DNA of 51,152 nt from Actinomycetota bacterium (GTDB lineage: Bacteria > Actinomycetota > Humimicrobiia > Humimicrobiales > Humimicrobiaceae): assembly GCA_028717265.1 (NCBI GenBank), contig JAQUOE010000008.1, positions 1 to 51,152 of the forward strand, given 5' to 3'. Positions 1 to 51,152 of this stretch are shown one piece after another. The notes under the pieces are model-generated. The model was not told where the DNA came from. It searched no databases and worked only from the letters and a program-made list of their open reading frames with translations. Made by a program: the position numbers and the translations under genes. The stretch's first letter is position 1. Every line of letters begins with the position of its first letter.

Positions 1-165
1 TTCTTCTTCTCCGGTTTCCTCTTCGATTACCGGTTCTTCTTCCTCTGCCTGACCGAATTTACAACCTGTAAAAATTAAAATAGAGATTAAAGTAATAATC
101 GACAATACTACCAATAACTTAAGTAAAATAAACATTCTGTATGATTGATTGTTTTTGAAAGCCAA
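1..165 (-). CDS. Partial lipoprotein N-terminus (runs off the window edge)
   Basis: Minus-strand reading from TTG at 165 (GGAGG upstream) or ATG at 135 gives ...MFILLKLLVVLSIITLISILIFTGCKFGQAEEEEPVIEEETGEEE: signal peptide, lipobox FTGC, acidic linker. Not in the ORF track because truncated. Confidence 0.6.
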   Translation of the reverse strand, partial: MAFKNNQSYRMFILLKLLVVLSIITLISILIFTGCKFGQAEEEEPVIEEETGEEE

Positions 166-188
166 TTTAGTATACCTCCGAATTAATT

Positions 189-1481
189 TCATATATTTCT
201 TTTTAATAATAAATTTCTAACTATTATAATTGTAAATGTTAAAAAGTAAAATACTAATAAAAATATCAATATGTATATTGTCTCTACTTCTTTTTTTGTA
301 GATAATTCTTCGTAAATAAAGGCATTGCTGATGCTTTCTCTCACGATAAGATCAATTTCTTCTATCTTTTTATCGTCAACGATGACTTCCATCGTTCCCA
401 TAACTTCATTTTCGCTGACAGGCAAAGCTATATCGGTCTTTACTTTGTTTTCTACATTCACAACATCGCTATTTATGTTTATCAGTGTTATAAAATCCCT
501 ATCAGGATATAAATCCATATCCGCAATTGTCTGACCACCTGTATTTACAGTCAGGACCGGTTGTTTCGAATCAACGATTTTCACATATTCCAGATTATTA
601 TACGCCCAGTCCAGTAATTTTAATGTATCTTTGTCCCTTTCTTCAAGGGAAGCACTGTCCATGGTTACAGTTATAAGTCTTAAATTTTCTTTTTCAGAAT
701 AGATTACCAGACAAAAACCGGCATTGATCGTATAACCTGTTTTTATACCTTTTATATAATCATGGCTCAGGAGCGTGTTTGTGTTTGTTATCTTGATTTC
801 TTCTTTATTTTTTCTGATTACATCTTCCCGGGTATCGACAATTTTACTGAATAATTCATTCTTCATACAATAACTGGCAATTTTAGCGATGTCTGCTGCT
901 GTCGTTTTATGGTACGGGAAATTATCATCAAGCCCGTTTACATTTTGGAAATAAGTATTTTCTGCCCCTATTTCTTCTGCTTTCATATTCATCAATTCCA
1001 CAAAATCCTCTACATTTCCTGAAACATATTCAGCCAGTGCTATTATGGCGTTATTATGTGAACATATAAGAGATGCTTTAAGCAGGTCCAGCAGAGTCAT
1101 GCTGTCTCCGGTTTTAAATTTAAATGCAGAATGATTTCTCCCAGAAGCATTCCTGGAGATCTTCGTTATTTCCTCCATATTGTCTATTTTTTCAATAGCA
1201 ACAATAGATGATAGTATCTTGGTTATGCTGGCGGGGTACAGCAATGCGGAAGAATTCTTCTCCCATAAGATATCTCCGGTATCGTAATTGACAACGACAG
1301 CCGCTTTTGCAGATATATTGATCCTATCATTATAGATGGCTGTATCCGGATCACAGTAAATTTTAGCGGGAACAGCAAAAAAGAAGAAAGAAAAAATTAT
1401 GAGAAAGATTAAAATATATACTGATATAAGGTATGTTTTTAAATTTTTTTGAATTGGGACCGAAGAACCTTTAACGATCAT
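189..1481 (-). CDS. D-alanyl-D-alanine carboxypeptidase (peptidase S11, PBP5-like)
   Basis: SxxK (PASITK), SxN (SHNNA) and KTG (GIKTGYT) motifs; N-terminal signal/TM and C-terminal TM segment. Confidence 0.92.
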   Translation of the reverse strand: MIVKGSSVPIQKNLKTYLISVYILIFLIIFSFFFFAVPAKIYCDPDTAIYNDRINISAKAAVVVNYDTGDILWEKNSSALLYPASITKILSSIVAIEKIDNMEEITKISRNASGRNHSAFKFKTGDSMTLLDLLKASLICSHNNAIIALAEYVSGNVEDFVELMNMKAEEIGAENTYFQNVNGLDDNFPYHKTTAADIAKIASYCMKNELFSKIVDTREDVIRKNKEEIKITNTNTLLSHDYIKGIKTGYTINAGFCLVIYSEKENLRLITVTMDSASLEERDKDTLKLLDWAYNNLEYVKIVDSKQPVLTVNTGGQTIADMDLYPDRDFITLININSDVVNVENKVKTDIALPVSENEVMGTMEVIVDDKKIEEIDLIVRESISNAFIYEELSTKKEVETIYILIFLLVFYFLTFTIIIVRNLLLKRNI

Positions 1482-2203
1482 TTATGTTTTTTCAGAAATT
1501 TCCTGTTTTCTTTTTTTACTAATAATTCTTGAAAATCACAGAGCACCCTTTCTAACTTGTTCACAGTCCTGATTGCTCTCATATGGGCATCTTTTTTACT
1601 TGACATCATCAAAGGAAAAACAATTTGCTGAATAAATGTAGAGTGCCGGTTGGCAAAATTTTCAAACAATTTCAAATGTTTTACCTGAATACCATATCTG
1701 GATAACTCGCTTATGATTTTTAGAATTTCAATATCATCGGAATCTATAATGTATTTGCCATCTTCTTCGCTCCATCCAAAAATTTCATTTTCGACCAGAC
1801 TTTTTATCAAAGATGGTGCCAGTTTGAATTTTTTAGAAATATCTTCCAGGGAAAAAGACCTGGTCTCATACTCGGTTTTAAATTCTTCTCCCAATTTAAG
1901 TTGAAGATTTTCGATAGATTTGCCTTCACTCAAAAATTTCTTAAAATCCCTTGATTTTAGCTTTTCTTTTATAACCTCAAGGGGCATATACAGCTCTTTT
2001 TGCATTTTCAATATAAAATTTAGTTTTTCGATATCTTCCCTGTAAAAAATCCTGTATTTATTGGATGCCCTTTTTAGTGACAGAAGTCCTTCGGATTCCA
2101 GGAACCTGATTTTACTATTGGTTAAATCAGGAAAAATCTTTTTAAAATTTTTTACGACCTTACCTATGGTAAGATATTTTTTTTCCGGTAATTGCTTATC
2201 CAT
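1478..2203 (-). CDS. MerR-family transcriptional regulator, FtsR-like
   Basis: N-terminal 'YLTIGKVVKNFKKIFPDLTNSKIRFLESEGLLSLKRASNKYRIFYREDIEKL' is MerR/FtsR-like; directly downstream of an FHA gene as in actinobacterial garA-ftsR loci. Confidence 0.8.
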   Translation of the reverse strand: MDKQLPEKKYLTIGKVVKNFKKIFPDLTNSKIRFLESEGLLSLKRASNKYRIFYREDIEKLNFILKMQKELYMPLEVIKEKLKSRDFKKFLSEGKSIENLQLKLGEEFKTEYETRSFSLEDISKKFKLAPSLIKSLVENEIFGWSEEDGKYIIDSDDIEILKIISELSRYGIQVKHLKLFENFANRHSTFIQQIVFPLMMSSKKDAHMRAIRTVNKLERVLCDFQELLVKKENRKFLKKHK

Positions 2204-2617
2204 TTAATCCTTTCTGCCGGAACAAAAAAACAAAAATATATATTTCCCGATTTGTATTCTATCGCCGCTTTTTAAAACGGCGTTATCCACTATCTCCCCG
2301 TTAAGATAGCTTCCGTTTAAACTGCCCAGATCTTTTATTAAAAAATTATTTCCAGATTTTCTTAATGCTGCATGTTTTCTGGATACTGTTATATCATCAA
2401 GAAATATATCTGATTCGAGATTTCTTCCAATCGTGAGTTTGGATTTGTTAATAAGAAATTTGTCTCCAATATTGGGACCTTTTATTATAACAAGCACGCT
2501 GCTGCCTTCAGGTATCTTTTTTATATCTTCAAGTATAGCACTGGCTATTTCTTCCATGCCTTCAATTTTTTTATCAATGATAGACTCGGTTTTTTTATTT
2601 TTTGGTTTAATTTCCAT
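2204..2617 (-). CDS. FHA-domain protein (GarA-like)
   Basis: FHA core: LTIGRNLESDIFLDDITVSRKHAALR...LGSLNGSYLNGE. Confidence 0.9.
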   Translation of the reverse strand: MEIKPKNKKTESIIDKKIEGMEEIASAILEDIKKIPEGSSVLVIIKGPNIGDKFLINKSKLTIGRNLESDIFLDDITVSRKHAALRKSGNNFLIKDLGSLNGSYLNGEIVDNAVLKSGDRIQIGKYIFLFFCSGRKD

Positions 2618-2686
2618 TTTTTATTCCTGCCGTATCGCTTTTATTTAAGCATACAACCTTAAATTAAAATTTATAAATACAACATA

Positions 2687-2765
2687 TGGTCGGGACGAGA
2701 GGATTCGAACCTCCGACCCCCAGTACCCCATACTGGTGCGCTAAACCAAACTGCGCTACGTCCCG
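2687..2765 (-). tRNA. tRNA-Pro(GGG), 3' CCA encoded
   Basis: Reverse complement cgggacg...ccagt-aTGGGGt-actgg...ggttcgaatcc...cgtcccg-A-CCA; acceptor, anticodon and T stems pair; anticodon GGG. Confidence 0.93.
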
Positions 2766-2774
2766 TATTTTTCT

Positions 2775-2803
2775 ATTTTAAGATAATACAAATAATTAGT
2801 AAA
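2775..2803 (-). promoter_or_regulatory. Possible promoter for tRNA-Pro
   Basis: Minus strand TTTACT-N17-TAAAAT, 9 nt before the tRNA 5' end; weak match to -35/-10 in AT-rich DNA. Confidence 0.3.
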
Positions 2804-2824
2804 GTTATCTATCCGGATAATATC

Positions 2825-3847
2825 TTAAACCTCGGATTTAAACTTTCTTTTCATCAATTTATTGACAGATTCGACCGGACTTAAATCTTTATAAATAATC
2901 TCATAAACACATTCGGTAATCGGAACTTCGATATCCAGTTCTCTGGAAATATCATATACGGCTCTGGTAGTATTGACCCCTTCCGCAACCATGTACATAT
3001 TTTCAAGAATATCCTCAATGCTTTCTCCGCCTGCTATCTTCTCGCCAACATATCTGTTCCTGCTGTTTTCGCTTATGCATGTTGCTATAAGATCCCCCAT
3101 CCCTGCCACTCCTGAAAATGTTAAAGAATCGGCACCAAGTCTTGTTCCGAGTCTGGAAAGTTCATGCAGTCCTCTTGTAATCAAAGAAGCCTTTGTATTT
3201 GCTTTATATCCCATACCATCTGAAATTCCCACTGCTATTGCTATTATATTTTTTATAGCTCCGCCTATCTCGACACCTGTAATGTCTTTATTGGTATAGA
3301 CTCTGAATTTGTCCGTAGATAATAAAGGCTGGATGTATTTTAATGTCTCTCTATTACGAGACGCAGCCACCGATACACTTGGTAGTCCCTGCGCAACCTC
3401 CGAAGCTATATTGGGACCGGATAATACGCAGATCTTTGATATAGATTTCCCTGGCAGGCATTGTTCCATTACCTGCGATAACCTCAAATTGGTTCCAATC
3501 TCAAGTCCTTTTGCAACATTTAATACACATTTTATATGCTCTATATTCTTTCTTATGATCTCATTAAATTTATTGATTATTGCTCTTAAAGCATGGGATG
3601 GTACTGAAAAAATAATGATTTCAGGATTTCCGAAACCATCTTCAGGTTTTATGAACGGTGTGATATTTTCAGGTATATGCAAATCGCCTGTATATTTTTT
3701 ATTTTTTCTTGATCTTTTTATTTCTTCATACGTATCCTTACTTCTTGTCCATAAATTTATCATATATCCTTTTTCTGCAAGAATTACCGATAACGTAGTT
3801 CCCCAGCTTCCGGCTCCTATTATAGTTATGTTAACCTTTTTGCTCAT
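2825..3847 (-). CDS. gpsA: NAD(P)H-dependent glycerol-3-phosphate dehydrogenase
   Basis: GAGSWGTTL Rossmann start; NVAKGLE, LSGPNIASEVA, GVAGMGDLIATC motifs. Confidence 0.96.
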   Translation of the reverse strand: MSKKVNITIIGAGSWGTTLSVILAEKGYMINLWTRSKDTYEEIKRSRKNKKYTGDLHIPENITPFIKPEDGFGNPEIIIFSVPSHALRAIINKFNEIIRKNIEHIKCVLNVAKGLEIGTNLRLSQVMEQCLPGKSISKICVLSGPNIASEVAQGLPSVSVAASRNRETLKYIQPLLSTDKFRVYTNKDITGVEIGGAIKNIIAIAVGISDGMGYKANTKASLITRGLHELSRLGTRLGADSLTFSGVAGMGDLIATCISENSRNRYVGEKIAGGESIEDILENMYMVAEGVNTTRAVYDISRELDIEVPITECVYEIIYKDLSPVESVNKLMKRKFKSEV

Positions 3848-3868
3848 AATCCGACGTATGTCTTTAAT

Positions 3869-5185
3869 TTAGTATTTAAATTTAAAATATATAGGGGTAC
3901 CCATAAAACCGAACTTATCTCTTATGCTGTTTTCAATATATCTTATAACATTTACTTTTCTTTTTACATCCATATTCGAATAAACTAAAAAAACCGGAGG
4001 TGAAGACTTGACCTGTCTTATAAATTTGATTTTGAATCTCTTACCTTTTATAAAAATACCCGTTGTTTCCTGATCCAGTTTTTTAAAAAAGCCTGTGATC
4101 ATGTTATCAGATATTTCTTTTTTTCTCTCAATCATAAGCTTATCTATCATTTTTATTATATTTCCGATCCCCTTTTTTTCCAGTGCGCTTATCTTTAAAA
4201 AAGGAATATAATTTGCAAATTTAAGTTTTAAATTAAACATGTTTATAATATTATCAATTGTTTCTCTATCAGTTATATCGATTTTATTAAAAATAACACA
4301 AATGCTTGAGCCTTTCTCTATGCAGGTTTCTATGATTTTAACATCCTGTTCGGTTACTTCTTTACTGCAGTCTATAAGCATAAGGCTTATATCCGATTTT
4401 TCTATGGCTCTTAAGGTGCGAAGTCCGCTATAATAGTCCAGATCTTCTTCCTTTCGCTTTTTTCTTCTCATTCCGGCGGTATCTATAAATTTGTAGATCT
4501 TATTATTTATTTTAACTATGCTATCTATACTATCTCTCGTGGTCCCTTCTATCTCATCTACTATCGCCCTTTCGTCTCCGATAATAGCATTAAACAACGT
4601 TGATTTTCCCGTATTCGGTTTTCCAAGAATACAAATAGCAGGAACTTTTTCCTCTTCATATTTATATATATCAATAGAATCTTTTTTAAATTTGGAAACA
4701 ATTTCATCCAGAAGATCTCCAGTGTTTGTGCCGTGCAGTGCAGATATTTTTATCGGATATCCAAAGCCAAATTTTAAAAAATCTTCAATAAAGAAATCCC
4801 CTTTTACATCATCATACTTATTGCCCGTAAAAATGATTTCCTTATCTGTTTTTCTCATCAGTGATGCTATTTCTTCATCCATAGGAGATACGGGCTGCTT
4901 TAAATCGACCATAAATATAATGATATCCGATTCGTCTATAGCTTTCTTTGTTTGAAGATATATCTGCATATCCATCCTTTGTTTTGATTTCAAATCTATT
5001 CCGCCTGTATCCATCAAATAAAAAACCTTACCGTTCCAATCGGTTATGTAATATTTACGGTCCCTTGTGATCATCGGATCTTTATGCACGATTGCCTCGC
5101 CTTTTTTACATATTCTATTGATCAGAGTGGATTTACCCACATTGGGTTTTCCGATAATAGCAACTCTGGGTATGTTCTCATTCAT
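3869..5185 (-). CDS. der: Ribosome biogenesis GTPase Der (EngA)
   Basis: Two tandem G domains (GKPNVGKSTLINR and GKPNTGKSTLFNA) plus KH-like C-terminus. Confidence 0.96.
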   Translation of the reverse strand: MNENIPRVAIIGKPNVGKSTLINRICKKGEAIVHKDPMITRDRKYYITDWNGKVFYLMDTGGIDLKSKQRMDMQIYLQTKKAIDESDIIIFMVDLKQPVSPMDEEIASLMRKTDKEIIFTGNKYDDVKGDFFIEDFLKFGFGYPIKISALHGTNTGDLLDEIVSKFKKDSIDIYKYEEEKVPAICILGKPNTGKSTLFNAIIGDERAIVDEIEGTTRDSIDSIVKINNKIYKFIDTAGMRRKKRKEEDLDYYSGLRTLRAIEKSDISLMLIDCSKEVTEQDVKIIETCIEKGSSICVIFNKIDITDRETIDNIINMFNLKLKFANYIPFLKISALEKKGIGNIIKMIDKLMIERKKEISDNMITGFFKKLDQETTGIFIKGKRFKIKFIRQVKSSPPVFLVYSNMDVKRKVNVIRYIENSIRDKFGFMGTPIYFKFKY

Positions 5186-5207
5186 ATCAATATTATACGC
5201 AATTAAT

Positions 5208-6329
5208 TTATAACTTAATTAATAAATTATTTATTTCTTTTATAAAACTATGACCATCTTCAGATATTATTTTTATTCTGCTACTTATTTCTTCGATGTC
5301 TCTTCTATTGAAATCATCGATTGTCAGATTTTCTTCATTAAAGATTCCTTCAGGAATAAGTATTTCTTTAAATCTTCCAATATTCTCCTCATCTAAAGCA
5401 GACTTTATATCTTGTCCGCTTAATAGTCCTGTAACCTTTATATTGCCGCCCAGGAACTTATTCTCTACTTCTAATACTTTAACACAGGAAACTATTTTTT
5501 CCCCTGCTGTTTTTGATTTTTTGGCAATATTTTCCAGGGATCTATCTATTACCTTTTTCCCATATTCAGATGTGATTAAAAGTACTGGTCCTTCGCCGCA
5601 TTCGAATTTATCAGCATGCGTAAACTTCATTCGTTCATCTATTTCCTTTAAAAAAAAGGTACTTTTTCCGATTCCATTTTCAATCTGGTAAAAATCCCTG
5701 TAGTATCTGTATCCTGGAAATTCAATACCTGCAAGGATATAGAACTCATCCGAAAGAAAAATATTTACTGATTTTTTTAAGTACCTGTGGCTTTTTTTAA
5801 AACTGTTTATTTTATTTATTATCTCTGAGGCATCCTCAGACGTATAGGGTTTTATATTAGAATTTTTATTAAATTTCGTGACGCCTACCGGGACAATACC
5901 TATCGACAATATGTTTCTAAAATCTCTTGTAAGGGTTAAAAGTGTTTCCATTAGATCCATGCCATCGTTTATTCCCGGACAAAGAACTACCTGAATATTT
6001 GTTCTTATATCATTTCTATCAAGAATCTTAAGGTTTTCCGGTCCTGAAATATTTTTTTTATTATTAAAAATAATCTTTCTTATATCCCTGTTCATACTAT
6101 GTATGGAAACATAAAGAGGTTCCAGCCTGTATTTTATTATATTATCTAAATCTTTATCGGTAACATTTGTAAGAGTTATGAAATTACCATACGTAAAGGA
6201 AAGAAGATAATCATCATCATTTACATATAATGAGGGTCTCAAATTCCCGGGAAGTTGTTTTATAAAACAAAATATACAATTGTTCTTACATGTTTTTATT
6301 TTTTTCGATAATAACTTATAATTTTTCAA
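5208..6329 (-). CDS. DUF512 / radical-SAM-like Fe-S protein (NifB/MoaA-related), PDZ-less form
   Basis: CKNNCIFCFIKQLPGNLRPSLYVNDDDYLLSFTYGNFITLTN..., C-terminal DUF512-like region; no N-terminal PDZ segment. Confidence 0.8.
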   Translation of the reverse strand: MKNYKLLSKKIKTCKNNCIFCFIKQLPGNLRPSLYVNDDDYLLSFTYGNFITLTNVTDKDLDNIIKYRLEPLYVSIHSMNRDIRKIIFNNKKNISGPENLKILDRNDIRTNIQVVLCPGINDGMDLMETLLTLTRDFRNILSIGIVPVGVTKFNKNSNIKPYTSEDASEIINKINSFKKSHRYLKKSVNIFLSDEFYILAGIEFPGYRYYRDFYQIENGIGKSTFFLKEIDERMKFTHADKFECGEGPVLLITSEYGKKVIDRSLENIAKKSKTAGEKIVSCVKVLEVENKFLGGNIKVTGLLSGQDIKSALDEENIGRFKEILIPEGIFNEENLTIDDFNRRDIEEISSRIKIISEDGHSFIKEINNLLIKL

Positions 6330-7164
6330 TGGCTTTTTTTACATCTATTATATCCTCTGCCGGAGTAGATGCACCTCCGCTGATTCCTACTTTTTTTACT
6401 TTTTTAAACCATTCAGGCCTGATTTCCCGGTGACTTTCTATATGATAGGTCCTCTTATTTATTTTCTTTGATATGGATGCGAGGTTTCTTGTATTGGCAC
6501 TGTTTTTCCCGCCCACTATTACCATTACACCGACTTTTTTTGCAAGTTCTTCGGTGGAATTCTGTCTATTTCTTGTTGTATCACAAATAGTATTATAAAC
6601 AATAAGTTCTTTTGTTCTTTTCAATGATTTACCGCTTATCAGAATCAAGCGGTCCAGTATTTGTGTGGTTTGAACCACAATTCCTATTTTTTCTTTTTCA
6701 GGGAGTCTTTCTGCTTCGGCTTTATTTTCAATTACCGCATAATTTCCATTCAAGATATAATCTTTTATTCCCATTACCTCAGGATGTTTTTTATTTCCTA
6801 TAATGATTACGAAGTATCCGTTACTGCTGAGTTCCGCGGCTCTTGCCTGAGCTTTTTTTACAAATGGACATGTGGTATCAATAATCTTTATATTCTTTTC
6901 TTTGATTTCCTTTATCAGGTTTGGGGACATACCGTGGGATCTTATTATAAAAATACTGCCTGGTTCTATTTTTTTTAAATCACGGACCGAAATCAAGCCC
7001 TTATCAGCCAGGCTGCATGAAACACCCGAATTATGAATGACTGATCCAAGTGTAAAAATTTTTGTTTTTTTATTACCTTTTTTTTTAAGTAATTCCTCTG
7101 TTATTTTTAAAGCTCTTTTTACACCAAAACAATATCCTGAATATTTTGCAGTCATTACTTCCAT
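6316..7164 (-). CDS. ispH: 4-hydroxy-3-methylbut-2-enyl diphosphate reductase
   Basis: GYCFGVKRAL, IRSHG, DTTCPFV, KKHPEV, NTICDTTRNRQ, GGASTPAEDI. Confidence 0.96.
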   Translation of the reverse strand: MEVMTAKYSGYCFGVKRALKITEELLKKKGNKKTKIFTLGSVIHNSGVSCSLADKGLISVRDLKKIEPGSIFIIRSHGMSPNLIKEIKEKNIKIIDTTCPFVKKAQARAAELSSNGYFVIIIGNKKHPEVMGIKDYILNGNYAVIENKAEAERLPEKEKIGIVVQTTQILDRLILISGKSLKRTKELIVYNTICDTTRNRQNSTEELAKKVGVMVIVGGKNSANTRNLASISKKINKRTYHIESHREIRPEWFKKVKKVGISGGASTPAEDIIDVKKAIEKL

Positions 7165-7183
7165 ATTTTAAGAATTTTAATAT

Positions 7184-7831
7184 CTACTTTATCTTTTTAT
7201 ATAACTTTTCTATTTCTTTCATTATTTCATCCAATATTATATCTATTGCTTCCTTTCTGCTATGTTTCTTTAAAATATTATCAATATTTATTATATCCCC
7301 TGCGATCAATTTTATCTTTGGGAAGAATATTCTCTTATGTGGCTTTTGTATTATTTTATTAGTACCGCTCAGGGCCATTGGCAAAATAGGCGCACCGGAT
7401 GCTGCTGCTATAAATCCGATGCCTTTCTTACCCTTTCCCATGACACCGTTCGCAGATCTTGTACCTTCCGGAAATAAGCCCAGAGCATTTCCCGCATCTA
7501 AAACTTCAAATGAAGTGTGAAATGCCTTCCTGTCAAAAGACTGACGTTTGACGGGGAAAGCATTTAAAAAAGTTATAAGAGGTCCCAGAATCTTACTGCT
7601 GTATAATTCTTTCTTTGCCATAAAATAAATACACCTGGGTATAAATGCTCCCTCTATTATTGCATCCATATAGCCTATGTGATTCGAGCATATCAATAAT
7701 TTACCTTCCCGGGGCACTTTGAATAAATCTATTGTTTGAACTCTAAATAATATGAAAAATATTACTTTAAGAAATAATTGTAAAGATTTATACAATACCA
7801 GATAGGATTTACTATGTTTTGTTTTTAACAT
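7184..7831 (-). CDS. plsC: 1-acyl-sn-glycerol-3-phosphate acyltransferase
   Basis: CSNHIGYMDA (variant of the NHxxxxD motif) and FPEGTRS motif. Confidence 0.9.
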   Translation of the reverse strand: MLKTKHSKSYLVLYKSLQLFLKVIFFILFRVQTIDLFKVPREGKLLICSNHIGYMDAIIEGAFIPRCIYFMAKKELYSSKILGPLITFLNAFPVKRQSFDRKAFHTSFEVLDAGNALGLFPEGTRSANGVMGKGKKGIGFIAAASGAPILPMALSGTNKIIQKPHKRIFFPKIKLIAGDIINIDNILKKHSRKEAIDIILDEIMKEIEKLYKKIK

Positions 7832-8511
7832 TTTTTTTTCTTTAGATATAATTTTTTGATCCTGTCCGCTACTTCTCTTATTGACATTTCGGAAGTATCA
7901 ATAACAATTGCATTTTCAGGGATTATAAGTGGACTATTCTTCCTGTTACTGTCTATTCTGTCTCTGCTTATGATTTCATTTTTTATCAGATCTCTTTTCG
8001 AAAATTGTTCCCGATCCTTTACCTGAAGAACTCTTCTTCTTACTCTTTCATTTAAGTTTGCAGTAAGGTATATTTTTAAAGCTGCATCAGGACATACGAC
8101 ACTTCCGGTGTCCCTGCCCTCAAGTATGGCATTACCGTCCTTTATGAATTTTTTCTGCAGATCAACAAGATATTTTCTGATTCCGTATAATTTTGAAACA
8201 ATAGAGACTGCGGATCCGACTTCACGACCCCTGATTTCATCAGTAACGTTTTTTCCGTTTAACCGCACAGTTGTATATTTATCCGTATCCACTGATTTGC
8301 TGTCCAGCTCAAGATCTGTGTTTCTTGCAAGTTCCAACAATGAATCCTCATCTTCGCAATCCACTTCATTTTGCAATGCAAGCAGTGTAACCGCTCTATA
8401 CATGGCTCCTGTATCGATATATTTCAAATTCAATTCTCTTGCCAGTATTTTAGCTATAGTACTTTTACCGCTGCCCGCAGGTCCATCTATTGTAATAATA
8501 TTTTCAGGCAT
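7825..8511 (-). CDS. cmk: (d)CMP kinase
   Basis: TIDGPAGSGKSTIAK, YIDTGAMYRA, LEGRDTGSVVCPDA. Confidence 0.96.
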   Translation of the reverse strand: MPENIITIDGPAGSGKSTIAKILARELNLKYIDTGAMYRAVTLLALQNEVDCEDEDSLLELARNTDLELDSKSVDTDKYTTVRLNGKNVTDEIRGREVGSAVSIVSKLYGIRKYLVDLQKKFIKDGNAILEGRDTGSVVCPDAALKIYLTANLNERVRRRVLQVKDREQFSKRDLIKNEIISRDRIDSNRKNSPLIIPENAIVIDTSEMSIREVADRIKKLYLKKKKC

Positions 8512-8540
8512 TATTTGAATAATAAAATATTAAAATATTA

Positions 8541-8562
8541 TAATATCATTTTGATGATATTA
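8541..8562. repeat. Inverted repeat between aroA stop and cmk start
   Basis: TAATATCAT-TTTG-ATGATATTA (9-bp perfect arms); possibly a weak intercistronic hairpin. Confidence 0.5.
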
Positions 8563-8569
8563 ATCTAAT

Positions 8570-9859
8570 TTATTGTGACATGATCTTCTTTAGATTATAT
8601 ATGAAGCCGGGAAAAGAAGTATTGATACAATCGGAATCAAGAACGGTCACGTTCCCTTTTGAAAGCAGAGCCAGTATCGAAAGAGACATTGCCACCCTGT
8701 GGTCTCCAAAGCTTTCTACCGCGCCTTCATCCGCCTGAAAATCTACATCTCCATTTATTATCATGCCATCTTCTTTTTCTTTTATGTCTACTCCGAGTTT
8801 CTTGAATTGACTCACTATGGATTTTATTCTATCGCTTTCTTTAAACCTTAATTCTCCGGCATCTCTTATGACTGTTTTTCCTCTTGCTTTCGCTGCTGCG
8901 ACGCATAATATGGGAATCTCATCAATTATACCCGGGATTTTCTCTCTTCCTATTTCTATGGAATTTAATTTGCTGGAAAAAGCTTCAATATCCACAACTG
9001 GCTCATTATTTATAATTCTCTGATTTTTTATTACTATTTTACCGCCCATCTGCCTGAGAATCTCAATAAAATAACTCCTGATAGGATTCATACCGATATC
9101 TTTCATCAAAGTATAGGAATTCTTAAGAACAAGTGTAGCTACAATAAAAAAAGCTGCCGAAGAAATATCTCCCGGAATATAAATTTTTCCTGCACTTAAT
9201 TTTTTACCAGGATTTAATTTTGTATATTTGCCATCATAAGTAATATCGGCACCAAAATATTGAAGCATTCGTTCAGTGTGATCTCTTGAGACCTGTGGCT
9301 GCATTATCTCGGTTGACCCTATTGCATGAAGTGCCGCCATAAGAATACAGGATTTTACCTGAGCACTCGATACCTTTAGTTCAAATTTTTTCCCTTTAAG
9401 TTTCGGATTTCCGATTATTACCAGAGGAGCTTTTGTATTGTTCTCTCTTCCATTGATTTTTGCACCCATTTCCTGCAGTGGTTTTATTATTCTTTCCATT
9501 GGTCTGCTATTTATTGATTTATCTCCACTTAAAACCGACATAAAATTAGTGGCTGATAATAAACCGCTCATTATTCTTATTGTAGTCCCGGAATTTCCTA
9601 CATCCAGTATTTCTTCAGGTTCCTTTAAATTCTTAATGCCCTTTCCGTATACTATTAAATTACCGTTTATTTTTTCTATTTTTACACCTAATTTATTTAG
9701 AATATCCAATGTTTTTATGCAGTCCTGGCAGAACAAAAAATTTTCTATCGCTACATTGTTGCCGGTTATTGAAGATAAGATTACGCTTCTGTGAGAAATT
9801 GACTTGTCACCGGGAATTTTAAATTCTCCCTTTATGCTTTTTATTCCATGTATTTCCAT
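8570..9859 (-). CDS. aroA: 3-phosphoshikimate 1-carboxyvinyltransferase (EPSP synthase)
   Basis: PGDKSISHRSVILSS, LDVGNSGTTIRIMSG, KESDRI, FGDHRVAM. Confidence 0.97.
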   Translation of the reverse strand: MEIHGIKSIKGEFKIPGDKSISHRSVILSSITGNNVAIENFLFCQDCIKTLDILNKLGVKIEKINGNLIVYGKGIKNLKEPEEILDVGNSGTTIRIMSGLLSATNFMSVLSGDKSINSRPMERIIKPLQEMGAKINGRENNTKAPLVIIGNPKLKGKKFELKVSSAQVKSCILMAALHAIGSTEIMQPQVSRDHTERMLQYFGADITYDGKYTKLNPGKKLSAGKIYIPGDISSAAFFIVATLVLKNSYTLMKDIGMNPIRSYFIEILRQMGGKIVIKNQRIINNEPVVDIEAFSSKLNSIEIGREKIPGIIDEIPILCVAAAKARGKTVIRDAGELRFKESDRIKSIVSQFKKLGVDIKEKEDGMIINGDVDFQADEGAVESFGDHRVAMSLSILALLSKGNVTVLDSDCINTSFPGFIYNLKKIMSQ

Positions 9860-9861
9860 TA

Positions 9862-10983
9862 TTACTCACCAAACACTTTTTTTACACTTACTTTGTGATC
9901 TTTTTTTTCGATTGCTTCTTTTGCTATCTTACCGGCATCTTCACCCTGAACCAGTACTTTAAGGATTCCTCCTCCGCTGAACTCTGTTGAATGAAAAATG
10001 GATATGTCTTCAATGTTTATTCCAACTGAACTTATTGCTTGAGTGATCTCGCTTAAAACTCCTGCTCTGTCAGTCATGGATACTCTAAGCTCATATAGAT
10101 TCGAAATGTCCTTCTCTACATATTTGGGAAGATTGACTCTGGCTTTCTGTGCCTTTAAATAATGGTTTTTAATTGATTCCGAGTCACACTGCTTGAGATA
10201 TATTTTAAATTTTTTGAGATATTTTATATAATTATCTACCGACTTTATCAATACGTCTTTATTTTCCAGGCTTATGTCCAGCCACATTTTTGTATTAGCG
10301 GCAGCTATTCTGGTCATATCCCTGAATCCTCCGGCACACAGCTTAAATAAATTTTTCATCTTTTTCTGTTCATCGTCTATCATATCAACAAGATTCGTAG
10401 AAAGGATATGAGGCAAATGACTGATAAGCGCAACATTTTCGTCATGTTCCCTCGGATTCATAGAGATTACTTTTGCACCGATTTTCGTAAATAATGAGTG
10501 CAGTATGACAAGTGGTTCGGATACAGTAATATCGGTAGGAGTAAGAATATAAAATGTATTTCTGAATAATTCCGGAGTGGCGCTGAGAATACCTTCATTT
10601 TCAGATCCGGCCATCGGATGACCTCCTATGAAAAATACACCTTCTGGCAATATTTTGCTTATTTTTTGGACTATCTTTTCTTTAGCGCTTCCCACATCGG
10701 TAACAATAGCTCCTTTTTTCAAATAATCCTTAATATGTTCCGCAACTTCGACTATTTTACTTATGGGAGTCGCTATTATTATCAAATCTGCATCAGTCAC
10801 CGCTTCCTTATAATCCCTGGCAATAATATCGATTACGTTTCTGTATTTGGCAATATTCATTGCTTCGCCTTCTATATCGAAACCGGTAATATTGAAATAT
10901 TCACCTGTATTTTTTAGAGATAAAGCCATAGATCCGCCAATAAGTCCGAGTCCTATAACTGTTATTTTTTTAATATTTTTCAT
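9862..10983 (-). CDS. tyrA: Prephenate dehydrogenase with C-terminal ACT domain
   Basis: GLGLIGGSMALSL, GGHPMAGSENEG, HDENVALISHLPH; C-terminal ACT (LRVSMTDRAGVLSEITQAISSVGINIEDI). Confidence 0.93.
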   Translation of the reverse strand: MKNIKKITVIGLGLIGGSMALSLKNTGEYFNITGFDIEGEAMNIAKYRNVIDIIARDYKEAVTDADLIIIATPISKIVEVAEHIKDYLKKGAIVTDVGSAKEKIVQKISKILPEGVFFIGGHPMAGSENEGILSATPELFRNTFYILTPTDITVSEPLVILHSLFTKIGAKVISMNPREHDENVALISHLPHILSTNLVDMIDDEQKKMKNLFKLCAGGFRDMTRIAAANTKMWLDISLENKDVLIKSVDNYIKYLKKFKIYLKQCDSESIKNHYLKAQKARVNLPKYVEKDISNLYELRVSMTDRAGVLSEITQAISSVGINIEDISIFHSTEFSGGGILKVLVQGEDAGKIAKEAIEKKDHKVSVKKVFGE

Positions 10984-11172
10984 TTTATGGCCTTCCTATA
11001 ATAAGAATGCTGATATTATCAGAAGTTTATAGAAATATTTTAATACTATATAAAAATTATCAGATTTTGTGAATAACAATTTAATTGACATTATTTATTT
11101 TACTATAGTTTTTATTAATGAAAAAAAATATAATAATTTTCTAAAATCCTTCGGATTATTCTGCTTAATCTA

Positions 11173-11201
11173 TTGACAACATTTTTCAATTTTGATATCT
11201 T
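11173..11201 (+). promoter_or_regulatory. Candidate sigma70-type promoter
   Basis: TTGACA (11173-11178), 17-nt spacer, TATCTT (11196-11201) on the + strand in an intergenic region with no + strand CDS downstream. Confidence 0.6.
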
Positions 11202-11207
11202 TTTATC

Positions 11208-11375
11208 ATCCCGGAACAGGAGGCAACTTTCAAGTATAACTGATATTTATTTTCGAAAGAGAATAAATAAGAGGTTAATAATTTGAAAAGTCCCTGAGAA
11301 AAGTTCCCTGATATGCCCCGAGATGTTCAGTAGTCTAAGGCTTATGGCTATGACAAAAGATAACTCGGGGTTTTT
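11208..11375 (+). ncRNA. Candidate structured small RNA, class unknown
   Basis: Lies between a promoter-like element and a strong terminator; internal pairing GGAAC/GTTCC, ACTTTCAA/TTTGAAAAGT, and an 11-bp stem TATTTATTTTC-GAAA-GAGAATAAATA with GNRA loop. Confidence 0.55.
11316..11375 (+). terminator. Rho-independent terminator of the candidate ncRNA
   Basis: CCCCGAG (11316-11322) pairs with CTCGGGG (11364-11370), followed by TTTTT. On the minus strand no T-run follows the stem. Confidence 0.75.
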
Positions 11376-11413
11376 AAATGGAAAATTTTAAATGGAAACC
11401 GCAGTTATTTATT

Positions 11414-12160
11414 CTATCCTTCTATCATTCCAATTTCTCTTTTTCGGGGTCTTAAGATGTAAATAATAGCGATACTTATTCCGGCAAAAATAAACAACAT
11501 CATTTCAGACAAGAAGATCCCAAATTTATAATTTATGTAAATTGATACAAAATCTATTATTATATGATAAAGTATCGAAATTAAAATAAAATAATACTTT
11601 TTCTTCAGAAAAGCATACATAACCATAACCGAAAGAGAGACCTGAATAGCAATGGTCAGAATTCTTTCCAGCGCTCCTGCAAGCGGCATATACCAGGCAA
11701 TACCGGCTACTTCATTCAACAAATCCGCAGGTAAACTGCCTGGAAATATTCTGTAAACAATAAAGCTTACCAGAACCGAAATACCGACAAATATCATGGA
11801 TTCTCCCCCGCCGCCATGCCCTATTCCGTATATTACTGCTTTTTCATAACTTTTCGATTTTATAATTAATCCAAATGCCAGTGCTCTCACTCCTTCTTCG
11901 AATATCCCTGCAGTAAAAGAAGCAAATAAGCCGACTATCATAACAGCAAAAACTCCTGTGAAATTACGCCCGATATATAAAGAAAAAATATTGTTGAGCG
12001 GTATCCTGCAAAGAGAAACAAGAAATAGAAGCATCCCCAGAAAGAACAACGCCCAGGAAACCTTATATTTTTTCCACATGTAGAATGCGAATATTACTGG
12101 CACTCCCATTTCTATAAGAATAGAAATTATATAAGAAATATTTATCAATATATTATCCAT
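11414..12160 (-). CDS. YhfC-family intramembrane metalloprotease-like protein
   Basis: Multi-TM; FEEGVRALAFGL, GIGHGGGGESM, ALER, ILYHIIIDF motifs typical of YhfC (DUF2324/CPBP-like). Confidence 0.75.
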   Translation of the reverse strand: MDNILINISYIISILIEMGVPVIFAFYMWKKYKVSWALFFLGMLLFLVSLCRIPLNNIFSLYIGRNFTGVFAVMIVGLFASFTAGIFEEGVRALAFGLIIKSKSYEKAVIYGIGHGGGGESMIFVGISVLVSFIVYRIFPGSLPADLLNEVAGIAWYMPLAGALERILTIAIQVSLSVMVMYAFLKKKYYFILISILYHIIIDFVSIYINYKFGIFLSEMMLFIFAGISIAIIYILRPRKREIGMIEG

Positions 12161-12200
12161 TTATTTACTCTCTTTTTATTAAAATAAGTGCATACTGATT

Positions 12201-14213
12201 CTATCCATTTAAAATCTGCAAAAAAATTTTAACCAGACTTGGATCGAATTGAATTCCTGCATATCTTTCGAGCTCTTTCATTGCTTTTTTCTTACTAATT
12301 GCTTTCTGATAACACCGATTATGTGTCATTACATCGTATGAATCCACTATAGATATTATCCTTGATACCAGTGGAATATCTTCACCCTTTAATCCACGCG
12401 GATAGCCGGATCCATCCCACCATTCATGATGCGATAAAACTGCATCAGCGATAGGTACGAGTTGAGGAGATGATGCAGTAATATTAAAGCCGATTTCAGG
12501 ATGCCTTTTTACGATTCCCCATTCTTTTCTTGTCAATTTACCTTTTTTCATAAGAATATCGTCAGGTATGGCTATTTTTCCAATATCATGAAGAGCTGAA
12601 AGTAATATTAATTCATTCAATTTATTTTCCGAAAGTTTTAAAGATTTGCCAAGTACCAATGCCATATCTTTTAATCGTGATGCATGCTCTTCAGTTTCAT
12701 AACTCTTTTCCTGAAGTGTTCTTTCAAGTGATGAAATTATAGAACTGGATATGCTTCTTATCTCCAGCAATTTCCTGCGGTACATCCAGTCTTCAGCTTC
12801 TTTTACAGTCATTTTGATATCATAATCGTAATTCTTTTTTGTCGAAGTCCCCAGAGATATGCTTACGGGTATTTTTTGGTCACTGGTCTTGAAACATACA
12901 TCTCTTATCCTGTTCAAAATTTCTTCCGCATCATCTTCGGTGGTTTTAGGCAGTAGTATTGAAAATTCGTCCCCACCCCATCTTGCGACGATGTCTTCTT
13001 CCCTGCAGCAGCTTTTTATTATCCTGGCTATCTTTTTTAATAATTTATCACCTTCTCTTGGACCAAAAGTATCATTTATAACCTTTAAACTATTGACATC
13101 CCCCATTATGATGCTTAGAGGAAACTGCCTTTTCGTGTTAAGTCTTTTAATCTCTTCTTCAAAATATGCACGGTTATACAATCCGGTTAGATTATCCTTA
13201 AGTGATAGATCTTTTATTTCCTTTTCAGCTTCTTTACGTTCCAGTGCATTGGCAAGAATCTCCCCCAATAATTTTAAAAGAGTTATATCATTTTTTGTCC
13301 ATATTTTTTTTGTTTTTATTGACTCGAATCCAAGGAATCCGGCAAGGATGCCGCCGCAAATAATCGGTATAAATATAATCGATTTGATTCTCTGTGATAC
13401 AAGAAACTTTTTTTCATTCTTTGCTTCAGGCTTTAGTTTGGAAACATCCTGAATATACACCGGTTCGAAAGATTCCAGTTTTTTTAAACACCATGACAAT
13501 TTTTTAACATTTATCTCTTCCAGTTTTTTTATTCTTGATTTAAAACCTTTAGCGCTCCACTCATGAGTTTTTTTGACCATTAATCTATTGTCGTTGAATA
13601 AATATATAAAACTTCTGTCAGATCCGGTAAATTTTCCAACTTCTTTAAGCGTATAATTCATCTCGCTATCCATTTCATCAGGTAAAAGCTTTATAAATTT
13701 TGTCGAGAGCGTCGTAATAAGATTCTCAAATTTTATTCTGTAATTAAGAGATTCATTTATATGCGTTTGTTTTGTAATATCTCTGAGTACTATTATTTTC
13801 CCTGTAAGTTTTTTATTACGGTAAGTGATGGGATTTATTATCATATTATAATATTTTATTTCATCCTTTTTCTTTATAATTATGTCAGTTTTAAATTCAG
13901 CATTTTTAATTCCACTATTTAGATAATCATAATAGTCGATCAATATATCTGTTATGGGTTTTCCAATTAAATCTTCACTATGGTATTTAAACATATTCCG
14001 GGCTGCCTGATTTAGATATAATATTTGATTTTTATTATCAAGAACGATAATAAAATCTCGTATATTGTTAATAATGGTCTCCCAGGCATTGTTTATTAGC
14101 AGCTCTATCTTAAAACCAGGATTTTTTTTATTTCTTATAAGCAAATAGCTTGCTACCAGTGCAGAAATTCCTAAAAATAATATGATGATGTATGACGAGT
14201 ACTGTAAATCCAT
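12201..14213 (-). CDS. Membrane-anchored PAS-GAF-GGDEF-HD-GYP c-di-GMP signalling protein
   Basis: N-terminal TM; PAS (NILYLNQAARNMFKYHSEDLIGKPI); GAF; REED(IVARW)GGDEF I-site plus A-site; HDIGKIAIPD and HHEWWDGSGYPRGLKGEDIP of HD-GYP. Confidence 0.93.
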   Translation of the reverse strand: MDLQYSSYIIILFLGISALVASYLLIRNKKNPGFKIELLINNAWETIINNIRDFIIVLDNKNQILYLNQAARNMFKYHSEDLIGKPITDILIDYYDYLNSGIKNAEFKTDIIIKKKDEIKYYNMIINPITYRNKKLTGKIIVLRDITKQTHINESLNYRIKFENLITTLSTKFIKLLPDEMDSEMNYTLKEVGKFTGSDRSFIYLFNDNRLMVKKTHEWSAKGFKSRIKKLEEINVKKLSWCLKKLESFEPVYIQDVSKLKPEAKNEKKFLVSQRIKSIIFIPIICGGILAGFLGFESIKTKKIWTKNDITLLKLLGEILANALERKEAEKEIKDLSLKDNLTGLYNRAYFEEEIKRLNTKRQFPLSIIMGDVNSLKVINDTFGPREGDKLLKKIARIIKSCCREEDIVARWGGDEFSILLPKTTEDDAEEILNRIRDVCFKTSDQKIPVSISLGTSTKKNYDYDIKMTVKEAEDWMYRRKLLEIRSISSSIISSLERTLQEKSYETEEHASRLKDMALVLGKSLKLSENKLNELILLSALHDIGKIAIPDDILMKKGKLTRKEWGIVKRHPEIGFNITASSPQLVPIADAVLSHHEWWDGSGYPRGLKGEDIPLVSRIISIVDSYDVMTHNRCYQKAISKKKAMKELERYAGIQFDPSLVKIFLQILNG

Positions 14214-14237
14214 TACTATATATTTTATTCCTTATTT

Positions 14238-14278
14238 TATTACATATATTTCAAAATATTTTACATAAGTTTTACATA
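14238..14278. promoter_or_regulatory. Three phased TTTTACATA-like direct repeats upstream of the GGDEF/HD-GYP gene
   Basis: TATTACATA 14238-14246, TTTTACATA 14259-14267, TTTTACATA 14270-14278; spacings 21 and 11 bp. Confidence 0.35.
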
Positions 14279-14383
14279 TAGTTTTATTATATATTATTAT
14301 TAGTTTGTATTATATAATTATTAATTTAATATATTATCATATGTTTATATTAAATTACAAATATTTTTATAAATAATTTTTAA

Positions 14384-16228
14384 TTATGCAATCAATTCCT
14401 TGACTTTATGTATAATTGCCATACTGGATATTTCCTCATAATCCAGTAGTTCATCCGGTTTTCCGCTTCTGGGTATTTTTTTTACTGCAAGATTATGAAC
14501 CGGGCATCTCACCGATGCAATGCTTTTTATGGCTTCTCCTATTCCACCTTCCGGATAATGATCTTCGACTGTTAAGATAGCTCTTGTTTCTTCCTGCGCT
14601 TTTATAATGGTCTCCTGATCTATTGGTTTAATGCTGTAAATATCGATTACTCTTATCGTTATATTTTCTTTCTTCAACTCTTCGTAGGCTTTTAATGCTT
14701 CGTGTAATGTTATTCCTGCTGCACAGACCGTCACTACGTCATCTTTGCTCTTCTTTATTGTTTTGCTCCCACCGATTTTAAAAATATCTTTTTCGTCATA
14801 GATGATCGGAGTATCCATTCTGGTGGTCCTTATATAGACATTTCCAAAATGAGCTGCAGCTTCTTCCACCAATTTTTCTGTGCTTATTCCATCCGATGGA
14901 TATAATACGACACTATTATTAAGAGTCCTGAACATGGCAATATCTTCCAGCCCCATCTGTGATGAGCCATCTTCTCCAATAGATACTCCAGCGTGCGAGC
15001 CTATAAATTTTATATTTGTATTAGAGTACTGACTCATTCTTATCTGATCAAACGCCCTTGTAAGAAATGCTGCAAATGTTGAAACAAAAGGAATTTTACC
15101 CCTAAGGGATAATCCGATTGCAGCACCTACCATATCCTGTTCGGTTATATACATCTCAAAGAATCTTTGCGGAAAATATTTCTGAAATATTTCAGAAAAT
15201 GTCGAATTACTGACTTCAGCATCCAGAACTACTATTCCGGGATATTTTGAAAATATATTTACCAGCGCATTACCATATGCTTTTCTTGTTGAAATTTTAT
15301 CTTTAGCCATAAGAATCTTATCATACGGCTTTATTTTTTCTTCATCTATAACGATTTCTTCCGGTTCAGCAATAATCCCTCTTATACTCTTATCTATGCT
15401 CCCCAATTCATTTAAAGCTGCATCCAAATGCTCTTCCGGTATTGCCTTACCATGCCAGCCATCCTTATCTTCCAGCAGGCTTACACCCTTTCCTTTAATT
15501 GTTTTTGCTATTATCATTGTGGGCCTGTCTTTTACAGTTAAGGCAAGTTTATAAGCATTTACAATTTCTTCAGTATTATGGCCATCAATCGTAATTGTTT
15601 CCCATCCAAATGAGGATATTCTATCTCTATATGCCATTGTGTCCCATCCATACATCGTCTTGCCTCTTTGTCCCAATCTGTTGACATCCAGGATACCTAT
15701 AAGATTATTTAACTTATAATGGGCCGCAATCTGAATAGCTTCCCACTGCGAACCCTCCGACATTTCACTATCCCCGAGCAGAACATATGTATTATAAGGC
15801 AACTTATCAAGATATTTTGCATTCAGAGCCATACCCAGACCTATCGAGAGCCCCTGGCCAAGTGATCCGGTGGAAGCTTCGGAATATGGAAAACCGGGTG
15901 TGGGGTGACCCTCCAATCTGCTGCCAAACTTCCTCAATGTCAGCAGTTCTTCTTCACTTAAAGCTCCTGCCGCTGCCCATAGTGAATACATCAGAGGAGA
16001 AGCATGCCCTTTTGAGAAAATAATCCGGTCATTATTTACATATTTGATATCATTGACTCTAAATCTGAAGAATCCCCCAAAAAATAATACAGACATCAGC
16101 TCTACTGCTGATAGTGAAGAAGACGGATGTCCGGATCCGGCTTTTGTGGTCGATATCAATATAAAATATCTTATTAGTTTTGACAATTTAGCCATTTTAT
16201 CTCTGTCTGTCATTTTTACTCCAATCAT
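14384..16228 (-). CDS. tkt: Transketolase (short, about 614-aa type)
   Basis: STTKAGSGHPSSSLSAVELM, GDSEMSEGSQWEA, ITEQDMVGAAIGLSLRGKIPFVSTFAAFLTRAFDQIR, SHAGVSIGEDGSSQMGLEDIA. Confidence 0.93.
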   Translation of the reverse strand: MIGVKMTDRDKMAKLSKLIRYFILISTTKAGSGHPSSSLSAVELMSVLFFGGFFRFRVNDIKYVNNDRIIFSKGHASPLMYSLWAAAGALSEEELLTLRKFGSRLEGHPTPGFPYSEASTGSLGQGLSIGLGMALNAKYLDKLPYNTYVLLGDSEMSEGSQWEAIQIAAHYKLNNLIGILDVNRLGQRGKTMYGWDTMAYRDRISSFGWETITIDGHNTEEIVNAYKLALTVKDRPTMIIAKTIKGKGVSLLEDKDGWHGKAIPEEHLDAALNELGSIDKSIRGIIAEPEEIVIDEEKIKPYDKILMAKDKISTRKAYGNALVNIFSKYPGIVVLDAEVSNSTFSEIFQKYFPQRFFEMYITEQDMVGAAIGLSLRGKIPFVSTFAAFLTRAFDQIRMSQYSNTNIKFIGSHAGVSIGEDGSSQMGLEDIAMFRTLNNSVVLYPSDGISTEKLVEEAAAHFGNVYIRTTRMDTPIIYDEKDIFKIGGSKTIKKSKDDVVTVCAAGITLHEALKAYEELKKENITIRVIDIYSIKPIDQETIIKAQEETRAILTVEDHYPEGGIGEAIKSIASVRCPVHNLAVKKIPRSGKPDELLDYEEISSMAIIHKVKELIA

Positions 16229-16254
16229 ATTTATTTATTATTATAAAATTAAAA

Positions 16255-17691
16255 CTAAATCGATACTCCGGGCCCTGCACTTCCTTTTTTATATGTATAG
16301 AGCTCGTTTCCATTCCAGTTATTAAGCACGGGAGTAATGAATCTCCAGGTATGTTTTATCTCTTCCGTACTTGTAAATAATGTCTGGTCTCCGCTAAAAC
16401 AATCAAGCAGTACTTTTTCGTATTCTCCTGCCTTGATTTCCATTCCTTTATTATAACTAAAGATAAAATCCCTGTACTCCAATTCCTGCAATAAACCCTG
16501 TTTTTTAATCCAGAAACGAATAAATATGCCCTCTTCAGGGTAAATTTTTATAGTGAATATATTCCGATAATAATTATTTTTGTAAGAATCAGGACAAATA
16601 AGCTTACTTGCCTCCCTGAAATATATAACAATTTCTATTCTTTTCTCCTTTAGGGCCTTGCCGCTTTCCATATAAAAAGGAACATTTTTCCATCTGCTGT
16701 TTTTCAAGAACGATTTAATCTTGAAATATGTCTCAGTATTTGAATCCTTACCGACTCCCTTTATGTCTCTGTAGCCTTCATATTGTCCCCTTACAGCAAA
16801 TTGTTTAGCCGAATTTTTCGTATTTATCGGTACAATTGAATTAAAGACTTCTGCACGTTTTTTTCTTATCGAACCGGCAGATAGATTCTCCGGACATTCC
16901 ATAGCAACGAGTGCGAGCATCTGAAGTACATGATTCTGGCCCACATCTCTCAACGCACCAACGCTGTCATAATAGGAACCCCTGTTTTCGACATCCTCTT
17001 TTTCCAACAATTTTATCTCGACTTTTTCAATGAATCTGCTATTCCATAATGGTTCAAAAATTACATTTGAAAATCTAAAAAAAATTATGTTCCTGATGGT
17101 ATCTTTCGCGAGATAGTGATCTATTCTGTATATTTGCTCTTCCTTAAACAATTTTGCCAGTATATCATCAAGATTGATTGCAGTATCGATATCTCTCCCG
17201 AATGGTTTTTCTATCAGAATACGGGTCCATCCTGATTCATCACTGCAGGACATTGTCAATCCCGAAACCGACAGGTTATTTAAGATTTCCATATAAAAAT
17301 TTGGAGGCACAGCCAGATAATAAAGTTTATTGGCACACATATTCAGTACATTTCCATTCTCATTCAATTTATGCCTTATATTTTTATAAGCATTTATATC
17401 ACCAAAAAAGCCTTTCTGATAGATTATTTTATTTAGAAAACCGGTAAGATCCTCTTCTGAATATTTTAAATCCATATTATTTATAGCTTCTTTAATCAAA
17501 AAATTTCTGAATTGCTTATCAGTGTAATCCCTTCTTGAGAATCCTATGATCTGAAATACATCCGGCATAAAACCTTTGCAGTACAAATTAAAAAGAGCTG
17601 CAGCAAGCTTTCTCCTTACCAGGTCCCCTGTTGCTCCAAATATTACAAGGGTTGTTGGAGTTAGTATTTTATATTTGTTATTTTTAATCAT
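16255..17691 (-). CDS. zwf: Glucose-6-phosphate 1-dehydrogenase
   Basis: FGATGDLVRRKLAAALFNL, EKPFGRD, RIDHYLAKDTIRNI. Confidence 0.96.
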   Translation of the reverse strand: MIKNNKYKILTPTTLVIFGATGDLVRRKLAAALFNLYCKGFMPDVFQIIGFSRRDYTDKQFRNFLIKEAINNMDLKYSEEDLTGFLNKIIYQKGFFGDINAYKNIRHKLNENGNVLNMCANKLYYLAVPPNFYMEILNNLSVSGLTMSCSDESGWTRILIEKPFGRDIDTAINLDDILAKLFKEEQIYRIDHYLAKDTIRNIIFFRFSNVIFEPLWNSRFIEKVEIKLLEKEDVENRGSYYDSVGALRDVGQNHVLQMLALVAMECPENLSAGSIRKKRAEVFNSIVPINTKNSAKQFAVRGQYEGYRDIKGVGKDSNTETYFKIKSFLKNSRWKNVPFYMESGKALKEKRIEIVIYFREASKLICPDSYKNNYYRNIFTIKIYPEEGIFIRFWIKKQGLLQELEYRDFIFSYNKGMEIKAGEYEKVLLDCFSGDQTLFTSTEEIKHTWRFITPVLNNWNGNELYTYKKGSAGPGVSI

Positions 17692-17782
17692 TACTGCCGT
17701 TTGATAAGAGATAATAAGAATATTGAAAGATTCTATTTATTAAATATCAAAAAATAAAAATTGTAAAGATAACTATAAGCCC

Positions 17783-19171
17783 TTATTCTGGTTCTACATG
17801 AATTACAATTTCATTTATATTTCTAAATTTTTTCTTTATATCATCTTCTATTTTCGTGATTATGGAATGTGCCTTTTTAATATCGAGATCTTTCTCGAGC
17901 CTGCAGTGAAAAGCCAGATTATATAAACCATCTTTCTCAAGTAGTGTAAAATTATGGCATGTTTCCGGACTTACATATAATGATATCTCATCTTTGATAT
18001 CGGAAATAACTTTTTCGGATTTTTCAGTTATATCGGTCCAGCTTTCACTGCTCCTTGAATCTTCAATATGAATGTATATGCTGCGTATGTTTTCTATCTT
18101 TTCTTTGATCTTTTCTTCAGTAATCTTTGTCAATTTTTCGGTTTCTTCAAGTTTCAAGTATTTATTCAATTCTATGTGGATGGAAATATCAATTAAGTTA
18201 TCGACATTATATATAAAAATGTTATGAATATCTTTTATGTATTGCTGATTTAATATAATTTCTTTTACGTATTGCTCTATATTGTTTTTGGAAGGCAGAG
18301 ATTTTATTTCTATGATTGTTTCCGAATCCGGAATATTGCTTCTTATTTTATTCTTTATTCTATCCTTGATTTTTTCGACCTGCGATAAATACAAATTGCT
18401 TTTCAAACAGATTTCCAGATTTATAAACTTTATATTACCAACTTCATGTATTTTTATTTTATTGACAGATCTTATCTCCCTTATATCCTGTAATATTTTC
18501 GAGACATTATCGGTGATCTCTTTTGGAATATAGTCCATTAGATTTTTTACTGTACTGATCAAGAGTCTTGAACAAAAAATTAAAACAATCGCAGAAACTA
18601 TTATTGAAGCAATGGGATCAGCCATATAAAATCCCGTATTTGCTATCAGAAGTCCGATTATTACAACAACCGAGCTTATTATATCGGCGGAATAATTTAA
18701 AAAATCAGCTTTAAATGCATAAGAATTATATTTTCTTGCAGCTTTTCCAATGTAAAAAACTCTTATTATATTTAAAACTATTGAAATTATCAGGATCAAA
18801 AATACATACCAGTTCAGTTTCAATTCAAAATTTCTATAGATTATTCTCTGGATCGATTTATATATAATAAAAAAGCACAGAGCGGAAATTATGCTGGTTT
18901 CCAGGAAAGCAGAGAGATTCTCATATTTTCCATGCCCGTAAGGATGGTCTTTGTCGGCAGGCCTTGTTGATATTCTTATTGCCAGAAAGGTTATGAGGAC
19001 AGTAACTATATCCAGGCCATTATTCAGAGCTTCCGAAAAAACGCCCATACTATTTGTAAAATAAGCTATTGAAATCTTTATGACAACCAGAAATATAGAT
19101 ACCACCAGGGAAAAAAGTGCTATATTTCTTTTATGTGAATCTATTAAAATTATTGATTTATCTTTTTTCAT
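17783..19171 (-). CDS. Cation diffusion facilitator transporter with extended, apparently repeated C-terminal domains
   Basis: CDF TM core FSEALNNGLDIVTVLITFLAIRISTRPADKDHPYGHGKYENLSA and FKADFLNYSADIISS; about 250-aa C-terminus resembling several CDF dimerisation domains. Confidence 0.9.
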   Translation of the reverse strand: MKKDKSIILIDSHKRNIALFSLVVSIFLVVIKISIAYFTNSMGVFSEALNNGLDIVTVLITFLAIRISTRPADKDHPYGHGKYENLSAFLETSIISALCFFIIYKSIQRIIYRNFELKLNWYVFLILIISIVLNIIRVFYIGKAARKYNSYAFKADFLNYSADIISSVVVIIGLLIANTGFYMADPIASIIVSAIVLIFCSRLLISTVKNLMDYIPKEITDNVSKILQDIREIRSVNKIKIHEVGNIKFINLEICLKSNLYLSQVEKIKDRIKNKIRSNIPDSETIIEIKSLPSKNNIEQYVKEIILNQQYIKDIHNIFIYNVDNLIDISIHIELNKYLKLEETEKLTKITEEKIKEKIENIRSIYIHIEDSRSSESWTDITEKSEKVISDIKDEISLYVSPETCHNFTLLEKDGLYNLAFHCRLEKDLDIKKAHSIITKIEDDIKKKFRNINEIVIHVEPE

Positions 19172-19352
19172 GTTGCCGGAAGTATAAATATCAGTAAATA
19201 ATATCTCCTGCCTGAGAGTTAGAACATATCAAAATTAATTTTTTAACGTTATTTTTCCTATTCTAACCTGTTTAATTTTAGTATAAAATATCACTATTTA
19301 TAAGAGGCAATTTTAATATTTTACTTCTTTTGTTTTACTTAAAAATTAAATT

Positions 19353-20261
19353 ATGAAACCAATTAAAATATGGATACTGGAAAGAAAATCTGATTTTAAT
19401 TCCTATACGACTAAAAGGTTTTATGAAGTCGCAGGGAACGCAAATATAGAATTAAAATTGGTGGCCCCTGAAGAGTTAGATTTGATCGTTACAAAAGAAG
19501 ACAAAAAAAGTATTATCTACAACGGTAATATAATAGAACTTCCTGATTGTTTGATTCCAAGAATTGGAACTGTTACATATTATGCACTTGCTATAATCAG
19601 GCATTTCGAAAGACTGGGAGTCTTCATACTGAATCCAAGTCAGAGCATGGAGACAGCGAAAGATAAACTTTCGACATTACAGCTTCTATCATCCAATAAC
19701 ATCCCCATACCCAAGACAATGCTTGCCAAGTTTCCTTTGAATACCTCTTTTGTGGAAAAAGAATTTTCTTATCCTTTGATAATAAAAACAGTTATAGGGT
19801 CCAAAGGGAGGGGCGTCTTCCTCGTAGAAAATAGAAATAAATTAAATGACCTGGTGAATCTGCTGGAAATTTCAAAAGATCCTAAAACTAACTTAATCTT
19901 ACAGGAGTTTATCAGTTCCAGCAAAGGAAGGGACATAAGAGTAATTGTTATCGGCGGCAGAGCAATTGGCGCTATGCTCAGAACGGCATCAGATGATAAT
20001 TTTAAAGCAAATTATTCTGCAGGAGGAGAAGTCATATCCTACGAAATAAATCCTACTATTGAATGGCTCTCTGTTGAATCGGCCAGAATAGTAGGTCTTG
20101 ATATCGCAGGAGTTGATATTCTATTTGATCAAAATAGTTATAAAGTTTGCGAAGTAAATTCTTATCCCGGATTTGAAGGATTTGAAAAAGCTACTCAGAT
20201 AAATATACCGGAGGAAATTTTTAAATATATTTTCGTCCGTCTGGGGGGAACTTCTTCTTAA
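19353..20261 (+). CDS. RimK-family ATP-grasp ligase
   Basis: NPSQSMETAKDKLSTLQLLSSNNIPIPKT, KTVIGSKGRGVFLVE, GRDIRVIVIGGRAIGAMLR, GVDILFDQNSYKVCEVNSYPGFEGFEKAT. Confidence 0.9.
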   Translation: MKPIKIWILERKSDFNSYTTKRFYEVAGNANIELKLVAPEELDLIVTKEDKKSIIYNGNIIELPDCLIPRIGTVTYYALAIIRHFERLGVFILNPSQSMETAKDKLSTLQLLSSNNIPIPKTMLAKFPLNTSFVEKEFSYPLIIKTVIGSKGRGVFLVENRNKLNDLVNLLEISKDPKTNLILQEFISSSKGRDIRVIVIGGRAIGAMLRTASDDNFKANYSAGGEVISYEINPTIEWLSVESARIVGLDIAGVDILFDQNSYKVCEVNSYPGFEGFEKATQINIPEEIFKYIFVRLGGTSS

Positions 20262-20276
20262 AAATTATCTGTATTT

Positions 20277-21644
20277 TTAACTTATTTCCAGAACTTCGCT
20301 GCTGGTTTTGCGGTTAAAGATCCTCAATTCACAGAATATGAATATTCCTGCTATGGTAATAGATAGAAAATCAGCAACAGGCATTGCCAGCCAGATTCCA
20401 TTTAAACCAAAAATTTTTGGCAGTAAATATATAGCCGGGATCAAAAATAAAAATTGCTTGGTAGAAGTAATCAGCAGTGATTGTACGGGTTTTCCCAGAG
20501 ACTGGAAGAAACTTGCACTGACCATATGCATTCCAACAAAAGGGAAAAAAGCAACCAGTAATCTTAAGGGCATTATTCCCATATTGATGAGAGACTGATT
20601 GCTGCTAAAAATGCTTAAAAAATACCCGGGAAAGAACATCATGGGTATAAAAGCAATCAATGATATGATAGAGGTCCATATTATTGTTAGCCATAATATT
20701 TTCTTGACTCTCTGATATTTTTTCGCGCCATAATTAAAGCTTGATATAGTAGCGAAACTCTGTGATATCACCACTATTGGTACCTGTATAAATCCAATCA
20801 TTCTGTAGCCTATGCCCAGAATAGCTATATGGATATCATTCCCGTATACACGGAGTGACCTGTTGAAGATAAGAATGACTACACTTGTGACAGTCATCAT
20901 GATAAAAGTCGGGCATCCGATCAGCAGTATTTCTTTTATTTTTTTGAAATCTATCCTGAATGTTGAAGGTTTGAGTTTATATATGCTTTTCCCCCATATA
21001 TAGAACCATATTATAAGAATCGTACTCAATGTCTCACCGATAAGTGTCGCTACAGCGGCTCCTCTTATACCCATTTTAAAACCAAAAATAAAGATCGGAT
21101 CAAGAATGATGTTAAGTATGGATCCGACAGCTATAAAATACATTGCAGCCCTGGGCTTCCCTTCCGCCCTTACAAAATCATTTGTAGTAATCAGAAACGA
21201 AAGAAGTATAAAACCGGGGAATACAATAATAAGGTATTCTTTTGCAATTGGTATAACGTCTGCAGAGGCACCAAAAAATAAAAGTACCCTGTCGATAAAT
21301 ATATATGCCAGTGCTATGAAGGTAATATTTAACAGTAAATTTAATATAACTCCGTTTCCCATAGAATTTACTGCTCTTTTTACATCATTCTTGCCCAGAG
21401 CTCTTGAAATTATGGAAGCGGAACCTGTTCCAACCATAAGTCCGATAGCCATTATAGAAAGCAATATCGGCAATGCTATTGAAAGAGCTGCTATCCCCAG
21501 AGGGCCTACTCCCCTTCCTACAAAAATCGTATCCACTATGATATAAAGAAATCCTGACAGCAGCCCGAGAATTCCTGGTATTGCAAAACTGAAGAGTAAC
21601 TTATTCAAGTTACCCTCCAGTATTTGTTTTCTTTGATTATCCAT
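20277..21644 (-). CDS. MATE-family efflux transporter
   Basis: Twelve-TM pattern; GILGLLSGFLYIIVDTIFVGRGVGPLGIAALSIALPI and GTGSASIISRALGKND. Confidence 0.93.
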   Translation of the reverse strand: MDNQRKQILEGNLNKLLFSFAIPGILGLLSGFLYIIVDTIFVGRGVGPLGIAALSIALPILLSIMAIGLMVGTGSASIISRALGKNDVKRAVNSMGNGVILNLLLNITFIALAYIFIDRVLLFFGASADVIPIAKEYLIIVFPGFILLSFLITTNDFVRAEGKPRAAMYFIAVGSILNIILDPIFIFGFKMGIRGAAVATLIGETLSTILIIWFYIWGKSIYKLKPSTFRIDFKKIKEILLIGCPTFIMMTVTSVVILIFNRSLRVYGNDIHIAILGIGYRMIGFIQVPIVVISQSFATISSFNYGAKKYQRVKKILWLTIIWTSIISLIAFIPMMFFPGYFLSIFSSNQSLINMGIMPLRLLVAFFPFVGMHMVSASFFQSLGKPVQSLLITSTKQFLFLIPAIYLLPKIFGLNGIWLAMPVADFLSITIAGIFIFCELRIFNRKTSSEVLEIS

Positions 21645-21652
21645 ATATATAT

Positions 21653-22840
21653 TTATTTTGGAAATTCATTCGCAAATTTAGCCGAATATCTGTATGTCCT
21701 GCCTTTCCATCTTACCTGAGATTTTTCTTTCTTTTGGAATAAAAGCTTGAAATTCATAAAGACCATATAAGCTATCGATACCGGATGTAAAAATATATCA
21801 ATGATTTTTCCATTTATCTTTATTTTAGCCATTGTCCTTGTTAATAAAATACTCAGGACTTGAAACAGAAGCAATGATAGGCTCGAATAGAATAATATGT
21901 TTGTCCTGAATTCAACAAACGGCAGTATTGCCAGCAATATAAACGGGAGCAAAAAGAAAACGAACATAACAAGAATAATTGATGAAACTCCGAACCTGCT
22001 GTTGAAATTCCCAAGAAAGATTCTGCAAAAGCCCTCGTATATTTCGTTGAAATTATCGTATAATCTGGTTGAATAGATCTTTCTTCCATTAAAAATCATG
22101 AATTTATATCCCTTCCTGATAAATAATTTTGAGATAGCGGTATCTTCCACACAGCTATTTTTTATACATCTGTGTCCTCCCATATCCCGGTAAATATCTC
22201 TTTTTACGATCATCAGGCTTCCTATCCCGCTGCCGAATACGGGAATTTTAGATCTCCGGATAAAAAGGAGAGGTGGGATCAAAATCTGAAAATTTGTCAG
22301 ATTGATAACCATCCTTTCATGAAATGATCTCATGACCTGCTCGGGACATGCCGACAATAAATCCAGTTTTTCCTGTACAAGACAGCTCAACGCACTGGTC
22401 ACGGATTCTTTTTTATGTATTGTATCCGCATCGGTAAAAAATAAATATTTGCCTTTGGACTCCTTAAATAATTGATAACAGGCATAATTTTTACCTGTCC
22501 ATCCCTCTGGCAAACCTTTGCCTTTGATCAATTTTACTTTTTTATAGGTATTAGAAATATCTGCCGTAATTCTTGCGGTATCATCCGTGGAATTATCATT
22601 GAGCACCAGAATTTCCATATTGTCATAATCCTGCGTTATTAAGGAAAGCAGGCATTCCCTGATATTTTTCTCCTCATTTCTCGCAGGTATAAGAACCGAT
22701 ATAAGTGGATTCTCTTTTTTTATCTCAGGCTGCAACCTGTAATTTGTTATATCTTTAAAAAGAATAGAATTAATAAGAAAATTTACAAAAAACGCAAATA
22801 ACAGAGAAGATACTACTATATTGTATATTAAAAATACCAT
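21653..22840 (-). CDS. Glycosyltransferase family 2 (CrtQ/CruC-like), membrane-associated
   Basis: LISVLIPARNEEKNIRECLLSLITQDYDNMEILVLNDNSTDDTARI, GLPEGWTGKNYACYQL, LFFTDADT, C-terminal TMs. Confidence 0.88.
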   Translation of the reverse strand: MVFLIYNIVVSSLLFAFFVNFLINSILFKDITNYRLQPEIKKENPLISVLIPARNEEKNIRECLLSLITQDYDNMEILVLNDNSTDDTARITADISNTYKKVKLIKGKGLPEGWTGKNYACYQLFKESKGKYLFFTDADTIHKKESVTSALSCLVQEKLDLLSACPEQVMRSFHERMVINLTNFQILIPPLLFIRRSKIPVFGSGIGSLMIVKRDIYRDMGGHRCIKNSCVEDTAISKLFIRKGYKFMIFNGRKIYSTRLYDNFNEIYEGFCRIFLGNFNSRFGVSSIILVMFVFFLLPFILLAILPFVEFRTNILFYSSLSLLLFQVLSILLTRTMAKIKINGKIIDIFLHPVSIAYMVFMNFKLLFQKKEKSQVRWKGRTYRYSAKFANEFPK

Positions 22841-23084
22841 TTAAAATAATAATTGTTTTCTTGTTATTGAATTTTATGGACTTCTTTACGGAGTTTTTAT
22901 TATATCACAGCATTTAATCTTAATTCATAATCTTTTATATTTTACTCTGTAAATAATACTGATAATTCAAAAGGAACATTTTAATATTTTATTATACATT
23001 AGTAAGAATACTGCATAAAGGAAATTCTTGTAATATGAAACAGTAAATGTTTTTTAGGATAGTTATATTCTTAGTTGTAGAATA

Positions 23085-25508
23085 TCAATCAAGCATTATA
23101 TCCCGCAGGTCGATATTTGATACTTTGAATAAAAATTTCTGTTCTGTTTTGGGAACCCTTTCACTGTCCCATGAAAATAGGAATCCATCATAATAATAAC
23201 TTCCCCAGTCCATTGTCTTATTTTCATAAAGGTACCCGGAACCCTTTTCAGTGGCGATATCCAGATAAGAATTGGCTGACATAAAATCGTCTTCCGGTGT
23301 AATATCCACCGGTATCCATCCGTAATCGGGCATCTGTATTTCTATCCAGGCATGTCCCATATCAATTTCTTTTTCATTCTCAAAAAGAATCGTATAAACG
23401 GGAATACCTGCCGCAAGTCTTGCGGGTATGTCTGCTGCCCTCAAAAGAGCGGCATAAAGTATGGCATAATCGCTGCATATTCCTTTTCCTCTTTCCAGTA
23501 TTTCCGACGCGTAAAGTAATTCATAATCTTTTTCTTCGACACGCGAAAAATCATAATAAAGATTACGTTTTACATAATTATAAAGAATTTTTGCTATTTC
23601 TACCGGATCTGTCTCGCTCCCGGTAAGTGATTTCGCAATATTAAGAATTTTAGGATTATCAGAATCAATAAACAGATCATCCGAAGTATACCATATGAAA
23701 TCAGGATCATCCCTGTCATAATCCGAATAATTGACTTCAATATCTCTATATCTGAATTCATAAACTGTTGTATCAATAACAACTGATACAGTCAGACTTT
23801 TTCCTCCGGCAAGTTCTCCATCTATTTCGAAATGAAGCAGAGCATTTCGGTAATTATCCAGCAGTTCAGCATAATCAGGATAATTAGCTGAATAATCATT
23901 TATTATCTGATATGGATAATAGGTCTGTGGAACTCTTATAAAACAATTTATATCTTTAAGGTTATCAACACTATTATTAAAAAGAGTATAATCTATTTTT
24001 ATTTTAAAATCATGCTTTACGGAAGATGCGATGGGTAAATCAATTTCTTCAACCGCTATTTCCGTAGTTGCCTCATCGCTTTCTGCTCCATCTGAGACAA
24101 TAAGTCTTACTTCATAGACTCCGGATTTATTAAAATAATAAGTAAAGGTCTCTTCATCCGAATTTTTAATTCCATCTACTTCCCATAAATATTCCAATTC
24201 ATCTCCATCAGGATCGAATGCTTCCCCGGCGCTAAAATATACCGGATTTTTTATTTGATAACTGCCTCCCTCCAGTTTGTCTCCTGTAACTTCTATTACA
24301 GCTATCGGAGGTAGATTTTTATCCTGAATGTCGACATAATACAATTTTTCTTCTCCTCCGGAATTGCCGGATAGCTCCATAATGCTCATTCCCCCGAATC
24401 CATCTGCAATATATCCGTAATTGCCTTCAAGTGTTATATCGTAGGAAGCCCCATCAGTGTTCAAACTATCCGCAATAACAGGATCATTGCTATTCTCTAC
24501 ATCTACGGCATATATTCCGCCTGATAAACTTGATACATAGATATAATCACCGGTGCCGTCCAATTCCCATGCACCACCCGGAATCTCACACCATCCGGCA
24601 GTTTTCAGGTTTGATGGATCTTCTATGCTCACGATCTGCAGCAAGCTTTCGGCATAATTATTATTATCCTCTTCATTCCGGCAACTTGATATATAAGCAT
24701 GATCTTTAGTAACATACAGACCCCATGAACCTGAAGGGATGACACACGAATTTATAAATTCAGGGCTATCTTTATTTTTTATATTTATAATAAGCAATCT
24801 GCTTTTATTCGAATATTCTATTTCATCATAATCATAAAAATTTACATTTATATATGCCAGATCATCTTTTACCCATATACTTGAAGGTAATCCGTCTATT
24901 TCAAACTTACTCACTATTTCAGGATCTCTTTTATCCGAAATATCTACTATTTCCAGATTGCTTGTTTCCAGGGTTCCATCTTCTACAGCAGTATTGATAT
25001 ATGCGCAATCTTCATCTATAAACATACCGTATACGGACTTATTATTATTTTCTCCCGTGTTATAATTACCGATAAGTCTGGGATTTTGCCGGTCTTCAAT
25101 ATCTACTATATAAAATCCGCAATTGGTATAAATATCATTATAATCATTACTTATCCATTCCGTATAAGATATATACGCATAATCGCCTTTTACGATAACG
25201 ATATTCGCTGATTCCAGATCTTTGCATCTCCCTGCTATAAAAGGATTCTTTTTATCTCTGATATCTATTACATAAAGGACACCGAGATCATTTGTAAGAT
25301 ATGCATAATTTCCGCTTATGCTTATATCTATAGCCTGACCGGATATATTCATACTACCTGTAAGATGTGAATCGGGAATACCGGAAAATATTCCCGCTTC
25401 TACTATTTCTTCATCTTTCCCGCTGCGGCAGGAAGTAAGATACGAAACCAGAAGTATTATTATCAATAATAAGAATATTTTCTTGATTGTAATCTTCGGA
25501 TTATTCAT
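23085..25508 (-). CDS. Lipoprotein with LVIVD-like beta-propeller repeats, PKD domain and transglutaminase-like domain
   Basis: Lipobox LTSC; repeated 'YAY(I/L)...VDIxDxxNPxxxG' units; PKD-like AFDPDGDELEYLWEVDG...GVYEVRLIVSDG; GKGICSDYA (Cys), GHAWIEIQ (His), VDITPEDD (Asp). Confidence 0.9.
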   Translation of the reverse strand: MNNPKITIKKIFLLLIIILLVSYLTSCRSGKDEEIVEAGIFSGIPDSHLTGSMNISGQAIDISISGNYAYLTNDLGVLYVIDIRDKKNPFIAGRCKDLESANIVIVKGDYAYISYTEWISNDYNDIYTNCGFYIVDIEDRQNPRLIGNYNTGENNNKSVYGMFIDEDCAYINTAVEDGTLETSNLEIVDISDKRDPEIVSKFEIDGLPSSIWVKDDLAYINVNFYDYDEIEYSNKSRLLIINIKNKDSPEFINSCVIPSGSWGLYVTKDHAYISSCRNEEDNNNYAESLLQIVSIEDPSNLKTAGWCEIPGGAWELDGTGDYIYVSSLSGGIYAVDVENSNDPVIADSLNTDGASYDITLEGNYGYIADGFGGMSIMELSGNSGGEEKLYYVDIQDKNLPPIAVIEVTGDKLEGGSYQIKNPVYFSAGEAFDPDGDELEYLWEVDGIKNSDEETFTYYFNKSGVYEVRLIVSDGAESDEATTEIAVEEIDLPIASSVKHDFKIKIDYTLFNNSVDNLKDINCFIRVPQTYYPYQIINDYSANYPDYAELLDNYRNALLHFEIDGELAGGKSLTVSVVIDTTVYEFRYRDIEVNYSDYDRDDPDFIWYTSDDLFIDSDNPKILNIAKSLTGSETDPVEIAKILYNYVKRNLYYDFSRVEEKDYELLYASEILERGKGICSDYAILYAALLRAADIPARLAAGIPVYTILFENEKEIDMGHAWIEIQMPDYGWIPVDITPEDDFMSANSYLDIATEKGSGYLYENKTMDWGSYYYDGFLFSWDSERVPKTEQKFLFKVSNIDLRDIMLD

Positions 25509-25545
25509 GTCTTTATATAGAAACTTAAACCCTGTCTTTTGATTT

Positions 25546-26124
25546 TTATTCGTCTATTTTTATCATATCTTCTTCATATTCTTTGAAATCTTCCAGGGGA
25601 GGGAGTTCATTCAGGCTTTCTATTCCTATCAGTTCCATGAACCTCTCGGTTACTTTATATAAAATGGGATTGCCAGGCTCTTTAAGTCTGCCCGCATCTT
25701 TTATCAATCCTTTGTCTACCAGTGTCAATATTACGCTATCGGTTCTGACTCCCCTGAGTTCTGCAATTTGCGTCCTGGTAACGGGCTGCCTGTAAGATAT
25801 GATTGCAAGAGTCTCCAGTGCGGCCTGTGAAAGATAGGTACGTATATTGGATTTAATAAATTTAATAAGTACCTCACTCAATGAGGGATTCGAATATAAC
25901 CTGAATCCACCTGCTACTCTTTTGAGAATAAATCCCCTATTATTATCGATATATTCCTTTTCCATAATTTCTATTATTTCGTTTATTTTTTTTTCACTTA
26001 TTCCGAGTGCTGCCGATATTTCCCTGGCACGGACTATCCCTTCAGAAACAAAAAGTATTCCTTCTATGCAGGTTTTTAGCCATTCTTTTTCTTTTTTTGA
26101 TTGTATATTACTATTATTATTCAT
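25546..26124 (-). CDS. scpB: Segregation and condensation protein B
   Basis: EGILFVSEGIVRAREISAALG...GFRLYSNP...LSQAALETLAIISYRQPVTRTQIAELRGV. Confidence 0.95.
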   Translation of the reverse strand: MNNNSNIQSKKEKEWLKTCIEGILFVSEGIVRAREISAALGISEKKINEIIEIMEKEYIDNNRGFILKRVAGGFRLYSNPSLSEVLIKFIKSNIRTYLSQAALETLAIISYRQPVTRTQIAELRGVRTDSVILTLVDKGLIKDAGRLKEPGNPILYKVTERFMELIGIESLNELPPLEDFKEYEEDMIKIDE

Positions 26125-26146
26125 TTAATATCTTACAAGTTTTATA

Positions 26147-26893
26147 TTATTTTATTCTTTTTATAATGATACTACCGAAATTTTCAAATTGAATAATATC
26201 TATTTCATTCTTCTTATATAGTTCCAACAGTGACAGGAAACTTACTATTTTATCAATAATCCTTTCATATTTTAACGTTATTTCCTTGAATGTTATATCA
26301 TCCTTAAGATATAATAATTTCTTTATTCTTTTCATCTCTTCAAAAATATTTATACCTGATCTTTGATTGCAAAAACTTCCTAAATCCAATTTTTCCTCAT
26401 TATATTTAATAAGCCTCGAAGCTATAACCGATAATTCTTCTATATTTATATCCCTGGTAAAATCAGGCAATAATTTTAAAAATTCTTTCTCGATTGGAGC
26501 TTCTCTTATAAAATACAAAGATTCCTTTTCATAGATGCTTCTTAGGTAATTGGATATTTTCTTGAATATTCTATACTCTTCTTCTCTTTTTTTTAGAATT
26601 TCGATATCTATTATATTTTCATCGTCACCGGCAGTCCCATTTTTCGAGGGAAGCAGCGATCTTGATTTTATTTCCAGTAGAATGGATGCAACATATATGA
26701 ATCCTGACAGAGTATCGAATAATATGTTTTTTTTATCTTTTATATAAGATATAAAATCTTTTGTGATGATGCTTAAACTGATTTCATAGATATCTTCTTT
26801 TTTTTTCTGAACCAGATCCAGAAGCAGATACAGGGGGCCTTTAAATTTTTTATATTCTACTAAATAATCTTTTACTTCTATGCAGTTTTCCAA
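26147..26893 (-). CDS. scpA: Segregation and condensation protein A
   Basis: KFKGPLYLLLDLVQKKKEDIYEISLSIITKDFISY...AS.LLEIKSRSLLP; adjacent scpB. Confidence 0.92.
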   Translation of the reverse strand: MENCIEVKDYLVEYKKFKGPLYLLLDLVQKKKEDIYEISLSIITKDFISYIKDKKNILFDTLSGFIYVASILLEIKSRSLLPSKNGTAGDDENIIDIEILKKREEEYRIFKKISNYLRSIYEKESLYFIREAPIEKEFLKLLPDFTRDINIEELSVIASRLIKYNEEKLDLGSFCNQRSGINIFEEMKRIKKLLYLKDDITFKEITLKYERIIDKIVSFLSLLELYKKNEIDIIQFENFGSIIIKRIK

Positions 26894-26894
26894 T

Positions 26895-27875
26895 CTAATC
26901 TATACCCATCTTTTTCCTTACATCGGATATTGTCTTATCGGCAATTTGTCTAACCTGTTTTTTGCCTTCTTCCAGAATATCATAGACATAATTCAGGTTT
27001 TGTTTTATCTTATTTCTTTTTTCCTGAAAATCCTCTAAAGATTTATATATTATTCCGGAAATCTCTTCCTTGCATCTGGTACATCCGATTTTTCCCTGCT
27101 TGCATCTTTGCTCTATTTCTTCTATTTCTTTTTCTTTATATATTTTATAGAAATCGAATACATTGCAAATTCCTGGATCACCGGGATCTTCAAGGTGTAT
27201 TCTTTTAGGATCGGTTATCATCATCGCAACTTTGCTTCGTATAGTATCAAAATCATCGGATAGAAATATTGCATTATTATAACTTTTGGACATTTTTCGT
27301 CCATCTATCCCCGGAACTCTTGTAGCTTTTGACAGCATTTCTTTTGGCTCTATAAAATATTTCCCATAAAGATAGTTGAATCTTCTTGCTATTTCTCTGG
27401 TAATTTCAAGATGCGGCAGCTGATCCTCTCCTACCGGTATTATATCGGAATTGACTATAAGTATATCTGCAGCCATTAGTACAGGATACGATAAGAAACC
27501 CAGCGTGGATATGTCTCTGGATTTCAACTCGTTCATTTGTTCCTTGTAAGTAGGACAGCGTTCCAGCCATGACAAAGGTGTTATCATCGAAAAATAAAGA
27601 GTCAATTCAGATATTTGAGGTATATCTGATTGCCTGTATAAATGGGTCAATACCGGGTCTATTCCCAGAGCAATAAGATCTATTATACATTCGATTACGT
27701 CAGATTTTATATTCTCAGGATTTAAATATTCTGTTGATAATGCATGCCAATCAACCAGAAAGAAAAAATTTTCATAGTCTTTTTGATATTTAATCATATT
27801 GCTGATATTTCCATGCAGATGACCAAGATGTAATTTCCCGGTAGGCCTGAATCCGGTAAGCATTTTCTTTTTCAT
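26895..27875 (-). CDS. trpS: Tryptophanyl-tRNA synthetase
   Basis: TGFRPTGKLHLGHLHGNI (HIGH-like) and GRKMSKSYNNAIFLSD (KMSKS). Confidence 0.96.
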   Translation of the reverse strand: MKKKMLTGFRPTGKLHLGHLHGNISNMIKYQKDYENFFFLVDWHALSTEYLNPENIKSDVIECIIDLIALGIDPVLTHLYRQSDIPQISELTLYFSMITPLSWLERCPTYKEQMNELKSRDISTLGFLSYPVLMAADILIVNSDIIPVGEDQLPHLEITREIARRFNYLYGKYFIEPKEMLSKATRVPGIDGRKMSKSYNNAIFLSDDFDTIRSKVAMMITDPKRIHLEDPGDPGICNVFDFYKIYKEKEIEEIEQRCKQGKIGCTRCKEEISGIIYKSLEDFQEKRNKIKQNLNYVYDILEEGKKQVRQIADKTISDVRKKMGID

Positions 27876-27900
27876 TAAATCTCTCCTATCCTCTAATTCC

Positions 27901-28617
27901 CTAAGTAATCAGATATTGCCACCATATGCAAATATCATAAATAAATTTAAATACGGGCGATATGACGGTCCAGAATATTCTTCCGCCAAGAAATAAAAAT
28001 ATGAAAATAAAAATGATACCAAATCTTCCAAGATTTAAAAATCTGAACATCGCCTCTCCGGGAAGAAAAGATGCCAGTATTTTAGAGCCATCCAACGGAG
28101 GGATAGGTATAAAATTAAAAATAGCCAGAAAGATATTTATATATATAGTATTTCTGAATATCTCGCTTACAAGATCAAAAGTTTTATAACCAAGAGTATC
28201 CGAGACAGTTATTCCATTAGAAATTTTAATATATATAAAGAAAAAAAGCCCGAATATTAAACCAATTAAAAAAGCAAAAATCAAATTTGCCACAGGACCA
28301 GCAATCGAAGTGTATCGAATTCCTTTTCTGTAATTTCTAAAATATGAAGGATTTATGGGAACAGGTTTAGCATAACCGAACACAATACCGGAATTAATAA
28401 GTATAAGCAGCAGCGGAAGCAGTACACTCCCGAATAAGTCTATATGTGCGATTGGATTCAGAGTGAGCCTCCCCATGTTCCTGGCAGTCGGATCACCGCT
28501 CCTGTAAGCTATATACCCATGGGCATATTCATGTAAAACAACACCCATTATCAATCCGGGTAACCATGTAACAAGTTGCCTTAAAAAATCGATTATTGAT
28601 TGTCCCAGACCGGCCAT
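27901..28617 (-). CDS. Site-2 protease family protein (peptidase M50)
   Basis: VLHEYAHGYIAYRSGDPTA (HExxH) and FNFIPIPPLDGSKIL. Confidence 0.94.
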   Translation of the reverse strand: MAGLGQSIIDFLRQLVTWLPGLIMGVVLHEYAHGYIAYRSGDPTARNMGRLTLNPIAHIDLFGSVLLPLLLILINSGIVFGYAKPVPINPSYFRNYRKGIRYTSIAGPVANLIFAFLIGLIFGLFFFIYIKISNGITVSDTLGYKTFDLVSEIFRNTIYINIFLAIFNFIPIPPLDGSKILASFLPGEAMFRFLNLGRFGIIFIFIFLFLGGRIFWTVISPVFKFIYDICIWWQYLIT

Positions 28618-28743
28618 TTTATTATACCTTCCTCACCCTATGACCCTATACCATACCAAAATATATTAAATTTGCAAATATTATTATACACTGCACCATT
28701 TAAGGCCATTTTTATAAAATAAATCCATCCGGATCTTACCCGG

Positions 28744-29667
28744 TCAGCCAGATTTTCTTTCTCTTGGATGATATCTGAAATATATATCTTTTATATGTTC
28801 CTTATCCAGAGTAGTATAGATTTCAGTTGTGGAAATATTGCTGTGTCCGAGTAATTCCTGGACGGTCCTTAAGTCTGCTCCCCCCTGCAGCATATGAGTC
28901 GCAAAACTGTGTCTGAAAATATGGGGGTAAAGGTTTTTATCAAGATTCACTTTACTTGCATATTTTTTTAATATTTTCCAGAATCCCTGCCTTGTCATTT
29001 TTTTACCGCTTCTGTTTAAAAATAAATGATCGGATCGATATTCTTTCTTTATCTTGAATCTGCTTGTTCTAAGATATTTATCTAAAAATGATAAAGCTTT
29101 CTTACCTATTGGAACTATCCTCTCCTTATCTCCCTTTCCTATAAATCTCAGTAATTCTTCATCCAGATCTATATCCTGCATTTTCAGGTTTACAATCTCG
29201 CTTGCTCTGAGTCCGCAAGAATATAACATTTCAAGCATTGTCCTGTCTCTAATCTCGAGGGCGGTTGAATATGGCACACTTTCAAGAAATTTTTCTACTT
29301 CTTCTATTTTTAATACTATAAGAATTTTTTTTAGCTTTATTGGATTATTTACCTGTACCCATGGATTTTTATTGCATTTGCCTTCTATTACCAGAAATTT
29401 ATAGAAACTTCTCAATGTCGATAACATCCTTGAAATAGATGATTCTGATTTTTCTTCTTCGTGTAACGCTTGAAAAAAATCCAGTATCTGTTCCTTCGAA
29501 AGTTCATAGTGATTCTCAATTTTATTGACTTCGAGAAATGAAATAAATCTTTTTAAATCTCTCAGGTATGAATCAATTGTATTTGAAAGAAGTAATTTTT
29601 CGAACCTTAAATATTCCCTGTACCCTGCTATATCTTTTCCGATATTTTTATTTTTTATCTTTTCCAA
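28744..29667 (-). CDS. Tyrosine recombinase XerC/XerD
   Basis: N-terminal SAM-like core-binding domain; catalytic CGLRASE, HIFRHSFATHML, LLGHSNISTTEIYT. Confidence 0.94.
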   Translation of the reverse strand: MEKIKNKNIGKDIAGYREYLRFEKLLLSNTIDSYLRDLKRFISFLEVNKIENHYELSKEQILDFFQALHEEEKSESSISRMLSTLRSFYKFLVIEGKCNKNPWVQVNNPIKLKKILIVLKIEEVEKFLESVPYSTALEIRDRTMLEMLYSCGLRASEIVNLKMQDIDLDEELLRFIGKGDKERIVPIGKKALSFLDKYLRTSRFKIKKEYRSDHLFLNRSGKKMTRQGFWKILKKYASKVNLDKNLYPHIFRHSFATHMLQGGADLRTVQELLGHSNISTTEIYTTLDKEHIKDIYFRYHPRERKSG

Positions 29668-29673
29668 TTCTTC

Positions 29674-30219
29674 TTATATTAAATTCAAGTAATCCCTGGA
29701 TAGGAGTATACCGATGATGGTTTTAGCATCCTTGATTTTACCGCTATTTATATAAGCGAGGGAATCTTTCATTTTTAATTCGACTATGTCTAAAAACTCG
29801 TCCTCATCCGGATTATTTTCTTTTCTTTCGAATCCAATTGCCAGATATAAGTATAATATTTCATCACAAAAACCAGGAGATGTATAGAAGGTAGTCAAAT
29901 GTATGATCTTTCCTCCTACCGCACCGATCTCTTCTTTTAATTCCCTTCTGGCACAGTCCGCAGCGTTCTCGTTTTTACCCAGCTTTCCCGCCGGTATTTC
30001 CAATAACGCACTGTTCGTGGGATATCTGAACTGCTTTACCAGTATTATTTTTCCTTCTCTGTTCAGCGGCACGATACCAACCGCACCCGGATGTTTGACC
30101 TTTTCCCTGGTAACGACTTTATCGTTTGGCAATTCTACTTCATCGAGATATAACTCGATTATTTTCCCCGTGAATATTTTTTTTGAGCTTATTTTTTTTT
30201 CAAAAAGTTTTTTTTCCAT
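29674..30219 (-). CDS. NUDIX hydrolase, ADP-ribose pyrophosphatase-like
   Basis: GKLGKNENAADCARRELKEEIGAVGG NUDIX box; VKHPGAVGIVPL. Confidence 0.93.
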   Translation of the reverse strand: MEKKLFEKKISSKKIFTGKIIELYLDEVELPNDKVVTREKVKHPGAVGIVPLNREGKIILVKQFRYPTNSALLEIPAGKLGKNENAADCARRELKEEIGAVGGKIIHLTTFYTSPGFCDEILYLYLAIGFERKENNPDEDEFLDIVELKMKDSLAYINSGKIKDAKTIIGILLSRDYLNLI

Positions 30220-30243
30220 AAGAAGTTTTAATTCCTGTAATGC

Positions 30244-31368
30244 CTACCCGATTTTGGATTTGCATATTTCAAGTATCAGCGCAGCAAGTTTCTCTAATTG
30301 TCTGACTGCTACAAATTCCTTATTTGTATGAATGTTCTCCATTCCATTGCTTAGATTTAATGATATTTTTCCTTTAGAGTTAAAGATATTGACATCACTT
30401 CCCCCTCCCGAAGATACAATCCTGGGTTTTATTTTCAATTTTACCATTGCGGCTTTAGCAATTTGTACTGGAACCTCATTTTCCCTTATCTTATATCCGT
30501 CATATTCCCTTACAATTTCATAATCCAGAATTGATCCTGTTTTGGCAGCACCTTTTTTTAGTTCACTTATCATTTCTTCGGTAATCCTTTGAAGTTCAGG
30601 TAGTTTTAGGCTTCTTGCTTCAAGTTCCAATTCCGTATTTTCAGCAACTATATTTCTGGCGGAACCCCCTTCTATTTTCCCTACGTTAGTTGTACTTTCC
30701 TTATCTATTCTGCCTATTTTCATATTTGCTACTGCTATAGCTGCAGCCTTTATGGAATTTATACCCTTTTCAGGCTCTATTCCGGCATGAGCTGATTTTC
30801 CTTTAAATCGTGCATAGATCGAATTTTGATAAGGTGCTTTATTTATTATTGAACCGATGTTTCCATCGCTATCGAATGCAAAGCCAATTTTTGCCTTGAT
30901 CGACTTCATATTGATGCATTTTGATCCCAGAACGCCTATCTCTTCGGAAATTGTAAAAACGACATAAATGTTTCCGGTAGAAATATTATTTTCTTTTATT
31001 ACTTCCAGGACTTCCAAAATTGCTGCAACTGCTATCTTATCATCACCACCCAATATACATTCTTTATTTTTATTTATTACTTTCCCATCCTTTATCTGTG
31101 GTATGATTTCCCCGTTCACATTTACCGTATCAAGGTGTGCCGAAAGAAAAATCGGTTTATTGCCTGACGGATTTTTGGAGCGGTATAATGCAATTATATT
31201 TCCTGTATTACTTCCAAATCTCTTTCCGCAATTGTCAATATTGACCTCAAGCCCTGATTTCTTAAGTTTCATTACAACATAATCGGCTATTTCTTTTTCA
31301 TTTTTTGATGGGCTTTTTATTTTTAAAAGTTCAATAAATGTTTCAAGAAGTCTTTTTTTATTTATCAT
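30244..31368 (-). CDS. M20-family peptidase (PepT-like)
   Basis: LSAHLDTV, CILGGDDKIAVAAILEV, FTISEEIGVLGSK, AFDSDGNIGSI, SAHAGIEPEKGINSI. Confidence 0.9.
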   Translation of the reverse strand: MINKKRLLETFIELLKIKSPSKNEKEIADYVVMKLKKSGLEVNIDNCGKRFGSNTGNIIALYRSKNPSGNKPIFLSAHLDTVNVNGEIIPQIKDGKVINKNKECILGGDDKIAVAAILEVLEVIKENNISTGNIYVVFTISEEIGVLGSKCINMKSIKAKIGFAFDSDGNIGSIINKAPYQNSIYARFKGKSAHAGIEPEKGINSIKAAAIAVANMKIGRIDKESTTNVGKIEGGSARNIVAENTELELEARSLKLPELQRITEEMISELKKGAAKTGSILDYEIVREYDGYKIRENEVPVQIAKAAMVKLKIKPRIVSSGGGSDVNIFNSKGKISLNLSNGMENIHTNKEFVAVRQLEKLAALILEICKSKIG

Positions 31369-32126
31369 GCTTTACTCTTTTGGTAATTAAATTTTCCAGA
31401 TCTTTTTGAATTATCACCTTTTAAAATTTTAAAAATATTTACGAATATTATACCAGCAACCAGCACTATAGTAGATATTATTGCTGAGCATAGAACAATC
31501 TTTATAAAGAAATCATAAAAAAAACCAAACGGGAACAGAGTTATTATGAGAGAACTACCGGAAAAAGTAAAATTACCCTGTGGAAAAAATATAAGATGAA
31601 AATTATCAAATAAAACAGGGAAATTTTTTCCGAGCAGATACAGGATTATGATAAAAAGAAGTATTAGTGCCGATGATATGATAAATGTTTTCCCGAGGTC
31701 CCTTATAAAGATTTTAATATTTTTATTTATTAACAGCACAAAACCAATAATTACCAGTATAATGCTTGAGAAGTATAAAATGAATATCTTTGTCAGCAGC
31801 TTCCTGACATCATTTAGATGATTTACTTCATCGGGCATAAAAAAAGCAACGGAACTCATGCTTTCTTTTGAATATCTGACCTGCAGGGAAGGATCAAGGT
31901 AATCCAACTCCTCCCGGTATTCAAAATACTTAAAAATTCTTTCCGTGACATTCAGCACATCCTCTTTATTCAACACTGAAAATACATCATTTTCTTCATA
32001 TAAAGTCGAATAATAATCCAGATTGAAAACATAGCAGGCAAGCGGTGTAAAAAAAATTATTATAATGAGAAAAATAGAATTTATTAGAATTAAAGTTATT
32101 TTAAACTTGCTATTTTTAAAATTCAT
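31365..32126 (-). CDS. DUF1461 / TIGR01906-like integral membrane protein
   Basis: Four-TM layout; EVNHLNDVRKL..., FDNFHLIFFPQGNFTFSGSSLIITLFPFGFFYD. Confidence 0.75.
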   Translation of the reverse strand: MNFKNSKFKITLILINSIFLIIIIFFTPLACYVFNLDYYSTLYEENDVFSVLNKEDVLNVTERIFKYFEYREELDYLDPSLQVRYSKESMSSVAFFMPDEVNHLNDVRKLLTKIFILYFSSIILVIIGFVLLINKNIKIFIRDLGKTFIISSALILLFIIILYLLGKNFPVLFDNFHLIFFPQGNFTFSGSSLIITLFPFGFFYDFFIKIVLCSAIISTIVLVAGIIFVNIFKILKGDNSKRSGKFNYQKSKA

Positions 32127-32128
32127 TT

Positions 32129-33751
32129 TTATTTCTTTATTTTCCTGGACGAATATTCTATAGAGGCACCTATGAAATCTCTGAATAAAGGATGCGGCCT
32201 GTCGGGCCTTGATTTAAACTCAGGATGAAATTGAACCGCAACAAACCATGGGTGATCTTTTATTTCAACAATTTCTGCCAGATTCTTTTCGGGATTGACT
32301 CCGGTTACTATCATTCCTGCTTTTTCCAGTTTACCCCTGTAATAATTATTTAATTCGTATCTGTGTCTGTGTCTTTCGAAAATAATTTTTTTTCTGTAAG
32401 CCTTATAAGCTTTGGAATCAATACTCAATTTGCATTTATAGCTGCCAAGCCTCATTGTACCGCCTTTATCATCTATATTTTTCTGATCATTCATTAAATC
32501 GATAACAGGATTTATTGTATCAGGCGCAAATTCCGTGCTGTTTGCATCTTTCAGGCCAAGAACATTTCTTCCGAATTCGATTACCGCACATTGCATTCCA
32601 AGACATATTCCCAGGAATGGTATTTTACTTTCTCTTGCACATTTTATCGCATTTATTTTTCCATTTATTCCTCTGAACCCAAAACCATAGGGGACCAGTA
32701 TGCCGTCCATATTGATAAATATATTATCGTCCGGACAGCTTTCATCGATGAGTTCAGAGTTTATCCATGTCAATTTGACATTTTTTTTGAAAAAATACCC
32801 GCCATGATTCAAAGACTCTACAATACTTATATAAGCATCCTTTAATTTTGTATATTTACCGACTATTCCTATTTCCACCTGACCATCCAGATGATGTATC
32901 GTACCTACGAGTTTTTTCCAGCTCTTAAGATCTGACCTTCCGGTTTTCAATTTCAATTTAGATAAAACCCTTGAATCAAGCTTTTCTTTCTGAAGCATTA
33001 AAGGAACCTCGTAAATATGTCTGGCGTCAATGGCTTCTATGGTATCTTCTTTCTCTATATCGCAGAAAAGGCTTATTTTATCTTTTATACTGTCAGTTAA
33101 TTTCGTTTCACTTCTGCATATTATAATATCGGGCTGAATTCCTATGCTTCTCAGTTCTTTAACGCTGTGCTGTGTTGGTTTTGATTTCAATTCCTCGGTA
33201 GTTTTTAAATAAGGTATATAGGTCACATGTATGTACAGGACATTTTCTTTCCCTATATCTTTTTTGAACTGCCTTATCGCTTCAAGGAAGGGCAGACTTT
33301 CTATATCCCCGACTGTTCCTCCGATTTCAGTAATGATGATATCGGTTTTTTTCCTCATCAGAGTCTTTTTGATGCTGTTTTTTATTTCATCCGTCACATG
33401 CGGGATAACCTGTATAGTAGCTCCAAGAAATTTGCCTTTTCTTTCATTATCTATTACTTCCTTATAAATTCTTCCGGAAGTGAAATTATTATATTTTGAC
33501 AGATCTTCATCTGTAAATCTTTCATAATGCCCCAGATCAAGATCTGTTTCACCTCCATCATCGGTTACGAAGACTTCCCCATGCTGAAGCGGATTCATCG
33601 TTCCGGGATCGATGTTTATATACGGATCGAATTTCTGTATGGTTACACTATAACCTCTTGATTTCAGTAATCTTCCAAGTGATGCTGAACATATACCTTT
33701 TCCCAGCGAAGATAGAACTCCTCCTGTGACAAAAATAAATTTAGTTTTCAA
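32129..33751 (-). CDS. pyrG: CTP synthase
   Basis: [46 protein letters not shown]. Confidence 0.98.
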
Positions 33752-35522
33752 TTTTTATCTTCCTCTCTGTTAAATCACCTTTAATTGTATTACATTTATC
33801 CAGAAGTTCTTCGGCATGTTTGATTGAAATATCACTTTCTTCCAGCCCGCTCATCATTCGGGAAATCTCTTTTATCTTGCTGCCAAAATCGAGCTTTTTT
33901 ATCTTTATCTTGGTCCTCTTGATGTCAATGAATTTATCTATGAAGTAATGAACATCGGAAAAACATGCAATTTGTGCAAGGTGGGTAATAGCTATTATCT
34001 GGCAGTTTCGCGATATCTTATATAATTTTTCCCCTACGATTAGCGAAGTTGCACCGCCGATACCTGCATCTATTTCATCGAATATCATGGTGGTAATATT
34101 ATCAACGGAACTTATCACAGATTTTAAAGCAAGCATGATCCTTGATATTTCCCCTCCTGAAGCGATTTTTCTGAGCGGTCTTTCTGTTTCTCCTTTGTTC
34201 AAAGATATCAAAAATTCTATATTATCTATCCCATTTCTGGTAAATCTTATCTTTTCTCCATTTATTTCTATTCCATCGTCGCCGACATTATCAATCCCGA
34301 TAAGTTTGTGTTCCGGTTGAAAAGATACAGATTTAAAACCAAGATCCGTCATCTCATCGGTGACTTTATTTTTTAGATCGAACATCGCCTCCTTTCTCAA
34401 TTCACTCAATGTCAGACCCTTTTCTATCAAAATCTTCCTGGCTTCGTCACACAGGATCTTCTTTTTTTCAATCTCACTATCAAGATTCTCGAAACTATCG
34501 ATTTCCTCTTTTAGTTTTTCTGCATGTCCGTTAATCGACTCCAAATCAAGGTTGTATTTTCTTTTTATTTCCACCAGCTTGAATAATCTTTCCTGAATAC
34601 TATCAAGCCTTTCCGCACTAAAGTCAAAATCAGCGATATAATCATTCAGATGATGATTTAGCTCTCCTATAAGATCGCTGATGGATGTTATTTTACCGGT
34701 GAATTTATTAAACTTATTATCAATTTCAGCAAGTTCCTCTATATTTTTATCAAGAACAGCCAGTTTATCTATAATCGATCGATTATTTACGTCTTCCCCT
34801 TCCAGAATTTTCTTACCTTCTGATGCCAGTTTAAAAATCTTTTCATAATTTTTAAGTATTCTTACTTCATTTTCTAAAATTTTTTCTTCATTATCTTTTA
34901 TATTCAGCTTTTTTATTTCTTCATATCTGTAATTCAAATCTTTTAGTTTTTCTTCTCTTATATCCTTAAGTTCTTTTAATTTTAAAAATTCTTCCATTCT
35001 TCTGAGATATTCTTCCAATTTTTCTGAATATTCTTTTTTTACATCTGATACCCTTTCACTCCCAAACCTGTCCACTATTTCTATATGAGTCTTATGATCA
35101 AGCAAATATTGATGATCGTGTTGACCATGGATATCGAGGAATAATTCACCAACTTTTTTTAAACTGCTAACCTGCGTAAAAATCCCATTTATAAATGCTC
35201 TGTTTCTTCCGATTTTCGTTACTTCTCTTGTTATTGCTATTTCATCCGATGTGTCGTCTTTCCCGATCAGATTCTGATACAGTAAATAATCCAAAACTGC
35301 AGGATTATTGCTGAAATCAAAATACCCCTGGACCAATAGATTATCGGCGCCATCTCTTATAAGGTCTACATCTGCACGTTCACCTATAAGAAGATTTATT
35401 GCTTCAATTATAAGAGTTTTTCCTGCTCCTGTTTCTCCGGTCAGGATGTTCAGGCCCCTGCCAAATTTTATTTTTACGTCATCTATTATTGCAAAGTTTT
35501 TTACCTGTAATTCTTTTAACAT
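33741..35522 (-). CDS. recN: DNA repair protein RecN
   Basis: [77 protein letters not shown]. Confidence 0.96.
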
Positions 35523-35550
35523 ATTGATAAAACCACCTAGTTATGCTTAT

Positions 35551-36426
35551 TTAAATTTTTTCAATAAATTTTTCTTTGAATACTTTTAAAAAAGTATCTT
35601 TATTAAAAGTTATAAGATTTAATTTTGACCTGGATTTTTTTACTTTAAATATATAATCCGGCTTAATACTGATCTGTATCGTTTTACCATCGACACTCAC
35701 ACCATCTGTTTCATTTCTGGAACTTACCATTATTTCCAATTCATTATCGGGACCAAGGATTATACTTCTGCTGAGTAATGTATGGGGGCATATAGGGGTT
35801 ATGATTATTACTTCACTTTTTGGTTCTACAATCGGTCCACCTGCCGAAAGCGAATATGCCGTGGAACCGGTCGGTGTAGATATTATTATCCCATCCGCAG
35901 CAAATTTTTTTATCGATATCTTATTTACTATGATCTCAAATCTTATTATTTTACCAAGCGTTGATCTTGTTATCGCGAATTCATTTAATGCAAGATAAGG
36001 AAGCTTTTTATTTTCTATTATCTGATCATCCTTAAAAAATCTTCCCTCAAGCAGCATTCTTTTTTCTATTTTATATTTATTTTTCAGTAATCTATCCAGG
36101 GCTTCATTTATATTGCATTTATCTACTACGGTCAGAAATCCCAGATTCCCTACATTTATTCCAAGTACGGGGATTTCTTTTAAGAAAGAATATTTTGATG
36201 CCCGGAGGAACGTGCCATCTCCCCCTATCGATATTATTACATCATTTTTATTGCTAAATTCACTTTCGGATACTGAAGGCAACCCAAAAATTTCGGGCAT
36301 TTTGTCTGTCTCTACGAAAAATATCCTGATATCACGATCTTTCTTTATCAGATAATCATGGATCTTTCCGGCAATTTCTATTGCTTCCCGTTTTTCATTA
36401 TTTGAAATTATTCCAATATTTTTCAT
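35551..36426 (-). CDS. nadK: NAD(+)/NADH kinase
   Basis: ISIGGDGTFLRASK, GINVGNLGFLT, TPTGSTAYSLSAGGPIV. Confidence 0.96.
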   Translation of the reverse strand: MKNIGIISNNEKREAIEIAGKIHDYLIKKDRDIRIFFVETDKMPEIFGLPSVSESEFSNKNDVIISIGGDGTFLRASKYSFLKEIPVLGINVGNLGFLTVVDKCNINEALDRLLKNKYKIEKRMLLEGRFFKDDQIIENKKLPYLALNEFAITRSTLGKIIRFEIIVNKISIKKFAADGIIISTPTGSTAYSLSAGGPIVEPKSEVIIITPICPHTLLSRSIILGPDNELEIMVSSRNETDGVSVDGKTIQISIKPDYIFKVKKSRSKLNLITFNKDTFLKVFKEKFIEKI

Positions 36427-37220
36427 TTTTTTTCTTGAGACTGATTGAAATATCGATGTGCGCTATCAACCACATCTTTGATTATTTTATCATAATTTGA
36501 AACAGTTTCAGCCTCTTTAAAAGATTTTATCAAAAAAATCCAGAATTCAATATTACCCCTGGAACCTTTTATCTTAGAGAAAGTGAAATTTTTTATTTTA
36601 ATGGGGAATTTTGTTACAAATTCCGTTATTTCTACCAATACTTTCTGATGCAGATATTTATTTCTTATTATACCCCTGCTTTCTACTTCCTCTTTTGCGA
36701 GCTCGAATTGCGGCTTTACAAGGAGTAAAATTTCTCCATTTGTATCGGTTAATTCAAGAATTTTATTAAAAATCTTTTTTATGGAAATAAAAGAAACATC
36801 TACAACCGTTATATTTGAGGTAAACGGAAGCTTACCGATATCAAGATTTCTTATATTTGTTCTTTCCAGAACAGTTACAAGAGGAGAATTTCTTATTTGC
36901 CATGATAACTGGCCATATCCGACATCGATATCGATAATTTTTTCCGCACCGTTTTGCAATAAAAAATCCGTAAATCCACCCGTAGAAGATCCTATATCTA
37001 TGGCTCTTTTACCTTCTGCACTCAGTCCTAATTCTTTAAATACTCCCTCTAATTTCAAACCACCTCTGGAAACATATGGTTTTTCTGAAGTTATATCTAT
37101 CGCAGAATCTGGATCAATCGTTTTTCCTGGCTTTTGGATCGTAATACCTTCAACCTTCACTTTACCCTCCAGTATTAATGCCAGTGCATTTTTTTCTGTA
37201 GATACCAGGTTCTTTTCCAA
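36423..37220 (-). CDS. TlyA-family rRNA (cytidine-2'-O)-methyltransferase/hemolysin (true start uncertain)
   Basis: S4-like N-terminus; KPYVSRGGLKLEGVFKELGLSAEGKRAIDIGSSTGGFTDFLLQNGA; track start at 37220 is a TTG codon. Confidence 0.9.
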   Translation of the reverse strand: MEKNLVSTEKNALALILEGKVKVEGITIQKPGKTIDPDSAIDITSEKPYVSRGGLKLEGVFKELGLSAEGKRAIDIGSSTGGFTDFLLQNGAEKIIDIDVGYGQLSWQIRNSPLVTVLERTNIRNLDIGKLPFTSNITVVDVSFISIKKIFNKILELTDTNGEILLLVKPQFELAKEEVESRGIIRNKYLHQKVLVEITEFVTKFPIKIKNFTFSKIKGSRGNIEFWIFLIKSFKEAETVSNYDKIIKDVVDSAHRYFNQSQEKK

Positions 37221-37276
37221 AAGTAAATTTATTATTTTCTTCTTTTTTACATTTTTTATACCCTTTTTGATATCTT

Positions 37277-38218
37277 TCAGGCCTCTCTTAACAGTAAAAA
37301 ATTAGCAATATTAACCAGCAATTCATAATCTATTTTCATACTCTTCAAGATAGTAATTGCCTTATTTATTTTATCGGCTGCAATTTCTTTTGATCGGGAA
37401 ATACCCCACATTTCAGGATAGGTATTTTTTCCTTTCAATGTAATCTTCCCTGCTTTTTCTCCCACCATATTGCTGTCAGCGGTCACATCTAAAATATCAT
37501 CGGTTATTTGAAAAGCAAGACCCAGATTTCTCGCATATTCAGTAAATTTTTCAAGATATTCATCACTTGTCCCGCATAACACTGCCGCACACCTGACGGA
37601 AGCGATTATTAATTTTCCTGTTTTTTTCTGGTGCATATATTCTAACTGCTTCGAATTCATTTTTTTACCGCTATAATAAACATCTATTACCTGACCGGCC
37701 ACCATGCCTTCGACGCCCGATGCATGGGCAATTTCCTCCAGGACTCTTATTTTTGTTCCATTATCCGTTTTTTGATATTTTATTATCAGACTGATTGCCT
37801 CTGCAAATAAAGCATCACCGGTAAGTATTGCTATATCTTCACTGAATTTCTTATGGCATGAAGGTTTGCCCCGTCTGAAATCGTCATTGTCCATAGAAGG
37901 AAGATCGTCATGTATAAGGGAGTAGGTATGGATAAATTCAATTGCACATGCAGTGGGAAGAAAGGCATGATAATCTTTCCCGATACTGATTGCCGTAAGC
38001 AAGCATAATACCGGTCTGAATCTCTTTCCGTTATTCTCTATACTGTATTCAATTGCATCCCTTAAAATTCCCGGAATTCTTTTATATTTTTTTATATAAT
38101 ATCTTAAGCTATCGTTTATTTCTTTTATTAAAAATTCCGGATAAAGCCCATTTTTATTTAAATCATTTATTTTTATGTCAGACATCAAAAATTTATTCCA
38201 TGGATGGAAGTATCTCAT
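37277..38218 (-). CDS. Polyprenyl synthetase (farnesyl/geranyl diphosphate synthase-type)
   Basis: SLIHDDLPSMDNDDFRRGKPSCHKKF (FARM) and ITDDILDVTAD (SARM). Confidence 0.94.
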   Translation of the reverse strand: MRYFHPWNKFLMSDIKINDLNKNGLYPEFLIKEINDSLRYYIKKYKRIPGILRDAIEYSIENNGKRFRPVLCLLTAISIGKDYHAFLPTACAIEFIHTYSLIHDDLPSMDNDDFRRGKPSCHKKFSEDIAILTGDALFAEAISLIIKYQKTDNGTKIRVLEEIAHASGVEGMVAGQVIDVYYSGKKMNSKQLEYMHQKKTGKLIIASVRCAAVLCGTSDEYLEKFTEYARNLGLAFQITDDILDVTADSNMVGEKAGKITLKGKNTYPEMWGISRSKEIAADKINKAITILKSMKIDYELLVNIANFLLLREA

Positions 38219-38622
38219 CCATTCATATTATTTAAAATTTTTCCTAAAATACCATTTATAAATTTTGGAGTATCTTCTTTTTGTCCCAGACTTTTAGCAA
38301 TCTCTATAGCCTCGTCGACTGAAACCTTTAAAGGTATATCATCTTCATATAACATTTCATAAATAGCCACTCGTAAAATATTTCTATCGATAATCGCTAT
38401 TCTTTCAAGGGACCAATTTTTGACAACATCCATAATCATGCCGTCTATTCTTTTTTTATATTTATCCACTCCCTTTACCAGTTTTAAAGTAAACAGGTCG
38501 TATTCCTTACCTGCCATCGAATTACTTTCCAGGATCTCGTTTATTTTTTTTTCAAGCAAATCTCTTTGATACAATACTATTATTGCATTTTCTCTGCTTT
38601 TTCTTCTGGCAATCCTGGGCAT
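38215..38622 (-). CDS. nusB: Transcription antitermination factor NusB
   Basis: RRKSRENAIIVLYQRDL...AIIDRNILRVAIYEMLYEDDIPLKVSVDEAIEIAKSLG. Confidence 0.94.
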   Translation of the reverse strand: MPRIARRKSRENAIIVLYQRDLLEKKINEILESNSMAGKEYDLFTLKLVKGVDKYKKRIDGMIMDVVKNWSLERIAIIDRNILRVAIYEMLYEDDIPLKVSVDEAIEIAKSLGQKEDTPKFINGILGKILNNMNG

Positions 38623-38651
38623 GATCTTTAATATAATATATTTAATATTGA

Positions 38652-39212
38652 TCAGGTACTTATTCTGGTCAAATATTCCCCATTTCTGGTATCGATTTTT
38701 ATTACATCTCCGGTATTAATAAATAATGGGACCATGACTTTAGCTCCTGTTTCTATAACTGCGGGTTTAAAACTTGAACTTACCGTATCACCTTTTATTC
38801 CCGGTTCGGTTTTTACTACCCTTGTTTCTATAGTAATGGGAAGATCTATCGAAATCGGTTTTCCCTTATAAAATATAACTGCCAGTTCCATATTTTCCAT
38901 TAAATAATCTTTCTGGTCCTCAAGTATTTTTTCGCTTAGCTGGATCTGTTCATATGTCCCGGTATCCATGAAATTATAATGCTGATCCTTATACAGGTAC
39001 TGCATTCTTTTAGTTTCCAGTATCGCCTGTTCCATTTTCTCACCTGCCCGAAAAGTTTTTTCGATAATGGTTCCTGTGCTCAGATCCTTTAATTTCGTCC
39101 TGACAAAAGCGCCGCCTTTGCCGGGCTTTACATGTTGGAAATACAATATTTTGTATAACTCACTATCATATACTATTGTCATTCCGTTCTTAAAATTACT
39201 GGTGTTTATCAT
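38652..39212 (-). CDS. efp: Elongation factor P
   Basis: QHVKPGKGGAFVRTKLKDLSTGTIIEKTFRAGEK; C-terminal GDVIKIDTRNGEYLTR. Confidence 0.97.
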   Translation of the reverse strand: MINTSNFKNGMTIVYDSELYKILYFQHVKPGKGGAFVRTKLKDLSTGTIIEKTFRAGEKMEQAILETKRMQYLYKDQHYNFMDTGTYEQIQLSEKILEDQKDYLMENMELAVIFYKGKPISIDLPITIETRVVKTEPGIKGDTVSSSFKPAVIETGAKVMVPLFINTGDVIKIDTRNGEYLTRIST

Positions 39213-39244
39213 ATATTTCCTTACATTTTTCTATAATTGCATAT

Positions 39245-40357
39245 TTAATCCGATATAAAAAAAACTTTACTTGAATTGCTCAATATCTCACAGCCGTTCT
39301 TCTTTACCAGAACCGTATCCTCTATTCTTACACCGCCGAAATTTTCTATATAGACACCGGGTTCGATAGTTATGACCATATTTTCTTTCAAAAATGCTTT
39401 GCTTTTGCTACCTATTACCGGGTCCTCATGTATCTCCAGGCCCACCCCATGACCAAGTCCATGGCCAAAATTATCTCCGTAACCTTTCGACTTTATTAAC
39501 TTTCTTGCTGCGTTATCCAGATCCCGGCAACTGATACCTTCCCTGCATTCTCCGATTGCCAGGAGCTGTGCCTCTAAAACTATATCATAAATTTTCTTAA
39601 ATTCATTACAAATTTTATTACTTCTGATACAAATCGTTCTCGTCATATCAGAGCAATAATTTTCGAATTTGCACCCGAAATCCATAAGTATCAAACCTTT
39701 TTTTATCTTCGTTTTCCCTGGTATATAATGAGGTATGGAAGAATTCTTATCATAGGCAACAATTATATCGAACGATTTACCGCCGGAATTATTTTTTATC
39801 ATCAGCTCTTCCATCCTGCATGCAAGTTCTATTTCTTTATATGTGTTTATTTCAGATGCATCTGGATCAATTATATCCTGATAAACCTTATCGGCTATCC
39901 TGCATGCTTTCCTGATACTGGTTATTTCGATTTCGTCTTTTATAACTCTTAATTTTTCAATCACGCCTTCGATACCTGCAAGTTTTTTGCTCTGTTCCAA
40001 TAATAATTTCTCTAATCTGTTAAAATCTGCAAAACTTATATTCTTTCCGTTTAACTTCAAGCTCTTAAAACTATGACCTTCCAATATTTCAGCAAGTTTA
40101 CCGAATTTATTTTTCCTGCAGCATACTATTTTTATATTTTTAATATTAATTGATTTTTTCGCCTGTTCCAGATATATAAAATGGACCAGCAGATAAAGGC
40201 TATCCCCTGTAAGCAGCAACAGGCTTCCTGAATCTTTGCCATAAAAACCGGTGAGGTAGAAAATATTTTCGTCACCGGTTATTAAATAACTTTGAACTCC
40301 TTTTTCTTTAAGGAAATTTTTTAACTTTCCAATCCTTGAAGTAAATAACTCAACCAC
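39245..40357 (-). CDS. Xaa-Pro aminopeptidase family (M24)
   Basis: LMDFGCKFENYCSDMTRTI, GHGLGHGVGLEIHEDP, MVITIEPGVYIENFGGVRIEDTV. Confidence 0.95.
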   Translation of the reverse strand: MVELFTSRIGKLKNFLKEKGVQSYLITGDENIFYLTGFYGKDSGSLLLLTGDSLYLLVHFIYLEQAKKSINIKNIKIVCCRKNKFGKLAEILEGHSFKSLKLNGKNISFADFNRLEKLLLEQSKKLAGIEGVIEKLRVIKDEIEITSIRKACRIADKVYQDIIDPDASEINTYKEIELACRMEELMIKNNSGGKSFDIIVAYDKNSSIPHYIPGKTKIKKGLILMDFGCKFENYCSDMTRTICIRSNKICNEFKKIYDIVLEAQLLAIGECREGISCRDLDNAARKLIKSKGYGDNFGHGLGHGVGLEIHEDPVIGSKSKAFLKENMVITIEPGVYIENFGGVRIEDTVLVKKNGCEILSNSSKVFFISD

Positions 40358-40403
40358 TTTTACCTGAAATTATTCTATCGTTTTTCATATAACTAAAAAT
40401 ATA

Positions 40404-41987
40404 TCAATCTATCACTTCCTGCCATTCACCTTTAGTAATTGTAACTCCTCCTCCACCACCGGAGGAACTGCCCGGCAATTCGGAAGGCAAGTATTCCGAT
40501 ATATCATCCTCGAAGCAGACTTTAGAAAAAGCATTATTGATATCCAGAATACCGCCTGCAATTAACGTACCCCTTACCACACCTACTAACATTTTTATAT
40601 TTCCTTTTGCAATTGCAACTACATATATATTCGGACTGCTACAGCTTGGAGGTTGAACCCAGTAATCGAAAATATCAAATTCAATCTTTCCATTTGATAT
40701 AAGTACCAGTAAAGTATCTTCCGGAAAATCATTTACATTTAAAGGTATAAGTTTTGTAAAAGTCTTTATGTCTCCTGTGGTATAAATAATACCTTTCCCT
40801 TTATAATATGTAGTATTTACAGATTTAGGCCACCAGGAATTGCCTCCGATCTGAAGATTACCATTTATAATGACATTTCCATGAACTTCCAATATATATT
40901 TTCCACTGGCATCTTTTGTAAAACTTAAACTATTTCCACCCGAAGATCGGCTGTATGGGATAAAAGGACCTGTTTCTGTTCCTTCTAATTTTAAGTTACC
41001 GTCTATATTTAACGCAGAACCCTGAACATCTGAATAGTACTCGTTTATCAAATCAGCCACATTATACACTGGATCAACAAAAGTATACGTAAGACTGTCA
41101 TCTCGCGTGGCATATATCGGTGTCCAGGGATAAGAGGTGACTGTTCCGGGACATGACAGAATCAACTCCCTTCCTGATTCTCCTATCCGCGCACTTCCGC
41201 TCATATTGATATTACCCATTACAATCATCGGACTAATCAGGCTATCGTCTATGTAGGTCCCGCCGGACATTGTCAGGTTACCCGCTATATTAACCTGGCT
41301 GCCTTTTATTTTTGCACTGCCTTCCATCACAACATTTCCTCCAACGGACAGAGTATCCGGATTTATAATTGTTGCATCGCCGGACATATTTAAATTTCCC
41401 TTAACAACTACGGGGCCCGGATTATATTGCTGCGATATAAATGAACCTGCAGTAACATTAAGATCGCCTTCCGTGTAGAAAGGACCGTCCACTGGTTCAT
41501 AATTACCGCCAAAAGTTACTGTTTGACTAGTATAGACATAATCATAAATATCAAGTTCCGGACCCGCTTCTATGACATTTATCCTTACCCTGACTGTTCT
41601 TTCGCTTCCGCTTTTATCAATACCTTTGGATGTTATAATATAATAAGAAAGTCCGCCATTATCATGGTATTCGTAATTGATTTCAAAACTGCCCTGTATT
41701 TCACCGTTATCTTCTATTTCTCCGGTAATTGGACTTGATGGGATAGGGATACCTTCATTATAATATCTGTCTATATTCAGATACATGTTGGATATGCCCG
41801 ATTCCGCAAAGTTTAATGCTCTCAATTTATCTTTATCCTGCTCTGTAAAGCCAACATCACGGAAAATATAACCAACCATGGCCGTGGTCAATAAAATCAC
41901 AGCCAGTCCTATTATCAGTACCAGAATTGATATATTGCCCTTTTCCTCTTTATTTATAATAGATATTTTCTTCATCATAATAAACAT
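40404..41987 (-). CDS. PilX-like pilus-associated protein with bactofilin/beta-helix-like repeats
   Basis: N-terminal KGNISILVLIIGLAVILLTTAMVGYIF...KLRALNFAESGISN (PilX-like); repeated 'GxxxVxGNLNMSGxAxI' units. Confidence 0.75.
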   Translation of the reverse strand: MFIMMKKISIINKEEKGNISILVLIIGLAVILLTTAMVGYIFRDVGFTEQDKDKLRALNFAESGISNMYLNIDRYYNEGIPIPSSPITGEIEDNGEIQGSFEINYEYHDNGGLSYYIITSKGIDKSGSERTVRVRINVIEAGPELDIYDYVYTSQTVTFGGNYEPVDGPFYTEGDLNVTAGSFISQQYNPGPVVVKGNLNMSGDATIINPDTLSVGGNVVMEGSAKIKGSQVNIAGNLTMSGGTYIDDSLISPMIVMGNINMSGSARIGESGRELILSCPGTVTSYPWTPIYATRDDSLTYTFVDPVYNVADLINEYYSDVQGSALNIDGNLKLEGTETGPFIPYSRSSGGNSLSFTKDASGKYILEVHGNVIINGNLQIGGNSWWPKSVNTTYYKGKGIIYTTGDIKTFTKLIPLNVNDFPEDTLLVLISNGKIEFDIFDYWVQPPSCSSPNIYVVAIAKGNIKMLVGVVRGTLIAGGILDINNAFSKVCFEDDISEYLPSELPGSSSGGGGGVTITKGEWQEVID

Positions 41988-41999
41988 TTTTTAAAGCAT

Positions 42000-42581
42000 C
42001 TAAATTTTATTTCTTAAAGCAATCGAAGTTTTTAATTCCATAGTTCTCTCGCTTTCTGTTCCGCCCTGATCAATACTTAATTTGATCTCGATTATTTTTA
42101 TACTGGCCAGCTCCGTCTCATCAACCGTATCCATCCCGCCTTCGGGTATATCTATATCTGTATAATACGCGAATAAATTATTTTTAACTATATTATCAGC
42201 CACTATTTTCGCGCTTTCATTATCAACTTTTCTGTAAAGATTATAATGTCCGTCTGCATCTGCAAGATAATAATTTAAAATCTCATAATCACCATCGGAA
42301 TCCACATCACTTTGAAATATTATTTCATCATTTTCAGCCTTGGTTAGATTGACGGCTTCCCTTAAATCTTTACTTATTCTATACATTGTAACCCTTGAAT
42401 CAATACCGGAAGTGGTTATTTCGATAACATCTCTTGAAGTATTTGTAGAAATAATAAATGTAGCCGAAATCATACTTACCACCACGATAATCAGTACCAT
42501 CACGATAAGTAATTCGATCAGCGTAAAACCTTCGGCACCTTTTACTTTTTTATCGAGTTGTGACTTCATTGCTTGGATCAC
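42000..42581 (-). CDS. Type IV prepilin-like protein (PilW/GspJ-like)
   Basis: EGFTLIELLIVMVLIIVVVSMISATF prepilin peptidase site and TM helix. Confidence 0.85.
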   Translation of the reverse strand: MIQAMKSQLDKKVKGAEGFTLIELLIVMVLIIVVVSMISATFIISTNTSRDVIEITTSGIDSRVTMYRISKDLREAVNLTKAENDEIIFQSDVDSDGDYEILNYYLADADGHYNLYRKVDNESAKIVADNIVKNNLFAYYTDIDIPEGGMDTVDETELASIKIIEIKLSIDQGGTESERTMELKTSIALRNKI

Positions 42582-44085
42582 TTAAAATACCACCCTGGTA
42601 AACAGCTTTTACATAAAAAGTATAATTGTTCCGTCCTATCCTATTACTAAAACTTCTGTTAGTAGTTCTTCCTACTTCCACTCCTGCTCTGTATACTGCA
42701 TATTCGACAACAATAAGTTGTGTATCCGGTGCATCCCATGCCAGATTGACTCTTCTATTATTTCCAATTCCTGAGTACCCTGTAATGCGAAGATTCCGCG
42801 GAGGTGAATATGTACCGGTAGTCACTGTATTACTCGGACTGCTTTCTGTTCCATCCTCATAAATAGCCGTAATATGAAAATTATAATTACTGCTTCCTAT
42901 TATATTCTGGTAGTTTGTGTCAGCAGTCCTGCCTATTTCTATTGCGTTTCTATAAACTACATATTGAATGATTACCTGCTGGGTATCAGGCGCATCCCAT
43001 GCCAGATTAACTGTTCTATTATTTCCACTCCCCGAGTACCCGGTAATGTGAAGATTCCGCGGGGGCGAGTATGTTATAGTGGTAACTCCATTACTGGGAT
43101 CACTTATGATACCGCCTGCATAGACAGCTTTTATGTTAAAAGTATAATCACTATTTCCTATTATATTACTAAAAATTCTATTTGCAGTTCTTCCCACTTC
43201 TATATTATTTCTATATATTATGTATTGGTTAACTACAAGCTGGGTATCAGGCGCATCCCATGCCAGATTAACTGTTCTATTATTTCCACTCCCCGAGTAC
43301 CCGGTAATGTGAAGATTCTGCGGGGGCGAATATGTTTCGGTGGTTACAGTATTACCGGGTATACTTTCAATCCCGTCGGCATATAAAACAGTCACATAAA
43401 AACTATAAACAGTATTATTATTTCCGGGATTATTAATAAATAATTCCGTAGAAGCACTTCCTATCAATTCCCCATCCCTGTAGATTTTATAGTTATTTAT
43501 TTCCAATTCTGTATCGGGTGCTTCCCATACCAGTTTAATCTCTCTTGTCCCTCCGACAATTCCATCAGATTCGATACTCAGATTTTCCGGCGGTAAATAC
43601 CCGGGGATACCCTCCTGTTCTCCCATAGGATATATCTGTGTAATTACACTTAAAGGTACTTTCATGGGTTCTTTAAAAATATTTACCTTTACCTGTTTAT
43701 AACTGCTGTCCCCTACATACACACGGGTGACTTCGTAGCTTATGTCATAACCATCCTCTATTAACGCAGGATTATCCAATCCCCAGACCGGATTACCTGC
43801 CTGGTCCGTATACTCTATATCTTCATAATTCATTGCTCTTATAATATCGAGTTTTTCACTGGCAATTGCCTGTGCCCTGGTTTTTTCTCTGTTTATTTTT
43901 ATAGCATCAGCCGATAGAATTGTTCCTCTTACAAGAACCAGTGTAATTATAGAAATAACAAGTAAGGCAATTACTACTTCAACTAAAGTAAGGCCCTCCT
44001 GATTTTTAATATTGGATTTCTTTTTGTCGGAAAAATAAAAATACCCTTTTTTCATTATAAGACCTTTAATTCTTATAGTAATCAA
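42550..44085 (-). CDS. Type IV prepilin-like protein (PilV-like) with four C-terminal FN3-type repeats
   Basis: EGLTLVEVVIALLVISIITLVL; four units of about 87 aa 'PPxNLxIxGYSGxGNNRxVxLxWxAPDTQ...Y.IYR...'. Probable start MKKGYFYF at about 44055. Confidence 0.88.
   Translation of the reverse strand: MITIRIKGLIMKKGYFYFSDKKKSNIKNQEGLTLVEVVIALLVISIITLVLVRGTILSADAIKINREKTRAQAIASEKLDIIRAMNYEDIEYTDQAGNPVWGLDNPALIEDGYDISYEVTRVYVGDSSYKQVKVNIFKEPMKVPLSVITQIYPMGEQEGIPGYLPPENLSIESDGIVGGTREIKLVWEAPDTELEINNYKIYRDGELIGSASTELFINNPGNNNTVYSFYVTVLYADGIESIPGNTVTTETYSPPQNLHITGYSGSGNNRTVNLAWDAPDTQLVVNQYIIYRNNIEVGRTANRIFSNIIGNSDYTFNIKAVYAGGIISDPSNGVTTITYSPPRNLHITGYSGSGNNRTVNLAWDAPDTQQVIIQYVVYRNAIEIGRTADTNYQNIIGSSNYNFHITAIYEDGTESSPSNTVTTGTYSPPRNLRITGYSGIGNNRRVNLAWDAPDTQLIVVEYAVYRAGVEVGRTTNRSFSNRIGRNNYTFYVKAVYQGGILSDPSNEVTTR
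42717..43335. repeat. 261-bp-period tandem repeats encoding FN3 units
   Basis: 42978-43074 and 43239-43335 are 97 bp with 2 mismatches; a third, more diverged copy starts at 42717, in exact 261-bp register. Confidence 0.9.
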
Positions 44086-44530
44086 GGATATATAGAATAG
44101 CTATTTTATACACTTCCATTCCCAATCCGCTAATAATCCCTCTGGCTGCAGGCGAGACTACGGATTTAGCTCTCCAATTTTCTCTGTTGAAAATATTTGA
44201 AATGTGAACTTCTATGGTCGGTATCCTGCATGCCAATATTGCATCGTGTATTCCATAGCTGTAATGAGTAAGTGCCCCCGGGTTTATTATTATGAAATCT
44301 ATCTTTCCAATACACTGGTGAATTTTATCGATAATCTCACCTTCATGATTGGATTGAAAATATGAAAGCTCCGCCTTATTTCCTGATAGTTCTTCCAACT
44401 CTTTTCTTATATCCTCAAAGCTTTTATTTCCATATATATTTTCTTCTCTTTGTCCCAATAGATTTAAATTAGGACCATTTATTATCATTATCTTCTTCAT
44501 TTTTTTTATTGTGGTCCGTTCATAAAACAA
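44066..44530 (-). CDS. aroQ: 3-dehydroquinate dehydratase, type II (probable start about 44500)
   Basis: IMIINGPNLNLLGQREENIYG; FIIINPGALTHYSYGIHDAI; IPTIEVHISNIFNREN. Confidence 0.95.
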   Translation of the reverse strand: MFYERTTIKKMKKIMIINGPNLNLLGQREENIYGNKSFEDIRKELEELSGNKAELSYFQSNHEGEIIDKIHQCIGKIDFIIINPGALTHYSYGIHDAILACRIPTIEVHISNIFNRENWRAKSVVSPAARGIISGLGMEVYKIAILYILDYYKN

Positions 44531-44562
44531 TCATAAAAAAACATTATATATTATATTTATAT

Positions 44563-44595
44563 AATCTTAATAAATATTTAATATTTATTAAGATT
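44563..44595. repeat. Near-perfect A/T palindrome between aroB and aroQ
   Basis: AATCTTAATAAATAT-TTA-ATATTTATTAAGATT, 15-bp perfect arms. Confidence 0.8.
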
Positions 44596-44598
44596 TAT

Positions 44599-45714
44599 TT
44601 ATATATAATTATACATACTTTTCTTTATATTATCAATAATCACTCCCCTATCCACATCATATATAAAAACCGGTTTATTTATTCCTTTTATCAGAACAAA
44701 TTTATTTTGCATTGTTTTAAATTTTTTATCGTATTTTAACGCACAAACAATCTTATCTATATCGATTTCCGGAATCCGGTAAGGCAACTTCAATTTTTTA
44801 TATATTCCAAGGATCCACTCTTTTACTTCCTTTTTACAAAGACCCAGTGAAACCGAAATATCAATGGCAACTATCATCCCTGCACTTACGGCCTCCCCGT
44901 GACTCAAACCTTTAAATTCGAGCGCACTTTCTATGCAATGGCCGATAGTATGTCCGAAGTTAAGTAGATTTCTGTAACTTATATCAAATTCATCTTTCTG
45001 AGCCACCATTGCTTTTATGCTGCAGCACATATAAATTATTTCTCTAAAAATATCCGACCTGACCATTTCGAACAATCTATCTTCTTTTTTATCTTCGATA
45101 CTTTGAGACAGTTTATCCAGTATCTTTTTTTTGAAAATTATTCCATATTTCACAACTTCACCCAAACCGTTTATGATCTGCTTTTCTTCAAGGGTATGGT
45201 TAAATGTTGGATCGATAAATATCATATGAGGCTGATAAAAATTCCCTACTATATTTTTTATTCCGCTGTAGTTTACGGCAACTTTTCCCCCAATGCTGCT
45301 GTCTACCTGTCCGACAATAGTCGTGGGGCAATGTATGAGCCTGATCCCTCTTTGATAAGTTGAAGCCACAAAACCAGCCAGGTCTCCTATTACTCCTCCC
45401 CCGAATGCTGTTATAATATCATTTCTATGCACATTAAAATCAACCAGTTTGCCGAATATATACTCTGCCTTCTGAAGATTTTTATTTTCTTCACCATCCC
45501 TGATCACCACTATTTCATGAGGCAGTGAACATTTATCAAGCGTATTTTTTATATTGCTTTCATATATTCCAAACACTTTGTCATTGGTAACAAGTATAAT
45601 TTTTTCGGAATCTTTGAAATTCTTTCTAATTAGCAATGGGAAGTGTTCACTGAACTGTTGGCTTATATATATAGGATAATCTCTGGCTTTGGTTTTGGCG
45701 GTAATAATTCTCAT
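44599..45714 (-). CDS. aroB: 3-dehydroquinate synthase
   Basis: DGEENKNLQKAEYIFGKL, FGGGVIGDLAGFVASTYQRGI, PTTIVGQVDSSIGGKVAVNYSGIKNIVGNFYQP. Confidence 0.97.
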   Translation of the reverse strand: MRIITAKTKARDYPIYISQQFSEHFPLLIRKNFKDSEKIILVTNDKVFGIYESNIKNTLDKCSLPHEIVVIRDGEENKNLQKAEYIFGKLVDFNVHRNDIITAFGGGVIGDLAGFVASTYQRGIRLIHCPTTIVGQVDSSIGGKVAVNYSGIKNIVGNFYQPHMIFIDPTFNHTLEEKQIINGLGEVVKYGIIFKKKILDKLSQSIEDKKEDRLFEMVRSDIFREIIYMCCSIKAMVAQKDEFDISYRNLLNFGHTIGHCIESALEFKGLSHGEAVSAGMIVAIDISVSLGLCKKEVKEWILGIYKKLKLPYRIPEIDIDKIVCALKYDKKFKTMQNKFVLIKGINKPVFIYDVDRGVIIDNIKKSMYNYI

Positions 45715-45718
45715 CTAT

Positions 45719-46252
45719 TTATCTTTTAATCTCTGACAGTATCTTATCGACAGTTCGATCCGGGTTATAATTATCATTATTTATAATAATATTTGCATAC
45801 TTCCTGTACAGTATGTCTCTTTCCTCCATCATTCTTTCTATGGTCTCCTCTTTATTTTCTACATCGACCAGTGGTCTGCCATTCGCTTCTTTAAGCCGGT
45901 AAATTATATCATCGATCAAAACATTCAAATACACGACCAGACTATTTTTTCTTATTAAATCCATATTCTCTTTTCTTTTTACCACACCGCCCCCACAGGC
46001 AAAAACACAATTTTTATTTTTATATATCCTTTTAATTACCCTGGTTTCCAATTCTCTGAAATATTTCTCGCCGTGTATTTTAAAAATATTACTGATTTCT
46101 TTTTCCTGGTCCATTTCAATCACTTTATCCAGGTCGATAAATATTAACCCGAGTTTTTCTGCAAGAATTTTTCCTACTGTGCTTTTCCCGGATCCCATAA
46201 AACCTATCAGAGAAATGTTCTTATAATCCATTTTGACATCAGACTTTTTCAA
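45719..46252 (-). CDS. aroK: Shikimate kinase
   Basis: IGFMGSGKSTVGKILAEKLGLIFIDLDKVIE; FACGGGVV; GRPLVD. Confidence 0.95.
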   Translation of the reverse strand: MKKSDVKMDYKNISLIGFMGSGKSTVGKILAEKLGLIFIDLDKVIEMDQEKEISNIFKIHGEKYFRELETRVIKRIYKNKNCVFACGGGVVKRKENMDLIRKNSLVVYLNVLIDDIIYRLKEANGRPLVDVENKEETIERMMEERDILYRKYANIIINNDNYNPDRTVDKILSEIKR

Positions 46253-47414
46253 GATACTTTTTATAACAGTTAAAATTTTCTAAAATTTCTTCCATATTAT
46301 CTCTTCCGAATTTTTCCTGTATAAAATTAAGAATCTCTATGGATAGGACAGCTTCACCGACAATAGACGCGCTTGGAACCGCGCATATATCTGATCTTTC
46401 CTTTAGACTTTTATCACTTTTTTTTGTTCTTATATTCACGGTATGCAGGCCTATTGCAGTCGTGGGAATGGGCTTCATCCATGCTCCTATTACAATTGAT
46501 TCACCATTTGTAATTCCGCCCTCCACTCCTCCTGCTCTGTTTGTCTTTCTATAGAATCCTGTACCGCTTTTATAATGTATTTCATCATGAAATTTAGTTC
46601 CAGTTTTGCCCGACACATTTGATCCATCACCAATTTCAACTGCTTTTACAGACGGTATGCTCATAAATGCACATGCTATCCTTCCGTCTATTCTTCTGTC
46701 CCACTGTGAATACGAACCAAGGCCTGCGGGCACTCCTGTTGCTATGACTTTGAATTTACCTCCCAGGCTGTCTCCCTGCTTTTTAGCTTTGATTATTTCT
46801 TCTCTCATTTTTTTACCTGTATTCTTATCGGGACATCTCACTTCGGATCGCTCGATTTCCGTTAATATAATATCGTTTAAAACCGCATCTTTATTTAAGA
46901 TAATTTTTCCGATTTGACTTACATAACTAAATACATTTATTCCCATCAGTTTTAATATGATTTTAGCAAATCCGCCTATGCAAACTCTTGCCGCAGTTTC
47001 TCTTGCGCTGCTTCTTTCTATTATATCTCTTATATCGTCCGGTCTGTATTTTAAAAAACCCGGAAGATCCGCATGCCCTGGCCTGGGATTCAATAATCTA
47101 TTTTTCAGATCTTTATCGTTTGACCGTGTCGGATTTATATCCATTATCTCTTTCCAGCTACACCAGTCTTTATTTTGAATGATAAAAGATATAGGCGACC
47201 CGATGCTCTTGCCTTTTCTGACACCGGAAATAATCTCGATGGCGTCTTTCTCGATGGACATTCTTTTGCCCCTTCCGAACCCTTTCTGTCTCCTTGCAAG
47301 TTCTTCATTCAAGAAATCTATTCCGATTGAAACTCCGGAAGGATAATCATCTATAATTCCAGCAAGTCCTTTGCCATGAGATTCTCCTGCAGTTAAATAT
47401 CTCAAAATTTTCAA
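46239..47414 (-). CDS. aroC: Chorismate synthase
   Basis: RYLTAGESHGKGLAGIIDDYPSG; RPGHADLPGFLKY; RSSARETAARVCIGG; GGVEGGITNGE. Confidence 0.98.
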   Translation of the reverse strand: MKILRYLTAGESHGKGLAGIIDDYPSGVSIGIDFLNEELARRQKGFGRGKRMSIEKDAIEIISGVRKGKSIGSPISFIIQNKDWCSWKEIMDINPTRSNDKDLKNRLLNPRPGHADLPGFLKYRPDDIRDIIERSSARETAARVCIGGFAKIILKLMGINVFSYVSQIGKIILNKDAVLNDIILTEIERSEVRCPDKNTGKKMREEIIKAKKQGDSLGGKFKVIATGVPAGLGSYSQWDRRIDGRIACAFMSIPSVKAVEIGDGSNVSGKTGTKFHDEIHYKSGTGFYRKTNRAGGVEGGITNGESIVIGAWMKPIPTTAIGLHTVNIRTKKSDKSLKERSDICAVPSASIVGEAVLSIEILNFIQEKFGRDNMEEILENFNCYKKYLEKV

Positions 47415-47417
47415 CTC

Positions 47418-47942
47418 CTAATCGTAAATTATTTTATCAAGGGAAATATTTATTGTTTCATCTCCCTTAAGCAGTGCCACCGAATCATCGTTTATTGCCT
47501 GTACAAGATAAATATCTGAAAGAGGATCGGTTTCTTTTACTCTATAGGTAAAGCCGTTAAGATTTATATCCGCATATTCTACTTCATCCCTGCTGTATAT
47601 TTTCTCGAGTTTTAATACATTTTTTTCCTCCTCTTCCTCGTCCCGGATAAAAAATGGTTTGAACGGATTCCTGGCTGATTCATCTGTAAGATCGAATTCG
47701 GTTTCTATGTCATAACTTTTTCTAATATCCGTATCATTTTTGCCGATTTCCTGAATTTCTTCTTCATCTATCTTGATTTCCGGCAATTCCAGAGTTTCTT
47801 CGCTTCCCGTATATGTTTCTTTTATCATGTCAAAAACAGAACATCCAGAAATAAATAGAAGCAGTATCATGCAGGATATAACGGCAATAAAAATAACCGT
47901 TGATTTTTTTATCTTTTCGATCTTAGTCGTTATCACTTTCAA
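47418..47942 (-). CDS. PilP-like lipoprotein (assigned largely by context)
   Basis: Lipobox FISGC; DESARNPFKPF motif as in PilP-type proteins; small C-terminal beta domain; overlaps pilO. Confidence 0.6.
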   Translation of the reverse strand: MKVITTKIEKIKKSTVIFIAVISCMILLLFISGCSVFDMIKETYTGSEETLELPEIKIDEEEIQEIGKNDTDIRKSYDIETEFDLTDESARNPFKPFFIRDEEEEEKNVLKLEKIYSRDEVEYADINLNGFTYRVKETDPLSDIYLVQAINDDSVALLKGDETINISLDKIIYD

Positions 47943-48487
47943 ACCTCGTAATATAATTCCGCTGTAATATAAGCACTTAAGCTCTCGGAATCATCCTCAT
48001 TTGATTGTATTATTATATCCTTTATTATCACTATTCTGGGCATTCTCTCTATCGTTCTAACAAAATTCATTACATCATAATAGGAACCCTGCAGTATCAA
48101 ATTTGCTTCTATCGTAGTTTTTCCGGATTTTTCCTCTTCCTTCCCGATATCTGGCTTTTCGCTATAGTCAATAGAATAAATAACTACATTTGAAAAATTT
48201 GCGATATCATAAACTTCGTTTGTGAAAATACTAATATCATTATCAGATGGAAGCTGCAATGAATATTTTTGATACTCGGCACTCAACGCATAGTATTCAT
48301 TTCTTACCGAAAGCAAAGTCTTAAGCGTCTCGTTAAATGCCTTATTGTCCTGCCTTTCCTTCTCTATTGCCGTACTGATTTCGGTATTGGCAGATAAATT
48401 GGGAACAATAAATAAAAATACCAGTAAAACACTTAAAAGAAAAATAGATGCTATTAAGACTATTTTAAAATTATTACTCATAATCAA
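47939..48487 (-). CDS. PilO-like type IV pilus inner-membrane protein
   Basis: Single N-terminal TM, coiled coil, ferredoxin-like 'ANLILQGSYYDVMNFVRTIERMPRIVIIKDI' typical of PilO. Confidence 0.85.
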   Translation of the reverse strand: MIMSNNFKIVLIASIFLLSVLLVFLFIVPNLSANTEISTAIEKERQDNKAFNETLKTLLSVRNEYYALSAEYQKYSLQLPSDNDISIFTNEVYDIANFSNVVIYSIDYSEKPDIGKEEEKSGKTTIEANLILQGSYYDVMNFVRTIERMPRIVIIKDIIIQSNEDDSESLSAYITAELYYEV

Positions 48488-48503
48488 ATAAAAACAATCC
48501 CGG

Positions 48504-49217
48504 TTATTCGCTTAATGACTGCATTTCCATTTCCAGAAAATCTTCCTCTCCATTTGCTCCTTCTGCAGGTGTCTCCGTTATTTCTCCGACTCCCAGACCC
48601 TCAAGGTAAGGGCTCATATCCAGATATGCGCTTATATTAAAAGACAGGACCTCTATACCTGATTCTTCTATATAATTCTTGCTGATATTATTTATCCACA
48701 CCTCCCCTATACCGGACATATTTCTTATTTCTACAAATAATTTCGTTATATCCGTATAGTCAGCCGCATATCCTCCTACTGTAAAAAATAATATCTTTTT
48801 TAAATTTCCCTGATCTTCTCCTCCGGTTTCCGAAATAAAATTATAGAAAGGTCCGCTGCTCCCTTCTATATAATTAACATAAGCATTTTTTGGTATTCTC
48901 TCTCCGAAATCATTAAGAACCTCGGACCACAATAATTCTTCTTTTTGTAAAGACCCTATTTTTTCTTCTCTGGTTTTTACTTTTTCTTTGAATTCATTGT
49001 ATGCATTGAGTTTGATAATATAATTATAAAGCTGCATGTTTACCATTTTGTATTCATCCAGCTTCGGAGCAAGATAATTACTAACATCAAATAAGAATAT
49101 TGTGAAAATAACCAGGGCTATAAGGATTATCGTAAACAGCACCAGCGCTGCGTTCAATATGACGCCTTTGACATCCCTTATTTTTTCTTCTTTTGGAAGA
49201 AGATTTATAGTCTTCAT
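48504..49217 (-). CDS. PilN-like type IV pilus assembly protein
   Basis: MKTINLLPKEEK start, one TM, ferredoxin-like periplasmic region; between pilM and pilO. Confidence 0.88.
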   Translation of the reverse strand: MKTINLLPKEEKIRDVKGVILNAALVLFTIILIALVIFTIFLFDVSNYLAPKLDEYKMVNMQLYNYIIKLNAYNEFKEKVKTREEKIGSLQKEELLWSEVLNDFGERIPKNAYVNYIEGSSGPFYNFISETGGEDQGNLKKILFFTVGGYAADYTDITKLFVEIRNMSGIGEVWINNISKNYIEESGIEVLSFNISAYLDMSPYLEGLGVGEITETPAEGANGEEDFLEMEMQSLSE

Positions 49218-50341
49218 TTATTTAAACCTCTGAGTGCCATACCTATAGCTAAAGGGTCCAGCAGATAGTTCAGGTCCTTATCCTTATATTCCGGATTATT
49301 TTTTAAATATTTCAATGAAAAATAATCCGCAATATTTAACATCTCTACTTTATAATTTATTTCCTGTTCTATATATTTATCGATATTTTTTATATATTCA
49401 CCGGTTAAAATCACTTTTTTTACTTTATATTTTGGATTCTCCTGCAAAAAATATTCTACCGACAACTTTATTTCTTCTATTATCTTATCTGCGTTGTCCT
49501 TCATGATTTTAGTCATATCTAAGTTATCCTCTGAATTTCTATTATTATCTTTTTTCGATTTTTGGTCTTCTTCTTTCACTTTTCCTGTACCGGTTTTTTT
49601 ATTAACAAGCAAAGATTTAAAATCAAATTTGGAGATTATTTTTTCATAATATTTATTATCTTTTTTTATTTCTTTGGAAATACTTTCGATAAAATTCCTT
49701 ATGGAAGTAGAAGTAAATCTTGGATATTTTAGATTATCATCCTGGATCATCTCAAGAATCGACATCTCAAGTCCAAGATTTACTACACAATAAGCACCCG
49801 GTATTTCACTCCTGGTTTTTTTCTCAAAACTGCCTATATAATCTACGATTCTATACAGGGAAAAACAATTTAAATCTATTGCCTGCGCCAGAAGACCGGC
49901 GCCTTTGAAACTTTTTGCCACATCATTGATCATGCTCTTCATGGCACCCACAAGCATCAGCCTGGAGTAGTCTTCTCCTTTCTCCACAATATAATAGTCA
50001 TAAACAATATTGTTCTTTGCTATGGGAATAAAATCATTGATTTGAAATTTGATAGAATTATCGATTTCAGTGTCATCTGTGACCGGTATCTTTATCTCTT
50101 TTGCAATCACCTTTTGATTTGAAATCCCGATAAATACTTTCCTGTCAGAGATCCTGTATTTCCTCCATATATCTTTCAGGCTTCCGGCAAGAATATCTGT
50201 GTCCTGTATTTCCCCTCTTTCGGTGCAGCCGCCGGGCAGGTCCGATCTGATCATTTTTCTTATTGCATGATTTTTCCCGGATTTTAACAGTTCTATTATA
50301 TATACGCGATTGGAACTTAAATTTAATCCTACAGAAAGCAT
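49214..50341 (-). CDS. PilM-like type IV pilus assembly ATPase-fold protein
   Basis: VGLNLSSNRVYIIELLKSGKN...KIPVTDDTEIDNSIKFQINDFIPIAKNNIVYDYYI; actin-like fold motifs. Confidence 0.9.
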   Translation of the reverse strand: MLSVGLNLSSNRVYIIELLKSGKNHAIRKMIRSDLPGGCTERGEIQDTDILAGSLKDIWRKYRISDRKVFIGISNQKVIAKEIKIPVTDDTEIDNSIKFQINDFIPIAKNNIVYDYYIVEKGEDYSRLMLVGAMKSMINDVAKSFKGAGLLAQAIDLNCFSLYRIVDYIGSFEKKTRSEIPGAYCVVNLGLEMSILEMIQDDNLKYPRFTSTSIRNFIESISKEIKKDNKYYEKIISKFDFKSLLVNKKTGTGKVKEEDQKSKKDNNRNSEDNLDMTKIMKDNADKIIEEIKLSVEYFLQENPKYKVKKVILTGEYIKNIDKYIEQEINYKVEMLNIADYFSLKYLKNNPEYKDKDLNYLLDPLAIGMALRGLNK

Positions 50342-50359
50342 GGAAGTCCAGTTCTCTTT

Positions 50360-51121
50360 TTATTTAAAAAAACTTATATACCATTTTAAGATATTATTAC
50401 CCCAAAATAAAGACATAATACTCCCCAGAGATATAAATGGCCCGAAAGGGATCGCCTGTTTCAATTTTCCTTTTTTTATTATTATCAGAAAGACGCCATA
50501 TATCGTTCCTGCAAGAAATCCCAGAAACAGAGCTACGATTACATTTCTAATCAGAAAAGCACCTATCATAAGACTCAATTTGACATCCCCCATCCCCATC
50601 CCTTTCGGGTATATCAAATGGACTATAAGCATAAATAAAAAAGCTCCCAGAGTGTATGCCAGAGGCACCCACCATCGTGGTAAATCCGGTATGATATTTA
50701 TTGCCAGTCCTATCAACGTAAAAGGCAACACTATTACGTTGGGAATTATCCTGAAATCTATATCGATAAAAGATATCGCTATAAGTACGCTACATAAGAT
50801 TATACCCGTAAGTGTTTTAACTGTCAGCCCAAAAAAAATATAATTTGCGAGGAACAGTATCCCGGTCATTATTTCTATCAGAAGATTATTTACCGGAATC
50901 CTGTTTTTACAATATCTGCACCTGCCCTTAAGTATGATAAAGGACAGTACCGGTATATTATCGTAAAAATGAATTTTTTTCTTACAGCTGGAACAAAAAG
51001 ATGCGGGCTTAATTAAGGAAAGCCCGCGGGGCAGTCTGTATGCAACTACTCCCAGGAAACTACCTGCAACCAATCCGGAAATGAAGAAAATTATATAGAA
51101 AGCTACTTTTACTATTTCCAT
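50360..51121 (-). CDS. Prepilin peptidase (A24)
   Basis: GSFLGVVAYRLPRGLS, CSSC...CRYC zinc motif, ISFIDIDFRIIPN and GMGMGDVKLSLMIGA catalytic Asp motifs. Confidence 0.94.
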   Translation of the reverse strand: MEIVKVAFYIIFFISGLVAGSFLGVVAYRLPRGLSLIKPASFCSSCKKKIHFYDNIPVLSFIILKGRCRYCKNRIPVNNLLIEIMTGILFLANYIFFGLTVKTLTGIILCSVLIAISFIDIDFRIIPNVIVLPFTLIGLAINIIPDLPRWWVPLAYTLGAFLFMLIVHLIYPKGMGMGDVKLSLMIGAFLIRNVIVALFLGFLAGTIYGVFLIIIKKGKLKQAIPFGPFISLGSIMSLFWGNNILKWYISFFK

Positions 51122-51152
51122 CCCGACTATTACTTTATTTGCTGGTTAATTA

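Follow-up and report, generated by a model that had tools for sequence, protein, structure and literature searches.

A conserved, multicopy family of structured small RNAs, uncatalogued in Rfam, in uncultured Actinobacteria

We found that the gap beside tyrA in the window (the whole stretch of 51,152 nucleotides analysed, from an Actinomycetota bacterium) almost certainly holds a member of a real, conserved RNA family that is uncatalogued in Rfam. The gap (10984-11413, 430 bp) lies between two minus-strand genes, tyrA, which ends at 10983, and a YhfC-like gene, from 11414, and the original prediction had placed in it an independently transcribed, structured small RNA. Comparison with relatives bears this out, in that orthologues beside tyrA (14 loci) and paralogues at unrelated sites alike preserve the promoter, the fold and the U-run together. 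On re-reading the sequence, we found every listed element at its coordinates, including the GGAAC/GTTCC pairing (11213-11217 with 11303-11307), the CCCCGAG/CTCGGGG pairing (11316-11322 with 11364-11370) and the T5 that follows it (11371-11375), and the GAAA-capped stem (11244-11269). Two claims had to be modified. The RNA gene at the tyrA gap stands, but it is not a lone gene, being one copy of a multicopy family; likewise, the 3' end does carry the GC stem and U-run of a terminator, but not of a simple one, as its hairpin has a 41-nt loop and is absent from the pattern-scan list. Few parts of the RNA are as well conserved as this loop. The single-sequence folding energy of the window RNA is lower than that of all 200 of 200 dinucleotide shuffles (z = -4.8). 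A coding role was rejected: there is no conserved reading frame, and the longest closed ATG frame is usually shorter than 17 codons.

Table 1. Predicted features of the window copy
Feature	Position	Strand	Details
Sigma-70 promoter	11173..11201	+	-35 TTGACA 11173-11178, 17-nt spacer, extended TG 11193-11194, -10 TATCTT 11196-11201
Predicted transcription start	11207..11209	+	Inferred from distance to -10
RNA, about 168 nt: 5' hairpin domain, 3' hairpin domain, U-run	11208..11375	+	Covariance model R1
5' domain	11208..11312	+	Basal stem P1, 11208-11217 with 11303-11312
Core internal loop, 5' strand AGGCAAC	11221..11227	+	AGG pairs with CCU 11293-11295
Core internal loop, 3' strand CCUGAGAAAAG	11293..11303	+	Conservation among copies
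5'-domain apical stem with CGAAAG	11244..11269	+	GAAA tetraloop 11255-11258
3' domain	11315..11371	+	Stem 11315-11322 with 11364-11371; extension 11324-11327 with 11359-11362
Bulged-G-like module	11329..11357	+	AGUA 11329-11332 opposite AAA 11355-11357; sequence pattern only
GAAA-receptor-like motif	11334..11353	+	UCUAAG 11334-11339 with UAUGA 11349-11353
U-run of intrinsic-terminator-like 3' end	11371..11375	+	U-run in 86/87 copies

We examined the distribution of the family in uncultured draft genomes. A DNA search gave matches in 23 of 41 genomes, with several copies in each, and 45 distinct full-length copies were aligned to build a covariance model, R1. This model matches the window at 11205-11377 (168.8 bits, E 1.1e-33; the window copy is among its 45 building sequences), and it has matches in all 35 genomes of the actinobacterial family to which the window belongs, at 113 places and with 1-11 per genome. 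The search for occurrences covered genomes of the phylum plus phages and plasmids. In one sister family, f2, the one genome (88% complete) has a single divergent copy (38.9 bits), while none of the four genomes of another, f3, was matched. Under stricter filters, about 359 genomes from elsewhere in the phylum gave no match, and laxer filters, applied to 32 of these and to the four f3 genomes, returned chance-level matches only; the sole weak match in f3 falls inside a 539-codon coding frame and was therefore dismissed as chance. The phage and plasmid collections contain no match to the family. Of six members of the phylum outside the class that were tested, three have the Actino-pnp RNA, and we therefore take the phylum to be Actinomycetota; the small, AT-rich MAGs of the class might fit a lineage such as Humimicrobiia.

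The divergent f2 copy (L132:3002-3165, G025:C1) has its own promoter and terminator and keeps the exact core, ACAGGAGGCAAC...GUCCCUGAGAAAAGU, set in different stems, with no GAAA loop or receptor seen in it. Because the exact core is kept there, the core loop is probably older than the window's family. The 3' core strand is kept in 71 of 91 aligned copies, most with both strands. A core-only pattern search of the phylum matched the f2 copy only, with a gap range too short for the family's own copies. The same sister-family genome has a c-di-GMP-II riboswitch (RF01786; L132:453-537, minus strand) barely above the cut-off.

The promoter accompanies the RNA in most copies of the family. In the window, its score of 10 out of 12 equals the best of any promoter in the gap, and no other there has an extended TG. 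A sigma-70 promoter lies near the model start in 78 of the 87 copies examined, compared to 9% of shuffled upstream sequences; the -35 is TTGACA in 67 and the spacer 17 nt in 60, and the -10 usually ends 3-5 nt ahead of the model start. Moreover, similarity between paralogues often begins at the promoter and ends at the U-run. For example, the paralogues L040 and L100 are 93.8% identical from -42 to +181, and the alignment to a distant tyrA orthologue (L096) contracts to 11168-11376. From these conserved promoters and paralogue boundaries we infer that the family has its own transcription, and the window RNA is likewise predicted to be transcribed.

Comparison among the copies shows a conserved secondary structure of two domains. 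The original prediction had offered conservation of the stems in relatives as a test of its claim, and the fold is kept, with compensatory changes, in 45 relatives. RNAalifold, run on an alignment made from sequence only, yielded 37 pairs, 31 of them with compensatory changes. In the refined model of 44 pairs, 93.3% of pairs are standard, 34 have changes on both sides (P1 has compensatory changes at all 10 of its pairs), and the covariation score is 0.378, compared to 0.217 in shuffles, with 0 of 500 shuffles scoring as high; because these shuffles ignore kinship, the covariation numbers are strong support and not probabilities. The refined model collapses if it is slid by one column. Furthermore, in a structure-free scan for mutual information across 91 copies, predicted pairs rank at the top (11250-11263, 11317-11369, 11249-11264, 11320-11366, 11214-11306 and 11213-11307). 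The scan also showed that the 3' stem continues further (11324-11362 and adjacent pairs), and this part was later added to the model.

Since the 3' domain carries a receptor-like motif in which one pair covaries, the GAAA loop of the 5' domain likely docks into that motif, in the same or in a second molecule. The AAA of the tetraloop is invariant in 91 of 91 aligned copies and its G is kept in 89; the full CGAAAG is present in 87 of 97 copies. The canonical 11-nt GAAA receptor consists of 5'-UAUGG and 5'-CCUAAG (PMC10004510), and the resembling 3'-domain motif is CCUAAR...YANGG, with YCUAAR in 89 of 97 copies and an opposite strand that varies as YANGG. The exact canonical letters at the platform (TAAG with TAT) are found in only 14 of 97 copies. 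The window version, UCUAAG/UAUGA, differs from the canonical receptor by a compensated change of C-G to U-A, and the pair that covaries in the mutual-information scan, 11339-11349, would be the receptor's G-U pair. Below the receptor, AGUA opposite RAA resembles a bulged-G module (by pattern only), which in the window copy would stack on the stem GUC 11333-11335/GAC 11352-11354; U11331, A11332, A11356 and A11357 are conserved at 97-100%. A similar pattern, GAA opposite AGUA, is found in the 5' arm of most copies, the window copy excepted.

We inspected the neighbours at about 106 loci. At 14 loci the RNA is divergent from tyrA, as in the window (class A); at 23 it lies upstream of ilvE on the same strand (class B); at 6, plus G020:C61 by position, it stands directly ahead of an RRM gene (class C); and 63 others adjoin unrelated genes. 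The tyrA and ilvE orthologues keep their place across many genera. Overall, the neighbours are diverse (ilvE, tyrA, typA, RRM, nuoF and others), downstream genes lie on either strand, and many copies are followed by no gene of their own strand. Only at the 6-7 RRM loci is the RNA placed as a riboswitch or cis leader would be, regularly ahead of related genes and in the same orientation. Because the neighbouring strands are mixed, the RNAs are mostly not leaders and would generally act in trans.

The link to RRM proteins is the most testable lead to a function, and our leading interpretation is that the RNA acts in trans within a ribonucleoprotein, with RRM proteins as its likeliest partner. 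RRM proteins occur in all 35 genomes of the family (1-6 each, compared to exactly one in each f3 genome), Hfq was found in 0 of 40 genomes of the class and CsrA in 5, and the copy numbers of RRM proteins and RNA are correlated (Spearman 0.46, p 0.006, uncorrected for genome size and kinship). Class C adjacency also supports the link, as does the precedent of Bacteroides, in which the RRM protein RbpB binds 14 paralogous FopS sRNAs (PMC11697453). Against the link, an RRM gene lies next to the RNA at only 6-7 of the roughly 106 loci inspected, the f2 genome (88% complete) has a divergent RNA with no match to an RRM protein, and the f3 genomes have exactly one RRM protein each and no RNA. Since the free seed of FopS is absent here, we give this candidate mechanism a probability of about 0.4.

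As we picture it, the family would consist of independently transcribed, tertiary-folded small RNAs, each made into a compact particle by docking of the GAAA loop into its receptor within or between molecules. That such particles work in trans as ribonucleoproteins, with an RRM protein as likeliest partner, is a weaker suggestion. At RRM-adjacent loci, the RNA would serve as a cis autoregulatory leader, such that RRM protein, when free, attaches to the RNA domain and alters read-through or translation of its own mRNA; at other loci, the RNA would store, titrate or guide the RRM protein, in a role that Hfq or CsrA fill in other bacteria. At class C loci, the terminator leads into the conserved 5' leader of the RRM gene within about 20 nt (5 of 6 aligned loci), and because a TATAAT box occupies the corresponding leader position in several RRM genes that lack the RNA, the RNA promoter probably drives the class C RRM genes by read-through. 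These class C copies lack the AGGCAAC core, so they may have diverged in function.

A bolder reading, which we consider unlikely, is that these structurally complex RNAs form a class with its own activity, either ligand sensing or assembly of paralogues via intermolecular tetraloop-receptor docking, and that together with RRM proteins they make up a dedicated RNA-protein system, free of Hfq, in uncultured Actinobacteria.

The best-surviving rival, also unlikely, is that the RNA senses a ligand as a riboswitch-like element, both as a free-standing gene and as a leader ahead of RRM genes. Metabolite-binding RNAs and ribozymes often contain tetraloop-receptor and bulged-G-like modules. The candidates for both here, together with the conserved loop within the terminator-like hairpin, speak for such a sensor, but the neighbours share no common pathway and behind many copies there is no gene on the same strand.

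Next in order, and improbable in our judgement, is a base-pairing regulatory sRNA, in which a conserved unpaired stretch binds the start regions of mRNAs and paralogues serve dosage, as for FopS. The FopS precedent speaks for this, as do the many copies with their own promoters in genomes with RRM proteins and no Hfq found. Indeed, FopS of Bacteroides thetaiotaomicron resembles the present family in comprising multicopy paralogous sRNAs, mostly with their own promoters and terminators, in an RRM-using bacterium (PMC11697453). FopS, however, consists of a single-stranded 5' seed and a terminator hairpin, whereas the present RNA folds from the outset into two domains, probably joined by a tertiary contact: P1 starts at model position 4-5, a few nucleotides from the predicted start, which leaves no free, conserved 5' seed, and the conserved unpaired bases sit within internal loops. 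Nor is the Shine-Dalgarno-like AGGAGG kept, as it is often AGAAGG. A Shine-Dalgarno mimic or ribosome decoy was rejected on this ground and because the second GG of AGGAGG is paired.

We think it quite improbable that these are selfish or mobile-element RNAs, repeats spread by transposition whose conservation reflects recent copying. Copy numbers as high as 11, the occurrence of degenerate and truncated copies, the position of many near contig ends and two pairs of neighbouring copies might suggest as much. Orthologues nevertheless keep to the same site in many genera, next to tyrA at 14 loci and next to ilvE at 23, compensatory changes point to selection on the fold, no transposase was noticed beside copies, and phages and plasmids gave no match.

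Individual copies show several irregularities. The window genome has a degenerate fourth copy (G000:C11:43408-43585; L088:2909-3086), in which the 5' domain is largely intact and the 3' domain and promoter have decayed. Two genomes of genus g11 have neighbouring copies on the same strand (L115:3028-3202 and 3509-3679; L129:2993-3165 and 4791-4877). The tyrA-class RNA of G003 (L008, about 1629-1780, G003:C96) is split just before the GAAA loop by an insert of about 150 bp, whose end, GAAGCAGGAAGCCC...GGTAGTTCAC, resembles an IS200/IS605-type right end. At L131 (G002:C159), two RNA copies, one of them interrupted, flank RelE-like and HTH genes (toxin-antitoxin-like), and several copies in G002 and G006 adjoin toxin-antitoxin-like genes.

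Less probable again than a selfish element is an RNA that simply controls an adjoining gene such as ilvE in cis, as a leader or attenuator. It is true that ilvE follows 23 copies on the same strand, and that RRM genes follow 6-7. For the window copy the idea is refuted, since the genes on either side of it are both encoded on the opposite strand; among the loci as a whole, the downstream gene frequently runs the other way, and a promoter-like TTGCAA...TAMAAT belonging to ilvE itself follows the RNA in the gap, where the alignment shows it, which led us to reject the RNA as a leader of ilvE.

Finally, we compared the RNA to known classes. The Rfam scan for which the original prediction had called (4227 families) produced no match to the window RNA or to the RNA in 12 further loci of relatives, and it is thus not a class described in Rfam. 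The only low E-value (0.0064) belonged to sR52, a small nucleolar RNA model, which was rejected at 22.9 bits, far below its gathering score of 50. The earlier, hedged suggestion of a 6S-like RNA proved wrong: the window RNA is not 6S, since the same genome has a separate, genuine 6S gene (RF00013, 78.9 bits) at G000:C4:58632-58821. A 6S gene was found in 32 of 40 genomes of the class. Even a divergent 6S, for which length and the long irregular hairpin might speak, has almost no probability left, given this true 6S gene elsewhere and the lack of any match of RF00013 to the RNA at gathering or at E<=10. The two kinds of RNA are alike in size, in having their own promoter and in being ubiquitous in the lineage; in contrast to 6S, the present RNA is multicopy, coexists with a true 6S gene, and has two separate, side-by-side hairpin domains that covary, with no closing stem joining both ends round a central bubble into one closed rod.

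Other classes share single traits with it. The raiA motif, or ModT, of Bacillota and Actinomycetota is likewise a small RNA that stands alone and is highly structured (PMC11706538), but it is described with two pseudoknots and eight stems, and no Rfam model matches the present RNA. Group I and II introns and the RNase P specificity domain have a GAAA loop with a CCUAAG/UAUGG-type receptor (PMC10004510, PMC3494683), whereas here the receptor drifts (YANGG), no such family matches, and the RNA, at about 168 nt, is without intron or RNase P features. CsrB and RsmY offer a likeness in the possible protein-sequestering mode, but CsrA was not found in 35 of 40 genomes of the class (it was found in 5) and there is no array of GGA hairpins, and titration of CsrA was rejected on the former ground.

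Few bacterial RNAs both stand alone and have a complex conserved fold, and several of those have proved abundant or have turned out to form unexpected particles (ModT, PMC11706538; GOLLD, ROOL and OLE, PMC12286853). The present RNA, absent from Rfam, is predicted in every examined genome of the family, in up to 11 copies, and at about 168 nt is short enough for direct structural work; the family would offer a testable case of RRM proteins and paralogous RNAs in a lineage without Hfq.

We also noted that RRM genes of the taxonomic class have a strongly conserved 5' leader of their own, AAGAGTTAGG...TTACCTCTC...TTAGAGAAA...AAGGAGGTAAGTATG, seen upstream of the RRM genes in L158, L161, L164, L177 and L179 and in L136 at about 3200-3310. 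A related leader occurs in f3, which is without the RNA. Within the leader, TTACCTC can pair with the ribosome-binding site, and the leader is possibly autoregulatory.
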